This document shows positions 1 through 64,000 of a stretch of DNA of 64,000 nucleotides, piece by piece. The translations under genes were made by a program, and so were the position numbers. The DNA lies in assembly GCF_005771405.1 (NCBI RefSeq), contig NZ_VAUA01000008.1, positions 62,001-126,000 on the forward strand, read 5' to 3'. The DNA comes from Parasedimentitalea maritima (lineage in GTDB: Bacteria > Pseudomonadota > Alphaproteobacteria > Rhodobacterales > Rhodobacteraceae). The notes under the pieces were generated by a model. It saw only the letters and a program-made list of their open reading frames with translations. It was not told the DNA's origin and searched no databases. Position 1 is the first letter of the stretch. Each line of letters opens with the position of its first letter.

Positions 1-2
1 GC

Positions 3-1079
3 GCTCCTACACAGAGTGGTCCTGCGCCTGAGCAAATCACTATCCCTGCCAGCCAGCGACCAGCAACGCCGACCGCGACACCAACTCGGACCAATCCGCC
101 CGCGGCTGTGGCCAGTACAACGGCGCCGACAGCGCCAGCACCAACGAAGCCCCAGCGGCCGACAACCACAACGACGCGTGTTCAATCCGCTCCGGTTCAA
201 ACAGCACCCGCGCCTGCGAAACCCGCACCACAGCCAGTTGCCGCCGCTCCCGTGGCCAGAACAACAGCGCCCGCAGCACAGACGCAGGGTGGTTGTTCAA
301 ATGCATCGGCGTTGAGCCAGCAATATACTAACAAAGGTGCGCGCTGTGGCCCTCAGGCAGAGTCGCCCATCACCTATGGCAATGGGTCGGGGATTAGCCC
401 GCAGTCGTCGTTGCAGCTGACGCCGAATACACGCATTGTTCCCACACATGTTTATCAGGACCGGCGTCATAGTCAGAATCTGGATGCGCCAGAAGGATTC
501 CGTACTGTTTGGACAGATGATCGCCTGAACCTACGACGCGCTGAGCGCGGTCTGAAACCTGCTGTTGTGAGTGGTACTGTTGAGGTACCTCAGGGCTATG
601 TCTTAGCTGGTCGCGACGATGATCGGTTGAACACCCAGCGTGGCCTGCGCACTGCGGCTGGGGATGTGCAGACTGATATGATCTGGACCCGCACCGTACC
701 GCGTACACTGGTGGCATTGCCGCTTGACCGTCCGGTGATCACTCTTCCTGCTAGCACCGCACGCAGCCGGGCTGAGGCTGAAGAAGATCTGGTCTTACGG
801 CTATCTACCCGTTCAGCACCGGAAACAGAGGTTGCGACACCTTCAGAAATGCCAAAACGCTATGTGCGGGCTGCGACCTTTGCGGATCCTGCAGTGGCCC
901 GTGAGACGGCGCAATCACTTGCAGCTGAAGGGCTCCCTGTACGATTGGGCAGTGTCACGCGCAGAGGGCAGGCATATAGAGTGGTTCTGGCCGGTCCGTT
1001 TCAAGGAGAGGCCGCGGCCAATCGGGCGCTAGTCCAAGTGCGCGCTTCCGGTTATTCCGGTGCCCGCATCAGTCGGTAA
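3..1079 (+). CDS. SPOR domain-containing protein (5' truncated by window edge)
   Basis: The reading frame is open from the first complete codon, so the true start lies outside the window and 358 residues are visible. The first ~80 visible residues are rich in Ala, Pro and Thr, like a periplasmic linker. The last ~75 residues, from about KRYVRAATFADP, match a SPOR domain: a repeated beta-alpha-beta pattern with AYRVVLAGPF near the end. SPOR domains bind denuded peptidoglycan at division sites, so a role in the cell envelope or division is likely. A GTG at 108 is in frame but is not a convincing start because the same composition continues upstream. The specific family (RlpA-like, DedD-like or other) cannot be decided without the N-terminus. 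Confidence 0.75.
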   Translation, partial: APTQSGPAPEQITIPASQRPATPTATPTRTNPPAAVASTTAPTAPAPTKPQRPTTTTTRVQSAPVQTAPAPAKPAPQPVAAAPVARTTAPAAQTQGGCSNASALSQQYTNKGARCGPQAESPITYGNGSGISPQSSLQLTPNTRIVPTHVYQDRRHSQNLDAPEGFRTVWTDDRLNLRRAERGLKPAVVSGTVEVPQGYVLAGRDDDRLNTQRGLRTAAGDVQTDMIWTRTVPRTLVALPLDRPVITLPASTARSRAEAEEDLVLRLSTRSAPETEVATPSEMPKRYVRAATFADPAVARETAQSLAAEGLPVRLGSVTRRGQAYRVVLAGPFQGEAAANRALVQVRASGYSGARISR

Positions 1080-1129
1080 ATTATCTGTCGAGCAGAGTGC
1101 TTCTGCATCATATTGCAGCAGATGAGGCC

Positions 1130-1146
1130 GTCTTGTCATGCAAGAC
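1130..1146. terminator. Small inverted repeat between convergent genes
   Basis: GTCTTG and CAAGAC pair around a 5-nt loop (TCATG) in the 118-bp gap between the SPOR gene and the convergent M48-like gene. There is no clear T-run, so this is only a weak terminator candidate. Confidence 0.25.
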
Positions 1147-1197
1147 AGTTGACGAAAACGATGAGCCTTCGATCAGTGGAGGCTTGATTGTTCGGTT

Positions 1198-2211
1198 TCA
1201 AGCGCCGCAGATGCTTTGCAACTGTACCCAATCGCGATCATTTAGAACGGGTTCCAAAATGCGACCCGCCATCGGGTCCGCCTCGATCAACCCCAAAACA
1301 GCTTCTCCCGTGATATCCTGCGCATAGGCATAGGGGGTTGAAGGAATAGCTGCCTGTGCAAAGGCTGCCAGAATTTTCTCTTCCGGAACCTCAGGACGGG
1401 GCGCACTGATCATGGCTTCGGCATAACGGTCCAAGCTGCTGCGATCCAACTTCCCTGTGGTCAGCAATCGGAACGAGGCCAATACTCCACCCGAATTCAA
1501 CACTTCGGCCAGCGGATCCTTGGCCTGTGCGCGGGCGCGTTCGATCAGCACGGCACCCGCCGCTACCGCTGGGTCTTCGTGGTCTTCGATTAGCGACCGG
1601 TTGAGCAAAATAATATCACCGGGCAGGTGTAGGCTGGAAGTTACGCCTGCACGCAGGACTACAATTTGTCGCGCACCTGTGCGTTCAGCCAAACGAATTA
1701 GAATGGGGGCTGTTTCAGGGGTTGAACAGACTTGCCCCGAGACTCTCTCGATGCGGCCAAGCAAAGCCTGACCAATAGCTTTACGTTTAATCTCGGGAAC
1801 TACGCTAACGGTATGGCGCATCATTGCGCCGGGTAGCCAAAACACCAGCAGAGCCGCAATCAGGCTAAGGCTCCCTAACACGCTGACAGTCCGCAAACGG
1901 CCCGGATGCGCGCGCGCGCCTTCAATGGCCAGTTGGAGTTTCTCGATAGCTTCGAGCATGGCGGTTTCGTCTTCTGCCAGCTCTAGTGTTTCGCCGGGAT
2001 CGCCATCGGGGTGGAAAACGGCTGGATATTGGCCTGGGTTTTGCCGCTCCACCGCAGCCAGTGACCAATGCGCCAGCGGTTGGTCCTGCATGTTGGTAAT
2101 TGTCAACGTGGCGTCGCCGATCGACACAATGACATTGCGGCGTTGATCTTCGCGGTTTGCCCGCCAAAGACCTGCGGCCTCAAGCCGTTGGTATTCCCTC
2201 AGTGCAGTCAT
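1198..2211 (-). CDS. Membrane-anchored M48-like protein lacking the zinc-binding motif
   Basis: A 337-aa protein with a cytoplasmic N-terminal part (1-105), one transmembrane segment at about 109-128, and a C-terminal region arranged like an M48 (Ste24/HtpX) peptidase. The stretch GDIILLNRSLIEDHEDP followed by an alanine-rich helix resembles the approach to the HExxH helix. At the equivalent place, residues 222-227, it reads LIERAR, so both zinc-ligand histidines are missing. I infer a non-catalytic M48 relative with a binding or scaffolding role. The fold assignment rests on pattern likeness only. The gene is convergent with the SPOR gene and separated from it by 118 bp. Confidence 0.55.
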   Translation of the reverse strand: MTALREYQRLEAAGLWRANREDQRRNVIVSIGDATLTITNMQDQPLAHWSLAAVERQNPGQYPAVFHPDGDPGETLELAEDETAMLEAIEKLQLAIEGARAHPGRLRTVSVLGSLSLIAALLVFWLPGAMMRHTVSVVPEIKRKAIGQALLGRIERVSGQVCSTPETAPILIRLAERTGARQIVVLRAGVTSSLHLPGDIILLNRSLIEDHEDPAVAAGAVLIERARAQAKDPLAEVLNSGGVLASFRLLTTGKLDRSSLDRYAEAMISAPRPEVPEEKILAAFAQAAIPSTPYAYAQDITGEAVLGLIEADPMAGRILEPVLNDRDWVQLQSICGA

Positions 2212-2377
2212 TTGCCTGCTCGTGTCTTTGCCTCAGTAATAGTCAACGCTAGCACAGCGAGACTGGGGCGGCAAATGGCTTTGGCAGTGGTTGTGTACAA
2301 CTGTGCGTCGGAGCTCTCTTTCGTGATCACTAGGCTGATTGGGACTGAGAGCTCCGATAAACGAGGTAGCAATTTGA

Positions 2378-4006
2378 TTACAGATTGCGGGCGATCTTGC
2401 GAAGCTCGAACTTTTGGATCTTGCCAGTCGATGTTTTCGGAAGCTCCTGAAACACTACCTTTTTTGGTGCTTTGAACCCTGCAAGCGTTTGCCGACTAAA
2501 TGCGATCAACGCGGCTTCATCCGCCATGGCGCCGGGTTTTAATTCGACAAATGCACAGGGAACCTCCCCCCATTTATCATCTTCCCTGGCCACAACAGCT
2601 GCCAAATTGACGTCGGGATGGGCCATCAGCACACCTTCGATTTCTACGGATGAGATGTTCTCGCCACCAGAAATGATGATATCTTTGGCCCTGTCAGCAA
2701 TTTGTACATAGCTGTCAGGATGTTGCACTGCGATGTCGCCGGAGTTGAAGTAGCCGCCTGCAAAAGCTTCGGCGGTGGCATCTGGATTTTTCAGATAGCC
2801 TTTCATCACTGAGTTTCCACGAATGGCGATTTCACCCTGGGTGACACCGTCAAGTGGAACAGGCTTGTGATCGCTGTCCCTTACAACCACATCTTCCATC
2901 ATTGGCATAGCGACGCCCTGACGCGCTTTGATTGCTGCCATTTCGGGTTTGTCCAACGCATCCCAATCACCACCTTTCCAGTAGCACTCGGTGATATGGC
3001 CGTATGTTTCGGTTAATCCGTAAACCTGAGTGACGTTGAAACCCAGGTCTTCAATCTTTGCCAGTGTTGCTGGTGCGGGGGGGGCACCAGCAGTGAACAC
3101 CTCAACCTGATGGTCAAAGGTTCTGCGGTCCTCATCCAAGGCATTGACAATCATATTCAGCACAATTGGAGCACCGCCAAAATGCGTGACTCCATCGTAG
3201 TGAATGGCGTTGTACACTGCCTGCGCAGATACATCACGGCAGCAGACTGCTGTGCCCCCCAGAAGTGGCATCATCCAGGTGTGGTTCCAGCCATTGCAGT
3301 GGAACATGGGCACGATGGTCAGATAGACGGGGTGCAGCACCATGCGCCAAGAGACCAAGGTGCCCATTGTCATAAGATAGGCGCCACGGTGGTGGTACAC
3401 GACACCCTTGGGGCGCCCTGTGGTGCCCGAGGTATAGTTCAGCGCCAAGCTTTCCCACTCGTCTTGCGGAAGGATCCAGTCAAAAGCAGGGTCACCGCTA
3501 TTTAGTAGTTTGTCATAGGAGGTGTATTTGCCGCTGGCCGGCCACCCAGCCTGATCATCGCCGACTTCAATCAGAATTGGACTGGGGCCATCCATCGCTT
3601 CGCAGGCTGCCTCGGCCAATTCCAGAAACTGAGAATCCACCAAAACGACCTTGGCGCCACCATGATCAAAGATATAGGCAACTGTTGCGACATCCAGCCG
3701 AATGTTGATGGTGTTGAGCACGGCGCCACAGGCGGGCACACCAAAATGGGCCTCAGCCTGTGCGGGCAGATTGGGGATCAAGGTTGCAACTACATCACCG
3801 GGTTTGACCCCTAATTGGACCAGACCAGAGGCGAGCTGACTGCATCTTTGGTAGTACTCTCGATAGGTTTTGCGGTGGGTGCCGTAGCTGACGGCCAAAT
3901 GATCCTTGAACACGGTCGCCGCCCTACGCAGGTGGGACAGGGGGGTCAGCGCCACATGGTTTGCAGCATTTTTCTCCAGCCCCGTCTCATCAGCCATCCA
4001 CCCCAT
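2378..4006 (-). CDS. Acyl-CoA synthetase, AMP-forming (DmdB-like)
   Basis: A 542-aa ANL-superfamily ligase that activates a carboxylic acid to an adenylate and then to its CoA thioester. The ATP-binding loop TSGTTGRPKG is at residues 192-201. The motif YGLTETYG follows, and the C-terminal catalytic lysine lies in TGKIQK. The start chosen is the ATG at 4006 (MGWMADETG), which has AGGAGG 8 nt upstream; an ATG 33 nt further upstream has no such site. Length and sequence style match the ~540-aa Roseobacter ligases that include DmdB (methylmercaptopropionyl-CoA ligase), but short and medium fatty-acid ligases look much the same. It stands alone, about 4.5 kb from the beta-oxidation block. Substrate is uncertain. 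Confidence 0.88.
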   Translation of the reverse strand: MGWMADETGLEKNAANHVALTPLSHLRRAATVFKDHLAVSYGTHRKTYREYYQRCSQLASGLVQLGVKPGDVVATLIPNLPAQAEAHFGVPACGAVLNTINIRLDVATVAYIFDHGGAKVVLVDSQFLELAEAACEAMDGPSPILIEVGDDQAGWPASGKYTSYDKLLNSGDPAFDWILPQDEWESLALNYTSGTTGRPKGVVYHHRGAYLMTMGTLVSWRMVLHPVYLTIVPMFHCNGWNHTWMMPLLGGTAVCCRDVSAQAVYNAIHYDGVTHFGGAPIVLNMIVNALDEDRRTFDHQVEVFTAGAPPAPATLAKIEDLGFNVTQVYGLTETYGHITECYWKGGDWDALDKPEMAAIKARQGVAMPMMEDVVVRDSDHKPVPLDGVTQGEIAIRGNSVMKGYLKNPDATAEAFAGGYFNSGDIAVQHPDSYVQIADRAKDIIISGGENISSVEIEGVLMAHPDVNLAAVVAREDDKWGEVPCAFVELKPGAMADEAALIAFSRQTLAGFKAPKKVVFQELPKTSTGKIQKFELRKIARNL

Positions 4007-4419
4007 TGCAATCCTCCTTTTTGCCCTAATCGGGCGCATTTTTCAGGGTGATACTGCGCAATCTCGTTTCTCTTGAAAAGGGGAGATTCTGGAATTTCAG
4101 TCGTTTCGACGACCATCATAACGGTAGGGTGCATGTAATGGGCGCAGGCCACACATCCTGGGCAGTTGGAGGTTCCGTGTTTTTTTGTGAACGTAAATTG
4201 CATGTTTTTGAAAACAATGGGTGCAGAGCACTTGGCACAGGCGTTGTGAGCGTCATGTTATAGCTTGTCCGGAAATGAGGTACGCGGCTTTCACGTCGTT
4301 GGGATACAAAGCGCAGTTTAGTAAGTATCACGGGTGGACTAGGGAAACGGGGCAGAAGGCCTTGTACGTCCAACTTGCTTGCTGGGGCTCCTAAAAAGGC
4401 TTCTGGAGGAGTGAACTAG
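4007..4419. other. Non-coding gap of about 410 bp
   Basis: This stretch lies between the divergent acyl-CoA synthetase and hybrid kinase genes and must hold both promoters. Small open frames on both strands show no recognisable protein. The only structure I saw is a short hairpin at 4100-4113, GTCGT/ACGAC closed by TTCG. No RNA gene was recognised. Confidence 0.5.
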
Positions 4420-6609
4420 TTGAAGGTCTCCATTAAGTTTGCAGTTTTTTCAATTGTTGCCTTAGCGGGATTGGTCATGCTGTCGCTTATTGGCCTGTCC
4501 AGATACACTTTGCCGATTGGGAGTAAGGTCCAGGCCGAGATCTTTAAAATTAGTCATATGAATTTCGCTTTGGGGCGGTTTCAGATTGATTTTCTACGCG
4601 CGCGAAGAGCGGAAAAGGATTTTCTACTGCGCTTGGCCGACGTCTACGCGCTGCGTCATGCGAAATTTGTGGCTAAACTCCACATCACACTGGAAGAGAT
4701 ACAGGGATTGTCCGACGAAATTGGAGGAATGGGGGAAATCACCTTGGAAATTTCTACCCTTACGTCCGCAATTACTGCGTACCAAGAGAACTTTGCTGAA
4801 CTAGTACATAGCAACCGGCGTCTGGGGTACGATGAAACATCTGGTTTGCAGGGACAACTCCGCCGGGCCGTTCATGGTGTCGAGGCGGCTCTGACACAAT
4901 CTGACCGCCATGAACTGACGGCAAAAATGCTGATGATGCGGCGGCATGAGAAAGACTTTATCATGCGCGTAGATGTTGCGTATCTCAAACTATTGAACGC
5001 CCGGGTCGAAGAATTTCACAGTTTTCCTGTCGGCCTTTTCGAGTCTGCTGAACAGCAGGCTGAGATAAATGCACGGTTGGCCACATATCACGGCACTTTC
5101 GCGAAACTTGTGCAAGAAACGTTGAGAGAGCGCAATCTTCGCGAAGTGTTGTCACGCAATTTTGCTGAGGCAGAACCGGTTCTCAACAACATTCACGCCC
5201 GTGCCCTAAATAGGCTGCAGGAGGTTCTGGCCGAGGCTGAGACACAAAGTCAAACCTTGCGAGATCAGTCTTTAGCGGCCGGCCTAGGTGGATTGTTGTT
5301 ATTTGTTGGCATTTCTTTTGTGGTTGCGCAGGCTATTTCACGTCCACTTAGTGGCGTACATGATGCTCTAATACAAATGTCGACAGGCGATTTTTCAAAA
5401 ATGCTGCCAAAGTCACAGATCACCGAGATATCGGCAGTTGCTGCAGGGGTTGAAGACTTTCGTCAAGCTCGCGACGATGCTCTGTCCGGGGAGAAGGCAA
5501 AAGCAAAACTTTTCACTGTGATGAGCCATGAGATGCGTACTCCACTGACTGGCGTACTAGGTTCGATGGACCTACTTAGTACAACCGAAACAACATCAGA
5601 GCAGGACGGCTATTTAGATGCGATGCGTGTCTCTGGAGAGCTGCTTTTGCATCATGTCAATGAGGTGCTGGAACTGTCAGGTTTAGAATCCAGTGTAACA
5701 CTCCGCAAACCTCGCAGTTTTGACCTGTACGAATTAGTACATGGGTTGATTGGTAGCCAGCAAGCCACTGCCAAATCTCAGGGTAACAAGCTTGAGTTGC
5801 AATGTGATCTGGGGCGAACCCCTTTTGTAATTGGCCGCCCGAACCAGATTCAAAAAGCGCTACTAAATCTTGTTGGGAATGCGCTCAAGTTTACCACAAA
5901 CGGCGTTGTTTCGGTTCAGATCGAACGTCAGACCGATGGCAACCAAGTGGAATTTTTGGTCAGCGACACTGGGACTGGGATCGCTCCAGAGGATTTGGAA
6001 AGGATATTTGACGACTTTGTTACACTGGATACGAGTTATAGTCGTACAGAACAGGGAACAGGATTGGGGTTAGCAATTACACGAGGCATTGTTGAAGTTC
6101 TTGGAGGCCATATCGAAGCCAAGAGTGAACCTGGTAAGGGCAGTCAGTTTCGAATGTTGTTACCCTTACCTCAGTCGGAAACGAAACAGCAAGAAACGCC
6201 AGCTGATGAGTCGAAAATCCCGTCTTCCAGACACTTGCTGGTGGTCGAAGACAATGACATCAATCGAGTACTGTTAGCAAAAACGTTACAGCAGATGGGA
6301 CATCAGGTTACGGTCGCGGCAGGAGGCGCTGAAGCAGTCGAGACTGCGCGTGAAGGAAGGTATGACATGGTCCTGATGGACATCAGTATGCCCGAAGTCG
6401 ATGGAATAGAGGCCTACCGCCGAATTCGGGCTCAGAATCTGCTGGATGGGGTGGGCGTTGTTGCTCTTACGGCACATGTTTCGGAAAGTGATCAAAACCG
6501 TATTCTCAAAGCTGGATTTTCCGAAGTTGCGACCAAACCTATCAGCCGCAAAGAGTTAGAAAAATTGGTTTCGCGTCATACAAACGTTGAAATCGCCGGT
6601 CTTCGCTAA
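4420..6609 (+). CDS. Hybrid sensor histidine kinase with HBM sensory domain
   Basis: A 729-aa inner-membrane hybrid kinase. Order of parts: first membrane helix (about 5-27); a long helical periplasmic domain with the paired motifs RRAEKDFLLR (62-71) and RRHEKDFIMR (174-183), typical of the HBM (helical bimodular) ligand-binding domain; second membrane helix (286-307); a short HAMP-like linker; HisKA with His370 in MSHEMRTPLTG; HATPase_c with N487 and the glycine boxes DTGTGI and GTGLGLAI; and a receiver domain with phosphoacceptor Asp654 in LMDISMP. The start is a TTG at 4420 with GGAGGA 9 nt upstream. Its partner regulator is not adjacent. HBM domains in chemoreceptors bind organic acids; the ligand here is unknown. 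Confidence 0.88.
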   Translation: MKVSIKFAVFSIVALAGLVMLSLIGLSRYTLPIGSKVQAEIFKISHMNFALGRFQIDFLRARRAEKDFLLRLADVYALRHAKFVAKLHITLEEIQGLSDEIGGMGEITLEISTLTSAITAYQENFAELVHSNRRLGYDETSGLQGQLRRAVHGVEAALTQSDRHELTAKMLMMRRHEKDFIMRVDVAYLKLLNARVEEFHSFPVGLFESAEQQAEINARLATYHGTFAKLVQETLRERNLREVLSRNFAEAEPVLNNIHARALNRLQEVLAEAETQSQTLRDQSLAAGLGGLLLFVGISFVVAQAISRPLSGVHDALIQMSTGDFSKMLPKSQITEISAVAAGVEDFRQARDDALSGEKAKAKLFTVMSHEMRTPLTGVLGSMDLLSTTETTSEQDGYLDAMRVSGELLLHHVNEVLELSGLESSVTLRKPRSFDLYELVHGLIGSQQATAKSQGNKLELQCDLGRTPFVIGRPNQIQKALLNLVGNALKFTTNGVVSVQIERQTDGNQVEFLVSDTGTGIAPEDLERIFDDFVTLDTSYSRTEQGTGLGLAITRGIVEVLGGHIEAKSEPGKGSQFRMLLPLPQSETKQQETPADESKIPSSRHLLVVEDNDINRVLLAKTLQQMGHQVTVAAGGAEAVETAREGRYDMVLMDISMPEVDGIEAYRRIRAQNLLDGVGVVALTAHVSESDQNRILKAGFSEVATKPISRKELEKLVSRHTNVEIAGLR

Positions 6610-6791
6610 AAGTACATTTTAGAGATGCGGTCTTGCGGTATTCTCCTGTTCAATTCAGGGATCAACTGAGGTGCCGCCATTTGGGTATAGGTAACGTTCC
6701 AACGTTGGTGGCATAAACAAAGGTTGAAAAGCACCAGATTGAATTCACCGATGCCATTTCGTTTTTCGACCCAATAGCCTAGCTTGCGTTC

Positions 6792-7442
6792 ATGATCTTG
6801 TCCGTTGGCCGCTCATATGTCTTTATTCATATCCCCAAGACCGGTGGCACCGCACTGGCTTTGGCGCTGGAGGCGCGCGCTAAAGCTGATGATATCATGT
6901 TGGGGGATACCCCCAAGGCGCGCAGACGTCGGCATCGTGTCAGAGAGGTGCCGACCCGCGGACGTAAATGGAAACATTCGACACTGGCAGATATCGAAGG
7001 TCTGGTGCCAGATCAGACATTGCGAGGATTGTTTGCTTTTACCCTGGTGCGTAATCCCTGGGACCGGGCGGTGAGCTACTATCACTGGCTTGGAGAGCAG
7101 AGTTTTGAGCACCCTGCAGTGGGTTTGTCACGAACTCTGAGTTTTTCAGAATTTATTTGCCATCCACAGATTAAGGCGACGTTTCGAGCAACACCAGCTT
7201 CAAGCTACATGCGGCATTTTGATGGGGTAGAACACTGTCAGCTGTTTATCCGGCTCGAGCGTTTTTCTTCTGATGCGCAGCCTCTGTTTGATCACCTGGG
7301 ATTTGATCTGGACCTGCCTGTAGCAAACAGTTCGGCACGGCTGCGCGATTGGCGGGGATATTATGATGATCGGTCGCTTGAAGCAGTGGCACAAACTTGC
7401 GCCGAAGATATCAGACGATTTGAATACTCTTTTAACGATTAA
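6792..7442 (+). CDS. Sulfotransferase family protein
   Basis: A 216-aa cytosolic protein with the 5'-phosphosulfate-binding loop HIPKTGGT (13-20) and a 3'-phosphate-binding stretch RNPWDRAVSYY (87-97). These motifs identify a PAPS-dependent sulfotransferase of the sulfotransfer_2 type, which usually moves sulfate onto carbohydrate or polysaccharide hydroxyls. The gene stands alone with 182 bp upstream and 212 bp downstream free of genes. Acceptor unknown. Another PAPS-binding protein lies at 24149-25798. Confidence 0.8.
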   Translation: MILSVGRSYVFIHIPKTGGTALALALEARAKADDIMLGDTPKARRRRHRVREVPTRGRKWKHSTLADIEGLVPDQTLRGLFAFTLVRNPWDRAVSYYHWLGEQSFEHPAVGLSRTLSFSEFICHPQIKATFRATPASSYMRHFDGVEHCQLFIRLERFSSDAQPLFDHLGFDLDLPVANSSARLRDWRGYYDDRSLEAVAQTCAEDIRRFEYSFND

Positions 7443-7654
7443 GCTCTATCCCATGGATAAGAGACTGAACCGTTGCCGAACAACAGGCCTTTAATCCACT
7501 GCTTTTGCGTGTTTTAAATTCACTTTGGTGACAATGACCCGGAGATGCCTTGTTTCGGCCCACTTGCGGCCTGAAAATCCGGCTTTTTAGGGTTAACAAG
7601 ACTACAGCGCGCTTTTGCCGAGGGGCAGGGCCGTCTTTTTAGAAGGAAAAGGCG

Positions 7655-8341
7655 ATGTTTGACTGGATCACCAAACGCAAGGGTACGCCCATGGCATCGG
7701 TACAAAGCACAAAATATCCTATGGTTGCGACGGGACAAGGTGGCTTTTTTGCCGGTACACATCTGGCTTCTAACTTAGGTTGGCGGCAGGTAGAAGCCTT
7801 GGGCGTTGGTGACAGGGTCCTTACGTTTGACCACGGCATGCAAGTCATCGTCGAAATGCATCGGGAAACTCTGTTGGTTCCCGAAGGAGATATGGCAGAT
7901 ACACAATGTCCGCTGCTGGTGCCGCAGGACGCATTGAACAATCGTGTTTCGATGTGGGTGATGCCGGATCAGGGGATCTTGCTTGAAAGCGACCTGGCGG
8001 TGGATACGCAAGGAGATCCCTTTGTTGTTGTTCCTGCGTGTACCTTGGAAGGCTACCGAGGAATTCAACGGGCCCAGGCTGGGCAACGGTTGGAGTTGGT
8101 AATGCCGCGGTTTGCTCAGGATGAGGTGGTCTATTTGGAGGCTGGATTGCTGGCCTACAGCCCAACCCCCAATAGTATCCTCGAAACAGTAGGAACCGAG
8201 GCCAGCCTTTACCGTGTGCTAACACAGGACGCTGCGCGTGCGCTGGTTATTGATATGATGGCAGAGGAAGATTTCTGGACAGTTGATCAGCCTGTAGAAA
8301 CTGGCGGATTCAATGATGTTCAGTTTGTTTCTGTTCGATGA
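7655..8341 (+). CDS. Hint (Hedgehog/intein-like) domain protein, probably inactive
   Basis: A 228-aa protein matching the Hint_2 layout common in Roseobacters: an FxxGT block followed by VEALGVGDRVLTFDHGMQ. In active relatives the block begins with the nucleophile cysteine (CFxxGT); here position 30 is glycine (GFFAGT). The later block that normally reads like SPxHRxLL is MPDQGILL (103-110), so its histidine is gone as well. Without both residues self-processing is not expected. An AAGGA site lies 7 nt before the ATG at 7655, and a second in-frame Met is at codon 13. The gene is followed by a strong hairpin. Function unknown. Confidence 0.7.
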   Translation: MFDWITKRKGTPMASVQSTKYPMVATGQGGFFAGTHLASNLGWRQVEALGVGDRVLTFDHGMQVIVEMHRETLLVPEGDMADTQCPLLVPQDALNNRVSMWVMPDQGILLESDLAVDTQGDPFVVVPACTLEGYRGIQRAQAGQRLELVMPRFAQDEVVYLEAGLLAYSPTPNSILETVGTEASLYRVLTQDAARALVIDMMAEEDFWTVDQPVETGGFNDVQFVSVR

Positions 8342-8398
8342 GCTAGCTGCGAGAAATCGCTCAAGAGCTTCGTATCTCAGAAATAGCATGAATATGTA

Positions 8399-8437
8399 AA
8401 ATCACCTGGAAAGCGGTAGCTGCTTTCCAGGTGATTT
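8399..8437. terminator. 16-bp hairpin between convergent genes
   Basis: Perfect 16-bp arms (8399-8414 and 8422-8437) around a 7-nt loop GGTAGCT. It lies between the Hint-like gene and the convergent fadJ-like gene and could end transcription from both sides. Neither side has a pronounced T-run. Confidence 0.6.
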
Positions 8438-8498
8438 GTCGAGAAATGTAAAAGGTTATTTAGGTCTAAGTAGCCTGATTGTGTTGATCTGACGTGGT

Positions 8499-10700
8499 TC
8501 AGGCCGCTGTTTTTGCTGGATCAAATCGTTTGTAGAAGGTTTGCCCCTTAGCAGCCATTTCGCGCAAAAGCGGCGGGCAGGCGAAACGCTCGCCGAACTG
8601 CTCTTCTAGTTGGTCACATCGTTCGGCGGCGTAAGGTGTACCTAGAATGTCTAGCCAGCTGAGGGGACCACCAGACCAAGGGGCGAAACCCCAGGCCAAA
8701 ATTGCCCCAACATCGCCTTCGCGGATATCTTCTAAGACGCCTTCTTCCAGTGCTCGTACGGCCTCCAATACTTGAACAAACATCAACCGTTCCTGTACTG
8801 CAATCAGATCAGGCTGTTCATCCGCCAATGGATATTTTTCCTGCATTCCCTTCCAGTACTCAACGCGCTTGCCTTTGTCGTCGTACTCAAAGAAACCCGC
8901 ATTGGCCTTGCGGCCCATCCGTCCCAGATCTTCCATCCAGAAAATCAGATCGTCGCCCGGGCTGTCGGGATAGTCGTCTCCCATGGCAGCCTTGGTGGCG
9001 CGGGCAATCTTAGCGCCCAGATCAATAGAGGTTTCATCGTTCAGCTGCACAGGCCCCACAGGGAAACCCAGTTGACGAGCGGCGTTGTCGATCAACGTAG
9101 GTGAGACACCTTCGGTCAACATGCGCAGCCCCTCGTTGATATAAGGAATGATGCAGCGGTTGCAGTAGAAGAACCGTGCATCATTGACCACAATCGGCGT
9201 TTTGCGGATTTGGCGCACATAGTCCAAAGCCTTGGCAACGGCGCGATCCCCAGTCTCTTCACCCTTAATGATTTCCACCAGGAACATTTTCTCAACAGGT
9301 GAGAAGAAGTGGATGCCGATGAATTGTTCTGGGCGCACCGAGGCTTCGGCCAGATCGGTAATGGGCAGCGTCGAGGTGTTGGAGGCAAAGATGCAATCTT
9401 CGGGAATGATCGCCTCGACCTTTTTGGTCATCTCAGCCTTGACGCCGGGGTCTTCGAACACGGCTTCGATGATCAGGTCGCAACCTTTCAGTTGGTCCAG
9501 ATCCGGTGTGGCAGTGATCCGCGCTAACAGGGCGTTTTTCTTCTCAGGGGTGGCTTTTCCGCGCTTGATCCCCTTGTCCATATAGGTCTCGGCGTAGGAT
9601 TTACCTTTATCGGCAGCAGCTTGATCCCGGTCAATCAGAACTACCTCCATGCCAGCCTGGGCGGAGACAAGCGCAATACCAGCCCCCATCATGCCAGCAC
9701 CAAGCACACCAATTTTTTGGACACTTTGGTCTGGGATGTCCTTAGGGCGAACCGCGCCTTTGTCCAAGGCTTCTTTGTTCAGGAACAGCGAGCGGATCAT
9801 GGCGCCGGAAGACGGGTTCATCAGTACTGATGTAAACCAGCGGGCTTCGATTTTTAGCGCTGTGTCGAAATCTACCAGTGCGCCTTCATAGACAGCACTG
9901 AGCAGGGCCTTGGCGGCGGGGAAGGCCCCTTGAGTTTTACTGTGTACCATGGCGCTGGCACCAACAAAGGTCATGAACCCTGCTGGATGATAGGGCGCGC
10001 CACCGGGCATCTTATACCCTTTGGCATCCCAGGGTTTGACAATGTCGGCGGGTTTAGCATTCAACACCCAATCACGGGCTGCTGCTACCGGATCTGAGGT
10101 GACCTCATCCACCATGCCTGCACCTTTGGCCTTTTTGGCCTCTAGCATCTTACCTTCCAGTAGCAAGGGCGAGGCGGCCATAGCGCCAAGTTTGCGGACC
10201 AGGCGGGTGGTACCGCCAGCGCCGGGGAAAATGCCTACCATGATTTCAGGCAAGCCGTATTTTGCCTTTGGATTATCACTGACGAAAATCCGGTGGGTAG
10301 CGAGTGGCAGTTCCATGCCAATACCGGCAGCGGTGCCGGGCAGGGCACTGGCAATAGGTTTACCACCCTTTTTGGTTTTTGGGTCCATGCCTGCACGCTC
10401 AATTTTGCGCAGCAGAGCATGGATTTTCATGACGCCTTCAAACAAACCACGCGCAGGTTCGTCGCCTGCGTCATCCTTCATTTTGGCCAGCAGGTTGAGA
10501 TCCATTCCACCAGCAAAAGATCCATTCTTGCCGGATGTGATGACCACACCTTTGATCTCATCGTCAGCCAACGCCTGATCAATACAGGTATCCAGCTGCG
10601 CCAGACCCTCAAATGACATCACATTCATTGATTTTCCGGGCACATCCCAGGTGATTGTTCCAACGCCGTCGACGTCCTTACTCAGAGTGAATTCGGTCAC
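8499..10700 (-). CDS. fadJ: Bifunctional enoyl-CoA hydratase / 3-hydroxyacyl-CoA dehydrogenase
   Basis: A 733-aa FadB/FadJ-type enzyme catalysing the second and third steps of beta-oxidation. The N-terminal crotonase domain (about 1-190) keeps both catalytic glutamates, in GMELPLA and GLPEIM. The central NAD-binding domain starts at GVLGAGMMGAGI, and the dehydrogenase catalytic histidine is in GIHFFSPVEKM. The start is a GTG forming a GTGA overlap with the stop of the upstream cupin gene. It is the last gene of the minus-strand fatty-acid block and pairs functionally with the thiolase at 11722-12933. Choice of symbol (fadJ versus fadB) is by resemblance only. Confidence 0.93.
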   Translation of the reverse strand: MTEFTLSKDVDGVGTITWDVPGKSMNVMSFEGLAQLDTCIDQALADDEIKGVVITSGKNGSFAGGMDLNLLAKMKDDAGDEPARGLFEGVMKIHALLRKIERAGMDPKTKKGGKPIASALPGTAAGIGMELPLATHRIFVSDNPKAKYGLPEIMVGIFPGAGGTTRLVRKLGAMAASPLLLEGKMLEAKKAKGAGMVDEVTSDPVAAARDWVLNAKPADIVKPWDAKGYKMPGGAPYHPAGFMTFVGASAMVHSKTQGAFPAAKALLSAVYEGALVDFDTALKIEARWFTSVLMNPSSGAMIRSLFLNKEALDKGAVRPKDIPDQSVQKIGVLGAGMMGAGIALVSAQAGMEVVLIDRDQAAADKGKSYAETYMDKGIKRGKATPEKKNALLARITATPDLDQLKGCDLIIEAVFEDPGVKAEMTKKVEAIIPEDCIFASNTSTLPITDLAEASVRPEQFIGIHFFSPVEKMFLVEIIKGEETGDRAVAKALDYVRQIRKTPIVVNDARFFYCNRCIIPYINEGLRMLTEGVSPTLIDNAARQLGFPVGPVQLNDETSIDLGAKIARATKAAMGDDYPDSPGDDLIFWMEDLGRMGRKANAGFFEYDDKGKRVEYWKGMQEKYPLADEQPDLIAVQERLMFVQVLEAVRALEEGVLEDIREGDVGAILAWGFAPWSGGPLSWLDILGTPYAAERCDQLEEQFGERFACPPLLREMAAKGQTFYKRFDPAKTAA

Positions 10701-11182
10701 TGCTCGTCTCCGATCTGTTCAGCCGTCAGGGGGCTGCCGTCTTTGCGGGTAAAGGCGAAACCGTCAGGGTCGACGGTCACCATCATGTCCAAATCGCTAT
10801 AGTAAGCGGTCTCGTTTTCCGTCCGCGTTCCAACAACCAGAAATGCGGCTGGTGCGTCTGTCTTGTTCACCAGATGGTGGCCATTGGCATCGCCAGCAGG
10901 AAAACTGGCGCAATCACCCGGCAGCATATCGTGTTCCCCGTCATCATCGATCAGGGTCAGGGCCCCGGTGGTGATCATCACAAACTCGTCCTGTTTCATG
11001 TGATAGTGGCGCAGCGAAGACAGACCGCCGGGTTCCAGCCGTACGATATTTACACCGTATTGAGTGAGGCCACTGGCATCACCCAACTTCTGGCTACTGC
11101 GCCCTTTGACCTCTGCGTCGAGCTTACCGGGATAGACCGAGCCAGTGCGAAATGGGATTTGGGATAGGTTTAATTTTGGCAT
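10697..11182 (-). CDS. Cupin domain-containing protein
   Basis: A 161-aa single-domain cupin. Motif 1 is RHYHMKQDEF (H-x-H-x4-E) and motif 2 is FPAGDANGHHLVN (P-x-G ... H), so a complete metal site is present. Start: an ATG whose A is the last base of the upstream NADAR stop codon, with GAGGAG 8 nt upstream; a TTG one codon earlier is possible. It sits translationally coupled between the NADAR and fadJ genes, which suggests a linked role, but its substrate is unknown. Confidence 0.8.
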   Translation of the reverse strand: MPKLNLSQIPFRTGSVYPGKLDAEVKGRSSQKLGDASGLTQYGVNIVRLEPGGLSSLRHYHMKQDEFVMITTGALTLIDDDGEHDMLPGDCASFPAGDANGHHLVNKTDAPAAFLVVGTRTENETAYYSDLDMMVTVDPDGFAFTRKDGSPLTAEQIGDEQ

Positions 11183-11715
11183 CAACGATTCTCCTCGGTA
11201 GTGTTTGGTGCACAGGCTTGCGCTTCTTCCGGATAGGTTTCGACAAGCTCTTTACGCACCTGCGTCAGGATTTTTCCCAGAAGGTTTTGCCCAGGCCAGA
11301 GTTCAGGTGGTGTTTGATGTGCATCGGCGGCGTCCAATCCGATTCCCCAAATTGTATCAACAGGACTGGCCTCGACAAGTTGAAGTGGAATTGTGTGGAA
11401 TAGTTTCCGGCGAAGTCCTTTGTTCTGGCCGAACTTGGATCTATTGATCTCGGTTACAATCCGAACTTTATTTTTGTCCCAGTGAGTTTCATCAAACCCA
11501 CGCACCCGTCGACCTAGCGCTTTTTGGCGTCCAGGATCGCCTTCAGAAAGAATCTGCGCAGCAATATCATGATCACCAAATAGAACTGCTTTTTCATACA
11601 TCATCGCTTGCTCGGCAGTTTGAAACTGCTGTTCTGAATGTACAAACTGGCTGTGGGACCACTGGCTAAATGGGCCGGACCAGTAGAAATGATACTTTTC
11701 TTCGTAGTGGCTCAT
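11182..11715 (-). CDS. NADAR family protein (YbiA-like N-glycosidase)
   Basis: A 177-aa protein of the NADAR (DUF1768/YbiA) family. Recognition rests on YHFYWSGPFSQWSHSQF at the N-terminus, the TAEQAMMYEKA block, KALGRRVRGF and WGIGL near the C-terminus. Family members cleave N-glycosidic bonds; known activities include breakdown of early riboflavin intermediates and reversal of ADP-ribosylation of guanine. It starts 6 nt after the thiolase stop and overlaps the cupin, inside a beta-oxidation operon, which is an unexpected setting. Confidence 0.85.
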   Translation of the reverse strand: MSHYEEKYHFYWSGPFSQWSHSQFVHSEQQFQTAEQAMMYEKAVLFGDHDIAAQILSEGDPGRQKALGRRVRGFDETHWDKNKVRIVTEINRSKFGQNKGLRRKLFHTIPLQLVEASPVDTIWGIGLDAADAHQTPPELWPGQNLLGKILTQVRKELVETYPEEAQACAPNTTEENR

Positions 11716-11721
11716 ACTGTA

Positions 11722-12933
11722 TCACACGCGCTCGATTATTGTTGCGGCACCCATCCCGGATGCGATGCAGAGGGTGGCCAGGCCTGTTTCTTTATCCTGA
11801 CGTTCCAGTTCGTCCAGCAAGGTGCCGATGATGATTGCACCAGTCGCGCCCAGAGGGTGCCCCATGGCGATTGAACCACCGTTGACGTTGACGACATTTG
11901 GATCGACATCAAATGCCTGCTGAAAGCGTAATACAACCGAGGCAAAGGCTTCGTTGACTTCGAACAGATCGATGTCACCAATTGCCATGCCATTATCAGA
12001 CAGAATTTTTTGTGTCACCGGAACCGGACCCGTCAGCATAATGGTGGGGTCTGTGCCAATTTTGGCGGTGGCTTTGATGCGCGCACGCGGCGTCAGGCCA
12101 TATTCTTCGCCAAATTCCTTGTTACCGATTAAAACCGCAGCGGCTCCATCGACGATTCCGGATGAGTTGCCAGCGTGGTGGATGTGATTGACCCGTTCCA
12201 TATGCGGGTACTTCAGCATTGCGACTTTATCGAAACCGGGCATCACTTCACCCATCATCTGGAACGCGGGGTTCAGCGCGCCCAAACTTTGCATGTCTGT
12301 GCCGGGACGCATGTATTCATCGCGGTCCAGGATCAACAAGTCATTCTGATCTCGGACGGAGATGACGGATTTATCAAACCGCCCATCATCCCAGGCAGCT
12401 TTCGCGCGGCGTTGCGATTCAACAGCCAGCGCGTCAGCCTGATCACGAGAAAATCCGTACTCAGTAGCGATGATATCAGCTGAGATGCCCTGAGGCACAA
12501 AATAGCTGTCCATGGCAAGAGATGGATCCACCGCAATAGCAGCACCATCGCTGCCCATCCCCACGCGGCCCATCATTTCAACACCACCAGCGATGTAAGC
12601 GTTGCCAGCGCCGCCTTTAATTTGGTTTGCGGCCAGGTTCACGGCTTCCATACCTGAAGCACAAAAACGGTTGATAGACAGGCCGGGGATGGACTGGTCC
12701 AAATCGGATGCCAACACCGCCGAACGGGCCAGACAACCGCCTTGTTCCATCACCTGCGTGACATTGCCCCAGATCACGTCTTCGACAGCGTGGCCGTCCA
12801 GATTGTTCCTGTCTTTGACGGCGTTGAGCGTCAAAGCGGACAGGCGTAGCGAGGTCACCTCGTGCAGGCTGCCATCTTTGCGGCCCTTGCCACGCGGCGT
12901 GCGTAGCGCATCATAGATATAGGCATCGGTCAT
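11722..12933 (-). CDS. fadA: Acetyl-CoA C-acyltransferase (thiolase)
   Basis: A 403-aa thiolase that releases acetyl-CoA in the last step of beta-oxidation. The nucleophile Cys91 is in [10 protein letters not shown], the catalytic histidine in GHPLGATGA, and the C-terminal active-site cysteine in LCIASGMGA. Length matches FadA/PcaF-type enzymes. The ATG has GGAG 7 nt upstream. It lies in the same run as fadJ, two acyl-CoA dehydrogenases and a MerR regulator, favouring a degradative role over acetoacetyl-CoA synthesis. Confidence 0.92.
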
Positions 12934-13015
12934 GTTGTTGCTCCGGCTTTGGATTTTTGTGCTATCCGGTTGAATAGGTTTGCCCGGTTAGAAGCATCAG
13001 GCATTCGAAACTACC

Positions 13016-13648
13016 TTAGGCTCTATCCGACGGATTGCCGGGCATTAAATCATATGGGTGTTTCCAGCCGGGCAGGGCGCTGATACGATTCAGCCAGGCG
13101 TCGATGTTGGGATAGTCCTTGCGATCAAAACCAAATGGCTCTTCGTAAAACAGGTAACCGCAACACGTCAGATCTGCATTGGTCAGCTCGTCGCCAACAA
13201 TCCAGTCGCGACCTTCCAGATGGTGGTTCAATGTTTTAAACGCGGCCCTAAGTCGCCCAAGCATGAAAGCAATCACATCGGCTGGGCGCTTTTCTTCAGG
13301 TAGAAAGTTCATCAGAAAACGGGTCATACCCACTTGGCTGGACAGTTTGTGATTGTCCCACAGGACCCAACGCAGCACCTCATACTTGTCCTCAGGTTTG
13401 CCGCCGAATTTACCGGTTTTGTCTGTGATGTACTGTTGGATGACGCCGGACTGAGACAAGCGAACATCGCCATCTATCATCACCGGGGCCTCGGCCATGA
13501 CGTTCAAATCCCGGTATTCACTCGTACGGTGAACGCCACTGAAGAAGTCAACAAAAACTGGCTCCCAGTCTTGTCCAGCCAGTTCAAGCGCAAGCGCGGC
13601 TTTGTAGGAGTGGCCGCTTTCGCCAAAGCAATGTAGTTTAATCGTCAT
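13016..13648 (-). CDS. Glutathione S-transferase family protein
   Basis: A 210-aa protein with an N-terminal thioredoxin-like domain (KLHCFGESGHSYKAALAL at the glutathione site; EAPVMIDGD holds the usual cis-proline; LSQSGVI binds the gamma-glutamyl group) and a helical C-terminal domain. The start is the ATG at 13648 (MTIKLHCF), with AGGAG upstream; an upstream in-frame ATG overlaps the previous gene and lacks a site. It lies between an acyl-CoA dehydrogenase and the thiolase, so a role in handling reactive acyl or enoyl compounds is possible but inferred from position only. Confidence 0.85.
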   Translation of the reverse strand: MTIKLHCFGESGHSYKAALALELAGQDWEPVFVDFFSGVHRTSEYRDLNVMAEAPVMIDGDVRLSQSGVIQQYITDKTGKFGGKPEDKYEVLRWVLWDNHKLSSQVGMTRFLMNFLPEEKRPADVIAFMLGRLRAAFKTLNHHLEGRDWIVGDELTNADLTCCGYLFYEEPFGFDRKDYPNIDAWLNRISALPGWKHPYDLMPGNPSDRA

Positions 13649-13698
13649 AGTGTACTCCTGAATCCTTCCTGGTGCAGGTGCTTGACCTGCAAATATTT

Positions 13699-14856
13699 TC
13701 AAAGGCTACGAGAAATCAGTTCTTTCATGATTTCATTGGTGCCGCCGTAGATCCGCTGCACCCGAGCATCAGTCCACATCTCGCCAACGGCGTACTCTTG
13801 CATGAACCCATAGCCGCCGTGCTGTTGCAAGCATTCGTCCAGTACTTCGCCCTGAGTATCGGTGATCCAGTATTTGGCCATCGCGGCTTTCTCGACGGTC
13901 AATTCGCCACGTAGATGATCCGCCATGCATTCATCGAAAAAGGCACGGGCGACTTTGGTTTTGGTCAGGCATTCAACCAGTTTGAAGCGGGTGTTCTGGA
14001 ACTGGGTTAGCGGCCCACCAAAAGCTTCACGTTCTTTGCAATAGGCGATGGTGCGTGCAACGGCACCTTCCATTGCGCCAATTGCACCGGCTGCGATGAT
14101 CAGCCGTTCTTGTGGCAGCTGCTGCATCATCTGGTAGAACCCTTGACCCTCGGCATTGCCAAGGATGTTTTCGGGTGGAATTTCGACATTGTCGAAAAAC
14201 AGTTCAGATGTGTCCGCCGCATGTTGACCGATTTTCTCAAGATTGCGGCCGCGCTGAAACCCCGTTGCACCATCGGTTTCGACAACGACCAGCGAGACGC
14301 CTTTGGATCCCAGAGATGGGTCCGTTTTGGCGGCGACGATGATCAGATTGGCATGTTGGCCATTGGTGATAAAGGTCTTTTGTCCGCTTAGGCGATAGGC
14401 ATTTCCGTCGCGGATCGCCTTGGTTTTGATGCTTTGCACATCAGATCCGGTAGAAGGTTCGGTCATGGCCAAGGCGCCAACCATTTCACCTGACACCATT
14501 TTGGGCAGCCAGCGCTGTTTTTGCTCTTCACTGCCGTAGGCAAGGATATAGTGAGCAACGATGCCAGAGTGGATGCCGGCCCCCCAGCTTGCGAGATTGG
14601 CGCGGCTGCCTTCGATCAGGATCGCAGCTTCGTGGCCGAAATCTCCACCCGCGCCGCCATATTCTTCGGGGATGGAGGGACATAAGAGACCCAATTCACC
14701 GGCCTGATCCCAGGTGTTCCTGTCCATCATACCCTGTTTGCGCCAAGTGTCGTATTTGGGCATCCATTCGTTGGTGATAAACTGGGCGGTCATATCAGAT
14801 AACATCTGATGTTCGTCGGTCATCCAGGTGGACTTTGTCGCGGTCATTGGTATCAT
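13699..14856 (-). CDS. Acyl-CoA dehydrogenase
   Basis: A 385-aa flavoenzyme of the standard acyl-CoA dehydrogenase fold, introducing the 2,3-double bond in acyl-CoA and passing electrons to ETF. FAD-binding signature [16 protein letters not shown] is present, and the catalytic base is the glutamate in [11 protein letters not shown] second ATG lies three codons downstream; GGGAGAG upstream is close to either. It is the second dehydrogenase of this operon and lacks the extra C-terminal domain of the one at 15156-16937. Confidence 0.92.
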
Positions 14857-14891
14857 GTCTCTCCCTTAGGCGTGCTTGTGTCAGCACTTGC

Positions 14892-15104
14892 CTATCTTTT
14901 TCTGTCGTCCAGATCGGCGTTGAACAAGCGCAGCCGGTGGGTCAGGTTTTCAGTATCGGTCACGCTGTCGAAGTTTTCGAACAAGAATGACAGCGCTTCA
15001 CCTTCATCGAGCCCCGCATCTGAGGAAAATCGTTTGAGACGGCGATAGCCGTCTTCTGTCATGGCCACTGGAAAGCGGCGGGTCAGGCGGAACCGTTTAG
15101 GCAT
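14892..15104 (-). CDS. Small conserved-looking protein of unknown function (70 aa)
   Basis: A 70-aa basic protein, beginning MPKRFRLTRRF and ending in charged residues. AAGGATGAG lies just upstream of the ATG, and the gaps to both neighbours are short (35 and 51 bp). It falls in line with the operon and has the same codon style, so I take it as a real gene. The pattern TEDGYRRLKRFSSDAGLDEGEALSF suggests helices, possibly ribbon-helix-helix-like, but no family is recognised with certainty. Confidence 0.6.
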   Translation of the reverse strand: MPKRFRLTRRFPVAMTEDGYRRLKRFSSDAGLDEGEALSFLFENFDSVTDTENLTHRLRLFNADLDDRKR

Positions 15105-15155
15105 GTCTCATCCTTGGGTCGTGTGTAGAGCGGCGGGGATGTCCCCGCCATCTCG

Positions 15156-16937
15156 TTAAAAGTGAGTCGCATCCAGAGCCATAACTGTGTCTGCACCGCT
15201 GGTAATGCGGGTGAGATGCAGGGCCGTGGCAGGCAAGCGACGTGCCATGTAATAACGGCCAGTGATTAGTTTTGTCTCATAGAACGCCGCGTCAGAGGAC
15301 CCGGCGTCAAGCGCGCTCTGTGCCGCTTTGGCCATCTGTGCCCACATCTGCCCCAAACACACATGACCAAACATATGCATGAAGTCATAGGACCCAGCCA
15401 AAGCATGGTTAGGGTTTTTCACCCCGTTTTGCATGAAATACATGCCAGCGGCCTGCAGGTCCTTGCTCGCCGATTTAAGCGGTTCGATAAAGTCGGCGGT
15501 AAAAGCTTCGGAAATGGTGCTGTTTTCCTTGCAGAAGGTTTTGACCATTTCGAAAAACGCCATGACGTGCTTGCCACCATCAACCGCTAGCTTGCGTCCG
15601 ACTAGATCTAATGCCTGAACGCCATTAGCGCCTTCATAGATCTGGGCAATACGCGCATCACGCGTGAACTGGCTCATCCCATGTTCTTCGATGTAGCCGT
15701 GGCCGCCAAACACCTGCTGGGCGCGTACGGTCATGTCATAACCTTCGTCGGTTAGAAAGCCCTTGATTACCGGGGTCAACAGCGACACCAAACCGTCAGC
15801 GTCCTTGTCATTGTTTCGGTGGGCCGCATCGATCATGCTAGCACCCCAAAACAGGAACGCGCGACCACCTTCGGTAAAACTTTTCTGATCCATCAGAGAA
15901 CGACGGATGTCGGGATGCACGATCAGCGGGTCGGCGGGCCCATCTGGGTTCTTGGTCCCAGTCACATCACGCCCCTGTAAACGATCCTTGGCGTAGTCTA
16001 CCGCATTTTGATAAGCGGCTTCGGCCTGGGATACGCCTTGCATACCAACACCCAGCCGGGCCTCGTTCATCATTGTGAACATAGCGCGCATACCCTTATG
16101 CGCCTCGCCCAGCAGGTAGCCGGTGGCGTCGTCATAGTTCATCACACAGGTTGAGTTTCCGTGGATGCCCATTTTCTTTTCGATGTTGCCAACTGATACG
16201 CCGTTGCGCGCGCCCAATGTGCCATCATCATTGACCAGAAACTTGGGGACAATAAACAGGCTGACACCTTTGATACCATCTGGCCCACCGGGGATTTTGG
16301 CCAGTACCAAATGGATGATGTTGTCGGCCATGTCATGTTCGCCGGCAGAGATGAAAATCTTCTGGCCCGAGATTTTATAGCTACCGTTTTCTTGTGGCTC
16401 TGCCTTTGTACGCATCAGGCCCAAATCGGTACCACAATGTGGTTCGGTCAGGTTCATGGTGCCCGTCCAGTCACAGGAGACCATTTTAGGAAGATAGGTG
16501 TCCTTTTGGGCGTCTGTTCCATGTGCCAAGATGGCTGAGGCCGCACCATGGGTCAGGCCCTGGTACATTGTAAATGCCTGGTTGGAGCCGGAAAACATCT
16601 CGCTTATTGCGGTGCCAATAACATATGGCATGTTCTGGCCACCGTATTGCTCAGGCATGTCTATCCCGGTCCAGCCGCCTTCTTTCATCTGATCGAATGC
16701 GGCCTTAAACCCAGAGGGCGTCCGGACCATACCATTTTCCAAGACGCAGCCTTCGGTATCACCAATGACGTTGAGCGGTTGTAGCACTTCACTTGAAATC
16801 TTGCCGGCTTCTTCCAGAATGGCATTGGTGAAATCTGGGTCCAGATCGCTGTAGCCAGGCACGCTGGAGGTGGTGACTTTCAAAACGTCGTGCAGCAAAA
16901 ACTGCATGTCTTTTGTAGGGGCGGTGTAGATAGGCAT
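15156..16937 (-). CDS. Acyl-CoA dehydrogenase with extra C-terminal domain (DmdC-like)
   Basis: A 593-aa acyl-CoA dehydrogenase. The FAD signature is [19 protein letters not shown] and the catalytic glutamate is in [14 protein letters not shown]. It is about 200 residues longer than common family members because of an acyl-CoA dehydrogenase C-terminal-like domain. This architecture and length match the Roseobacter DmdC (methylmercaptopropionyl-CoA dehydrogenase) group and long-chain relatives. GGGAG precedes the ATG. It follows a MerR gene by 80 bp and begins the catabolic part of the operon. Substrate cannot be fixed from sequence. Confidence 0.88.
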
Positions 16938-17017
16938 TTGGTGCTCCCTCGTAACAGGATACGGTGGTATGTTAGATGCCCCCAGCAGGGGGGCTATTTT
17001 TTGTGAGTGCAGCTGGC

Positions 17018-17419
17018 CTATTCGGCGGCTTTTTTGCTAATTTTTGCCGAGGCGATGACTTTTTCACCCCACTTCAATTGCTGCTTCAGGTCTTCGATGG
17101 CTTCATTCAGCTCATCCCGCTGGCGTTCCATATCTGCCAGGCGGTCGCAGGCTATGTCGTAGGTGCGTGACAGCTGAGTGTGTTGTTGATCCCCCATGTG
17201 GTAGAGATCGAGCAGCTGTCGGATCTCTTCCAGGCTAAAACCAAAGCGCTTGCCGCGAAGGATAAGTTTAAGACGGGCTCTGTCACGTTTGGTGAACAGT
17301 CGTTTCTGGCCCTCACGAATTGGAAACAAGAGTTCCTTGGCTTCGTAAAATCGCAGGGTTCGTGGCGTTACATCGTATGCATCGCACATCTCGCGAATGG
17401 TCATGGTGTCTTCGGTCAT
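17018..17419 (-). CDS. MerR family transcriptional regulator (first copy)
   Basis: A 133-aa regulator. The winged-helix DNA-binding part is [25 protein letters not shown], followed by a wing ([27 protein letters not shown]) and a coiled coil (about 75-120). No metal-binding cysteine loop is present, so it belongs to the LiuR/PaaX-context group of MerR proteins that control acyl-CoA catabolism. It is the first gene of the nine-gene minus-strand block and probably autoregulates it through the dyad at 17486-17501. Confidence 0.88.
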
Positions 17420-17485
17420 CTTGATCCCTCTCGCTGCAATGCAGTCTTCATGCTGTGCACTTCGAGTGTAATATACAGTACAATC

Positions 17486-17501
17486 TTGACGTTTACGTAA
17501 G
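17486..17501 (-). promoter_or_regulatory. Candidate MerR/LiuR-type operator
   Basis: TTGACGTTTACGTAAG forms an imperfect dyad of ACGT steps about 67-82 bp upstream of the first MerR start codon. Sequences of this kind are typical of LiuR-like regulators of fatty and branched-chain acid catabolism. Identification is by resemblance from memory. Confidence 0.5.
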
Positions 17502-17699
17502 CTGTACGCAACGTCAGTTTGATTTGTGACGTTGGGTTCAATGGCACCAGCCCTGCTTTTTAGGGCGACCGCACCGTTAAAAACACATAATTGTGCCGCC
17601 CGCAGAGGCGATTAAGACTGTGGGTGGGTTCAAGAACCGAAAGAGGCGTTACCGACCACTTGGGAGGCAATTGCATCTACAGTGTTACAAGACCAGATA

Positions 17700-18068
17700 T
17701 CAGGTAATCTCGCGAGCTGCGGTCTCACGCAAGCTGGTCAGTTCACTCAAGGCTTCATCCAGCTGCTCGCGTTGCGCTTTGAGTTCGATCATCTGGCGGT
17801 CGGCCATTTCCAAAAAGGCTTGGGCTTGGGCTTGATCGCCCTCATTTTCGTAGATCAGCAGCCACTGGCGAATCTCTTCCAGCTGAAAACCAAACTTGCG
17901 GCCACGCATGATCAACTTCATCCGCGCGCGTTCTCGGGCGGTATAGAAGCGGGATCGGCCTTCGCGGTCGGGCTGGAGCAGTTCAATGTATTCATAATAG
18001 CGAAGGGTACGTGGCGTTACATCAAACGCCGCGCACATCTCTTTGAATGACAATCTGGCTTCGGTCAT
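17700..18068 (-). CDS. MerR family transcriptional regulator (second copy)
   Basis: A 122-aa paralogue of the MerR protein at 17018-17419; both have [19 protein letters not shown]-type helices, the same LKLI/MKLI-RGRKFGF wing and a C-terminal coiled coil. The start is the ATG at 18068 with AGGAGG upstream; a longer frame reading to 18155 lacks a site and would intrude into the divergent promoter. It is transcribed away from two thioesterase genes, which it may control. Confidence 0.87.
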   Translation of the reverse strand: MTEARLSFKEMCAAFDVTPRTLRYYEYIELLQPDREGRSRFYTARERARMKLIMRGRKFGFQLEEIRQWLLIYENEGDQAQAQAFLEMADRQMIELKAQREQLDEALSELTSLRETAAREIT

Positions 18069-18149
18069 CCACGATCCTCCTTTTGAGGGCAACCTAGGCA
18101 CTTGCTTTGTGTAGTGCAACAGGTGGGGTTGCTCATTCAGGCAGGTGCA

Positions 18150-18167
18150 GCGCATAAAGCTATGCGC
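18150..18167. promoter_or_regulatory. Inverted repeat in divergent MerR/thioesterase promoter
   Basis: GCGCAT and ATGCGC pair perfectly around a 6-nt spacer (AAAGCT) just 20 bp before the first thioesterase ATG. It could be an operator for the neighbouring MerR protein or a small hairpin in the leader. Confidence 0.3.
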
Positions 18168-18187
18168 AATTTGAAAGGGACAGCTAC

Positions 18188-18610
18188 ATGGGTGACAAAA
18201 CGCAACTGGCCCGCCAGTTTATTCAGGCGATCCCTCATGCCCAAGAACTGGGCCTGGTGCTGACCGAAATTGGTGATGGCATTGCTAAAATTACAATGCC
18301 CTATGATACCAAGTTGATTGGTGATCCCGAAACTGGGGTTATTCATGGTGGTGCGGTGTCAGCTTTGATGGATACCTGTTGTGGCGCGGCAGTTATGAGC
18401 CACCCTTTGGCTCCTGGTGGCACTGCGACCATTGATTTGCGTATCGATTACATGCGCGCTGCAACGCCGGGACAGACCATTACCACCAAAGCCACCTGTC
18501 ATCACATCAGTCGCAATGTTGCATTTGTGCGCGCAGTTGCTGTGGATGATGATGCTGAACGTCCGGTGGCTACCGCTTCGGGTGCGTTCTCGGTGGAGGC
18601 AGGGTTTTGA
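18188..18610 (+). CDS. PaaI family hotdog-fold thioesterase (first)
   Basis: A 140-aa single hotdog-domain protein. The active-site block is VIHGGAVSALMDTCCG, with the HGG turn and catalytic aspartate usual for PaaI/YdiI-type acyl-CoA thioesterases. Such enzymes release CoA from acyl or aryl thioesters. AAAGGGA lies upstream of the ATG. It overlaps the next thioesterase gene by 4 nt, and the two probably act together. Confidence 0.87.
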   Translation: MGDKTQLARQFIQAIPHAQELGLVLTEIGDGIAKITMPYDTKLIGDPETGVIHGGAVSALMDTCCGAAVMSHPLAPGGTATIDLRIDYMRAATPGQTITTKATCHHISRNVAFVRAVAVDDDAERPVATASGAFSVEAGF

Positions 18611-19137
18611 GTCGCCCCCGTCCCGAACCAATGCAGGTGGTCAAACAACGTCGTGACGCTGCGCTAACGGCATTGGTCGATTCGGTGCCCTATATTCGGT
18701 TTCTCGACATCAGTTTTGATCGTCGTGGCGACGAGTTGACCGGTCAGCTCAATTTTGACCAAAAACTGATCGGCAACCCCTATCTGCCAGCAATCCATGG
18801 AGGCGTAACTGCGGCTTTTTTGGAGGTCACAGCGGTGATGACACTAAACTGGCTGCATCTTTGGCCCAAGATTGAAGCCGGGGAATTAGATCCTGCAGAG
18901 ATGGCGGCCGGTAAGCTGCCTCGACAACCTAAAACTATCGATTTTACCGTGGACTATCTTCGCTCAGGTCTACCCCGCGATGCTTATGCGCGGGCCACAG
19001 TTGCACGTTCTGGTCGTCGGTTTGCCAGTGTGAGAGTAGAGGCCTGGCAAGATCACAAAGACAAGCTGTTTGCGCAGGCAACGGGTCATTTTCTGATGCC
19101 TCAAGGGGGCGAGAAGAATGACGCAAACACGTCCTGA
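18607..19137 (+). CDS. PaaI family hotdog-fold thioesterase (second)
   Basis: A 176-aa hotdog protein. The motif is AIHGGVTAAFLEVTAV, with glutamate where the first copy has aspartate. The start is taken as a TTG in a TTGA overlap with the previous stop, with GGAGG upstream; an ATG eight codons later is an alternative. The tandem arrangement and divergence between copies suggest different substrates or a heteromeric enzyme; this is inference. Confidence 0.82.
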   Translation: MSRPRPEPMQVVKQRRDAALTALVDSVPYIRFLDISFDRRGDELTGQLNFDQKLIGNPYLPAIHGGVTAAFLEVTAVMTLNWLHLWPKIEAGELDPAEMAAGKLPRQPKTIDFTVDYLRSGLPRDAYARATVARSGRRFASVRVEAWQDHKDKLFAQATGHFLMPQGGEKNDANTS

Positions 19138-20440
19138 ACCTGTGTTGGGGCATAGGCGGGTACTGAAGATTGCACTGCCGATTGTACTCTCCAACGCAAC
19201 CGTCCCAATTTTGGGCGCGGTGGATACTGGCGTCGTAGGCCAGATGGGGGCAGCGGCGCCCATTGGGGCCGTCGGTTTAGGTGCGATTATTCTGGGTGCT
19301 CTCTACTGGATGTTCGGCTTTTTACGCATGGGCACCACCGGTCTGGCGGCTCAGGCGCTGGGCAAAGGCGTCCATGGTGAGGTCGCGGCGTTGTTGACCC
19401 GCGGATTGATGATTGCCGCCGCCGCTGGGCTGGCGCTGATTTTGTTGCAATTGCCATTGATCTGGATGGCGTTTCACTTTGCGCCAGCCTCGCCCGAGGT
19501 AGAGGGAATGGCGCGGGACTATTTGCAGATCCGGATCTGGTCAGCCCCTGCTGCGATTGGATTGTTTGCCATCAATGGGTGGCTCATTGCGCAGGAGCGC
19601 ACGGGTGCGGTGTTGGTTTTGCAGCTCTGGATGAATGGCATCAATATCTTGCTGGATCTATGGTTTGTATTGGGGCTTGGCTGGGGTGTCAGTGGCGTCG
19701 CAGTCGCAACTTTACTTGCAGAAACTTCGGGATTGATGCTTGGGCTATGGTTGTGTCGGGGCATCTTTCGGCTGCCGGATTGGTGCAATTGGGCCCAGGT
19801 GTTCGACCGTGCGCGGCTGCGAACCATGGCTTTGGTCAACCGCGATATCCTGATCCGCTCACTGTTACTGGAGGCGATCGTTGTCTCATTCATGTTCTAT
19901 GGGGCCGGTTTTGGCGACGAGGTGCTGGCCGCCAATCAGGTTCTGCTACAGTTTCTGATGATCACAGCCTATGGCATGGACGGGTTTGCCTTTGCGGCCG
20001 AAACGCTGGTCGGGCAAGCGATGGGCGCGCGCAAGCGAGCAGCCCTGCGGAGCAGCGCCCAATTGGCAGGTCTTTGGGGGGTGGGATTGGGCCTGCTGAC
20101 GGCGTTGGGATTTGCGGTCTTTGGGGGTTGGATCATTGATCTGATGACCACGGCTGATCTGGTGCGCAGCGAGGCGCGGGCTTATCTCCCTTGGATGGTT
20201 GCTATGCCACTGCTGAGCGCAGCCGCATGGATATTTGATGGGATCTTCATAGGGGCCACTGCCACTCGCGACATGCGCAATATGATGCTGGTTAGTTTTG
20301 CAGTTTACGTTGTGGCAGTGGTCACGCTGGTTCCAATGCTGGGCAACCACGGGCTATGGCTGGCACTGATGATTTCGTTTGTGGCGCGTGGGATCAGCTT
20401 GGGTCTGCGTTATCCGGCGCTAGAGGCGCGTGCCGCCTGA
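19118..20440 (+). CDS. MATE family efflux transporter
   Basis: A 440-aa membrane protein with about 12 hydrophobic segments in two similar halves, as in MATE (DinF-like) exporters, which expel organic cations or other small molecules by H+ or Na+ antiport. The opening RRVLKIALPIVLSNATVPIL and the GAVDTGVVGQMG stretch are typical. Its ATG lies inside the end of the thioesterase gene (20-nt overlap), so it is probably translated from the same message. Confidence 0.9.
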   Translation: MTQTRPEPVLGHRRVLKIALPIVLSNATVPILGAVDTGVVGQMGAAAPIGAVGLGAIILGALYWMFGFLRMGTTGLAAQALGKGVHGEVAALLTRGLMIAAAAGLALILLQLPLIWMAFHFAPASPEVEGMARDYLQIRIWSAPAAIGLFAINGWLIAQERTGAVLVLQLWMNGINILLDLWFVLGLGWGVSGVAVATLLAETSGLMLGLWLCRGIFRLPDWCNWAQVFDRARLRTMALVNRDILIRSLLLEAIVVSFMFYGAGFGDEVLAANQVLLQFLMITAYGMDGFAFAAETLVGQAMGARKRAALRSSAQLAGLWGVGLGLLTALGFAVFGGWIIDLMTTADLVRSEARAYLPWMVAMPLLSAAAWIFDGIFIGATATRDMRNMMLVSFAVYVVAVVTLVPMLGNHGLWLALMISFVARGISLGLRYPALEARAA

Positions 20441-20457
20441 TTTTAAGTCGTGAAGTT

Positions 20458-20488
20458 CCACACCGCGAGCGTGAATAATGCGGTGTGG
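20458..20488. terminator. 9-bp hairpin between convergent genes
   Basis: CCACACCGC and GCGGTGTGG pair around a 13-nt loop in the gap between the MATE gene and the convergent arsC-like gene. It may serve both directions; no strong T-run follows. Confidence 0.4.
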
Positions 20489-20494
20489 ACAAGA

Positions 20495-20836
20495 TTAAAG
20501 TAGGGCCTCGATTGCTTCAGTCGGGCGACCAATTGCGGCCCGGCTGCCAGATATGGCAATCGGTCGTTCGATTAGCGCTGGATGTGCTGCCATGGCTGTT
20601 TGCAGCTTGGCCTCGGGGCTGTCTTTACTCAGGCCTAGCTCTTTGAACCGCGCATCAGAGCTGCGCATCATTGCAACAGCAGAAACACCAAGTGCGGATT
20701 GAACCTGTTTGATCTCCTCCAGGCTTGGTGGGTCCTGCAGATAAAGACGAATTTGCACTTCGGCGCCCCGCTCTTGCAGCAGTGCCAACCCGGCGCGGGA
20801 CTTTGAACAACGGGGGTTGTTCCAATAGGTAATCAC
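20495..20836 (-). CDS. arsC: ArsC family (glutaredoxin-type arsenate reductase-like) protein
   Basis: A 113-aa ArsC-fold protein with the catalytic Cys10 in NNPRCSKSR and arginines in [16 protein letters not shown] that match the oxyanion-binding set of glutaredoxin-dependent arsenate reductases. Its ATG overlaps the pyrD stop by 4 nt. No arsenic regulator or arsenite exporter is near, so it may be a YfgD-like housekeeping member, not a resistance enzyme. Confidence 0.8.
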
Positions 20837-21891
20837 AGCCAGTCCCCCTGTTTGCTGCCCACGGCCTGGGCGACATTGTCAAACCCATCGCGGGCCAGCA
20901 GATCGTCAAGCCCGCGGGCAATGTCTCCGGCTAACGACAAGCCCTGATAGATCATTGCGGTATACAGCTGCACGGCGGTAGCACCGGCGCAGATCTTGGC
21001 ATAGGCCTGCTCTGGCGTGCTGATGCCACCAACCCCGACGAGCGGCACCTTGCCATCCAGCAACTGCGAGAGCTGCGCCAGAACCCGGGTTGAACTCTCA
21101 AACAGCGGTGCACCGGACAATCCGCCTGCTTCACCCTTATACGCGCTTTGTAATCCATCGCGCGACAGAGTGGTATTGGTGGCAATCACCGCATCGATAC
21201 CCGTTTCCAGAGCAACTGCGGCGATATCTTGTATCTCATCAGCGTTCAGGTCAGGTGCAATTTTCAAAAACACCGGGATTTTGCGGTCAATCTCGTTGCG
21301 GGTCTTAATCACACCCGACAATAGCGCCGAAAGGGCGGCCTTACCCTGAAGGTCACGCAATTTTTCTGTGTTGGGAGAGGAAACATTGACAGTGGCAAAG
21401 TCCAAATGAGCTCCACAGTGTGCTAGTACCCTGGCAAAATCATTGGCCCGGTCTTCGCTGTCTTTGTTGGCACCAAGGTTCAGTCCAATCACCGCGCCCG
21501 TGGGACGCAAGGACAAGCGTCGCTCGATAAGGTCCATACCCTGGTTGTTAAACCCAAACCGGTTTATGGCGGCTTTGTCTTCGGTCAGTCGAAACAGTCT
21601 TGGTTGTGGGTTGCCAGGTTGTGGGCGAGGGGTGGCAGCTCCCACTTCGATGAAGCCAAAACCGGACTGGGACAACGGTGTCAGGACTTCAGCATTTTTG
21701 TCAAAGCCTGCGGCGAGGCCCACAGGATTGGGCAGATCAATTCCAGCCAACGTAGTTTTCAACCTTGCCGAGGTGACCGGGCCCGGTGCTGGAGATAGGC
21801 CCATCTTCAGGGCCTTGATGGCCAACCCATGTGCGGTCTCCGGATCGATGCGATGCAGGGCAGCTAACCCAATTTTCTCTACGAAGTTCAT
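20833..21891 (-). CDS. pyrD: Dihydroorotate dehydrogenase (quinone), class 2
   Basis: A 352-aa flavoenzyme converting dihydroorotate to orotate in pyrimidine synthesis, feeding electrons to quinone. The N-terminal ~40 residues form the membrane-associating helices of class 2 enzymes. The FMN barrel carries the catalytic-serine stretch [12 protein letters not shown] and the phosphate-binding VGVGGIST. Start: ATG at 21891 ([13 protein letters not shown]), in an ATGA overlap with the DUF952 stop; a longer frame would extend 42 codons into that gene. Confidence 0.94.
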
Positions 21892-22226
21892 GCCATGTCT
21901 GCCGGAAACTGATGCACGCCATCCACTAGCGGCAGTGATTTCGCCCAAAGCGTTTCCGATAGTTTGAGGGGGCGGAACAAATGTGGGAACAGCGCATTGC
22001 CGCGGGAGACTTCCCATTTTAGGGCCTTACCTAGTGTATCGGCTTCATAGGCCAACAGCATCAGATCCGTTGCATCAGCAAAATGCTTGGCTGCGGTTTC
22101 AGCAGCTTGTTCAGCTGTTGAAAAATGAATGAACCCGTCGCTTAGGTCGATCGGTGCACCCAGAGTTTCCCCTTGGGATTCGAAGGCCGCCCATTCGTCG
22201 GCACGGAAAATTTTGTAAATCAGCAT
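21888..22226 (-). CDS. DUF952 domain-containing protein
   Basis: A 112-aa protein matching DUF952: [16 protein letters not shown] at the start, [20 protein letters not shown] in the middle and [14 protein letters not shown] toward the end. The family is of unknown biochemical function and often sits by pyrD in Rhodobacterales. It is the first gene of a three-gene overlapping unit with pyrD and arsC. Confidence 0.85.
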
Positions 22227-22298
22227 GTCAGCCTGATGCCCTGAGCGTGCAGCCGGGTCAAGAGATTGGCGTGCATGATCAGAAAAACAACGGCTAAA

Positions 22299-22316
22299 GT
22301 GTCATAACACCGTCGT
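22299..22316 (+). promoter_or_regulatory. Candidate Pho box
   Basis: GTGTCATAACACCGTCGT agrees at 13 of 18 positions with the PhoB consensus of two CTGTCAT-type repeats separated by AT-rich bases. It lies about 150 bp before the 5'-nucleotidase start, a gene type often under phosphate control. Confidence 0.4.
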
Positions 22317-22465
22317 GCTCATTGTCTAACTCGGGGTTACATTGGGCTTGCCGTGACAAGAGCCTTGCGATTCCGCAATCTGGGCGCGAATATGTCATAT
22401 TCCCCAATGATGACGCCGATCGTCGCCATAGGGCGAGAAAAATAAGAACAGGGAGAACCTCAATT

Positions 22466-24043
22466 ATGATGATGCGTATTCTAACTTCGGTCGCAGCCTT
22501 GGGGCTGACAGCTGGTATGGCTGCTGCGGACTATAGTCTGACCATTCTACATACCAATGATTTCCATTCCCGCTTTGAACCCGTCAGCAAATATGACAGT
22601 GGCTGCCGTGAAGGTGATAACGCCGAAGGCAAGTGCTTTGGTGGGTCTGCCCGTTTGGTGACAGCTATCGCTGACGCCCGCGCACGCAGCAACAACTCGA
22701 TCCTGGTAGATGGTGGCGACCAATTCCAAGGTTCGCTGTTCTATACCTACTACAAGGGTAAAGTGGCGGCTGAGATGATGAACAAGCTGGAGTACGACGG
22801 TATGACCGTTGGTAACCACGAGTTCGACGATGGCCCCGAAGTCCTGCGTGGATTTATGGATTCGGTTGGCTTTCCGGTTCTGATGTCAAACGCTGACGTT
22901 AGTGCCGAGCCTGCTCTGGCTGATGTTCTGAAAAAATCCACTGTGATCGAACGTGGCGGTGAAAAGATCGGTCTGATTGGTCTGACGCCAGAAGACACCC
23001 ACGATCTGGCTAGCCCCGGCAAAAACATCACCTTTGGTGACCCGGTTGCTGCAGTTCAGGCCGAAGTAGACCGCCTGACAGCTGAAGGTGTGAACAAGAT
23101 TATCGTGCTCAGCCACTCTGGCTATGTTGTTGACCAAAAGGTTGCCGCTGAAACCACCGGTGTTGACGTGATTGTTGGCGGCCACTCGAACAGCTACCTG
23201 TCGAACGTGTCCGACCGTGCCGTTGGTCCTTACCCGACAATGGTCAACGATACAGCGATTGTTCAGGCCTATGCCTATGGCAAGTTCCTGGGCGAGCTGA
23301 ACGTGACTTTTGATGATGCTGGTAACGTGGTTGAGGCCGCTGGTGAGCCGCTGAGCATGGACGCAACCGTGGCCGAAGACGAAGCCACCGTAGCCCGTAT
23401 TGCCGAGCTAGGCACACCGCTGGAAGAGATCCGCACCAAGGTTGTGGCTGAATCAGCTGAATCCATCAACGGTGACCGTGCTACCTGCCGTATTCAAGAA
23501 TGCCAGATGGGCAACCTTGTTGCAGACGCGATGTTGGCTCGGGTCAAGGATCAGGGCGTAACAATCGCGATCGCAAACTCGGGCGGCATTCGTGCCAGCA
23601 TGGAGTCGGGTGAAGTCACCATGGGTGAAGTTCTGTCGGTTCTGCCGTTCCAGAACACCCTGTCGACCTTTGAACTGGATGGCGCAACCCTAGTTGCTGC
23701 CCTAGAAAATGGTGTAAGCCAGGTAGAAGAGGTCAAAGGTCGTTTCCCACAGGTTGCCGGTCTTAAGTTTAGCTGGGACGCAAGCGTTGCTGCCGGTGAA
23801 GGCCGTGTTCAGGACGTGATGGTTGCCGATGGTGACGGATACGTAGCTGTTGATCCGGCCAAGACCTACATGGTTGTAACCAACAACTATGTGCGTGGCG
23901 GCGGTGATGGCTACAAGATGTTCGCAGGTGACGACAAAAACGCCTACGACTTTGGCCCCGATCTGGCTGATGTTCTGGCTGAGTACATGGCAACACACTC
24001 GCCATATAAGCCTTACACAGACGGTCGTATCTCTCAGAAATAA
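22466..24043 (+). CDS. Periplasmic 5'-nucleotidase / metallophosphatase (UshA-like)
   Basis: A 525-aa secreted two-domain phosphatase. A signal peptide (MMMRILTSVAALGLTAGMAAA) precedes the metallophosphatase domain, whose metal ligands appear in HTNDFHSRF, VDGGDQFQGS, VGNHEFDDG, LSHSG and GGHSNSY. The C-terminal 5'-nucleotidase domain has NSGGIRASMESG and VLPFQNTLSTFELDG. It likely scavenges phosphate and nucleosides from nucleotides. Three consecutive ATGs occur at the start, with GGGAGAA upstream. It belongs to the same superfamily as SoxB but lacks the SoxB context and Tat signal. A terminator follows. Confidence 0.92.
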   Translation: MMMRILTSVAALGLTAGMAAADYSLTILHTNDFHSRFEPVSKYDSGCREGDNAEGKCFGGSARLVTAIADARARSNNSILVDGGDQFQGSLFYTYYKGKVAAEMMNKLEYDGMTVGNHEFDDGPEVLRGFMDSVGFPVLMSNADVSAEPALADVLKKSTVIERGGEKIGLIGLTPEDTHDLASPGKNITFGDPVAAVQAEVDRLTAEGVNKIIVLSHSGYVVDQKVAAETTGVDVIVGGHSNSYLSNVSDRAVGPYPTMVNDTAIVQAYAYGKFLGELNVTFDDAGNVVEAAGEPLSMDATVAEDEATVARIAELGTPLEEIRTKVVAESAESINGDRATCRIQECQMGNLVADAMLARVKDQGVTIAIANSGGIRASMESGEVTMGEVLSVLPFQNTLSTFELDGATLVAALENGVSQVEEVKGRFPQVAGLKFSWDASVAAGEGRVQDVMVADGDGYVAVDPAKTYMVVTNNYVRGGGDGYKMFAGDDKNAYDFGPDLADVLAEYMATHSPYKPYTDGRISQK

Positions 24044-24074
24044 GAGTTTCGAAGCTGAAATATTATGAGCAGAG

Positions 24075-24109
24075 ATTAAGCCCCGCTGACCAATTCAGCG
24101 GGGCTTAAT
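24075..24109 (+). terminator. Rho-independent-type terminator after 5'-nucleotidase
   Basis: A 15-bp GC-rich stem (ATTAAGCCCCGCTGA pairing with TCAGCGGGGCTTAAT) with a 5-nt loop. Both flanks are T/A-rich, so it can end both this gene and the convergent sulfotransferase gene. Confidence 0.85.
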
Positions 24110-24148
24110 TGTACCAGGCGAATGCGTTTTGTTGAGTTTACCTGGCCA

Positions 24149-25798
24149 TCACAGATCATACTCGGGCCACAGGTCGAAATTGAGTTCGTCCAGAAACGGT
24201 TTTAGCTCATCCGCGGCCTGTTGCCAGCTTCCTATCGATCTCGTTGAAATCTTGTTCCGAACTTGGTCGACGCTGGCTGTTTTAACTGTACCTGTGTTCC
24301 GTTCGGGAGAGATCATCGCTGGGTCCCAGTTAATTCCACAGTGTTGTGCAATGCGTTTACTCACGTTCTCTGGGTCGCGAGTAAGCTGTTCATATTGAAC
24401 ATTGAGAATTTTGGATGCAAAAGTCTTCCGCCACAACTCCATGTACCGACGATACAGATTTGCACTGTGAGCCATTGAAATGAGATCATTTGCGTAGCGA
24501 ATTCCGCCGGCCGGGAAGCGCTGGATCCAGGTTGAAAGAGCTGTGTCTCGGGGATCCCGTAGAATATTGACAACCTTGGCATTTGGGATGGCGGACAAAA
24601 TGTAACCCAGTATCTGATAGTTGTGGGGCATTTTGTCGACAGTTGCTAAGCTGCTTTCGGCTGGATTTGGCAGGTTATTATAATAGTGGTGAGCCAACTC
24701 AGCAGCATCTGAATCGGTGAACTGATGGTTGGACTCTTGAAAGGTTTTGCAAAACTGTCTGGCGGCGCCCAATTCACCGCAACCATGGACCTGTTCGCTA
24801 GATGAAAGCATCATTTCCAGCAAAGTGGTTCCTGACCTTGGTTGGCCAACGACGAAAATGGGTACGCGTGCCTCTACTTCAGACGCGTTCACTATTACGC
24901 TCTTCGTTGCGAACTGTTGCTCAGCGAGATCAAAGCCTTTGTTTTCCTTTTCAGACTCGTAAGGATTATGGGAAAAGCGGATTGCGTTGGCCGTCGCGTA
25001 TATCGGTAAGGCGTCTGTCAGACTTTGGGAAATTTTGATAAGATTGGCACGCGCGTAGTGCAACAAGTCCACTTCCGGAACCTCGTCTTCAGAAATCTTG
25101 TCAGTTAGCGCTAAGAGTTTACTTGCCTCCTTAGCTGTTGTTAGCATGGAGAGGTCGTAAATTGCGTCTAGGTCTTTTGGGTCTCTGCCTACAATTCCGG
25201 TTAGTACTTTCTTCGCCTCAGCTTGGGCACTTTTTTGGTGAAGGGCCTGTGCAAACAGTCGGGCGGCCATTGGATGTGTTGGTGACAGTTCATAGGCTGA
25301 GAGCCGGTCATTGAAGCTTTCATCATAAAGATTCAAATGGCTGTAAGCTGTGCCACGTAAAGTCAAAAGTTCAATTTTGTCAGGAAATACACTTAGGCTG
25401 TTAGTGGCGAATTCTACCAGTTCATTCCATCGTTCTTGCCGCGCCAACAGGTTTCCGAGAAGGCTATAAGCGTGAAGTATGTCGGGATACCGACCAATCG
25501 TTTGGGTTAGGTATTTTTCGGCTGCCAGTATTTGGTTTGACATCTCAAGAGCGGAGGTCAAATTTTCAATATCTTTTTCACTACGAGGCCGAATCTTGGC
25601 TGCTCCCAAAAAGAAGGGGACAGACTTTTTATATTGCCCTTCTGATTGTAGCACAAAGCCTGCCAGTGAACGGAAATCGGGGTCCTTAGGAAACTTTTTA
25701 ACGCCCAGTTTTGCCTTTTTTAGAGCTTGGGAATTCTTAGCGTTCTCTATGTCGAGGAGTATTTTGGATTTCAGAGAGGCTGCGGGCGACGAAGGCAT
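24149..25798 (-). CDS. Tetratricopeptide-repeat sulfotransferase
   Basis: A 549-aa protein with an N-terminal half of TPR-like helical repeats and a C-terminal sulfotransferase domain. The PAPS loop is VVGQPRSGTTLLEMML and the 3'-phosphate motif is ILRDPRDTALST. Start chosen at 25798 (MPSSPAASLKSK) because an earlier ATG would place the frame inside the divergent YedK-like gene. Base composition is lower in GC and codon use differs from neighbours such as the 5'-nucleotidase, which may indicate transfer. Acceptor unknown. Confidence 0.85.
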   Translation of the reverse strand: MPSSPAASLKSKILLDIENAKNSQALKKAKLGVKKFPKDPDFRSLAGFVLQSEGQYKKSVPFFLGAAKIRPRSEKDIENLTSALEMSNQILAAEKYLTQTIGRYPDILHAYSLLGNLLARQERWNELVEFATNSLSVFPDKIELLTLRGTAYSHLNLYDESFNDRLSAYELSPTHPMAARLFAQALHQKSAQAEAKKVLTGIVGRDPKDLDAIYDLSMLTTAKEASKLLALTDKISEDEVPEVDLLHYARANLIKISQSLTDALPIYATANAIRFSHNPYESEKENKGFDLAEQQFATKSVIVNASEVEARVPIFVVGQPRSGTTLLEMMLSSSEQVHGCGELGAARQFCKTFQESNHQFTDSDAAELAHHYYNNLPNPAESSLATVDKMPHNYQILGYILSAIPNAKVVNILRDPRDTALSTWIQRFPAGGIRYANDLISMAHSANLYRRYMELWRKTFASKILNVQYEQLTRDPENVSKRIAQHCGINWDPAMISPERNTGTVKTASVDQVRNKISTRSIGSWQQAADELKPFLDELNFDLWPEYDL

Positions 25799-25860
25799 GA
25801 AAGTGAAATATCCTTGAAATTGGTCTGGACATAGTTTCGTTGGTTGTGGATTTTTGAACC

Positions 25861-26550
25861 ATGTGCGGACGACTTGCAAACACTCTTCCCAATGACGCGA
25901 TGGCTCAGCTGTTTGCTGCACAGCCTTCAAACAGCCTGCCGCATGTGCCCAATTTCAACGTTTGTCCAACAAACCTAGTACATGTCATACGTAGCGGAGA
26001 AAATGGGCGCCACTTGATCCCGATGCGTTGGGGGTTTGTGCCACATTGGTATCAAAGTGTTTCTGCCGGTCCACTGTTAATCAATGCACGGGCAGAAACC
26101 ATTGCTAAAAAACCTGCTTTTGCAGAGGCATGCCGGGGACGCCGTTGCCTGATTCCTGCGACTGGTTTTTTTGAATGGACCAGGGATATACAGGACCGCA
26201 AATTACCATGGTACATTCAGCGACGTGATCGTGCTCCTATCGCTTTTGCTGGAATTTGGCAGAGTTGGGGGCAAGAAGATCCAATCAACACCTGTGCCAT
26301 TGTCACGACCCAAGCCAATAAGCACGTGTCCTTGATCCATCACCGGATGCCACTGGTTCTGGAACAGAAGGATTGGCCGTTGTGGTTGGGGGAGGCGGGG
26401 AAAGGTGCCGCGTCCTTGATGCAGCCCGGCGGTGAAGCCGTACTGGACTTTCACCGGGTTGATCCTAGGGTGAACTCAAACCGTGCGTCGGGGCCCGAAC
26501 TGATCGAGCCTTTCGAACCCGGGGAAGTCCCGGCTGGCCCTCTTATTTAG
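25861..26550 (+). CDS. SOS response-associated peptidase family protein (YedK/HMCES)
   Basis: A 229-aa SRAP-domain protein. Cys2 becomes the N-terminal nucleophile after Met removal; the conserved asparagine is in LINARAET, the glutamate in GFFEW and the histidine in HHRMPLVL. Family members form a thiazolidine crosslink with abasic sites in single-stranded DNA and so shield them. The stop overlaps that of the convergent MarR gene by 8 nt. Confidence 0.93.
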   Translation: MCGRLANTLPNDAMAQLFAAQPSNSLPHVPNFNVCPTNLVHVIRSGENGRHLIPMRWGFVPHWYQSVSAGPLLINARAETIAKKPAFAEACRGRRCLIPATGFFEWTRDIQDRKLPWYIQRRDRAPIAFAGIWQSWGQEDPINTCAIVTTQANKHVSLIHHRMPLVLEQKDWPLWLGEAGKGAASLMQPGGEAVLDFHRVDPRVNSNRASGPELIEPFEPGEVPAGPLI

Positions 26551-27046
26551 GGTCTGTGCCGCTGTCGTCGGTCTTGCCCAGCCCACGGTGTGGTGCCCGG
26601 CTTAAATCATTACCAGCAAGTATTAGTTTTTGCAGCAATGCCACGAACTGCGCTTGTTCTTGCGCGTTTAGCCCTGACAGAATGTCAGGCTGGGCGGCTT
26701 TCACCAATGGATGCGCTTTGCTCAGCAATGTCTCACCATCTGACGACAGAAACAGTTCACGCGCCCGCCGATCTGATTTGGACACTTTGCGCAGCACAAG
26801 TCCTCTGGCATCAAGGCGGTCTATGACCTTGCCGAGTGTTGCCCTGTCGTAGGCAATCAGCCCTGCAACTGTTGCCTGATCAATACCGGGGTGGTCCCGG
26901 ATAGCGCAGAGAGCTGCAAATTGTACCGGCGTCAGGGACAATCCTGCGGCGGCGACGTGTTCCATGAATTGGGCAACCGAAATCTGGTTCAGCCGCCGGA
27001 TCAGATGGCCGGGCATGCTGTGAATGTCCAGAGGGGATAATTCCAT
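26543..27046 (-). CDS. MarR family transcriptional regulator
   Basis: A 167-aa winged-helix regulator: LTPVQFAALCAIRDHPGIDQATVAGLIAYDRATLGKVIDRLDARGLV covers the HTH and recognition helix, followed by a wing with SDRRARELFLS. Start set at ATG 27046 (MELSPLDIH); an upstream frame of 94 codons shows no family likeness and overlaps the mnmH promoter. It is divergent from mnmH, with about 170 bp between. Ligand and targets are unknown. Confidence 0.85.
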   Translation of the reverse strand: MELSPLDIHSMPGHLIRRLNQISVAQFMEHVAAAGLSLTPVQFAALCAIRDHPGIDQATVAGLIAYDRATLGKVIDRLDARGLVLRKVSKSDRRARELFLSSDGETLLSKAHPLVKAAQPDILSGLNAQEQAQFVALLQKLILAGNDLSRAPHRGLGKTDDSGTDPK

Positions 27047-27219
27047 TTTATACTCGCAGTAATAGCCTAGTTTTAGGGTGGAAGGGCACCCGTCGGAAGT
27101 ATTGGTGAAAACACCTGCTTTAAGATTACTTTTCATTACTTCGTTTACGCAAGCTGCTTTTGTCATATCGACTGAAAACGACACTTTCCCTAGCACTCTC
27201 CTGCGGCTAGAGGTGGCGC

Positions 27220-28281
27220 ATGGCTTTGACATTCCCCTCGCTGCTCGACCTTTTGGATCACTCCTATGATAGTGTGATTGATGTCCGTAGTCCCGGTGAA
27301 TTTGCTGAGGATCATATCCCTGGCGCAATCAGTCTGCCGGTTCTGGATAATAGTGAACGTGCTGAAGTTGGTACGATGTATGTCCAGAAAAGCCGGTTCC
27401 TGGCCCGCAAACTTGGTGCGGCAATGGTGTTCAGAAACTCTGCCCATCACATAGAAACAGCACTGGCGGATAAGGATGGGGGGTGGCGACCCTTGGTCTA
27501 TTGTTGGCGCGGTGGTCAGCGATCGGGTTCTTTCACCTGGCTTATGCAGCAGGTTGGCTGGCGCGCTGAACTGATTGAAGGGGGTTATCAAACCTACCGG
27601 AGATTGGTGAAATCTTATCTATATGACCAGCCGCTATCGCATTGCCTGGTGGCATTGGATGGATATACCGGCACCGCTAAAACAGATCTTTTGCAACTGG
27701 CAAAGGATCGAGGTGCGCAGGTGCTGGACTTGGAAGGCTTGGCGAACCACCGGGGGTCATTGTTGGGCGGTATGGCTGGACCTCAGCCAAGCCAAAAGGC
27801 GTTCGAGACCGGTATTGCGTCTTGCCTGGCACGGTTTGACACAACACGCCCAGTTCTGGTGGAGGCTGAATCCAGCAAGATTGGTGATCGAATCATTCCT
27901 CCGTCATTGTGGACCGCGATGAAAGCAGCCCCACGTATTCAGATCGAAGCCCCCGTTGCAGCACGTTGCCGTTATTTGGTGCAGGCCTATGATGATATCC
28001 TGTCTGACGCCGATATGTTACGCCGCAAGCTGGAACCATTGCGCGCACATCGGTCCAATGCGGTGGTGGATGCTTGGCTTGAGATGATCCGCGAGGGCAA
28101 CAAGGTGGCATTGACTGAGTCGTTGATGGTTCACCACTATGATCCGGCCTATTCCAAATCGCGCCAGTTGTTGGATGCTGAGATATTAGCAGAGGTTCAA
28201 GTGTCAGACTTGGACGCCGTAGGGCTGGATGATGCAGCAGACAGGGTTACCGTTTTTTTGCAGCAGTTTGTGCCTGCCTAA
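27220..28281 (+). CDS. mnmH: tRNA 2-selenouridine synthase
   Basis: A 353-aa enzyme with an N-terminal rhodanese domain (catalytic Cys95 in VYCWRGGQRSG) and a C-terminal P-loop domain. It replaces sulfur with selenium in the wobble 2-thiouridine of tRNAs, via a geranylated intermediate, using selenophosphate. The P-loop reads GYTGTAKT, with alanine where glycine is more usual before the lysine. The stop overlaps the convergent selD fusion gene, which would supply its selenophosphate. Confidence 0.92.
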   Translation: MALTFPSLLDLLDHSYDSVIDVRSPGEFAEDHIPGAISLPVLDNSERAEVGTMYVQKSRFLARKLGAAMVFRNSAHHIETALADKDGGWRPLVYCWRGGQRSGSFTWLMQQVGWRAELIEGGYQTYRRLVKSYLYDQPLSHCLVALDGYTGTAKTDLLQLAKDRGAQVLDLEGLANHRGSLLGGMAGPQPSQKAFETGIASCLARFDTTRPVLVEAESSKIGDRIIPPSLWTAMKAAPRIQIEAPVAARCRYLVQAYDDILSDADMLRRKLEPLRAHRSNAVVDAWLEMIREGNKVALTESLMVHHYDPAYSKSRQLLDAEILAEVQVSDLDAVGLDDAADRVTVFLQQFVPA

Positions 28282-30437
28282 ACCAGCTCTATCCCGTCTG
28301 GCCCTGACGTCATTGTCCCGATCACGGCCGCTGATTCACCTGCTTGTTGCAGCTCGTTCAACAGCGTTTCAGCATTGTTGGCACAAACCGCTGCTAGTAA
28401 CCCTCCAGCGGTTTGTGGATCAAACAACAGATCCTGTGCTGAAGAGGTTTGCTGATTAGGCGCCAACGCGCGGTTGTCGGCAAACAGGGACGAGCGAATG
28501 CCCAGGTCGGCCAGTTGCGCAGCGCCTTGCATCAGCGGCACCGCACCGGTGTTCAACCGGGCCCCAAGGCCTGAAGCTTCGCAGATGCCAGACAGGTGCC
28601 CATAAAGCCCAAACCCTGTCACGTCAGTCATGGCGTGTGCGCAGTTCAGGATCTCGGATGCCCGTTCTTGCGGGCGCGACATCTGCGTCAAGGCGGCAGC
28701 GACCCATTCCCCATTGGCCTGGCCTGCCATTTCCGCCGCCATGATCACACCCGATCCAATGGGTTTGGTCAGGATTAAAACATCCCCCGGCAGGGCTCCA
28801 GCCAATGTGACCGCAGGCTGATGACATAGTCCGGTAACGGTGAAGCCAATGGTTAGTTCGTCACCAAGTGAGGTATGGCCTCCGACAATTTCAGAACCGG
28901 CCTCTCTCATCAATTGGCTAGCCGTGGCCATAATCTCTCGCAATGTACGTTCCTGCAATTCGGGAGACATCCGGGGCAGGATTAAATTGGCGGTTGCTGC
29001 CTGAGGCTGCGCCCCCATCGCCCAAATGTCGCCCAGAGCATGTACCGCTGCGATGCGGGCCATCACCACAACATCGTTGGTTAATGCCCGCAGGTGATCT
29101 GAGCTGATAACTTGTTGCACACCGCCGGTCATCAGCAATGCAGCGTCGTCACCGGGCAGAGGCGTAATGTCGTTTCGTTCTGGGCTGGGCAGTGGGGCAA
29201 GGGCGGCGCGCAGAGCATTGCGCCCTACCTTGGCTCCGCAGCCGCCACACATTGGCTTGTCGCCGATGGCCTCCGCCATGCCCAAGGTGTGAAGTGGGGG
29301 CAGGGTGGGTTGTTCCATCACTGGATAGTCGCGGAACTTCGCCATGAATTTCTGATCGATCTGGTTCTTCCAACGCCACATCATTGGGCCGGACAGGGTG
29401 CGGCCCAGTCGTTCAGCCAAAGCCGATTTCTGCCCCAGTGAGATCAGTTTGAGATAGTCTTTTTGAGGTTGATAGGGGCGCAGCTTGCCGCCGCTCAATA
29501 CCGCGCGCAGATTGTCGAACAGCACCGGGGCTTGACGTACGGCATAGACCCCGGCTTTGGGACGCGGCGCGTGAGTCAGATGGGCGCAATCACCGGTGGC
29601 GAAGAGTGCCGGATCTGAACTTTGCAGGTTGGCATCCACGCTGATGAACCCTTTGTTCAAGGTCAGCCCGGTTTCAGAAATCCAACCATAAGGGCGCGCT
29701 CCAGCGGCTCCAGTTGTGAAATCAGACAGAACCTCGCGGCCATCTTGCAATCGGATATGGTCGGGTTGGATGCTTTCAATACCAACGCCTTCCAGCAACG
29801 TCACCCCGTGCTCGGTCAGCGCGACACGTAGCTTGTTGCGGGCCGAGGCACCCAGTGCAGTTAAGGCTTTGGCGCTGTCGATCAGAGTGGCCTGGGCCAA
29901 CCGTCCCTGTGATTTTAGCGCATATGCCATTGCCAGAACCAGTTCGACACCAGCGACACCGCCGCCGATGACTGCGAGATGAGCTGGGGCGAAACCTGCG
30001 CGAAAGGTATCCCACTTGGCGGCAAAAGCGCCCAGCGGTTTGGCTGGAATTGCATGGGCAGCAAAACCGGGCAGGTTCGGCATTTCTGAGGTAATACCGA
30101 TATCAACGGAGGCAACGTCATAGGCAATCGGTGTACGCCCGGGCACCCGTATCATGCGGGCAGCAGTGTCAATTCCAGCGGCAGCGCCGAGCACCACCCG
30201 CGCCCCGGCAAAACGCGCCAGCTTTACCAGATCAATATCCAGATCCGAGCGTTGATAATGGCCTGCTACAAATCCTGGCAACATGCCGGAATAGGGCGCG
30301 GTAGGACCAGGGTTGATGACGGTCAGGCGGCCCCCAGGCAGGGGCGACATGCCCCATTTTCTCAGAACCAGCGCATGGGCATGGCCGCCTCCGATTAAAA
30401 CCAGATCTTTGGTCAACGGCAGGTGAGAGTTTTTCAT
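28278..30437 (-). CDS. selD: Selenide, water dikinase fused to FAD-dependent oxidoreductase
   Basis: A 719-aa two-part protein. Residues 1 to about 380 form a pyridine nucleotide-disulfide/NDH-2-like oxidoreductase, with the FAD loop LVLIGGGHAHALV at the start, a second nucleotide fold at VIGGGVAGVEL and a FATGDCAHL motif. From about 390 it is SelD, with active-site Cys400 and Lys403 in CGGCGAKVG and phosphate-binding segments such as GGHTSLGDEL and DVTGFGLYGH. SelD makes selenophosphate from selenide and ATP; the fused part may supply reduced selenium. Start set at ATG 30437 (MKNSHLPLTK). It is co-oriented 77 bp after mnhG. Confidence 0.92.
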   Translation of the reverse strand: MKNSHLPLTKDLVLIGGGHAHALVLRKWGMSPLPGGRLTVINPGPTAPYSGMLPGFVAGHYQRSDLDIDLVKLARFAGARVVLGAAAGIDTAARMIRVPGRTPIAYDVASVDIGITSEMPNLPGFAAHAIPAKPLGAFAAKWDTFRAGFAPAHLAVIGGGVAGVELVLAMAYALKSQGRLAQATLIDSAKALTALGASARNKLRVALTEHGVTLLEGVGIESIQPDHIRLQDGREVLSDFTTGAAGARPYGWISETGLTLNKGFISVDANLQSSDPALFATGDCAHLTHAPRPKAGVYAVRQAPVLFDNLRAVLSGGKLRPYQPQKDYLKLISLGQKSALAERLGRTLSGPMMWRWKNQIDQKFMAKFRDYPVMEQPTLPPLHTLGMAEAIGDKPMCGGCGAKVGRNALRAALAPLPSPERNDITPLPGDDAALLMTGGVQQVISSDHLRALTNDVVVMARIAAVHALGDIWAMGAQPQAATANLILPRMSPELQERTLREIMATASQLMREAGSEIVGGHTSLGDELTIGFTVTGLCHQPAVTLAGALPGDVLILTKPIGSGVIMAAEMAGQANGEWVAAALTQMSRPQERASEILNCAHAMTDVTGFGLYGHLSGICEASGLGARLNTGAVPLMQGAAQLADLGIRSSLFADNRALAPNQQTSSAQDLLFDPQTAGGLLAAVCANNAETLLNELQQAGESAAVIGTMTSGPDGIELV

Positions 30438-30514
30438 TGTCGGATCGACCTTATCGCGGGTCCCACATAGCTTATGCTTGGGGTCGTCTTGTAGAATTAG
30501 GCGGTGTGAACCGC

Positions 30515-30883
30515 TCAACCCTCGTCGTTGTCTGGCAGGTTTTTAGTTGCCCATGCCCCATCTTCACCTGCTGCTGGCAGGGTGTCGCGACTTTCCCTCT
30601 GGTGGATGTGCACCTTGGCAATGAAATTCGCCGTAATAGGGGCCGTCAGCAGTAGGAAGAGGGTGATCATCAGTTCATGCACTGACAAATACGGCCCGTT
30701 TGCATAGGCATTGGCCATTGATGCCAGCAGAACGCCGCCGACCCCCAAGGTGGTCGCCTTGGTGGGGGCGTGCAGCCGTGACATTGCGTCATTCAGCTTT
30801 AGCAGGCCAAACGAGCCAACCAGCCCAAACAGACCAGCCATGATCAGGAATGCGGTGATCAGGAGTTCGAAAAACTGTTCCAT
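30515..30883 (-). CDS. mnhG: Mrp-type cation/proton antiporter subunit G
   Basis: A 122-aa membrane protein, last of the mnhA-G run. Three hydrophobic segments (AFLIMAGLFGLVGSFGL; GGVLLASMANAYA; LMITLFLLLTAPITA) and SRLHAPTKATTLG match MnhG/PhaG. Start set at ATG 30883, 7 nt after the mnhF stop; a longer frame would overlap mnhF. It helps form the hetero-oligomeric Na+(K+)/H+ exchanger. Confidence 0.9.
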   Translation of the reverse strand: MEQFFELLITAFLIMAGLFGLVGSFGLLKLNDAMSRLHAPTKATTLGVGGVLLASMANAYANGPYLSVHELMITLFLLLTAPITANFIAKVHIHQRESRDTLPAAGEDGAWATKNLPDNDEG

Positions 30884-30890
30884 GTCGGTC

Positions 30891-31160
30891 TCACTCGATG
30901 ATGTTGCCGCGCAGGATGAAACGCGCGTAGGCAACCGTTGAAACAAAGCCAAGCATGGCAACAATCATTGCCGCTTCAAAATAGATCCCGGTGCCCAGGG
31001 CGATACCATAGAGCACCATCAGGGCGATGGCGTTGATGAACATAGTGTCCAAGGCCAGAATACGATCGGCGATTGCATCAGCAAATAACACCTTCCAAAG
31101 GTTCATCAGAATGGCCAGTGCGAAACAGCCAAAGGCGAATATGGCGGCATAAAGGATCAT
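30891..31160 (-). CDS. mnhF: Mrp-type cation/proton antiporter subunit F
   Basis: An 89-aa protein with three membrane helices and the signature ADRILALDTMFINAIALMV of MnhF/PhaF/MrpF. ATGA overlap with the mnhE stop. Structural subunit of the antiporter complex. Confidence 0.92.
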   Translation of the reverse strand: MILYAAIFAFGCFALAILMNLWKVLFADAIADRILALDTMFINAIALMVLYGIALGTGIYFEAAMIVAMLGFVSTVAYARFILRGNIIE

Positions 31161-31654
31161 TCGAAAATCTCCATCAGGCGGCGCTCGTAGCGCTGTTTGA
31201 TCTCGTCACGCACAGCTTCGGGGTCTGGGGCGTCGAGGCAATGCACCAGCAGGGCATGACCCTCGGCTGAGACATCAGCGGTCAGGGTGCCGGGCGTCAT
31301 GGTGATGGTCCCAGCCAGTGTTGTGATGGCTTCGGGGGTGCGCAAGTCCAGTGGGATTGTAACCCAGTTAGGCTGGCGGTTGGCGTTGGATTTAAACACC
31401 ACAATCTTGGCCACCACCACATTGGCCACCACGATGTCGTAAAGCACCAGCAGAATATACTGGATGACCTTTAGCGGTTTGACCAAACGGGGGCGATCAG
31501 GCCAAAACGGTTGGGTGAAAAACGGGATCACCAATCCTAGGCCAAATCCAAACACCAGTGAGTTGAGTGAAAAACCGTTCACCAACAGCAACCACGTCAG
31601 GGTCAGCAGCAGCGTCAGAATTGGGTGAGGTAACAGTCTTTGCAGCAATTTCAT
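31157..31654 (-). CDS. mnhE: Mrp-type cation/proton antiporter subunit E
   Basis: A 165-aa protein with hydrophobic N-terminal segments (LTLLLTLTWLLLVNGFSL) and a soluble C-terminal domain containing TTLAGTITMTPGTLTADVS, the MnhE signature. GGAGG lies upstream of the ATG, and it overlaps the mnhD stop by 4 nt. Confidence 0.92.
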   Translation of the reverse strand: MKLLQRLLPHPILTLLLTLTWLLLVNGFSLNSLVFGFGLGLVIPFFTQPFWPDRPRLVKPLKVIQYILLVLYDIVVANVVVAKIVVFKSNANRQPNWVTIPLDLRTPEAITTLAGTITMTPGTLTADVSAEGHALLVHCLDAPDPEAVRDEIKQRYERRLMEIFE

Positions 31655-33207
31655 TGCTCAGCCCTCCTCAGAACGGCGTCAATGTAGATGTTTGGGTCAA
31701 ACAACTGCGCGGCAGTGGCAGTTGTATAGTCCATCATAGGGCCGGCGAATATAGTCAGGAGAGCCAAGCTTCCAACCAAGGCGAAGCACGCGACAAACGG
31801 CAGCGCTGGGGCATTGGACGCAGGTTCCTCAGTAGGGGCTTGTGTGTCGTCAACGGCTATTTCTGGTTCTGCTTCACGGATGTGGCTGTCATCGTGACTT
31901 TTCCAGAATATCTCGGACCCGGCACGGGCCAGGCCGATGATGGTGATCAACGATCCTGCCAGAATAACCGCCCAGATGTACCAGACCAACTCATGATCCC
32001 GCGCGGCATCCATTACCAGCAGCTTGCCGACAAAGCCGGATAGCGGGGGCATACCAGCCATAGCGATGGCGCCGACAAAGAACAGCGATGCAATCAACCC
32101 GGTCTGCGCCATTGGTCGTTGTGCGATGATGGCGCCGCCGCGGCGTTCAATTATAAGATCGGCAATAAGGAAGAGAAGCGCCGCGGCTAGAGTGGAGTGT
32201 ACAGTATAGTACAAGGCTGCCGCGGTCGCCTGAGGTGTGAACAGGGCCACCGCAATCAAGAGTGTCCCCATCGACGTTATGGCTCCAAAAGCGACCAGTC
32301 GACCTATTTCGCGCGATCCCAGAACACCAAGAGCACCAATGGCCAATGTGAGCATCGCTGCAGGTAGCAACCAGTCACCAACCAGGCCAGCGGTGGCTGC
32401 TACATCGGGTCCAAACACCAGAGTGTACATGCGTAGGATGGCATAGGCCCCGACCTTGGTCATGATTGCAAAAAGGGCCGCCACTGGAAGTGGAGCGTAG
32501 GCATAAGAGGCAGGCAGCCAGAAGTGCAGCGGCAGAACTGCGGCTTTGATGGCAAACACCAGCAGCAACATCACCGCACCCACGCGCAGTAGTGCAGTGT
32601 CATCTGGTGATAACTCAGCTACGCGTACCGCCAGATCGGCCATGTTCAGGGTGCCAGTCACAGCATACAGGGTGCCAAGCGCCAGCAGAAAAAGACTGGA
32701 GCCAAGCAAGTTGTAGACCACATATTGCACCCCAGCCTGCAGCCGCTTGGCGCCGCCACCGTGGATCATCAATCCGTAAGACGCGATCAGCAGCACCTCA
32801 AAGAAGACAAACAGGTTAAACGCATCACCGGTCAAAAACGCGCCTAAAATGCCCATTAGCTGGAACTGTAACAACGCGTGGAAATGGCGGCCACGAGCGT
32901 CCCAACCAGACCCGATGGCGTAAAGAACAACGGCGAGCGCCAGCCCGGCAGTCAGCAGCAACATTAGGGCAGACAAACGATCCAGTACCAGAACGATACC
33001 AAATGGCGCCGGCCAATTGCCCAGTTCATAAACTTGAACTGTGCCATCGGCGGCTTGCACTGCGAGGCCCAGCGTGATGGCAAGGAGAGCCACGGTACAG
33101 GCAAGTGAGAATATCCGCTGCAGGCTAAGATGGTGGCGCAACACCATGATGATAAATGGCGCAACGATGGCGGGCAGCACAACGGGCGCAATCAGCAAGT
33201 GGTTCAT
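31651..33207 (-). CDS. mnhD: Mrp-type cation/proton antiporter subunit D
   Basis: A 518-aa polytopic protein of the proton-translocating complex I ND2/4/5 family, with about 14 helices and conserved charged membrane residues, including the lysine in AIKAAVLPLHFWLPASYA. MnhD works beside MnhA in cation/proton exchange. Coupled by ATGA overlaps on both sides. The C-terminal tail is acidic (around ESEIFWKSHDD to EEPAS) before a final membrane segment. Confidence 0.93.
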   Translation of the reverse strand: MNHLLIAPVVLPAIVAPFIIMVLRHHLSLQRIFSLACTVALLAITLGLAVQAADGTVQVYELGNWPAPFGIVLVLDRLSALMLLLTAGLALAVVLYAIGSGWDARGRHFHALLQFQLMGILGAFLTGDAFNLFVFFEVLLIASYGLMIHGGGAKRLQAGVQYVVYNLLGSSLFLLALGTLYAVTGTLNMADLAVRVAELSPDDTALLRVGAVMLLLVFAIKAAVLPLHFWLPASYAYAPLPVAALFAIMTKVGAYAILRMYTLVFGPDVAATAGLVGDWLLPAAMLTLAIGALGVLGSREIGRLVAFGAITSMGTLLIAVALFTPQATAAALYYTVHSTLAAALLFLIADLIIERRGGAIIAQRPMAQTGLIASLFFVGAIAMAGMPPLSGFVGKLLVMDAARDHELVWYIWAVILAGSLITIIGLARAGSEIFWKSHDDSHIREAEPEIAVDDTQAPTEEPASNAPALPFVACFALVGSLALLTIFAGPMMDYTTATAAQLFDPNIYIDAVLRRAEQ

Positions 33208-33557
33208 GCGTCGTCTCCTGCACCATCGGCATCTTCAATCATGTCAATGTGGTCATCCTTGGCCGACAAATAAGCGCCAAGCGCAATCATCACCACAACA
33301 GCTGTCATACCAAAGGAAATCACGATAGCCGTCAGCACCAATGCCTGTGGCAGTGGATCAGTATAGGCAACTTCGGCATATTTGTTCAGAACCGGTGGGG
33401 CGTTGATCATCAACCGACCCGTGGCAAACAAAAACACGTTAACGGCGTAAGATAGTAGCGACAGCCCCAGAATAACCGGGAACGTACGCTTGCGAAGGAT
33501 CAGATAAATCCCTGCAGCAGTCAGGACGCCAACAGCAGAAGCAAATAGGATCTCCAT
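33204..33557 (-). CDS. mnhC: Mrp-type cation/proton antiporter subunit C
   Basis: A 117-aa NuoK-like membrane protein with three helices and the signature VILGLSLLSYAVNVFLFATG. It begins 2 nt after the mnhA stop, with GAGGAGG upstream, and overlaps mnhD by 4 nt. Confidence 0.93.
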   Translation of the reverse strand: MEILFASAVGVLTAAGIYLILRKRTFPVILGLSLLSYAVNVFLFATGRLMINAPPVLNKYAEVAYTDPLPQALVLTAIVISFGMTAVVVMIALGAYLSAKDDHIDMIEDADGAGDDA

Positions 33558-33559
33558 GC

Positions 33560-36418
33560 TCAGACCTCCTCTTTCAGTTTAGCCGCGTCATCGCGGGCCG
33601 GGTTGATATCCATGGCGTGTTCCGAGTTCATTCCCGGCTGCCAAGCCAAGCGGGCGAGGCTTTCCAGAGTCAGCATCACGGCTCCAACCACAGCAAGGAA
33701 AACGCCGAGATCGAACAGGGCAGCAGTGGCCCATTCGAATTCTTCCAGCGGCGCCCAGTGCAGGTACCCGAAGGCGCTGGTCAGGAAAGGCTGACCGGCC
33801 AACCAGGCGCCCATACCGGTGGCCGCAGCGATCAGAACGCCTGAACCAATAATACCGTGGTAGTACACCTTCTGCCGTTCAGCTGCCCAGCTAAAGCCAG
33901 AGGCCATGTACTGCATTAGCATCGCGATTGCGGCGATCAGACCGGCTATGAAACCACCGCCGGGCAGGTTGTGACCGCGGAAGAAGATATAGGCTGCAAC
34001 CATCAGCGCTAATGGCATCATCACACGTGTAGCCACCACCATCATCAAGGGGTGAGGGTCGCCGTCCTGAGGTGAATCCGGTTTGCGGTTAAGCAAATAG
34101 GCTCGTACTTTGGAACCAAGGATAGCTTCGGTCAGGGCGTAGATCACCAGCGCGGCAATACCCAACACGATAATTTCGCCAAAAGTATCATACCCCCGGA
34201 AGTCAACAAGGATCACGTTGACCACATTGGTGCCACCACCGCCTTTGTATGAATTGGCGAGATGGAATTCCGAAATCGAAGGTGCACTGAAGTCGCGGGT
34301 CATCAGGGCGTAGATCAATCCACCAACGCCGGTACCGGCAACTATGGCAATTACGGCGTCCCGTGCTCGAATGGCAAGTGGGCTTTCGACCGGCGTTTCT
34401 TTGGGCAGGAAGTTCAAAGCGAGCAACATCAGAATGATTGTAACAACCTCAACCGAGATTTGGGTCAGGGCTAGATCGGGGGCCGAAAGATAGTTGAACG
34501 ACAATGAAACGATCAGACCCACCACGCCAATGAGAACCAGTGCCAGCAACCGGTTGCGGTGGTTGAGCACGATGAACCCGGTTGCGGAGACCAGACAAAT
34601 CCAGCCTATCACCGGTAATGCGCCAGCTTGTTGAACGGCACGTGTGGCCTCAGACGCAACACCACTCTGGTAGGCATACAGCGATATCGCGATTGTGAAG
34701 GCCACCATGATGGCAGAGTAGCGGGTGATTGACCCGTTGTGCAGCGCGTCTGTTACGCCACGGCTGGCTCGGGTCAGGGTGCCAAGCAAAGAGTCGAAAA
34801 TCACCTTGGCTTCCGGTCGTGGGGCTGCGTTCCACATCTTTGACAGACGAGGATGCAGCCACAGCAACAACAGACCACCAGTGACCGCTGCCAATGACAT
34901 CCACAGGGCTGGGGTAAACCCATGCCACAGTTTCAGTGAGAAGTAGGGCAACTCACCACCAATCACCGCACCTGCGGCAACTGAAACCAATGGTCCAACG
35001 ATGTGGTTGGAGCCGATGCCAATTGCGATCACCAGGAACACCAAAAAGGCAGGGGCCAGCCAAAGTCCGGTGCCAGGATCGTGGGGATGGGCAGGATAGT
35101 CGTGGCGCTTGGGTCCTAGGAAGACATGGACGATGTAGCGGAATGAATAGGCCGCAGAAAACAGGGCTGCAAAAACAGCCAGACCGGGGATGAAATAAGG
35201 AGATCCCATCCAGCTGGTGTGAAAGGCCTCTTCCAGCATCATTTCCTTGGATAAGAAACCGTTGAAAGGCGGCAGACCTGCCATCGACAGACATGCAATT
35301 AAGGCGATGGTAAAGGTGATCGGCATCAGGAACCGCAATCCACCCAGACGTTTGATGTCGCGGGTATGGGTTTCGTGATCGATGATACCTGCGGACATGA
35401 ACAGCGCTGCTTTGAAGGTGGCGTGGTTGATGATGTGGAACACCGCTGCCACCGCGGCGATCTTGGTACCAAAGCCCAGCAACATGGTGATCAGGCCTAG
35501 ATGACTGACGGTAGAAAACGCAAGCAGTGCCTTAAGATCATCTTTGAACAGGGCAATCACTGCCCCCAGCACCATGGTGATCAAGCCCGTTGTGGCAACA
35601 ATGTAGAACCATTCTGGTGTTCCGGCCAACACGGGCCACATTCGCGCCATCAAGAACAATCCAGCCTTCACCATGGTGGCTGAGTGTAGATAAGCGGAGA
35701 CCGGAGTTGGTGCGGCCATCGCGTGTGGTAGCCAAAAGTGGAACGGAAACTGCGCCGATTTGGTAAAGGCGCCTATCAGGATCAAGATCAACGCGGGCAG
35801 GTACAGCGGGGAAGCTTGGATCAGCTCTTTGTGTTGCAAGATTACAGTAAGATCATAGGAACCGACGATATGGCCAAGAATTAGCATACCTGCGATCATT
35901 GCCAGACCACCTGATCCAGTTACCGCAAGCGCCATGCGGGCGCCTTGACGCCCTTCGGGTAAGTGCTTCCAGTAACCGATCAACAGGAAAGAACTGAGCG
36001 AGGTGAGTTCCCAGAACACCAGCAAGAGCAGGATGTTGTCGGAAAGGACGATGCCGACCATAGCGCCCTGAAACAGCAGAAGATATGTATAGAACTGCCC
36101 CATCGGATCCTCACGCGACAGGTAAAACCGTGCATAAAGGATGATAAGAAGGCCAATCCCCAATATCAGCCCGGCAAACAGTAAGCCCAACCCGTCGAGA
36201 AAGAAGTTGGTGTTCAACCCCAGGCCCGGCAACCAGTCCAGCCGTGCCTGTATCACTTCACCGCGAAGGACAGCAGGTGCGTTTAGCAGTAAGCCGACAA
36301 AGGCCAGAAACGTGGTGAAACCAGCGGAAGCCGCAGCGGCATTTCGCCCGGCGCGGATCAGTAACGCAGGAAACAGCGCGCCAAGAAAAGGCAGGGCCGC
36401 AATCAGAAACAGGGACAC
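33560..36418 (-). CDS. mnhA: Mrp-type cation/proton antiporter fused subunits A and B
   Basis: A 952-aa membrane protein. The first ~750 residues are the ND5-like MnhA part (FELTSLSSFLLIGYW; FPFHFWLPHAMAAPTPVSAYLHSATMVKAG with the key lysine), then the MrpB-like portion including GHNLPGGGFIAGLIAA near the C-terminus. No separate mnhB exists, as in PhaA/B fusions of alphaproteobacteria. Start: GTG at 36418 with GGAGA 8 nt upstream, giving VSLFLIAALPFLG; the longer open frame upstream has low-complexity, non-family sequence. First gene of the antiporter operon, important for pH and Na+ balance. Confidence 0.93.
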   Translation of the reverse strand: MSLFLIAALPFLGALFPALLIRAGRNAAAASAGFTTFLAFVGLLLNAPAVLRGEVIQARLDWLPGLGLNTNFFLDGLGLLFAGLILGIGLLIILYARFYLSREDPMGQFYTYLLLFQGAMVGIVLSDNILLLLVFWELTSLSSFLLIGYWKHLPEGRQGARMALAVTGSGGLAMIAGMLILGHIVGSYDLTVILQHKELIQASPLYLPALILILIGAFTKSAQFPFHFWLPHAMAAPTPVSAYLHSATMVKAGLFLMARMWPVLAGTPEWFYIVATTGLITMVLGAVIALFKDDLKALLAFSTVSHLGLITMLLGFGTKIAAVAAVFHIINHATFKAALFMSAGIIDHETHTRDIKRLGGLRFLMPITFTIALIACLSMAGLPPFNGFLSKEMMLEEAFHTSWMGSPYFIPGLAVFAALFSAAYSFRYIVHVFLGPKRHDYPAHPHDPGTGLWLAPAFLVFLVIAIGIGSNHIVGPLVSVAAGAVIGGELPYFSLKLWHGFTPALWMSLAAVTGGLLLLWLHPRLSKMWNAAPRPEAKVIFDSLLGTLTRASRGVTDALHNGSITRYSAIMVAFTIAISLYAYQSGVASEATRAVQQAGALPVIGWICLVSATGFIVLNHRNRLLALVLIGVVGLIVSLSFNYLSAPDLALTQISVEVVTIILMLLALNFLPKETPVESPLAIRARDAVIAIVAGTGVGGLIYALMTRDFSAPSISEFHLANSYKGGGGTNVVNVILVDFRGYDTFGEIIVLGIAALVIYALTEAILGSKVRAYLLNRKPDSPQDGDPHPLMMVVATRVMMPLALMVAAYIFFRGHNLPGGGFIAGLIAAIAMLMQYMASGFSWAAERQKVYYHGIIGSGVLIAAATGMGAWLAGQPFLTSAFGYLHWAPLEEFEWATAALFDLGVFLAVVGAVMLTLESLARLAWQPGMNSEHAMDINPARDDAAKLKEEV

Positions 36419-36492
36419 GTGATGTTCTCCGGGCTTGGGCAAGGCAAAGTTATAGTTGCCTAAGCAATTTTTGGCTTCTGTGCCAGCCCTTG

Positions 36493-36518
36493 CAGCCCTT
36501 GGAAGGGGCTGATTTTTT
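36493..36518 (+). terminator. Hairpin with T-run in the mnhA/rhodanese divergent region
   Basis: AGCCC...GGGGCT closes a short stem followed by GATTTTTTC on the plus strand. It lies about 150 bp before the rhodanese gene, so it could be an attenuator in the leader or end a small transcript. Confidence 0.35.
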
Positions 36519-36671
36519 CTGACACGCCACGTTTTTATTGAATTCTGCTGCTTAAGTGGTGTCGGTTGGCGACGTTGACAAGAACTTGATGACCTTGTCA
36601 GAGGCTTTTTCTGACCGGTGCCGCAGAACATGTTAGGTCGAAGCAATTCAAAGTGTTGATCCGGAGAGCCC

Positions 36672-37133
36672 ATGTCGCAGTTTCACCTTTCCAGACGCCG
36701 CCTATTGGTTGGTGGCAGTGCAATGGTTGCAGTTGTGGCATTTGGCACTTGGTGGAGCAGACGGGCGCCGGATCACGACCGCCCACGGCTGACGGTAGCT
36801 GAGGCCTATCAACGGGCGCAGTCGGGTGAAATCACTCTGGTTGATATTCGCACCCCCCTCGAATGGCAAACTGTTGGGGTTCCGGTTGGCGGGCATCAAA
36901 TAGATATGCGGCGCCGAGATTTCATTGATGCCGTCGCCGCAGTAGCCAGCGAAGACCTGTCCGCTCCTATCGCGCTGATCTGCGCACGCGGCGTACGTTC
37001 AGCGCGGATGACGCTGGCGCTGAGTGAAGCTGGGTTCACCAATATCATTGACATACCGGAAGGCATGCTTGGCTCACGTGCAGGTCCGGGCTGGGTGGCC
37101 AGCAACCTGCCGGTTGCACGGTGGCAGCAATGA
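36672..37133 (+). CDS. Exported rhodanese-like protein
   Basis: A 153-aa protein with an N-terminal Tat-like signal (SRRRLLVGG followed by a hydrophobic stretch to about residue 28) and one rhodanese domain with catalytic Cys104 in ICARGVRSARM. Rhodaneses carry a persulfide and transfer sulfane sulfur. Export by the Tat path suggests a periplasmic role. It overlaps the following esterase gene by 4 nt. GGAGAG precedes the ATG. Confidence 0.85.
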   Translation: MSQFHLSRRRLLVGGSAMVAVVAFGTWWSRRAPDHDRPRLTVAEAYQRAQSGEITLVDIRTPLEWQTVGVPVGGHQIDMRRRDFIDAVAAVASEDLSAPIALICARGVRSARMTLALSEAGFTNIIDIPEGMLGSRAGPGWVASNLPVARWQQ

Positions 37134-37939
37134 AGCGCACGGTATTGGCTCTGGCCTTGACGCTTTGGGCCGGCGCTGCGGCGGCCGACTGCGCTGGCCA
37201 GCCAGGGATTTGCGAAATTGGCGGCGGGGAATACCATATCGCCTTACCCGAAGGAGCGCAGCGACCTGTGCCGGTGGTGATGTTCCTGCACGGGTATGGC
37301 GGGTCAGGTGCTGGCACGATGAGCAATTCCAGAATGATTGATGCGCTAAAGGCGCGCGGCTACGCCGTCATCGCACCCAATGCCACGCGTCGGCGCAATG
37401 GTAACCGGTCCTGGGTGTTCTTTCCTGGGTGGGAGGGGCGCAACGAAGCCGCCTTTTTGCGCGATGTCATGGCGGACGCTGGCGATCGGTTTGGCGTGTC
37501 GAAAACGGACACCGTTCTGGCGGGGTTTTCGGCGGGTGGCTTTCTGGTCAACTATCTGGCCTGTTCCAACCCGGGCGACTTTGAAGGCTATGCGTCGATT
37601 TCAGGAGGGTTCTGGCGACCTCAGCCAGAAAGTTGTGCAGCGCCGGTACGGTTGTTTCATACCCATGGCTGGGCAGACAAAACCGTGCCGCTTGAGGGGC
37701 GTTATCTGGGTGAAAAGCAGTTCCAGCAGGGTGATATCTATGCTGGTTTAGAGCTCTGGCGCGACACCAACGGCTGTGAAACCCATGCGCCCGACAAGGC
37801 CTGGCAAGAGGGCACTGTCCTGCGTCGCCGTTGGGTGTGTGGAGAGGGTGCAGATATTGAATTTGCGCTATTTCCGGGAGGGCATACCGTGCCCAGAGGG
37901 TGGGCTGATTTGATGCTGGATTGGTTTGAAGCGAATTAA
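37130..37939 (+). CDS. Secreted alpha/beta hydrolase, PHB depolymerase/LpqC-like esterase
   Basis: A 269-aa secreted hydrolase. Signal peptide (about 1-20, ending GAAAAD), oxyanion region VVMFLHGYGGSG, nucleophile serine in LAGFSAGGFL, acid in WADKTVP and histidine in PGGHTVPRG. Layout matches polyhydroxybutyrate depolymerase-like and feruloyl-esterase-like family members. The ATG at 37130 forms an ATGA overlap with the rhodanese stop. Natural substrate unknown. Confidence 0.85.
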   Translation: MKRTVLALALTLWAGAAAADCAGQPGICEIGGGEYHIALPEGAQRPVPVVMFLHGYGGSGAGTMSNSRMIDALKARGYAVIAPNATRRRNGNRSWVFFPGWEGRNEAAFLRDVMADAGDRFGVSKTDTVLAGFSAGGFLVNYLACSNPGDFEGYASISGGFWRPQPESCAAPVRLFHTHGWADKTVPLEGRYLGEKQFQQGDIYAGLELWRDTNGCETHAPDKAWQEGTVLRRRWVCGEGADIEFALFPGGHTVPRGWADLMLDWFEAN

Positions 37940-38063
37940 AGATCCAGTTTAGAACAGGCTTCACCCGGTCAACTTGGCGTTCGATCCACGGTTTGGTGAA
38001 CCAAAAAAACCAATTGATCTACCCGTCCTGATATAAGGGTTCGCGCCGCTTCTTTGGTTGGGT

Positions 38064-38098
38064 CGACAGCATAGTAACCAACGGTTGCTATGCTGTCG
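38064..38098. terminator. 16-bp hairpin between convergent esterase and opgH genes
   Basis: CGACAGCATAGTAACC pairs with GGTTGCTATGCTGTCG (one G-T pair) around a 3-nt loop AAC. It sits between two convergent genes and probably ends transcription both ways, though no T-run follows. Confidence 0.65.
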
Positions 38099-38160
38099 GA
38101 TCTATCATTGCCGTCGGGAACCTTTGAAACCTTAAGCCGTCAGTCTTTATTGATGAGCCG

Positions 38161-40038
38161 CTATTCTGCGGCGCTGGAACTTGGGCTGCCACCTTCAAGG
38201 ATGTTTCTAAGGCTGGTTCTGTGCGTGCGGGCCGTGCGGGTAATCTGAGGTTCGGTGATCACCTCGCGGGTGCCCATCCAAAAATTGATCCGACGCAGAA
38301 CCGGTAGTCCGGACAAAGCTGACAATGGCACCGCTAACACCAGAGATAGCGCAATCGGCAGCAGCCATAGTGAAACCATGCCAGTTAGAATTCCTGCCCA
38401 TAACGCAATGCCGCTGATGGTTTCCAGAGCATGACAGATTATCAGAGTACGCCAACTATACTGCCCGCCATCCCGGGCTTGGGGTGCCCAGCCACGTTGC
38501 AACCCCAGGGTTGTTCGGATTACGGCAATCATCTGTTGCACCATCAGAATTGGCGCATAGAGAATGGCCAACAGTATTTCAGACACAAAGGACAAGGCAA
38601 AGGGGCCAGCCCCGCCATAGTCAGCAAAGCGACTACCCGTTAGTGGCAAGGCTGCAATTGCCAGCAGTTTGGGGGCGAGGAGCATGGCGTAGATGAGCAG
38701 GATCACCAGCACATGGCGTGGCTCGCTCATATCTGGCCAGGATGGCATCAGGGGATTGGCCTCGCTGAAATAGGTCAGCACCGAGGCCTCTTCGCCCCGG
38801 CCAATAAGGGCCCAGATCACCAAAAGGGCAAACCAAATAGGGGCCATAAGGTAACCAATCGCACCGTGCAGGAGGTGGAACCTGGAAATGGCTCGAAACC
38901 CGCGTGAGCCCAACAGGTTCAAGTGCTGCAAATTTCCCTGGCACCAGCGGCGATCACGTTGGATGTGATCAATCAGCGTTGGCGGAGTTTCCTCGTATGA
39001 TCCGCGAATGCGGGGTAGAAAACGGACTGACCAGCCTGCGCGACGTAAGAGTCCAGCCTCAACAAAATCATGGCTCATTATTAGTTTGCTGCTACGACCT
39101 AACCGGCTGCGCAGATGAGGAAGACCAGCGCAGGCCGCAAATGCGCGGGTGCGGATGATGGCGTTGTGACCCCAGTAATTGCCTTCATGCCCGACCCAAC
39201 GCGCCAAGCCCTCTGCCAGCGCCGCGCCATGCACGCCGTTTGCAAACTGTTGCATTCGACCAAACACTGATTGTGCTCCGATCAGCTGTGGAAAACTTTG
39301 GATCAACCCTGCACCGCGATCACGCGATAGTGCATTGGCCAATCGCGTGATTGCACGCCCGGTCATCAGACTGTCTGCATCCAGTATCAGCATGGCCTCA
39401 TACCCAGAACCCCATCGACCAACCCAATCGGCAATATTGCCGACCTTACGGTCGATGTTTTGATCGCGACGGCGATAATACAGTTCGATCTCTGGTGGCA
39501 GCATTGCACGCAACGCATTCACTGAAATCAACTCTTGCGCTGCAATTGCATCGTCGCGGGTGTCAGACAGGATAAACATGGCGTAATCATGTACGCCGCT
39601 ACGCCTTCGCAACTCTTCGAGCATGGTTTGGGCATTTCCCAGAACATACCATGGAACCTCGTTATAGACTGGCATTAACAATGCCACCTTCATCTTGTTG
39701 GCTGGGGCTAAGCGACGAGTCTTGGGGCGTTGAGACAGCGAGTACAGACCCAGCAACACCGTAGATACGGTGAAACATATCCAGAAAAAATTAAATGCGA
39801 TCAGCACCAGAAGCACGATTTCTAACCCTGAAAATCCGCCATCTGCAAACCAATCCTGCATGACCCAGGTCAGTAGACCAGTGCCGACCATGGCCGGAGA
39901 AAATGCCAGCAGACGCCACAGCGCGACAGACTGCGGAGCGCTTTGACCTGGCGCCGCACTGTCGTGAAAATGCGTTGCAAAATCCTGAGCGGGCATTGCA
40001 AGCGGCTGCTCCGGTGGCATCAGGGCAGGGCGGCTCAT
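38161..40038 (-). CDS. opgH: Glucans biosynthesis glucosyltransferase
   Basis: A 625-aa inner-membrane glycosyltransferase making the beta-1,2-linked backbone of osmoregulated periplasmic glucans from UDP-glucose. Two N-terminal helices precede the GT2 domain, with MLILDADSLMTGRA carrying the D-x-D motif and QRDRRWCQGNLQH the acceptor-site Q-x2-RW motif; several C-terminal helices follow. Start: ATG at 40038 in an ATGA overlap with opgG. It is somewhat shorter than the E. coli protein. Confidence 0.93.
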   Translation of the reverse strand: MSRPALMPPEQPLAMPAQDFATHFHDSAAPGQSAPQSVALWRLLAFSPAMVGTGLLTWVMQDWFADGGFSGLEIVLLVLIAFNFFWICFTVSTVLLGLYSLSQRPKTRRLAPANKMKVALLMPVYNEVPWYVLGNAQTMLEELRRRSGVHDYAMFILSDTRDDAIAAQELISVNALRAMLPPEIELYYRRRDQNIDRKVGNIADWVGRWGSGYEAMLILDADSLMTGRAITRLANALSRDRGAGLIQSFPQLIGAQSVFGRMQQFANGVHGAALAEGLARWVGHEGNYWGHNAIIRTRAFAACAGLPHLRSRLGRSSKLIMSHDFVEAGLLRRAGWSVRFLPRIRGSYEETPPTLIDHIQRDRRWCQGNLQHLNLLGSRGFRAISRFHLLHGAIGYLMAPIWFALLVIWALIGRGEEASVLTYFSEANPLMPSWPDMSEPRHVLVILLIYAMLLAPKLLAIAALPLTGSRFADYGGAGPFALSFVSEILLAILYAPILMVQQMIAVIRTTLGLQRGWAPQARDGGQYSWRTLIICHALETISGIALWAGILTGMVSLWLLPIALSLVLAVPLSALSGLPVLRRINFWMGTREVITEPQITRTARTHRTSLRNILEGGSPSSSAAE

Positions 40039-41543
40039 GTGGTCCACCGGTATAACCAAACCTCAGAGGCCGCGGCTCCGTTTTTGCGGAGCTGTGCCCG
40101 CAACTCCACCAGGGTTTTCTCTTCGGGTTCAAATGAAAACGCCAGCCTCAAGCCGCCGGTTTCTGGGTTGCGTTGCAATACCCCTTTGCTGGTATCCACA
40201 TGTGGAGAGGAGATAAGAAGGTCGAATTCGTCAGGGTTGCCATCAAGCAAAGAGTGATTGGCAAAATCCAGTGTCACGATACGACCAGGTGTGCCAAAAA
40301 CTCGCGCGCCAGCCGCAGTGTTAATCACGCGTGGCAAATGCAGGTCTGGTTCATGCCCCCAGTGCAGCCGGTAAGACAGATCCACTTGCGCTCCTGCCGC
40401 ATAGGCCTCTCGCGGGCGCCAGTAGGCGACGATGTTGTCATAAATCTCCTGGTCTGCTGGAATTTCGACCAGAGTTACAGCGCCTTGGCCCCAGTTGCCC
40501 TTGGGTTCGACCCAAAGGCAGGGTCGCTTGTGGTAATTGGCCTCAAGATCCGCGAAGTCGGAAAACTTACGGGACCGCTGCATCAGACCAAAGCCATGCG
40601 GGTTCTCATCAACGAAGGATGAGATTTGCAAGTGTTTGGGGTTGGCGAGCTGTCGCCATAAGACCTCGCCGTTGCCATTGTGGATCAACAAACCTTCGCT
40701 GTCGTGCACGGCAGGGCGAAAGTCGTCGAAATGGTTTCGGTTGGTCTGGTCAAACAGGAACATAGAAGTCAGAGGCCCCAATCCCACATGGGTCAGCTCA
40801 TTGCGGGCAAACAGGGTTGCCTCAACATCCATTGTGCAGTTTTCGCCAGGCAGGATGTCAAACCGGTAGGCCCCGCTAACCGAGGGGCTGTCCATCAGCG
40901 CGTGGAGCACAATGTTGCGCTGGCCGGGGGCTGGGGTTTCCAGCCAGAATTCGATGAATTCCGGGAACTCCTCTCCCATTGGATCGCCAGTTTTAAGGGC
41001 CAATCCGCGGGCGGATAGTCCGTAGGTATTGGCGAGGCCAATAGCTCTAAAATAGCTGGCCCCCTGAAACACGCAAAACTCGTTTTTTAGCCCGGGCTGG
41101 TCAAGTTCTGTACGCAAACGAAGGCCTGAATAACCCAGATTCCCCTTCTCGCTTAAGTCCGGCGCCTTGTCGGTTTTGTCGAATAGCGACAGATCAAAAG
41201 GCACCAGTTCAGAGGTATTGTTGTCCACAGTATTGATCTGAACCGCGCGTGGAAAATACAGCCCCGGCAGGAAAAAATCGACATTATAGCTGCTTGGGGT
41301 ACCCGCCCACAGGGCGTCACTGTTGCGGAACCATCTGGTCTGATAATCCTGATAAGAAATATCAAGCCAGTCCTGAGGAACTTTAGCCCGCGGCGCATAG
41401 CTGCGGGTAGCCAGTTCACGAGCCAACGCGGTCACAGTGTCGCGCGAAAATGCCGGAATTCCAGTGGCATGGGCGGGCATTGCCAGAACAGATGTGCTGG
41501 CTAGGGCAGCAGCTAGAAACGAGCGGCGTGACAAGGGGGTCAT
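40035..41543 (-). CDS. opgG: Periplasmic glucans biosynthesis protein OpgG
   Basis: A 502-aa exported protein of the OpgG/MdoG family needed for glucan backbone assembly and branching. It starts with a Tat-like signal (PLSRRSFLAAALAST ... MPAHA). Family stretches include YPRAVQINTVDNN-like sequence, QGASYFRAIG and YWRPREAYAAGAQVDLSYRLHW. Start: ATG at 41543, with GGAGGG upstream and ATGA overlap with opgC; a longer frame would lie inside opgC. Confidence 0.93.
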   Translation of the reverse strand: MTPLSRRSFLAAALASTSVLAMPAHATGIPAFSRDTVTALARELATRSYAPRAKVPQDWLDISYQDYQTRWFRNSDALWAGTPSSYNVDFFLPGLYFPRAVQINTVDNNTSELVPFDLSLFDKTDKAPDLSEKGNLGYSGLRLRTELDQPGLKNEFCVFQGASYFRAIGLANTYGLSARGLALKTGDPMGEEFPEFIEFWLETPAPGQRNIVLHALMDSPSVSGAYRFDILPGENCTMDVEATLFARNELTHVGLGPLTSMFLFDQTNRNHFDDFRPAVHDSEGLLIHNGNGEVLWRQLANPKHLQISSFVDENPHGFGLMQRSRKFSDFADLEANYHKRPCLWVEPKGNWGQGAVTLVEIPADQEIYDNIVAYWRPREAYAAGAQVDLSYRLHWGHEPDLHLPRVINTAAGARVFGTPGRIVTLDFANHSLLDGNPDEFDLLISSPHVDTSKGVLQRNPETGGLRLAFSFEPEEKTLVELRAQLRKNGAAASEVWLYRWTT

Positions 41544-42808
41544 CGCTTTGCCCTCCAGGGTTGAGACTTGAACCAAGCAGCGGCAAAAGCGACTAGAATA
41601 ATCAGACCATATCCAAGCAAGTTCGCAATGGCAGTGGTGGTGATTGCGCGATCTGTCTGATCCAGTGCGAACCCGATCAGACGGGCCAATGCCATCGAGA
41701 ACACAAACACGGCCAGAGACTGTTGACCAACCTTGGTGATCAGTTTGAGCAACACCGCCCAGATTCGGGCCCCAAGGGAGTGACCAGACGCGATCAAGCG
41801 CTTGCCTCCGTCGCCAGCAATAACCCAGCCCAGATAGGCCAACGATAAAAAGTGGATAAACCGCAGCAGGCCAAAATCGCTTTTGTTGCGCCATTCGCTG
41901 GTCAGGGACCAGACCGGGTGGATTGTATCTGCCAGATCTGGGTTCCAGGCTTCAACCCAGCGGAATACTTTCCAGGCACCAAACGGGGCCGAGAACACCA
42001 CAAAACAAATAGCCGCAGCAATGAGAAGCTTGGTCACTGGTGGTTTGGGTAGCCAACCTTTCATGAAGGCAAAGCCAGTGAAAAACAGCAATTGCCAACC
42101 AAATGGATTGAAAAACCACTTACGATCAGACCAGGGTTCAGCAGGCAGGGCCAGCCCATCTGGGCCCAATCCAATGACGTAGGGATTGGCCGCCAGCCAA
42201 ATCGCGATTGAGGTTGCAGCCACTGCCCATAGGCTAATTTTCTCCATAGCCATCAACAGTGGCATCAACCCCAGGACCACCAGATACATCGGTAGAATGT
42301 CAAAATAGTTCGGCACGTAGGTCAGGGTGAACAGCCCCACGAGTTGGGGCATCGTGTCTTTGAAGAAATGCCCAAGGTTTAGTGAATTGACATAGTTTTT
42401 CTCAAACCCGCCATAGGTGTCCAGTGCAGCCATCATCATGGCAATAAAGAAAAATAACCCGATATGGGCCCAAAATACTTGCCAGACACGGAAACCAACA
42501 CGGGCAGATCCCATCATCCAGCCACGCCGGGAATAGGACCCGCCGAAAGCAATTGCCGAGGCCATACCCGAGCAAAACACAAAAATCTCGGTGGCATCAG
42601 AGAAACCAAACCGGGCCGGAATCCAGCCGGTCCAGCGGTTGCCGGGGATATGGGCCGTCAGAATGATGAACATCGCGATGCCGCGATAAAAATCGAGTCT
42701 TGGATCGCGGCTTCGATTGGGGGCTTGTACCGGCGCCGCTGCCTGATTGGCGGCTGCATTGGGCAGAGAGGTAACCTGAATGTCTGGCTGAGGCAGTGAA
42801 GGGGCCAT
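41540..42808 (-). CDS. opgC: OpgC-type glucan-modifying acyltransferase
   Basis: A 422-aa membrane protein with about ten helices. RDPRLDFYRGIAMFIILTAH and FGFSDATEIFVFCSGM match the OpgC family, which in Rhodobacter sphaeroides adds succinyl groups to osmoregulated periplasmic glucans. It is the first of three overlapping opg genes and follows a TPR gene by 21 bp. Succinylation gives the glucans negative charge; the acyl group here is inferred from the family. Confidence 0.92.
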   Translation of the reverse strand: MAPSLPQPDIQVTSLPNAAANQAAAPVQAPNRSRDPRLDFYRGIAMFIILTAHIPGNRWTGWIPARFGFSDATEIFVFCSGMASAIAFGGSYSRRGWMMGSARVGFRVWQVFWAHIGLFFFIAMMMAALDTYGGFEKNYVNSLNLGHFFKDTMPQLVGLFTLTYVPNYFDILPMYLVVLGLMPLLMAMEKISLWAVAATSIAIWLAANPYVIGLGPDGLALPAEPWSDRKWFFNPFGWQLLFFTGFAFMKGWLPKPPVTKLLIAAAICFVVFSAPFGAWKVFRWVEAWNPDLADTIHPVWSLTSEWRNKSDFGLLRFIHFLSLAYLGWVIAGDGGKRLIASGHSLGARIWAVLLKLITKVGQQSLAVFVFSMALARLIGFALDQTDRAITTTAIANLLGYGLIILVAFAAAWFKSQPWRAKR

Positions 42809-42829
42809 CTGAATTAAATGCCTTTCAAA

Positions 42830-44194
42830 TTATTCTGCAGGCACGCTGTGCGCACTATCACTGCCACGACCTGCGGTAATCAAATTCCGTCGTGCCAATG
42901 CGTAATTGTCCTCAGCACCACCGCGTTTTGCACGGCGGTCATCCAAGAGTGTTTCAACTGCGTCCAGTCGTCCGGCGCGCAGGCCTGCATCAATTGTGAT
43001 GCGTTCAAACACATCACGTTGGGCATGGCTACCCCCAGCCAGCTGTAGCGACCCGTGGGCATGAGATAGGTGGTTGAAAGCACCGATATAATCACCGTCC
43101 CCAAAGGCTTCGAGGCCGGATGCCATTGCGCACCCAGGGTCTGCCATGCGTTGTCCCATGTCGTCGGGACGGTTTTGCGCATCCGCATGGATACGCTTCA
43201 CCAGTCGGTTGGTGGCGCTTTGCTGGTCATGACCGGCCAGCGCCAGCAGATAATGCAGATCAGCAAATATTAAGCAGCCGTCCTCGGTTCGGTTGGCAGA
43301 AAGTTCTGACAGTTCTTCCCAGCGGTTGCCGACGTTTATTCCGTCAAGTTGCAATCGCATCAGAAGGGACGTTGCATTGGAGATGTCGCGATAGTCGTCG
43401 GTTTTGTCTTTGCGGATTTCGTGATCATATAGGTCAAACACTTGATCAATCTGGCCCAAATCCAGATGCATCAGCGCCTTGTGCCACCAGACGTGGTAGC
43501 GAAAATTGTTGCAATGGGCCCAGGCCGCTTCTCGCCCTTGCAGCCATTCCAGCCCAGCTGAGGCATTGCCAGTCATGTCATGTACATGCGCAACCGCGTG
43601 TAGTCCCCAGGCGTCATCAGGTGCCAACCACAGAGCCTGTCGCCCAGCAATCCCAGCTTTTTCATACGATCCGGTTTCTTCAAGCGCAAAGGCGTGACAT
43701 CCGAGCAAATACCCCCGACCGGCGTGTTCTGGGGCATATGACGGCATGACCCGTTCAATGGAACGCCGCATGCCCGCCGCATCGCCAAGTATAAACCGGA
43801 TCGAATGGCTCAATTTCATGGCCAGCGCATCTTCGGAGTGGCTGCGAAGTATGTGTTCCATTTTGGCGATGGCGCCCGAAGGCCGCCCGGACAGCCAGGT
43901 TTCTAACGCTTCGATATACAGTCGTTCACGGGGGAGGGCGCTATCATAACCTGCTTTAGCTGCAGTAAGAGCCTCTTGTGCTATGCTGATTAACTCTGAG
44001 CGCCCTAACAGCAAATAGAACATACCCTTGCAGGCCTGACCCAAGGCAAACCCAGGCTCTGCGGACAATAAGGCCATTAGATGTGTCGGCGTTGCGGCCG
44101 CATGGGCAAGAACCCCCATCTGCACGGAATTCCAGTCGCGAAGTGCAGACTGTTCTGTCAGGCTGGTGTCTTGTCCAAAGATATCTTGCATCAT
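42830..44194 (-). CDS. TTC38-like tetratricopeptide repeat protein
   Basis: A protein of about 454 residues made of TPR-like helical pairs, with HVHDMTGNASAGLEWL and FRYHVWWHKALMHLDLG typical of the TTC38 family. No signal or membrane helix is seen. The start is uncertain among clustered ATGs (44206, 44194, 44191). It lies 21 bp upstream of opgC on the same strand, so it may be co-transcribed with the glucan genes. Function unknown. Confidence 0.8.
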   Translation of the reverse strand: MMQDIFGQDTSLTEQSALRDWNSVQMGVLAHAAATPTHLMALLSAEPGFALGQACKGMFYLLLGRSELISIAQEALTAAKAGYDSALPRERLYIEALETWLSGRPSGAIAKMEHILRSHSEDALAMKLSHSIRFILGDAAGMRRSIERVMPSYAPEHAGRGYLLGCHAFALEETGSYEKAGIAGRQALWLAPDDAWGLHAVAHVHDMTGNASAGLEWLQGREAAWAHCNNFRYHVWWHKALMHLDLGQIDQVFDLYDHEIRKDKTDDYRDISNATSLLMRLQLDGINVGNRWEELSELSANRTEDGCLIFADLHYLLALAGHDQQSATNRLVKRIHADAQNRPDDMGQRMADPGCAMASGLEAFGDGDYIGAFNHLSHAHGSLQLAGGSHAQRDVFERITIDAGLRAGRLDAVETLLDDRRAKRGGAEDNYALARRNLITAGRGSDSAHSVPAE

Positions 44195-44353
44195 AATGGG
44201 TCCCATCTTTGCGAATACAGGTTTTGCTATTGTTTGGGAGAACTTTAAATCATGGCTGTGCTGCCGGCGACGCCCGCTCTCGCATTGGTGAAGGGGCGTG
44301 TGTATCTGCACCGAAATTGTTGCGGTTTATGTCAATGAAAAGGGGTTTTACGC

Positions 44354-44404
44354 CAAAGCCGCGCCCCCTTACTGCATTTGCGTGCAGGCAGGGACGCGGC
44401 TTTG
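44354..44404 (-). terminator. Compound hairpin downstream of the CaiB-family gene
   Basis: CAAAGCCGCG and CGCGGCTTTG form a 10-bp outer stem enclosing further pairing (CCCT/AGGG and CTGCA/TGCAG). It lies just past the stop of the CaiB gene and before the TPR gene, so it probably ends the TPP-enzyme/CaiB unit. Confidence 0.6.
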
Positions 44405-44453
44405 TTCATTTCTGTAACACTTGACCTGCTAAAATGTGGCAGGCTGTTTGGGC

Positions 44454-45650
44454 TCAGATGTTAAACGGGCTTTCAGAGGACAGAATCTCGTCGCTGTCAG
44501 CACCACAGCTCTTCGGGGCATGTCGGTAGGTCACCGGGGTCCGCGAGAGCTTCAGCGGATTACCGATTAAATGTACCGGTCCAGCATCCGATTGCATTTC
44601 AATTTTCATACCGCGTGCTGCCACTTGATCCGAATTAAAGAGTGTCTCCAAATCCTGTACCGGCCCGGCAGGAACTTTGCGGGCTTCCATCGCAGAGATC
44701 ATGTCTTGAGTTGTGTGGCGTTGTACGGCTGGGATCAATACATCATCCAGCGCCAACCGATGTTCGAGCCGGGCCGGATTGGTTGCAAATCGAGGATCAC
44801 TAGCCAATCCTTGCAGACCTAGAAATTCGAGGAACCGGCCAAACTGGCTGTCGTTTCCCACGGCCAGAATCACGTGACCATCAGCGGTCTGGTAAACGCC
44901 GTAGGGCACGATGTTTGGGTGACCATTGCCTCGCCGTTTAGGCAGGTCCCCTGAGGTCAAATAGTTGACGCCTTCGTTGATCAGCCAGGCAATCTGACTG
45001 TCCACCAACGCAATATCAACCTGTTGACCTTCGCCAGTTTGATCTTGGTGACGTAAGGCTGCAAGGATGCCAACGGTTGCATACATGCCGCACATCACAT
45101 CCGCGATGCCTACACCGACCTTCATCGGTTCGCCCTTAGGCTCTCCGGTAAGTGACATGAGCCCGCCATACCCCTGGGCCATAAGATCGTAGCCAGGTTT
45201 ATGGGAGTGCGGACCGGTCTGGCCGTATCCTGAAATCGAACAATAGATCAGCCGGGGAAATTCACCTTTGAGGCTGTCATAATCCAAGCCGTATTTCTTC
45301 AACCCGCCGGGTTTGAAGTTTTCGATCAGTATGTCCGCTTGTGCGGCCAGCTTTCGGATGAACTGCTGCCCATCCGCACTGGCAATATCAATGGCCACCG
45401 ATTGTTTGTTGCGGTTGGCAGACATGAAATAGGCCGACATATCCGTGTCGTTGCCATCTTTATCCGTTACATAGGGCGGCCCCCACTGGCGGGTGTCGTC
45501 ACCGCCGGATTTTGGGTTTTCCACTTTGATCACGGTTGCACCAAGATCACCCAGCAGCTGGGTGCAGGTTGGTCCAGCCAGAATACGCGACAGATCAAGG
45601 ACTTTGATTCCGTGCAATGCGCCGTGAGGCAAAAGTTCAGATCCGGCCAT
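44454..45650 (-). CDS. CaiB/BaiF family CoA-transferase
   Basis: A 398-aa class III CoA-transferase. The N-terminal Rossmann part has VLDLSRILAGPTCTQLLGDLGA, and the catalytic aspartate is in PGYDLMAQGYGG. Class III enzymes move CoA between acids through an aspartyl-CoA thioester. Start: one of two adjacent ATGs (45653 or 45650) after GGAGG; the second has better spacing. Its start lies inside the TPP-enzyme gene end, so the two are coupled. Substrate unknown. Confidence 0.9.
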   Translation of the reverse strand: MAGSELLPHGALHGIKVLDLSRILAGPTCTQLLGDLGATVIKVENPKSGGDDTRQWGPPYVTDKDGNDTDMSAYFMSANRNKQSVAIDIASADGQQFIRKLAAQADILIENFKPGGLKKYGLDYDSLKGEFPRLIYCSISGYGQTGPHSHKPGYDLMAQGYGGLMSLTGEPKGEPMKVGVGIADVMCGMYATVGILAALRHQDQTGEGQQVDIALVDSQIAWLINEGVNYLTSGDLPKRRGNGHPNIVPYGVYQTADGHVILAVGNDSQFGRFLEFLGLQGLASDPRFATNPARLEHRLALDDVLIPAVQRHTTQDMISAMEARKVPAGPVQDLETLFNSDQVAARGMKIEMQSDAGPVHLIGNPLKLSRTPVTYRHAPKSCGADSDEILSSESPFNI

Positions 45651-47250
45651 CATAGCCTCCAGGTTCAATTTCTGCTGCAATTACAGTAAAGTGCTGCGCA
45701 GTCATGGCATCAGTCAAAGCTGCGCGCAACTCTTTGCGATTGCGTACCGTGACACCGTTACCCCCAAAGGCCCGTCCCATAGCTGCAAAGTCGTGACGAC
45801 CAAAATCCACTGCTGCATTGGCCATTTGTCGTTGACGTTGTTTCAATTCGATCAACGCAAGGCTGGCGTCGACGAAAACCAGAAAAATGGGTGCGATCTG
45901 CATTTCTGCTGCAGTAGCCAGTTCACCCGCCACCATCAGGAAACCGGCATCACCGGAAAAACTGATAACGGGCCTATCAGGCTGCGCCAGTTTGCGGCCA
46001 ATGGCCATCGGCACAGCACAGCCCATAGTGCAGAGCCCGGAAGACTGGATCAGCCCACGCGGTTCTTCACAGTCCCACATTTGCGACAGAAGGATACGGT
46101 GGGCGCCGCTGTCTGCTGTGGCCAGCGTCCCCTTTGGCAACACCGCACGGGATTCTGCGATGACAGCGGCTGGGCCCCAATTGTCATCCTGAGGAAAAGC
46201 CTTTTTCAACGCGGCCTTGGCGGCTTCGGGCTGACCATCATCCCGAATGGCACGTGTCGTCGTTCCCGCGCCTAGCGCCGTCAGTGTAGCGGAGATGGCC
46301 GTGATAAAACTCAGCTGCGCCTGATGCATGTAATGCAGGTTAGGCTCTGGGGTAATGTCGATGACGTTTTGCCGGGTTAAATCCCAGACATCGCGCCAGC
46401 CGGGGCGCATTTCTATTGGGTCATAGCCAATACAGACCACCAGATCAGCATCGCGCAGAAGGGGCAGAAGGTGAGTGTCGGCCAACGGCGACAAACCTGC
46501 TCCACCCAGACATAAGGCGTGGTCCTCGGGCAGGATACCCTTGGCCTTGTAGGTTGTTATAAAAGGGATTTGGAAGGTTTCCAGAAAGGCTTTGATTGCG
46601 TCGCCAGCATGTTCTTGCAGCGCATCCAAGCCGATAATAGCAATGGGCCGCTTGCTGCTGGACAGCCAATCACGCGCCTGCGCAAGGGCTGTGTCGTCTG
46701 GCACAGTTGCACTTGCAGGCGCGCGGCGGATGCCGCCGTCTGTGGCGGGTGCATCGGCCACAGATATTGGAACATCAATATGAACGGGTCCGTTACGCGG
46801 GGTTGTTGCAATAGCAACGGCCTTGTCGGCGATCAAATTTGCTGCTTCGGCGTTGAGACGAAACGTTGCTTTGGTGATCGGTGCAAAAACGGCTTGATGG
46901 TCAAGCACCTGGTGAGTGTAGTTGAGTTCTTCAGCGGCATCGACACAGCCGGTCAGCACCAGCATTGGCACCCGGTCCTGATGAGCATTGGCAACCACAT
47001 TGACGCCGTTCAGCGCACCAGGGCCAAGGGTGGCAACCAAAATGGCTGGGGCACCGTCGCTGTGATGGACCGCTTCACCCATGAATCCGGCGCAGTTTTC
47101 GTGTTTGGCCAAGTGGAACGTGATGCCAGCCGCCTGCAATGCATCCACAAGCGTTAGTACCTCACCTCCTGGCATTCCAAAGGCATGACGGCAACCGGCC
47201 TGATACAGCCGCCGGGCCAATACATCCGCTGCGCGGGTGGGTGTGGTCAT
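45637..47250 (-). CDS. Thiamine pyrophosphate-dependent enzyme, acetolactate synthase-like
   Basis: A 537-aa enzyme with the three-domain layout of acetolactate synthase and related decarboxylases. The cofactor-activating glutamate is in KHENCAGFMGEA, and GPGALNG and GPVHIDVP are typical. The Mg-TPP motif, usually GDG...NN, reads GDAGF ... VFVDAS. No FAD or small-subunit gene is near. Pairing with a CaiB CoA-transferase recalls oxalyl-CoA decarboxylase/formyl-CoA transferase, but the sequence does not look like oxalyl-CoA decarboxylase. Substrate is open. Confidence 0.82.
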   Translation of the reverse strand: MTTPTRAADVLARRLYQAGCRHAFGMPGGEVLTLVDALQAAGITFHLAKHENCAGFMGEAVHHSDGAPAILVATLGPGALNGVNVVANAHQDRVPMLVLTGCVDAAEELNYTHQVLDHQAVFAPITKATFRLNAEAANLIADKAVAIATTPRNGPVHIDVPISVADAPATDGGIRRAPASATVPDDTALAQARDWLSSSKRPIAIIGLDALQEHAGDAIKAFLETFQIPFITTYKAKGILPEDHALCLGGAGLSPLADTHLLPLLRDADLVVCIGYDPIEMRPGWRDVWDLTRQNVIDITPEPNLHYMHQAQLSFITAISATLTALGAGTTTRAIRDDGQPEAAKAALKKAFPQDDNWGPAAVIAESRAVLPKGTLATADSGAHRILLSQMWDCEEPRGLIQSSGLCTMGCAVPMAIGRKLAQPDRPVISFSGDAGFLMVAGELATAAEMQIAPIFLVFVDASLALIELKQRQRQMANAAVDFGRHDFAAMGRAFGGNGVTVRNRKELRAALTDAMTAQHFTVIAAEIEPGGYDGRI

Positions 47251-47400
47251 TATGTGCTCTCCGTTGCTCGCTAGATTGCGAGATTGCGGAGTAGCGACTT
47301 AGGTGCAAGCCCAATCACGTCAGTGTGACCAAATGTAAGCATAGCAACACGTTGAAGCTGGGTTTACGTTGCGCGTACCATCAGTCGCCGTTTTGGTTCG

Positions 47401-47877
47401 CTACTCGGCCGCCTGCTGCGCGATTGTGCGAAATTTATGATCCAGTTCATCCGCAAGAATTACTAGCTCTGTGCCACCCTCACTGAAGTAGGGTGAAAAG
47501 ATATGGCTGGGCACTTTGTAAGATAAGGTTGCAAGGCCGTCGGTCTCTTCAGTGACATAGAGACGGATTGGGGCCTCAATCATGGCCGCAGTTGATGTGG
47601 CAAGGACCCTAACCGCAAAATCATTGTTGAAAATGCCAATGACCCGGTTACCCGGGATGGTAATGCCGCGATTTGCGGCGGCTTTGGTTGGACCTGCCTG
47701 AGTGACTATGCCCATGCCGTTTGACTTGGAGGCGGTTTTCACGTCGTCAATCAGCTCGCTATACGTTTTGGTGGTCTCCAGGACCACCCAACCCTCACGC
47801 GGTTGGAGGTTACCAGCCAAAGACCCGGTGGCAACAGCGCAAAAGAAGACGGTGGGTAAAAGGAATTTCAGGTTCAT
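47401..47877 (-). CDS. Secreted DUF302 domain protein
   Basis: A 158-aa protein with a signal peptide (MNLKFLLPTVFFCAVATGSLAG) and a DUF302 domain: TYSELIDDVKTASKSNGMGIV, then RVIGIFNNDFAVRVLATS and APIRLYVTEETDG. CGGAG precedes the ATG at 47877. It lies 95 bp after soxT on the same strand, at the edge of the sox island. DUF302 is of unknown function; secretion and position suggest a link with periplasmic sulfur handling, but this is inference. Confidence 0.82.
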   Translation of the reverse strand: MNLKFLLPTVFFCAVATGSLAGNLQPREGWVVLETTKTYSELIDDVKTASKSNGMGIVTQAGPTKAAANRGITIPGNRVIGIFNNDFAVRVLATSTAAMIEAPIRLYVTEETDGLATLSYKVPSHIFSPYFSEGGTELVILADELDHKFRTIAQQAAE

Positions 47878-47972
47878 GGTGCAACTCCGAATAAGTCCTG
47901 TCCTTTTAAACAAAAAAGCAGGCCGCTTGGGTCACACATGCGTGTGGGGGCGTGAAGTCATAGATCGGGATT

Positions 47973-49031
47973 TTAACTGGTTAGCTTAAAGCCTTCAATG
48001 AGCTGACGCAGGCCAATTGCAGCGCCGGCAAAAATTGCCAGGAAGGTAACTGGAGCCGATATCGACAGTACCGAAAATGCAGATAACCCCTGTCCAATCG
48101 TACAGCCCATGGCGACCACCGCACCCACGCCCATGATAGCGGCGCCAATGATCTGGCGGCGTAACTCACGCGGGTCATCGCAGGCTTCCCAGCGAAAATG
48201 ACCTTTGATCAATGATCCAACGAAGGCGCCGACCCAAACCCCTACGACCGATCCAACCGCAAAGGACAGCGGTCGCAGGCTGCCGGTCATGGTCCATAAG
48301 ATGGTTTCGCCCAATGGGGCTGAAAAAGAATGTGAGACAACCGGCAGGGCATCAAACCCGTTCAGGTGTATGTAATAGCTGCCAGCCCAACCCGTAACGA
48401 CGGCAACCCCAACCACGACCGACCAGAATATCGCGCTATAATCTTGGCGGAATTCAGCATTTGAGAGAGCGGCGATGACAATTGCAATACCGGCGCTGAT
48501 ACCAAGTCCGGCCAGAGGTAAACCGGTCAAGGCTGCCACATGGTGGATCAGGCCAGGTGGCAATTCGGATGTGACGGATTCTTGCAAGAATAGGTAATTG
48601 CGCAGAGGTGCCAAAGGGCCAGTTAAAGCAACATAGGTGGAAACACCCATCACCAATACAATGACAAAGCTGCGGAGATCTCCTCCGCCTAGGCGAGCAA
48701 TTGCTCCATATCCACAGTTGCCGGACAGCGCCATGCCGTAGCCGAACATCAGACCACCTAAGATCGAGGCGGCAGGCATCCAGCGGATTGACAGGTAGAA
48801 GGTTTCAGTTTCGTCTAACAGTCCCTGACTGATCAAAGAAAAGCTGCCGATTACGGCCACACCAATTGCAAGGACCCACATTCGCATACGCAAGCTGGAT
48901 CCGCCGTATAACAGATCTTCGATCGCACCCAGAGTGCAGAACCGACCCAGTCGTGCTGCAAGGCCCAGCAAAAGGCCACCAGTCAAACCAATAATGGCAA
49001 CGGTTTGACTGTCAGTCAGGAAATCCAGCAT
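47973..49031 (-). CDS. soxT: YeeE/YedE family sulfur transporter (SoxT-like)
   Basis: A 352-aa polytopic membrane protein of the YeeE/YedE (TsuA/PmpAB) family, which moves thiosulfate or sulfur-containing groups. Conserved cysteines are in LGRFCTLGAIED, SGNCGYGAIARLGGG and GCTIGQGLSA. Start: ATG at 49031 (MLDFLTDSQ), since a longer frame runs into the divergent kinase gene. Homologues in other sox clusters are called SoxT. Likely supplies a cytoplasmic signal or imports sulfur for assimilation; direction is not shown by the sequence. Confidence 0.85.
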   Translation of the reverse strand: MLDFLTDSQTVAIIGLTGGLLLGLAARLGRFCTLGAIEDLLYGGSSLRMRMWVLAIGVAVIGSFSLISQGLLDETETFYLSIRWMPAASILGGLMFGYGMALSGNCGYGAIARLGGGDLRSFVIVLVMGVSTYVALTGPLAPLRNYLFLQESVTSELPPGLIHHVAALTGLPLAGLGISAGIAIVIAALSNAEFRQDYSAIFWSVVVGVAVVTGWAGSYYIHLNGFDALPVVSHSFSAPLGETILWTMTGSLRPLSFAVGSVVGVWVGAFVGSLIKGHFRWEACDDPRELRRQIIGAAIMGVGAVVAMGCTIGQGLSAFSVLSISAPVTFLAIFAGAAIGLRQLIEGFKLTS

Positions 49032-49115
49032 GGACGGGTTCCCCCAGTAGGTGCCAAAGTCATATCTAAGCACATAGTGCATTTTTTGAATGTTTGTTTG
49101 CAAGGTAGAGTTTTG

Positions 49116-50015
49116 ATGGATGACGGAATTGATGTCGAACACAGGCAAGTCAGGGCCCTTATCGATGATCAATTCCCCCAATTTAGCGGATTGTCTATTG
49201 AGGCAATCCAGCCCGGAGGCTGGAACAACCGCAGTTTTCGACTAGGTGAGGGCTATGTGGTGCGTATGCCGTCGGCGAAGCGATATGAACCGCAGATCAA
49301 ACGTGAAAAACTGGGGCTATGTCGGCTGACTTCCCAACCGTCGGTTCGGTTGCCACGCTATTATGCTATGGGGCGGGCTGGGCATGGATATCCCTATTCG
49401 TGGTCCATTTTGCATTGGGTGGAAGGTACTCCAATTGACGCTACCGCGATGATTACAGATCCGGTTCTGGCGCGCGACCTTGGTCAATATCTCGGTAAGC
49501 TGCAGCAGAGCCCTACACCAAGTGGTCTGCTGCCGCCCGGCGTTGATAACTTTTACCGAGGCGGAGATCTGCGAGTTTACGAAACTGAGACCCTGTCGGC
49601 CTTGGACCAACTTAAGACAGAGTGTCAGAGCAGCTTTTTACGGATCTGGGAGCAGGCCCTGACCAGCTCTTGGCAAACCCCACCTGTTTGGGTGCATGGC
49701 GATGTTGCACCCGGGAATCTGCTGACTACTAAGGGGCGCCTGACTGGCGCTGTTGATTTCGGTTTGATGGCGGTAGGCGATCCAGCTTGTGATCTGGTGA
49801 TTGCCTGGGCGCATCTGGACAAAACTTGCCGCAAAGAGTTTGCGTCGACTTTACCACTAGGGCTGGCCTGCTGGCAGCGCGCTATGGGGTGGGCATTGTG
49901 GAAAGCCGCGATTGTTCTGGCCGGAGAGGCCGCCCCTGCGGAGCAGACGGCTGTGGCCAAACGGGTTCTGGATCTGCTGTCCGAGGATCAGTCGTTTTTG
50001 CAGAACAATTCATAG
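49116..50015 (+). CDS. Aminoglycoside phosphotransferase (APH)-fold kinase
   Basis: A 299-aa small-molecule kinase of the APH family. The Brenner motif is WVHGDVAPGNLL and the Mg-binding motif VDFGLMAVGDPACDL; the N-terminal lobe has GGWNNRSFRLGEGYVVRMP. It resembles environmental APH-like kinases more than known resistance enzymes. ATG at 49116 follows AAGGTAGAG. It lies between soxT and soxR, on the opposite strand to both, overlapping the soxR end by 28 nt. Substrate unknown. Confidence 0.82.
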   Translation: MDDGIDVEHRQVRALIDDQFPQFSGLSIEAIQPGGWNNRSFRLGEGYVVRMPSAKRYEPQIKREKLGLCRLTSQPSVRLPRYYAMGRAGHGYPYSWSILHWVEGTPIDATAMITDPVLARDLGQYLGKLQQSPTPSGLLPPGVDNFYRGGDLRVYETETLSALDQLKTECQSSFLRIWEQALTSSWQTPPVWVHGDVAPGNLLTTKGRLTGAVDFGLMAVGDPACDLVIAWAHLDKTCRKEFASTLPLGLACWQRAMGWALWKAAIVLAGEAAPAEQTAVAKRVLDLLSEDQSFLQNNS

Positions 50016-50323
50016 ACCACTTCAAGAATACGCCGAGGGCGTTCATCTGCCAGCCTATAGTAGATCACTTTGCCGTCGCGGCGGGGAATCACCAATCCCT
50101 CGAGTCGCAACCGCGACAGTTGTTGCGAGACGGCGGCCTGACGGGCCGACAGCAAATCTTCCAGCTCGGTGACTGATTTCTCGCCTGTTACCAGATGGCA
50201 CAGGATCATCAAACGGCCTTCGTGGCTGATCGCCTTCAAAAAATTGGAGGCCAGAGTTGCATTATCGACCATGGCGTCCAATTCGTCCGAAGCCATATCA
50301 GAGGAAAACTGAGGTAGTGCCAT
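49988..50323 (-). CDS. soxR: ArsR-family sulfur-responsive repressor
   Basis: A 111-aa winged-helix repressor. HTH: SVTELEDLLSARQAAVSQQLSRLRLEGLV. Two cysteines, Cys42 (MILCHLV) and Cys108 (ELFCKND), fit the pair that forms a polysulfide bridge in SqrR/BigR proteins. In Paracoccus- and Pseudaminobacter-type clusters SoxR represses sox genes until reduced sulfur is sensed. It follows soxS by 57 bp on the same strand. AAGGAG precedes the ATG. It is unrelated to the redox regulator SoxR of E. coli. Confidence 0.93.
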   Translation of the reverse strand: MALPQFSSDMASDELDAMVDNATLASNFLKAISHEGRLMILCHLVTGEKSVTELEDLLSARQAAVSQQLSRLRLEGLVIPRRDGKVIYYRLADERPRRILEVVYELFCKND

Positions 50324-50380
50324 ATGTGTCTTCTCCTTACCTGGGCTCGCACTTACCGTCAGACGTGCGAAACGGGGCCA

Positions 50381-50794
50381 TTAGCTGCCGGGATCCGTGG
50401 GCGTTGCATCCTCTGCAACGTACCCGGCATGTTTACTTAACAACTGAGCGATCACCGGCCAAAAGAAATCTTCGCCTGGATAGCCTTCCAGTCGGCCAAT
50501 TTCACGTTGATCTTCGACAATCAAGAATGTTGGGGTGAAGTTAACCCGGCGAGCAACGTCCAGTTCACCGGGCAGATCGCGCAGATTTATCCGCCGCAGG
50601 GGCGCAAAGCGGCCTTCACTGGTTTTGGGATAGATTGGGCCGATCTCCTCGTCCCAGCGTGCGCACCACTCACAGTTAGGTTGTTCTACCATCACCAATT
50701 CCGCAGCTTGAACGGGCAGGGTAAACAGTATCCCTGCAGCCATTGCTGCGGTTAATGCTCGACGGGTGGTCGAGAGAACACTTGGAAAGACCAT
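50381..50794 (-). CDS. soxS: Periplasmic thioredoxin-like protein SoxS
   Basis: A 137-aa exported thioredoxin-fold protein with a signal peptide (about 1-30, ending LPVQA) and active site PNC41EWC44. FTPTFLIVEDQ holds the cis-proline. In Paracoccus SoxS keeps the carrier SoxY active by reducing it, with electrons from SoxV. Start at 50794 (MVFPSVLS); an upstream ATG would read into the operator. It is first in the soxSR unit and divergent from soxV. Confidence 0.9.
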   Translation of the reverse strand: MVFPSVLSTTRRALTAAMAAGILFTLPVQAAELVMVEQPNCEWCARWDEEIGPIYPKTSEGRFAPLRRINLRDLPGELDVARRVNFTPTFLIVEDQREIGRLEGYPGEDFFWPVIAQLLSKHAGYVAEDATPTDPGS

Positions 50795-50836
50795 AGTCCA
50801 CCTGTTGTCGTTTGTGGTTGCGCATTCCATGATGTA

Positions 50837-50852
50837 ATTTGAATATGTGAAT
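50837..50852. promoter_or_regulatory. Candidate SoxR operator, soxS/soxV
   Basis: ATTTGAATATGTGAAT fits ATTC-N8-GAAT except for T at position 4. It is central in the 109-bp divergent soxS-soxV promoter, so one repressor dimer could control both directions. Confidence 0.65.
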
Positions 50853-50903
50853 AATGCAAGCTGCCTCACGTCTCTATTGGGTGGTCATTCGAGGAAACCC
50901 GAC

Positions 50904-51641
50904 ATGCTGGAAATTACCCTGCTTGGCGCATTGTTCGCCGGTTTACTTAGCTTTTTTACGCCCTGCGTGCTGCCAATGGTCCCGTTTTACCTGTCTTACA
51001 TGGGGGGGCTTACAGTGGGCGAGTTGCGTGATGATGGCGGGATCGCACCGGGGGCACAGCGGCGGTTATTGGTGTCGGCGATTAGCTTTGCGGCCGGGGT
51101 TACCAGTGTCTTTATGCTGCTGGGTATGGGGGCTTCTGCGCTGGGCCAGTTGTTTGGACAGTATTTAGATTCGCTGATTTATGTGGCTGCTGCAATTCTT
51201 TTGGTATTTGGTCTTCACTTTCTGGGCGTGATTAAGGTGCCGGTTCTGTACCGGGAGGCGCGCCTTGAGAGTCGCAGGCAGGCCACAACGGTTGTTGGGG
51301 CCTATATGATGGGATTGGCGTTTGGCTTTGGTTGGACGCCATGTGTGGGGCCCGCATTGGCGGCAATCTTGATGATTGCATCAGGGCTGGGTGATATCTG
51401 GCGTGGCGCTTTGCTGCTGATGGTCTATGGAATCGGAATGACCTCTCCCTTTGTTCTGGCTGCGTTGTTCGCGCGACCATTTTTAGCTTGGGCGTCCCGT
51501 CATCGCAGCTTGGTCGTCATGGTGGAAAAGGCGATGGGCGCGATGCTGATTCTCTTTGCGGTGCTTATTGTTACTGGTGGCGTTCAGTGGATTGCTTATG
51601 CCTTATTGGGCTGGTTGCCGGGTGCTTCCACGCTGGGGTGA
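50904..51641 (+). CDS. soxV: CcdA-family membrane thiol transporter SoxV
   Basis: A 245-aa protein with six membrane helices and the two conserved cysteines Cys21 (FFTPCVLP) and Cys147 (GWTPCVGP) of CcdA. It passes electrons from cytoplasmic thioredoxin to periplasmic SoxS (or SoxW where present). Start: ATG at 50904 with GAGGAAA upstream. No soxW follows, so SoxS is the only local partner. Confidence 0.93.
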   Translation: MLEITLLGALFAGLLSFFTPCVLPMVPFYLSYMGGLTVGELRDDGGIAPGAQRRLLVSAISFAAGVTSVFMLLGMGASALGQLFGQYLDSLIYVAAAILLVFGLHFLGVIKVPVLYREARLESRRQATTVVGAYMMGLAFGFGWTPCVGPALAAILMIASGLGDIWRGALLLMVYGIGMTSPFVLAALFARPFLAWASRHRSLVVMVEKAMGAMLILFAVLIVTGGVQWIAYALLGWLPGASTLG

Positions 51642-51700
51642 GCACAGTTCCGTCGCGTTACTGTTACCAGCGTTGATGTTTTTGTGAACAGTTCGAACCA

Positions 51701-51716
51701 ATTCGAATTTGTGAAT
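51701..51716. promoter_or_regulatory. Candidate SoxR operator, soxX
   Basis: ATTCGAATTTGTGAAT is a full ATTC-N8-GAAT match, 85 bp upstream of the soxX ATG in the 159-bp gap after soxV. Corresponds in place to the second SoxR site known in Paracoccus (before soxX). Confidence 0.75.
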
Positions 51717-51800
51717 TTGTTGTTGCCTTCTAGCCTATCGGTAGCCTACGGTATGCAAAGCTAAGCACGTCAGACAGCGTGGCAGCTAACGGGAGGAACT

Positions 51801-52277
51801 ATGAAACTTACATCTCTGACTTTGGCTGCGGCCCTTATTGGCGGCGCAGCATTGGCCGGCGAAGTAGCGCCGAAAGACGTTCAGTACGACGAATCTGGTG
51901 CGGTTGCAGCGTCGCTGACCGGCGGAGCTGGCGATGCCATGAATGGCGCCATGCTTGCAGGCACCAAATCCAAGGGCAACTGCGTAGCATGCCATGCCAT
52001 CACCGCATTGGCTGATGTGCCATTCCACGGTGAAGTAGGCCCCTCGCTTGACGGTGCTGGAGAGCGCTGGAGCGAAGCGGAACTGCGTGGTTTGCTAACC
52101 GATGCCAAAATGACATTCGACGGTACTGTAATGCCTGCCTTCTACAAGGTGGATGGCTTCACCCGTCCAGGCAACGCTTATACCGGCAAAGCTGCTGAAG
52201 AGGCGCTGACGCCGATCCTGTCGGCGCAAGAGATCGAAGATGTCATCGCCTTTTTGGCGACACTAAAAGAAGAGTGA
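51801..52277 (+). CDS. soxX: Sulfur oxidation c-type cytochrome SoxX
   Basis: A 158-aa periplasmic monoheme cytochrome: signal peptide ending at GGAALAG, heme site C61VACH65 and likely axial Met111 in TVMPAFYK. With SoxA it forms the SoxAX enzyme that attaches thiosulfate oxidatively to the SoxY cysteine. GGGAGGAA precedes the ATG. First of soxXYZA. Confidence 0.95.
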   Translation: MKLTSLTLAAALIGGAALAGEVAPKDVQYDESGAVAASLTGGAGDAMNGAMLAGTKSKGNCVACHAITALADVPFHGEVGPSLDGAGERWSEAELRGLLTDAKMTFDGTVMPAFYKVDGFTRPGNAYTGKAAEEALTPILSAQEIEDVIAFLATLKEE

Positions 52278-52327
52278 TACACTAGGGGTCCCCCTACAGC
52301 CTCTAATATTTCCAAAGGAGAGAGAAT

Positions 52328-52744
52328 ATGGAATTCTCACGTCGCGACACCCTGGCTCTGGGCCTGGGCGCAGCGGTAGTTACCGTGCTGCCATTCAGCG
52401 TTAATGCTGCAGCCGATGACGTCATCGCCACCTTCACTGGTGGCGCCGATATGGGTGATGCCGGTATCGATTTGACCGCACCTGAAATCGCAGAAAACGG
52501 CAACACTGTTCCCGTTGAAGTCAGCGCACCAGGCGCCAGCGCCATCTTGCTGGTCGCAACTGGTAACCCAACACCGGGCGTTGCTCAGTTCAACTTCGGT
52601 CCTATGGCCGGTTCGCAATCAGCCTCTACCCGGATCCGTCTGGCCGGTACTCAGGATGTTGTTGCAATCGCCAAATTGGCAGATGGCTCTTTTGCCAAAG
52701 CCAGCTCGACCGTGAAAGTGACCATCGGGGGCTGTGGCGGCTGA
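52328..52744 (+). CDS. soxY: Thiosulfate oxidation carrier protein SoxY
   Basis: A 138-aa exported carrier with a Tat signal (FSRRDTLALGLGA) and the C-terminal swinging-arm motif GGCGG, with Cys136 holding the sulfur intermediates during the Sox cycle. It forms a heterodimer with SoxZ. AAAGGAGAG lies 8 nt before the ATG. Confidence 0.96.
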   Translation: MEFSRRDTLALGLGAAVVTVLPFSVNAAADDVIATFTGGADMGDAGIDLTAPEIAENGNTVPVEVSAPGASAILLVATGNPTPGVAQFNFGPMAGSQSASTRIRLAGTQDVVAIAKLADGSFAKASSTVKVTIGGCGG

Positions 52745-52785
52745 TCGCCGTCCAGTCACAGATCCCGAATTAAGGAGAATTAGAT

Positions 52786-53115
52786 ATGGCATCCGGTGTA
52801 AAACCCCGCGTCAAGGTCCCCAAAAAGGCCGCAGCTGGTGATGTTATCACCATCAAGTCCCTGATCAGCCACAAAATGGAAAGTGGTCAGCGCAAGGACA
52901 AAGAGGGCAACCTCATCCCGCGTTCGATCATCAACCGTTTCACGGTTGAGTTTAACGGTCAGTCTGTTCTGGACATGACTATGGAACCGGCAATTTCGAC
53001 CAACCCTTACGTTCAGTTCGAGGCAACAGTGCCCGAGGCCGGTGACTTTGTGTTCACTTGGTATGACGATGACGGATCGGTCTACGACACTACGAAATCT
53101 GTCGCAATCGGCTGA
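52786..53115 (+). CDS. soxZ: Thiosulfate oxidation carrier complex protein SoxZ
   Basis: A 109-aa all-beta protein without a signal peptide, exported with SoxY by hitchhiking on its Tat signal. KPRVKVPKKAAAGDVITIKSLI-like opening, SHKMESGQRKD and FNGQSVLDM are SoxZ features. AAGGAGAA precedes the ATG. Confidence 0.96.
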   Translation: MASGVKPRVKVPKKAAAGDVITIKSLISHKMESGQRKDKEGNLIPRSIINRFTVEFNGQSVLDMTMEPAISTNPYVQFEATVPEAGDFVFTWYDDDGSVYDTTKSVAIG

Positions 53116-53142
53116 TTTCGCGGCTCAGGGAGGACTACGTAT

Positions 53143-54003
53143 ATGACAAAGCCAATGGGGAAAACCCTCACAGCCATCGCTCTGGCAGCCGTTGCTTTCG
53201 GCTCAGTTGCCAGCGCAGACGAGACCGCCGAACTGGTTGTCAATGGTGACCTGAACATGGTCACCCGGACAGCTGCACCAGCGCACCTGTCCGATGTTCT
53301 GGACGAAATCAACTCGGGCTGGCTCTACCGTAAGGATGAGACCCAGTCGTTGCAGACTGACGATTTCGACAATCCGGGCATGATCTTTGTTGATCTGGCG
53401 CAGGACGAGTGGGACACTGTTGAAGGAACTGAAGACAAATCCTGTGCATCGTGCCACGACGATGTCGAAGACTCGATGAAAGGTGTCCGCGCTGTCTATC
53501 CCAAGTGGAACGAAACAGCCGGCGAAGTTCGTACACTGGCCATGCAGATCAACGACTGCCGTGTGAACCAGATGGGCGCTGACAAGTGGAAGTACACTGG
53601 TGGCGATATGGCAGGTATGGAGGCGCTGATCTCAGTTCAGTCACGCGGCATGCCGGTTGATGTTGCCATCGATGGCCCTGCTCAGTCGACTTGGGAAGAG
53701 GGTAAAGAGATGTACTATACCCGTACTGGTCAGCTGGACCTGTCCTGCGCCAACTGTCACGAGGAAAACTATGGCAACATGATCCGCGCCGACCACTTGT
53801 CGCAGGGGCAGATCAACGGTTTCCCAACCTACCGTTTGAAAAACGCCAAGCTGAACACCTCGCATGCTCGCTTTAAGGGCTGTGTCCGTGATACACGTGC
53901 AGAAACATACAAACCTGGTTCTTCAGAGTTTGTTGCGCTTGAGCTCTATGTTGCTTCACGCGGCAATGGTCTCTCGGTCGAAGCACCAGCGGTTCGTAAC
54001 TAA
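53143..54003 (+). CDS. soxA: Sulfur oxidation c-type cytochrome SoxA (diheme)
   Basis: A 286-aa periplasmic cytochrome with two heme sites, C101ASCH105 and C202ANCH206, signal peptide to about residue 25, Cys139 as likely axial ligand of the first heme, and Cys247 in FKGCVRDTRAE as the persulfide active-site residue. It is the catalytic subunit of SoxAX. GGGAGGA lies before the ATG. A hairpin follows. Confidence 0.96.
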   Translation: MTKPMGKTLTAIALAAVAFGSVASADETAELVVNGDLNMVTRTAAPAHLSDVLDEINSGWLYRKDETQSLQTDDFDNPGMIFVDLAQDEWDTVEGTEDKSCASCHDDVEDSMKGVRAVYPKWNETAGEVRTLAMQINDCRVNQMGADKWKYTGGDMAGMEALISVQSRGMPVDVAIDGPAQSTWEEGKEMYYTRTGQLDLSCANCHEENYGNMIRADHLSQGQINGFPTYRLKNAKLNTSHARFKGCVRDTRAETYKPGSSEFVALELYVASRGNGLSVEAPAVRN

Positions 54004-54010
54004 AACACCT

Positions 54011-54041
54011 TACCCCGCGTTCCAATTTGGGATGCGGGGTA
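54011..54041 (+). terminator. Hairpin between soxA and soxB
   Basis: TACCCCGC and GCGGGGTA pair around a 15-nt loop right after the soxA stop, followed by a pyrimidine stretch (TCCTCCTCTT). It is likely a partial terminator or mRNA-stabilising stem between soxXYZA and soxB. Confidence 0.55.
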
Positions 54042-54057
54042 TCCTCCTCTTATCAAT

Positions 54058-54073
54058 ATTCACACATGCGAAT
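54058..54073. promoter_or_regulatory. Candidate SoxR operator, soxB
   Basis: ATTCACACATGCGAAT is a full ATTC-N8-GAAT match flanked by AT steps, 34 bp before the soxB ATG and just after the soxA hairpin. This implies a separate promoter for soxB. Confidence 0.75.
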
Positions 54074-54106
54074 ATGTAGCTTGTGTTAAAGTGAAGGCAG
54101 ATCCCC

Positions 54107-55810
54107 ATGATCTCACGTCGTGATTTTCTTCAGGTCTCAATGGCGGCTTCGGCCATGGTTGGTGCTTCGGGCTTTGGCAATTGGTCACGTCTTGCGGCGC
54201 AACAATCGCTGACACAGGATCAACTGCTTCAGTTTGACATCTACGGTAACGTTAGCCTGATCCATGTCACAGACATACACGGCCAGCTAAACCCGATTTA
54301 TTTCCGCGAGCCTTCGGTCAACATGGGGATCGGGGCCGCCAATGGTCAGATGCCACATATTACCGGTGCAGATTTCCGCAAAGCCTATGGAATCGCTGAT
54401 GGTTCGCCTTCGGCTTATGCGCTGACCTATGATGACTTTTCCGCATTGGCACAGTCCTATGGCCGCGTTGGAGGGCTGGATCGCGTCTCAACCGTTATCA
54501 ACTCTATCCGGGCGGAACGGCCTGACGCATTGTTGTTAGACGGTGGTGACACATGGCACGGCTCGTACACCTGTTACAAAACCGAAGGCCAGGACATGGT
54601 CAACGTTATGAACGCGCTTAAGCCAGACGCAATGACCTTTCACTGGGAATTCACGTTGGGGTCCGAGCGGGTCAACCAAATCGTCGAAGAGCTGCCGTTT
54701 GTCGCATTGGGGCAAAATATCTTTGATGCCGAGTGGGATGAACCTGCCGAGCTGTTCAAGCCGTACAAATTCTATGAGACTGGCGGTGTGAAGGTGGCGG
54801 TGATTGGTCAGGCCTTCCCCTATATGCCAATTGCCAACCCGGGCTGGATGTTCCCGGAATATTCGTTCGGTATCCGTGACGAGAATATGCAAAAGATGGT
54901 CGATGAGGTCCGTGCCAAAGGGGCTGAATGTGTCGTGGTGCTGTCTCACAACGGTTTTGACGTCGATAAGAAAATGGCAGGCGTTGTCAACGGTATTGAT
55001 GTGATCCTGTCAGGTCATACCCATGACGCGTTGCCCGAGCCAGTGCTCGTTGGTCAAACCGTGATTGTGGCCTCTGGCTCCAATGGCAAATTCGTATCCC
55101 GGGTTGATCTCGACATTCGCGATGGCAAGATGATGGGCTATAAACACAAGCTGATCCCTATTTTTGCAGATGTCATTGCGCCAGACGCCACTGTAACCAA
55201 ATTGATCGAAGAGCAGCGGGCGCCTTACAAGGCGGACCTGGAAGAGGTGATTGGCCATACGGACGATGACTCGCTGCTGTATCGTCGCGGCAACTTCAAT
55301 GGTACGTGGGACGACCTGATCTGTGACGCACTGATGTCCGAACGTGAGGCGGATATTGCCATGTCGCCGGGCGTACGCTGGGGGCCATCGATCCTGCCGG
55401 GACAGGCGATTACACGCGAGGACATCTTTAACGTTACGTCGATGTCTTATGGCGAGGCCTATCGTACCGAAATGACCGGTGAGTTTATTCATGTCATTCT
55501 GGAAGACGTGGCTGACAACCTGTTCAATCCGGATCCTTACTACCAGCAGGGTGGTGATATGGTCCGTGTAGGGGGGCTCGGTTATCGCATCGATGTGACC
55601 AAACCGCAGGGCGATCGCATCACCGAGATGACGCTGCTGAAAACCGGTGAAAAAATTGACCCATCCAAGACCTACACTGTAGCGGGCTGGGCCAGCGTTA
55701 ACGAAGACACTGAAGGTCCCCAGATCTGGGATGTGGTTGAAAACCACATCAGGAAACTCGGCACCATTTCAACTGTTCCCAATACCTCGGTTCAAGTCGA
55801 AGGCATCTAA
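54107..55810 (+). CDS. soxB: Sulfate thiol esterase SoxB
   Basis: A 567-aa periplasmic dimanganese hydrolase that releases sulfate from SoxY-bound sulfonate. Tat signal ISRRDFLQVSMAAS; metal-binding motifs HVTDIHGQL, LDGGDTWHGS, LSHNGFDVD and SGHTHDALPEP. The C-terminal 5'-nucleotidase-like domain is present. Length is usual for SoxB. It appears to have its own operator and is followed by a terminator. Confidence 0.96.
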   Translation: MISRRDFLQVSMAASAMVGASGFGNWSRLAAQQSLTQDQLLQFDIYGNVSLIHVTDIHGQLNPIYFREPSVNMGIGAANGQMPHITGADFRKAYGIADGSPSAYALTYDDFSALAQSYGRVGGLDRVSTVINSIRAERPDALLLDGGDTWHGSYTCYKTEGQDMVNVMNALKPDAMTFHWEFTLGSERVNQIVEELPFVALGQNIFDAEWDEPAELFKPYKFYETGGVKVAVIGQAFPYMPIANPGWMFPEYSFGIRDENMQKMVDEVRAKGAECVVVLSHNGFDVDKKMAGVVNGIDVILSGHTHDALPEPVLVGQTVIVASGSNGKFVSRVDLDIRDGKMMGYKHKLIPIFADVIAPDATVTKLIEEQRAPYKADLEEVIGHTDDDSLLYRRGNFNGTWDDLICDALMSEREADIAMSPGVRWGPSILPGQAITREDIFNVTSMSYGEAYRTEMTGEFIHVILEDVADNLFNPDPYYQQGGDMVRVGGLGYRIDVTKPQGDRITEMTLLKTGEKIDPSKTYTVAGWASVNEDTEGPQIWDVVENHIRKLGTISTVPNTSVQVEGI

Positions 55811-55820
55811 CCTCACTTTG

Positions 55821-55866
55821 ACCGGGGTGCTTTGCCGCGCCCCGGTTAATCAATGATTTTTTTTAC
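55821..55866 (+). terminator. Rho-independent-type terminator after soxB
   Basis: ACCGGGG and CCCCGGT pair around a 12-nt loop, followed after about 10 nt by an eight-T run. It separates soxB from soxCD. Confidence 0.7.
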
Positions 55867-55874
55867 CCTCACGA

Positions 55875-55890
55875 ATTCACACATGTGAAT
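55875..55890. promoter_or_regulatory. Candidate SoxR operator, soxC
   Basis: ATTCACACATGTGAAT is the best dyad of the four: with one flanking base each side, the arms AATTCACA and TGTGAATT are perfectly complementary. It lies 28 bp before the soxC ATG, overlapping where a -35/-10 would fall. Confidence 0.8.
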
Positions 55891-55917
55891 TTGTCTCTAA
55901 ACTAAGGAGGCCATCAA

Positions 55918-57189
55918 ATGAGTGATAGCTCCAAACACAATTCTCCATCGCGCCGTCAGTTCCTAACTGGTGCGGCTGCTGCAGGGGCAGGGGCTGTGGC
56001 GGCGGGTGCTGCCAAGGCAGCTGGTCCTGACCCGCTGATCACAGAAGTTCAGGATTGGGCTTCGTCTTTTGGTGATGGCGTTGATGTAACGCCATATGGC
56101 CTGCCAATCCAGTTCGAGCAGGACGTGGTACGGCGCAACGTGGAGTGGCTGACCGCCGATACTATTTCGTCGATCAACTTTACACCAATCCACGCACTGG
56201 ACGGCACCATTACGCCGCAAGGGTGTGCATTTGAGCGCCATCACTCGGGCGCAATCGAGATGCGTAAAGAAGACTACCGCCTGATGATCAATGGCTTGGT
56301 AGATCAGGAATTGGTGTTCACTTACGAGGATCTGGAACGGTTCCCACGGGAAAACCACGTTTACTTCTGTGAATGTGCTGCCAACACCGGCATGGAGTGG
56401 GCAGGGGCCCAGTTGAATGGGGCGCAGTTCACGCACGGTATGATCCACAACATGGAATATACCGGCGTATCGCTGCGGACCTTGTTGGAAGAGGCGGGCG
56501 TCAAACCAGAAGGTAAGTGGATCTATGTCGAAGGAGCGGATGCCTCGTCGAATGGCCGCTCAATCCCGTTGGAAAAGGCTCTGGATGATGTGCTTGTCGC
56601 GTTTAAGGCCAACGGCGAAGCTCTGCGCAAGGAACACGGATACCCCGTGCGCTTGGTTGTACCGGGCTGGGAAGGCAACATGTGGATCAAGTGGCTCCGC
56701 CGTATCGAGGTCAAGGATGCTCCGGTGGAAAGTCGCGAAGAAACCAGCAAATACACAGACAATCTCGCCAATGGCATCGCGCGCAAATGGACCTGGGTTA
56801 TGGATGCCAAGTCCATCATCACCTCGCCCAGCCCACAAGCGCCGATCAAACACGGGACAGGTCCGCTGGTTATCACTGGCCTGGCCTGGTCTGGGAACGG
56901 GGCTATCACTGGCGTTGATGTTTCAGTTGACGGTGGCAAGAACTGGATCGAGGCTCGTCTGGCTGCCCCAGGACAGGACAAGGCGATGAGCCGGTTCTAT
57001 CTGGATCACAATTGGGACGGTACGGAAATGTTCCTACAGGCCCGCGCCAAGGATGCTACCGGATATGTACAGCCAACCAAAACCCAGCTGCGCGACGTGC
57101 GCGGTCTGAACTCTATCTACCATAACAATTGCATCCAGACCTGGTGGGTCAAGGAAAGCGGAGAGGCCGAAAATGTCGAAGTATCATAA
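55918..57189 (+). CDS. soxC: Sulfane dehydrogenase molybdoprotein SoxC
   Basis: A 423-aa Tat-exported (SRRQFLTGAAA) molybdenum enzyme of the sulfite oxidase family. CECAANTG (151-158) holds the cysteine expected to ligate molybdenum. SoxC with SoxD oxidises the sulfane sulfur left on SoxY, releasing six electrons, so thiosulfate can go fully to sulfate. AAGGAGG lies before the ATG. It overlaps soxD by 17 nt. Confidence 0.96.
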   Translation: MSDSSKHNSPSRRQFLTGAAAAGAGAVAAGAAKAAGPDPLITEVQDWASSFGDGVDVTPYGLPIQFEQDVVRRNVEWLTADTISSINFTPIHALDGTITPQGCAFERHHSGAIEMRKEDYRLMINGLVDQELVFTYEDLERFPRENHVYFCECAANTGMEWAGAQLNGAQFTHGMIHNMEYTGVSLRTLLEEAGVKPEGKWIYVEGADASSNGRSIPLEKALDDVLVAFKANGEALRKEHGYPVRLVVPGWEGNMWIKWLRRIEVKDAPVESREETSKYTDNLANGIARKWTWVMDAKSIITSPSPQAPIKHGTGPLVITGLAWSGNGAITGVDVSVDGGKNWIEARLAAPGQDKAMSRFYLDHNWDGTEMFLQARAKDATGYVQPTKTQLRDVRGLNSIYHNNCIQTWWVKESGEAENVEVS

Positions 57190-58225
57190 GCTTACCGTTG
57201 TCGCCTCACTGATGACATTACTTGCAGCACCAGCTTATTCCGAGGCCTATGGTTTGGGCCGCCCGGCGTTGCCAGAAGAAGTTGCTGCTTGGGATTTGGA
57301 TGTTAGCCCTGATGGCACCGGCCTTCCCGCAGGGTCGGGATCTGTTCTGGATGGAGAAGAGATCTTTGCCGAACAATGTGCTGTTTGCCATGGTGACTTT
57401 GCCGAAGGTGTTGGGAACTGGCCAAAACTAGCTGGTGGGGCAGGGACGCTGGACCACGAGGATCCGCTGAAAACCGTTGGGTCTTACTGGCCCTATCTGT
57501 CGACCACATGGGACTACGTGAACCGGTCAATGCCGTTCGGCAATGCGCAGTCGCTTGAGCCGGACGAGGTCTATGCCATTGTTGCCTACATCCTGTATTC
57601 CAACGATCTGGTGGATGAGGATTTTGTATTGAACAAGGATAACTTCCTTGAGGTCGAAATGCCTAACGCTGGTGGCTTTATCTTGGATGACCGAGCTGAA
57701 GCGGAGTATGTAAATTTCAACGATGCTTGCATGACCAATTGTAAGGACAGCGTAGAAATCACCATGCGCGCACTGGTACTCGATGTAACGCCCGAAGAAA
57801 CCGCTGCCAAATCCGGTACAGTAGCCGAAGCCGAAGTCCAAGTGACTGAAGCCGCTGCTCAACAGCCTGTGCAAGAGCCCGTGGTCGAAACGGTCGCTTT
57901 AGACCCAGAACTGGTGGCCAAGGGCGCCAAGACGTTCAAAAAATGCAAAGCCTGTCATCAGGTTGGCGAAGGGGCCAAAAATCGAACAGGTCCAATTTTG
58001 AACGGCATCGTTGGCGCAACTGCAGGACAGGTCGACGGCTTCAAGTATTCCAAACCAATGATGGCTGCAGCCGAAAGTGGGCTGGTCTGGAACCAACAAG
58101 AACTGGCCGCTTTTTTAGCCAAACCCAAGAAATATATGAAGGGCACCAAGATGTCGTTCTCGGGGCTGAAAAAGGAAAAAGATATCGCGGCAATTCTCGC
58201 GTATCTGCAATCCGTTTCTCAGTAA
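57173..58225 (+). CDS. soxD: Diheme cytochrome c SoxD
   Basis: A 350-aa periplasmic cytochrome, electron-accepting subunit of sulfane dehydrogenase. Signal peptide to about residue 23; heme sites C69AVCH73 and C258KACH262. The two cytochrome domains are joined by an Ala/Pro/Glu/Val-rich linker (about 205-240); the C-terminal domain resembles class I cytochrome c2 with KYMKGTKMSF giving the axial Met. Last sox gene; no soxE or soxF follows. Confidence 0.95.
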   Translation: MSKYHKLTVVASLMTLLAAPAYSEAYGLGRPALPEEVAAWDLDVSPDGTGLPAGSGSVLDGEEIFAEQCAVCHGDFAEGVGNWPKLAGGAGTLDHEDPLKTVGSYWPYLSTTWDYVNRSMPFGNAQSLEPDEVYAIVAYILYSNDLVDEDFVLNKDNFLEVEMPNAGGFILDDRAEAEYVNFNDACMTNCKDSVEITMRALVLDVTPEETAAKSGTVAEAEVQVTEAAAQQPVQEPVVETVALDPELVAKGAKTFKKCKACHQVGEGAKNRTGPILNGIVGATAGQVDGFKYSKPMMAAAESGLVWNQQELAAFLAKPKKYMKGTKMSFSGLKKEKDIAAILAYLQSVSQ

Positions 58226-58255
58226 AGAGATCTAAGAGAGTAAATAAGAATACGA

Positions 58256-58284
58256 AAAGCCCCGAACCGCGTTCGGGGTTTTTC
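58256..58284 (+). terminator. Rho-independent terminator after soxD
   Basis: CCCCGAAC pairs with GTTCGGGG around CGC, preceded by AAAAG and followed by TTTTT. It ends the sox cluster. Confidence 0.92.
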
Positions 58285-58373
58285 CGTTTAAAGTCGAAAA
58301 TTCACAATTGAGACCTGAACCCAAGCGAAAGGCTGATTTCTTTACAGCCTACTGGTTGGTCGTTTCCCAGTTT

Positions 58374-60023
58374 TTAGACCGGCAGTTTGAACTCGTTTGC
58401 TTCGGCACGGCTCAGCTGTTCACCTTGTTTGCGCTTTCGTAGCACATCGCGGGCGACGGCGTATTCATCGCCTTGCCAGAATATCAAACAACCATTGCAA
58501 CCCTTGCCACAACAGCCCTGCGTGCCTACTCGGTTGGTTTTGAAGCGCTTCTCGTTGGTGTCGGCCTCGATGGCCTCAACCAATGCATTGCGACGACGTT
58601 TATAGGCGGTCTCACCTGTGCTGTCGCGCACTTCCATGGCCTGCGCAGTCTTGTCCAGTTGCAGGCGTTTCCACTGTTCATCGCTTAGCGCGCGTTCCTT
58701 GCGGATTACCGTGAAGGCAGGAAAGTTGCTGCGCAGATCGCTCTGGTCTTCTTGCTCAAACAGTGAGAAAGGGAGGCGGATCACGGACTTGGTCGACCCA
58801 TGCACCACGTCTTTGCGTTGGCCGCTGGCAGCGATTTCATAATCATAAGCCCGCAGCAGAATGGTGTTGCGGGCTATGGGCGAGACCATCTCCAGTACGT
58901 CACCGGGCTCCAACTTGTTCTTGACCTCAACCAGGAACGCCTCCTCGGTTACTTCGCTCACAACACCTGCATACTCCCAAGTTGCAATGGCTGCGGTGTG
59001 TTCATATCCGTGAGATAGATTGGTCAGTCGGCCCTTGTGGAAGGCCAGTGTGTAGCCTCGGTTGCCGACGGTTTCCAATTCACCCATGTAGTCGGACGCA
59101 TCCCAGTTTTCTGGATCGGCATAATAGTCATCAATCGCCATACGATAGGCGCGGGCTACAACTGCTGCATAGTACTCCGACTTGCCGCGGCCTTCGACCT
59201 TTAGACTATCCACACCGATGCGCAGATAATCGTCGAGTTTTGGCATCAGGCACAGGTCCTTGGAGTTCAGGATATAGCTGCCACGTTCGTCTTCCTGAAT
59301 GGGCAGAAACTCACCGGGTCGGACGCCTTCCTCCAACAGGAATTCGAACATGTCGTGATTGCTGTCATCCACGATCAGTTCCTGCACGGTGCCGTCTTTC
59401 AGACGCATGTGGAACTTGTAGTTCCAGCGACAGGAATTGGCGCAGTTACCCTGATTGGCACCGCGTTCGGCCATAAAATTCGACAGCAGACACCTGCCAG
59501 AATAAGTCATGCACATGGCGCCGTGAACAAAGGCCTCTAGTTTGATATCTGGGCATTTTTCGCGGATTTCTTCCAGTTCAGGGAAAGACACCTCGCGCGC
59601 CAGAACCGCCAAATCGGCGCCTTGGTTCTGCCAGAACTGTACGGACAACCAAGAACAGATATTAGCCTGGGTCGAGACATGCAGTGGGATTTCTGGCGCG
59701 CGTTCGCGGACATACTGAAAGACGCCTGGGTCCGCGATGATTAACCCGTCTGGCTTCACCTGTCGCACGGTATCAATGTACTCGTCCAGCTTGGGGATGT
59801 CTTTGTTGTGCGAATACAAGTTCAGTGTCAGATAGGCGCGGCGCCCATGCTGATGGCAGAATTTGACGCCTTCAATCACGTCTTCCAGAGAAAACTCGGA
59901 TTTAGTACGTAAGGACATATCCGGAGTGCCCAAATAGACAGCATCAGCCCCGTAGAGGATCGCTATTTTCAACTTACGCAGATTACCCGCAGGCATTAGC
60001 AGTTCGGAGCGGTGTTGGGACAT
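58374..60023 (-). CDS. U32 family protein, TrhP-like (tRNA hydroxylation)
   Basis: A 549-aa U32 protein. ELLMPAGNLRKLKIAILYGADAVYLG and the cysteine-bearing GRCLLSNFMAERGANQGNC/ANSCRW block resemble TrhP (YegQ), an iron-sulfur, prephenate-dependent enzyme making 5-hydroxyuridine at tRNA position 34. It is about 95 residues longer than E. coli TrhP, ending in a cysteine-rich tail, GCCGKGCNGCLIFW. These proteins were once called peptidases or collagenases, which is probably misleading. It is convergent with soxD. Confidence 0.82.
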   Translation of the reverse strand: MSQHRSELLMPAGNLRKLKIAILYGADAVYLGTPDMSLRTKSEFSLEDVIEGVKFCHQHGRRAYLTLNLYSHNKDIPKLDEYIDTVRQVKPDGLIIADPGVFQYVRERAPEIPLHVSTQANICSWLSVQFWQNQGADLAVLAREVSFPELEEIREKCPDIKLEAFVHGAMCMTYSGRCLLSNFMAERGANQGNCANSCRWNYKFHMRLKDGTVQELIVDDSNHDMFEFLLEEGVRPGEFLPIQEDERGSYILNSKDLCLMPKLDDYLRIGVDSLKVEGRGKSEYYAAVVARAYRMAIDDYYADPENWDASDYMGELETVGNRGYTLAFHKGRLTNLSHGYEHTAAIATWEYAGVVSEVTEEAFLVEVKNKLEPGDVLEMVSPIARNTILLRAYDYEIAASGQRKDVVHGSTKSVIRLPFSLFEQEDQSDLRSNFPAFTVIRKERALSDEQWKRLQLDKTAQAMEVRDSTGETAYKRRRNALVEAIEADTNEKRFKTNRVGTQGCCGKGCNGCLIFWQGDEYAVARDVLRKRKQGEQLSRAEANEFKLPV

Positions 60024-60151
60024 GTGACCAGCCGGAGTAGGGATGAAAACCGCGTTTTAGGGTAGTTGCTGCAGCTTGTGAACCCAAATTTCCTGAACGG
60101 GACCGTTCTGCAAACGCGTCCAGTAGCCCAACCTGAAAAAGTACGTTAGTC

Positions 60152-60328
60152 CTATTTTTTGTCGCGTGCGGCTTTCTCTTCTTTGGTTAGCTTGTTGTTC
60201 CAGGCGTTGTTGCTAATGCTCAACTCGCTTGGGAGAGGTTTGGTTTTGCCAACGCTGACTTTGCCGCCTTTATTTAGGAATTCCTGAATAAGAGCATCGT
60301 CGGTATTTTTTTTGGGTACATGTTTCAT
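60152..60328 (-). CDS. Small basic protein of unknown function (58 aa)
   Basis: A 58-aa lysine-rich protein (MKHVPKKNTDDALIQEF, then GGKVSVGKTKPLPSELS and a charged C-terminus). Start set at ATG 60328; a 12-codon extension is possible. The composition is not random and I recall similar short proteins in Rhodobacteraceae, but no function is known. Confidence 0.6.
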   Translation of the reverse strand: MKHVPKKNTDDALIQEFLNKGGKVSVGKTKPLPSELSISNNAWNNKLTKEEKAARDKK

Positions 60329-60413
60329 ATGGTCGACCGTATCGCCTATCCAGAAACTAGGCAATATGAGCCGTGGGGTTTTGGACTATTGGATAATATT
60401 CGAAGCTGAAAGC

Positions 60414-61292
60414 CTAAAGCCCGTCCGCCTGCAGCGCCATTTTTACTGCAGCAAAACTGTGTCTAAGCTCTTGGGACGGTTTCCAGCACGCGTGAAACCC
60501 TATAGAAACAGCTGCCCCATCCCCGTTGATCAAACGACGCGCGCAGGAAACATTGGCCACTTTTGATGCTGGCAGCAGCGCTATGCCAATCCCTAGCATG
60601 GCCCACTTCTCCAGAATAGAATAGCTAAGCGCCTTACCTTCGTATTCAACCAATGGGATTTGATTGACCTGAAACAGGGTGCGAATGGCGACGGATAGGC
60701 CACAGTCTTCTCCAACGAGTAGAATTTGTTTGCCTGACAGGGTCTCAAGTGTAGCCGGTTCGTCTGTCCGTTCACCTTGAGTGGCAGAGACATACAGCAG
60801 CGGCTCGCTGTAGATAGGTTTCGAAATCAGACTGTCTTCGCCCCAGGGTTCTGGGCCAAGACCAAAGTCAATCTGACCGGTGTTTAGGGCAGGTTGAATG
60901 TCAGCCTTGTTCATTTCCGACAGGATAATGTTCAGGCCACCATTCAAGTTTTCGATACGGGACAACATCGCTGCAACAAAATCATCACTGATCAGTGGTG
61001 AAATGCCGACCCTGACATTGCGATCATCGCGCGTCAGATATTCGGATGCCCCTACCATCAGCTGAGATTTAGCATCAATAATATGACGAATGTCGGTGAT
61101 CAGTGTTTGCCCAAAGTCAGTTAATGCGACTGACCGGGTTGTCCGATCAAACAGCTTGCCACCCAGTTCTTCTTCCAACTGCGCGATAGCGTTTGAAAGG
61201 GCGGGCTGCGTGACGCAACAAAGATCTGCTGCACTGGTGAACGAACGCGTCTCAGCGACGGCCACCACAAATCTAAGTTGTTGGAAATTCAT
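60414..61292 (-). CDS. LysR family transcriptional regulator
   Basis: A 292-aa LTTR. The HTH is LRFVVAVAETRSFTSAADLCCVTQPALSNAIAQLEEELG, and the rest is a periplasmic-binding-like effector domain. The layout, including ISPLISDDFV and ALNTGQIDFGLG, resembles OxyR/CynR-like members, but the effector cannot be named. It is divergent from a small secreted protein gene across a perfect palindrome, its probable operator. Confidence 0.9.
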   Translation of the reverse strand: MNFQQLRFVVAVAETRSFTSAADLCCVTQPALSNAIAQLEEELGGKLFDRTTRSVALTDFGQTLITDIRHIIDAKSQLMVGASEYLTRDDRNVRVGISPLISDDFVAAMLSRIENLNGGLNIILSEMNKADIQPALNTGQIDFGLGPEPWGEDSLISKPIYSEPLLYVSATQGERTDEPATLETLSGKQILLVGEDCGLSVAIRTLFQVNQIPLVEYEGKALSYSILEKWAMLGIGIALLPASKVANVSCARRLINGDGAAVSIGFHACWKPSQELRHSFAAVKMALQADGL

Positions 61293-61357
61293 GTTTCATC
61301 CCATCGTTCATCACGTAGTCACGTTAACGGTTTGACCGCGCCAGAATTAGTTCTTTT

Positions 61358-61377
61358 TGTGAATGATATCATTCACA
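61358..61377. promoter_or_regulatory. Perfect 20-bp palindrome in LysR divergent promoter
   Basis: TGTGAATGATATCATTCACA is self-complementary over all 20 bases and lies 65 bp before the LysR ATG and 71 bp before the divergent ATG. It is the likely binding site for the adjacent LysR regulator. Confidence 0.65.
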
Positions 61378-61448
61378 GAAGCAATTTCTCTCTGCGATGG
61401 CCGTCTGGCAGCCTGATTGGACTGAAACAGAATTTAAGGAATACGTCT

Positions 61449-61799
61449 ATGACCCCACTTCTGAAGTCTATCGTGTTGAGTACGTCTCTCATGGCAACCT
61501 CAGCGTTTGCCGACCCGGGTTCGTTTTTGGAAATCACTTTGTCGATCGCACCGGAAAACCGGGCTGCGGCAGCGGCTATCTATGCGGAATACAAAGAGCC
61601 CTTCTTAAGCAGCATTGATGGGGCTGAAACAAAAACGCTGTTGGTACGGGATACTGATGTGCAAGTATTACATGGGTTTGCAACAAACGAAGCAGCAGAG
61701 AAGTATCTCTCCAGTGACCTGTTCACCCAAGATGTTTTTGTTGCGTTGAAGCCCTACATCCTAGCTGACCCCGATATTCGTATTTATCAGGCCTATTGA
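61449..61799 (+). CDS. Small secreted dimeric alpha/beta-barrel (ABM-like) protein
   Basis: A 116-aa protein with a signal peptide (LLKSIVLSTSLMATSAFA) and one domain like antibiotic biosynthesis monooxygenases (ABM): an alternating strand-helix pattern from FLEITLSIAPENRAAAAAIY to DIRIYQAY. AAGGA lies before the ATG. ABM-fold proteins may bind heme or quinols; no function is assigned. Divergent from the LysR gene, which probably controls it. Confidence 0.65.
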   Translation: MTPLLKSIVLSTSLMATSAFADPGSFLEITLSIAPENRAAAAAIYAEYKEPFLSSIDGAETKTLLVRDTDVQVLHGFATNEAAEKYLSSDLFTQDVFVALKPYILADPDIRIYQAY

Positions 61800-61880
61800 T
61801 CTAATTCAGATCAAGTCATAGCCAAGCAAAGTTGGAGGCAAATTTCAGAGTTTGTACGACTTCAGTTAGGACAAAAGAAA

Positions 61881-62888
61881 TTAGACCCAGCCCTTTCTGA
61901 AGAAGTGAGGGCTGGCCCCAAACTTGCGTTTGAACAAACGAGAAAAATGTGTGGCGCTGTTGAAGCCAGAGGCCAGTGCAATCTCGGTTACGGACATCGC
62001 TGTTTCGTTCATCAGACCGTAAGCATGGCTTAGGCGCATATCGGAATAGACCTGCATTGGGCTTTGGTCCAAATAGCGAGAAAACAGCCGCTCCAGTTGC
62101 CGTCGTGAAATATCCAGTTGATCGCAAAGTTCTATGATCGACAACGGGTCCTCGATGGCCTCCTGCATCAGCTGTAATGCAGTGAGTAACCTTTGGTTTC
62201 GACTGCCTATAGCCACAGCATAGTTAGATTTTTGCGGTGCCATCTGCCCCCCGGACCGCACATGCAGGCACATATCGGCAACGATGATGGCCAGTTTTTT
62301 GCCGTGGCGTTCCTGTATCAGATTGAGCATCATATCCGTAGCGGCATTGCCCCCCCCACAGGTCACCAGGTTGCTGGAGATTTCGTAGATATTGGGCGAG
62401 GGATTTAGGTCGGGGAACATCTCCGAGAACCCGGGTTGATTCTCCCAGTGCAGAGTGAATTCCTGCCCCCTCAGCAAACCAGCCTGTGCCAGCGCAAAAG
62501 CGCCAGTACAGATACCGCCCAGACGGCGACCAAACCGATGTTCTCGACGCAACCAGTTTATTGTTGGCTCGCCCGCCGCGTGCTGCGGCTCAACTCCCGA
62601 GCATACAAACACCTCAGCGTCTTGTTGCAATTGTCCCAACGCCAGATCTGGTGTGACTGTCATTCCATTTGAACAGGTGACCGGCGCGCCGTCTTCGCTC
62701 ATGGTGTACCATCGGTACAGTTCAGTATTGGTAACCTGATTTGCAATGCGCAGAGGTTCGATCGCCGCCGCCACAGGTAACATCGTTGCCTTGGGAAGTA
62801 GCAGGAAATAAAAATCCTTTGGCGCACCACTAAAAGGGATCGCTAGTTTGGCGGCTGCGCCCTTTTGTACAAAGCTGTCAGTCTGCAT
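61881..62888 (-). CDS. GlxA-type transcriptional regulator (AraC family with DJ-1/PfpI domain)
   Basis: A 335-aa regulator. The N-terminal DJ-1/PfpI-like domain includes YFLLLPKATMLPVAAAIEPLRIAN and GGICTGAFALAQAGLL, with the nucleophile-elbow cysteine kept. The C-terminal AraC domain has SIIELCDQLDISRRQLERLFSRYL and SVTEIALASGFNSATHFSRLFKRKFG. Such proteins govern catabolism of quaternary amines and amino acids (GbdR, CdhR, ArgR). The target is not adjacent. Confidence 0.88.
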   Translation of the reverse strand: MQTDSFVQKGAAAKLAIPFSGAPKDFYFLLLPKATMLPVAAAIEPLRIANQVTNTELYRWYTMSEDGAPVTCSNGMTVTPDLALGQLQQDAEVFVCSGVEPQHAAGEPTINWLRREHRFGRRLGGICTGAFALAQAGLLRGQEFTLHWENQPGFSEMFPDLNPSPNIYEISSNLVTCGGGNAATDMMLNLIQERHGKKLAIIVADMCLHVRSGGQMAPQKSNYAVAIGSRNQRLLTALQLMQEAIEDPLSIIELCDQLDISRRQLERLFSRYLDQSPMQVYSDMRLSHAYGLMNETAMSVTEIALASGFNSATHFSRLFKRKFGASPHFFRKGWV

Positions 62889-63141
62889 GATGAGATCCTG
62901 TGGCGTCGGGCACTGTAATCAGTGGCTACAAGGCGTATCTAACAGCGTGGTAAACTGAACTCATGCCGACCAACCACCAGTTTGCGACGGCGAATTTAGG
63001 GAATGCGACGGAAATATTTCAACATCGGCGGTGAAATGCATTTTTTTTGCTCCCTCTTGCAGCCCTTTGGCCGCGATACTAAGAATCAAGTAACACTCTG
63101 TCGGGTATGGTCCCGATTACATTCAAAGCAGGCAGGCCCAA

Positions 63142-63774
63142 ATGTTCGATCCAAAAGAAACCTACATGAACACCCTCGTCCCCATGGTTGTGGAGCAGAC
63201 CAGCCGCGGTGAACGGGCATATGATATTTTCTCACGCCTGTTGAAAGAGCGGATCATTTTCCTGAATGGTCCTGTGCATGACGGCATGAGCTCACTTATC
63301 GTGGCGCAGCTTTTGCACCTTGAAGCGGAAAACCCATCCAAAGAAATTTCGATGTACATCAACAGCCCGGGTGGCGTGGTGACATCGGGCTTATCGATCT
63401 ATGACACCATGCAATACATCAAACCCAAAGTTTCGACATTGGTGATTGGTCAGGCGGCATCAATGGGGTCGCTGTTGCTGACCGCTGGTGAAAAGGGCAT
63501 GCGCTTTTCGTTGCCCAACTCGCGTGTCATGGTGCACCAGCCTTCTGGCGGTTTCCAAGGGCAGGCTACTGACATCATGATTCACGCCGAAGAGACGCTG
63601 AAACTGAAGCGCCGTCTGAACGAAATTTATGTGGAACATACCGGCCAAGAGCTGGACAAGGTCGAAGCCGCGCTGGAGCGCGACAATTTTATGTCACCTG
63701 AAGAAGCCAAAGAATTTGGCCTGATCGATGAGATCGTGGCCAACCGGCCCAAAGGTGATGACGAAGAGAGCTGA
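63142..63774 (+). CDS. clpP: ATP-dependent Clp protease proteolytic subunit
   Basis: A 210-aa serine protease subunit. Catalytic serine in [10 protein letters not shown], histidine in [10 protein letters not shown], and aspartate further on in the [11 protein letters not shown] region. Fourteen subunits form a chamber fed by ClpX or ClpA. The start at 63142 ([23 protein letters not shown]) includes the short propeptide usual in this group; GGCAGG lies upstream. A terminator-like hairpin lies between it and clpX. Confidence 0.97.
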
Positions 63775-63796
63775 AGCGCTCTCCCTAACTAACCAC

Positions 63797-63821
63797 TGCG
63801 CCCCAGACAGGCTGGGGCGCA
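63797..63821 (+). terminator. Hairpin between clpP and clpX
   Basis: TGCGCCCCAG and CTGGGGCGCA form a 10-bp perfect stem around ACAGG, followed by CTTTA. It may reduce read-through into clpX. Confidence 0.6.
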
Positions 63822-63918
63822 CTTTACGATTGTAGCGGCTGAGGCACTGGCTTAAGCTGTTTTTGAAGCGGGAGACGCCTGTGGCGGGCGGCTCCTGGCG
63901 CGGACTGAAAGGTAGACC

Positions 63919-64000
63919 ATGGCGACGAACTCGAGCGGCGACAGCAAAAATACGCTTTACTGCAGCTTCTGCGGCAAAAGCCAGCATGAGGTGCGCAAGC
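63919..64000 (+). CDS. clpX: ATP-dependent Clp protease ATP-binding subunit (3' truncated by window edge)
   Basis: The first 27 codons are visible and read MATNSSGDSKNTLYCSFCGK and on. The C-x2-C (YCSFCGKSQHEV) is the first half of the N-terminal ClpX zinc-binding domain. It lies 144 bp after clpP, the usual order. The AAA+ part is outside the window. Confidence 0.93.
   Translation, partial: MATNSSGDSKNTLYCSFCGKSQHEVRK

Follow-up and report, generated by a model that had tools for sequence, protein, structure and literature searches.

The usual picture of how bacteria control thiosulfate oxidation comes from Paracoccus, with one operon and two repressor sites. The SoxR operator motif, ATTC-N8-GAAT, has a published source, and in both Pseudaminobacter salicylatoxidans and Paracoccus pantotrophus SoxR reportedly controls the sox cluster. 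SoxR of Hyphomicrobium denitrificans bound four intergenic probes out of five tested, and polysulfide released it (PMC10451225); sHdrR bound all four SoxR-bound fragments in vitro (PMC12423496). The putative variant of this regulon described here lies in a 64-kb window (the whole stretch of DNA that was analysed) and includes the following genes:

47973..49181, minus strand: soxT-like YeeE/YedE sulfur transporter (PF04143)
49988..50323, minus strand: soxR, ArsR/SmtB repressor with Cys42 and Cys108 (family profiles, PDB ArsR matches)
50381..50794, minus strand: soxS, thioredoxin-like (weak Thioredoxin_2 match below cut-off, synteny)
50904..51641, plus strand: soxV, CcdA/DsbD-like (weak or generic domain matches, synteny)
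51801..52277, plus strand: soxX (TIGR04485)
52328..52744, plus strand: soxY (TIGR04488)
52786..53115, plus strand: soxZ (TIGR04490)
53143..54003, plus strand: soxA (TIGR04484)
54107..55810, plus strand: soxB (TIGR04486)
55918..57189, plus strand: soxC (TIGR04555)
57173..58225, plus strand: soxD, c-type cytochrome (generic cytochrome matches; named by synteny)

The soxS reading frame is also open upstream, to 50869, and no soxW follows soxV in the window. At the sox cluster soxR is encoded beside soxS and the YeeE-type soxT, with a phosphotransferase-like gene between soxT and soxR; this neighbourhood, and the predicted repression of sox genes, is as in Pseudaminobacter salicylatoxidans and Paracoccus pantotrophus. 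The SoxR protein belongs to the ArsR/SmtB family (PF01022 and NF033788 above cut-off, PDB ArsR matches), and among the matches listed both cysteines are kept in 70 of 73 loci, the other three comprising one cysteine replacement and two loci without that part of the alignment. Against the BigR model (NF040642) it scores 92.8 bits, under the curated cut-off, and assignment as a BigR equivalog, which requires at least 155, was rejected. The nearest solved chains are 13ct and 6o8k-6o8o (ArsR family, E 2e-36), which we take to be SqrR of Rhodobacter capsulatus. SqrR is described as a sulfide/polysulfide-responsive regulator and is not known to be tied to a sox cluster, unlike the SoxR of the window.

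Four putative operators are found across the cluster:

50837..50852, no strand: putative operator O1, ATTTGAATATGTGAAT, one mismatch; between divergent soxS and soxV; matrix rank 6
51701..51716, no strand: putative operator O2, ATTCGAATTTGTGAAT, exact; 84 bp 5' of soxX; matrix rank 1
54058..54073, no strand: putative operator O3, ATTCACACATGCGAAT, exact; 33 bp 5' of soxB; matrix rank 3
55875..55890, no strand: putative operator O4, ATTCACACATGTGAAT, exact; 27 bp 5' of soxC; matrix rank 2

A preliminary description of this DNA had reported four ATTC-N8-GAAT sites with a single mismatch at 50837, and both these coordinates and the neighbours it named, soxS(-)/soxV(+), soxX, soxB and soxC (domain matches, synteny), are right. 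It had also set the locus against Paracoccus, and the sequences fit that contrast. In P. pantotrophus, P. denitrificans and P. versutus, the soxS-soxV gap contains a one-mismatch site, ATTTGAACATAGGAAT (matrix 1.1-3.7), whose arms are identical to those at 50837, and a site with two mismatches precedes soxX (matrix 2.3-3.2). Neither position has an exact site, and soxB and soxC are not preceded by any site with two or fewer mismatches. Furthermore, soxG and soxH follow the operon in Paracoccus, whereas both are unlinked here.

With one mismatch allowed, the motif matches 24 times in the 64-kb window versus 25.3 times in shuffles; because this count is at background, the loose pattern alone is no proof of function and 50837 taken alone is not significant. 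The exact motif occurs 48 times in the 4.85-Mb genome, or about 0.63 times per 64 kb, and three exact sites fall within the four sox gaps, together approximately 485 bp, where about 0.005 are expected by arithmetic from the genome frequency. The ranks given above were obtained over all window positions with a symmetric matrix built from 56 exact soxX sites, all of other genomes, and place O1-O4 in the palindrome type of other species' soxX sites. The arms are invariant in an alignment of 50 of these 56 sites (A1) by construction, since its members were picked as exact. A covariance model of the soxX site (sequence only) placed the soxC and soxX sites first in the genome (E 0.04 and 0.08; 150 of 2124 candidates scored); the soxB and soxS-soxV sites were not listed among these candidates, and a few weak others were. 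O1 lies 42 bp from the soxS ATG and 51 bp from the soxV ATG. O4 has 7-bp arms around a 2-bp centre and is the sole perfect AATTCA-N6-TGAATT among the genome matches listed.

Conservation was counted in orthologous gaps among the matches listed (80 loci of at least 592 soxB loci), as raw counts that ignore shared descent; the 80 loci and the further relatives are not independent because they overlap (L011 and L092 have an identical soxB site and flanks). Among these matches, a site within one mismatch is present in the soxX gap of 66/72 loci (5.8 in base shuffles), the soxB gap of 55/78 Rhodobacterales loci (2.6), the soxS-soxV gap of 40/73 loci, with gap windows anchored on soxS (6.4), and the soxC gap of 11/75 loci (2.4), while five other sox gaps are at shuffle background. 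At the level of sequence, and for the matches listed, the soxB site is thus widespread rather than peculiar to this genome, and the soxC site alone is sporadic and lineage-restricted. Two of the 11 soxC-gap sites (L049, L075) look like chance matches, as does the one in the soxB gap of G037. Across four sister species 32 of 32 arm bases of O1-O4 are invariant, including all eight of O1, versus 222 of 461 other, surrounding columns; orthologues of O3 and O4 keep the arms but differ in the inner bases. In 33 of the 55 soxB sites among the matches listed the right arm reads GCAT, not GAAT, which counts against the operator reading. The soxB sites also contain a further palindrome offset by 4 bp, for which pair statistics are mixed.

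Hairpins accompany the ends of soxA, soxB and soxD:

54011..54041, plus strand: strong hairpin 3' of soxA, dG -24.6 (50-nt stretch), z -6.3; terminator- or attenuator-like
55818..55864, plus strand: strong hairpin 3' of soxB, stem 55818-55849, eight T 7 bases on; z -5.9
58254..58284, plus strand: hairpin 3' of soxD, z -4.1; likely cluster terminator

O3 and O4 each follow such a strong hairpin and share the soxX-type palindrome kept in four sister species, in agreement with the earlier proposal that soxB and soxCD have sites of their own. Among the matches listed, a hairpin with dG <= -12 is present in 78/78 soxA-soxB gaps, and in 37 of the 55 site-bearing gaps the 12 bases after it contain five or more T; in 23 of the 78 it stands without a site, which speaks against the operator reading. 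The analysis that counted these hairpins left out 16 of the 75 soxB-soxC gaps, which were too short or too long. The soxB-soxC gap has a median of 91 bp with a site (11) versus 29.5 bp without (64) among the matches listed. A terminator pattern scan gave 10 matches in the window versus 8.0 expected; contrary to the operator reading, it did not list the soxA and soxB hairpins, and it reported the soxD inverted repeat only for the minus strand. The T tract is absent at the soxA hairpin and displaced at the soxB hairpin, and canonical tails are lacking in the window. One promoter-like element was located by comparison:

51717..51754, plus strand: promoter-like element, TTGTTGTTGC ... CTACGGTAT, directly 3' of O2, putative -35/-10

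The ten bases TTGTTGTTGC are each common to 76-98% of 66 soxX loci among the matches listed, and CTACGGTAT was found by eye. O2 sits 5' of this element, an unusual position for a repressor, and a sigma-70 scan returned one promoter-like match in the window versus 5.2 expected, at soxC only; both observations weigh against the operator reading. Neither the promoter nor the terminator scan exceeded chance.

The genome scan for further ATTC-N8-GAAT sites suggested in the preliminary description returned the 48 exact sites, including one each before the unlinked soxG and soxH outside the window, so that its count of four is too low genome-wide. As classed by an automatic ORF scan, three of the 48 are in the window, 10 are L126-L135 and 35 are L166-L200, 31 of the latter inside ORFs of at least 200 codons; the non-sox exact sites outside long ORFs are L127, L129, L130, L179, L185, L187 and L200. 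The site goes with the head of a unit: soxH standing alone (at least 67% identity) has an exact site in eight of nine cases and a site within one mismatch in all nine, and soxH behind soxG has one in none of eight. Exact sites precede 25 of 37 soxG homologues in one set and 15 of 22 in another. On the opposing side, stand-alone soxH homologues at 57% (one) and 35-40% identity (five) have no site, and 8 of 37 and 4 of 22 soxG homologues lack even a one-mismatch site. A DsbA/isomerase-like gene is preceded by a site at C21:215486 (score 16.2), which was rejected as a target; the site is kept in G001 and not in G005, where the gene is 97% and 84% identical, respectively, and five other genus members lack the gene at E <= 1e-40. 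Annotation of SoxG as a lactonase was likewise rejected (NCBIfam AidB 151.6 versus a cut-off of 360).

We consider it probable that O1-O4 are SoxR operators, each heading its own sox transcription unit, the units being soxRS with soxV (shared, divergent), soxXYZA, soxB and soxCD. When oxidisable sulfur is absent, a SoxR dimer would occupy each palindrome and block the promoter there. Sulfur species would enter the cytoplasm, probably via the YeeE-type SoxT, and Cys42 and Cys108 would become bridged by sulfur, which would loosen SoxR and turn all units on together. The soxA and soxB hairpins would stop or weaken read-through, and soxB and soxCD would therefore need regulated promoters of their own. 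As the same operator precedes the unlinked soxG and soxH, the regulon would comprise at least six controlled starts.

A different arrangement, which we regard as unlikely, has real SoxR operators, but with soxXYZABCD transcribed chiefly as a single unit from the soxX promoter and the soxB and soxC sites secondary, as roadblocks or minor internal promoters. The Paracoccus sox genes are viewed as one operon, a clear promoter consensus was not found at soxB (the sigma-70 scan matched at soxC only and was below chance overall), and the soxA hairpin here is without a clean U tract. Separate units are favoured by the strong hairpins at both junctions, recurring in every soxA-soxB gap among the matches listed, and by the restriction of the soxH site to genes heading a unit.

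It appears quite improbable that SoxR shares the sites with, or leaves them entirely to, this genome's second BigR/SqrR-type ArsR protein (C1:617837-618142). This paralogue, present also in G001, is 55% identical and has both cysteines (G000), and it could share sites, as SoxR and sHdrR of Hyphomicrobium do (PMC12423496). Set against such sharing, all four sites occur in G006 (96% complete) and in G002 (85% complete), each of which has a single match to the repressor family (E <= 1e-15), the cluster SoxR, and none of the 48 exact sites is at the paralogue's own gene. That the palindromes before soxB and soxC are features of the RNA or products of chance, such as hairpin stems or AT-rich promoter parts, rather than repressor sites is very hard to credit: the background-level frequency of the one-mismatch pattern and the shifted second palindrome at the soxB sites would suit it, but the exact sites in the sox gaps and their matrix ranks, the constancy of the arms in four species despite variable inner bases at soxB and soxC, and the identical site type before unlinked soxG and soxH all argue for operators.

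Regarded as SoxR operators, the sites resemble the Hyphomicrobium denitrificans system in that a two-cysteine ArsR-type repressor would act over several separate sulfur-oxidation promoters. The probes there include soxA-soxY and sHdr-region gaps and are described with direct as well as inverted repeats rather than a single motif (PMC10451225, PMC12423496), whereas here one common palindrome would serve the units soxSR/V, XYZA, B and CD and the unlinked G and H. Whether a general rule holds for Rhodobacterales seems to us evenly balanced: the SoxR operator would tag unit heads, the leading gene (soxB behind a terminator, soxC in some lineages, soxG, and soxH where separated from soxG) tending to carry ATTC-N8-GAAT, so that an operon split into up to six co-regulated pieces would keep its control, and site strengths could set the induction levels of SoxB, SoxCD, SoxG and SoxH. 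An operator-per-unit regulon offers a simple test of whether operon splitting changes enzyme ratios, for example that of SoxCD. In Rhodobacterales genomes the site would help to find, by sequence, genes under SoxR control, soxG and soxH for instance, and the sox operators would form a natural series for operator gain and loss.

Four matches to the palindrome ATTC-N8-GAAT, the putative SoxR operator, lie in the sox cluster where the preliminary description had placed them, at 50837 (one mismatch) and at 51701, 54058 and 55875 (exact), and their neighbours are likewise soxS/soxV, soxX, soxB and soxC, respectively. SoxX, Y, Z, A, B and C were assigned by NCBIfam, all above cut-off; the names soxS, soxV and soxD are based on generic domains and synteny. 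One-mismatch matches are as frequent in the window (24) as in shuffles (25.3), so the loose pattern is uninformative by itself. The exact pattern, for which the preliminary description had suggested a genome-wide scan, occurs 48 times in 4.85 Mb compared with six occurrences of the reversed pattern, a control whose codons differ and which is a rough guide only. By our own arithmetic, approximately 0.005 exact sites would be expected in the ~485 bp of sox gaps that contain three. When every window position was scored independently with a symmetric 22-base matrix derived from other genomes (56 exact soxX sites), 51701 (23.6), 55875 (22.7) and 54058 (17.8) ranked first to third and 50837 sixth (8.2), with the top unrelated position reaching 12.6. 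A perfect AATTCA-N6-TGAATT occurs only once among the matches listed for the genome, at soxC.

Related clusters were compared using 80 Rhodobacterales loci listed of at least 592 SoxB matches, the gaps of which were scanned with up to one mismatch. Sites were identified in 40/73 soxS-V, 66/72 soxX, 55/78 soxB and 11/75 soxC gaps, against 6.4, 5.8, 2.6 and 2.4 expected from shuffled gaps; two of the 11 soxC-gap sites are probably chance matches. Five other sox gaps of the listed loci were at background: soxR-S (4/72; 3.1 in shuffles), X-Y (1/72; 0.85), Y-Z (0/75; 1.15), Z-A (1/75; 1.05) and C-D (1/41; 1.05). By these counts a soxB operator is common in Rhodobacterales, whereas an operator at soxC is unusual. 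SoxB and soxC do each have a site of their own, as initially described, but that of soxB is general and not special to this cluster. A second set of relatives, which overlaps the first and includes the window's own genome, contained the soxB site in 17/26 and the soxC site in 5/29 cases. Some findings complicate the simple picture. In the soxB gaps of the listed loci (L005-L084), 33 of 55 sites have GCAT instead of GAAT as right arm, and this class contains a second overlapping palindrome of about equal strength shifted by 4 bp, as in ACACATGCGCATGTGT of locus L007.

As a further complication, seven of the soxC-gap matches are found among the 19 listed loci that lack a soxB site, compared with four among the 55 that have one (Fisher p 0.005, descent ignored), which argues that sites turn over instead of adding up. 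Within the genus, all four sites are present in the window's genome (G000) and its sister species G001, G002 and G006. In the other members (G003, G004, G005 and G007) the cluster is of a different version: its soxX site is exact, its soxB site has one mismatch, and no site is present in the 37-39-bp soxB-soxC gap or in the 49-50 bp of the soxS-V gap scanned. SoxX from the genus loci (L224-L230) is 83-99% identical to that of the window in one group and 43-47% in the other. The occurrence of two sox cluster versions in one genus suggests replacement by horizontal transfer.

No soxW is located between soxV and soxX (51641-51801, ~160 bp) in G000 and the three sister species; this gap is several times longer in most of the 80 listed loci, and in annotated Ruegeria and Rhodobacter records a thioredoxin-family gene fills it. 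An aminoglycoside-phosphotransferase-fold gene (PF01636; 49110-50015) lies between soxT and soxR in G000 and G001 and was not found in the retrieved stretches of the six other genus members. Behind soxB, the Jhaorihella thermophila locus (L058) yielded no match to soxC, and its soxD-like match was partial.

Alignment of the four sox gaps across the four sister species, in effect three lineages because G000 and G001 are nearly identical, revealed identical arm bases throughout (eight per site, 32/32). Of the inner eight bases, 7 (soxS-V), 8 (soxX), 2 (soxB) and 5 (soxC) are kept, compared with 47/93, 98/184, 46/90 and 31/94 of the remaining gap columns. Almost the entire site is therefore constant at soxS-V and soxX, while at soxB and soxC the inner bases vary between constant arms. 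The proposal that central bases set different affinities thus gains no support from the footprint as far as evolved settings at soxB and soxC are concerned, although these bases may still affect affinity.

All four sites described initially lie in the window; the genome contains six putative operators, two further exact sites lying outside the window, each at the head of a sox gene:
C1:702191, exact site upstream (40 bp) of a metallo-beta-lactamase-fold gene (PF00753), called soxG
C12:144836, exact site 25 bp before a 317-aa gene, called soxH
The P. pantotrophus homologue of the C1 gene (303 aa, 50% identical) lies immediately behind a flavoprotein gene that occupies the place of soxF, hence the name soxG, in keeping with the gene order F-G-H and the gene sizes. 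The C12 gene corresponds to the gene after that in P. pantotrophus (70% identity) and was therefore named soxH. Homologues of soxG occur in 37 of the 80 listed loci (of at least 592); the site is exact at 25 of them and has up to one mismatch at 29. The corresponding fractions in the relatives set are 15/22 and 18/22, and 13/17 have an exact site among homologues at least 46% identical. Stand-alone soxH homologues (no soxG match within the retrieved stretch) at least 67% identical have an exact site in 8/9 cases and a one-mismatch site in the ninth, and those at 57% (n=1) and 35-40% (n=5) have none. Where soxH lies behind soxG, no site was present within 200 bp (8/8). The operators therefore tend to go with whichever gene leads a unit. 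Another exact, high-scoring site (C21:215486) lies 7 bp upstream of where a DsbA/isomerase-like gene starts; it is retained in G001 and absent in G005.

The preliminary description had contrasted the window with a Paracoccus model having sites before soxV and soxX only. In P. pantotrophus DSM 11072, P. denitrificans and P. versutus, the sox clusters contain no exact site. Between soxS and soxV all three have ATTTGAACATAGGAAT, with one mismatch and the arms of the 50837 site. Upstream of soxX each has a two-mismatch site, and no match with two or fewer mismatches precedes soxB or soxC. The contrast fits, the near-sites having weak matrix scores (1.1-3.7). SoxR from these plasmid clusters is 59% identical to that of the window. 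Rhodobacter sp. CZR27 has a two-mismatch match before soxX and none in the soxS-V, soxB and soxC gaps. In Paracoccus sp. SMMA_5_TC, the soxR-soxX interval contains a site with up to one mismatch, and soxB is preceded by one with two. A binned 'Paracoccus haematequi' contig (L067) also departs from the simple picture: its soxX site is exact, its soxC site has one mismatch, and its SoxR shares 79% identity with that of the window, versus 59% in the three named Paracoccus plasmids, which would reflect either transfer or wrong binning.

Strong hairpins precede both the soxB and soxC operators:
54011-54041, hairpin after soxA (z -6.3)
55818-55849, hairpin after soxB (z -5.9), followed by eight T at 55857-55864
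Neither is listed by a terminator pattern scan of the window. Among the listed loci, a hairpin of -12 kcal/mol or below is present in 78/78 soxA-soxB gaps, with at least five T within 12 bases past it in 37/55 gaps with a site and 9/23 without. In soxB-soxC gaps of scannable length, such hairpins occur in 10/10 with a site and 16/49 without, T tails following in two and one, respectively. Across all soxB-soxC gaps, the median length is 91 bp with a site (one gap being 3.8 kb) and 29.5 bp without. Directly 3' of the soxX site lies TTGTTGTTGC, every base of which is common to 76-98% of 66 loci, and CTACGGTAT or similar is visible by eye downstream, ~17 bases past the last TTG hexamer. From such features we infer the promoter and hairpin steps, including a soxX promoter whose -35 the operator would abut. 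Of 40 exact sites before soxG, half or more show CTTG ~17 bases 5' of CATATT, the latter extending into the operator; this arrangement is not evident at the window genome's own soxG. With distances to the ATG of 33 bp (soxB) and 27 bp (soxC), these two operators must overlap their promoters, if these exist. Against an expectation of 5.2, a promoter scan of the window gave a single promoter-like match, located at the soxC operator.

Two encoded ArsR proteins could read these sites:
49988-50323, SoxR, an ArsR protein with Cys42 and Cys108
about C1:617834-618160, second ArsR gene of BigR/SqrR type, adjoining an enolase-superfamily-like gene
The second protein is 55% identical to SoxR and has both cysteines, and the solved chains closest to SoxR (13ct, 6o8k-6o8o; E 2e-36) are, we presume, R. 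capsulatus SqrR. No second match was found in G002, G004 or G006, and G006 and G002 (85% complete) contain all four sites with the cluster SoxR only at E <= 1e-15, which favours SoxR as the reader. In the listed loci, the soxX site accompanies 65/69 SoxR proteins at least 66% identical to the window's versus 1/4 below 66%, a trend compatible with joint divergence of operator and repressor, though confounded by descent.

In the H. denitrificans reports, SoxR bound four of five probes, a sulfur bridge joins its two cysteines and SoxT1B is the signal unit (PMC10451225, PMC12423496, PMC11582611). Among the titles and abstract openings listed by literature searches, none reports Rhodobacterales SoxR operators before soxB, soxC, soxG or soxH. 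The reading of the sites as putative SoxR operators of individual sox units is well supported by the sequence comparison. The SoxR regulon itself is already known, and the present case is a variation on it, wider than initially described, with six putative operators across the genome, and more ordinary at soxB, where the site is general in the group.
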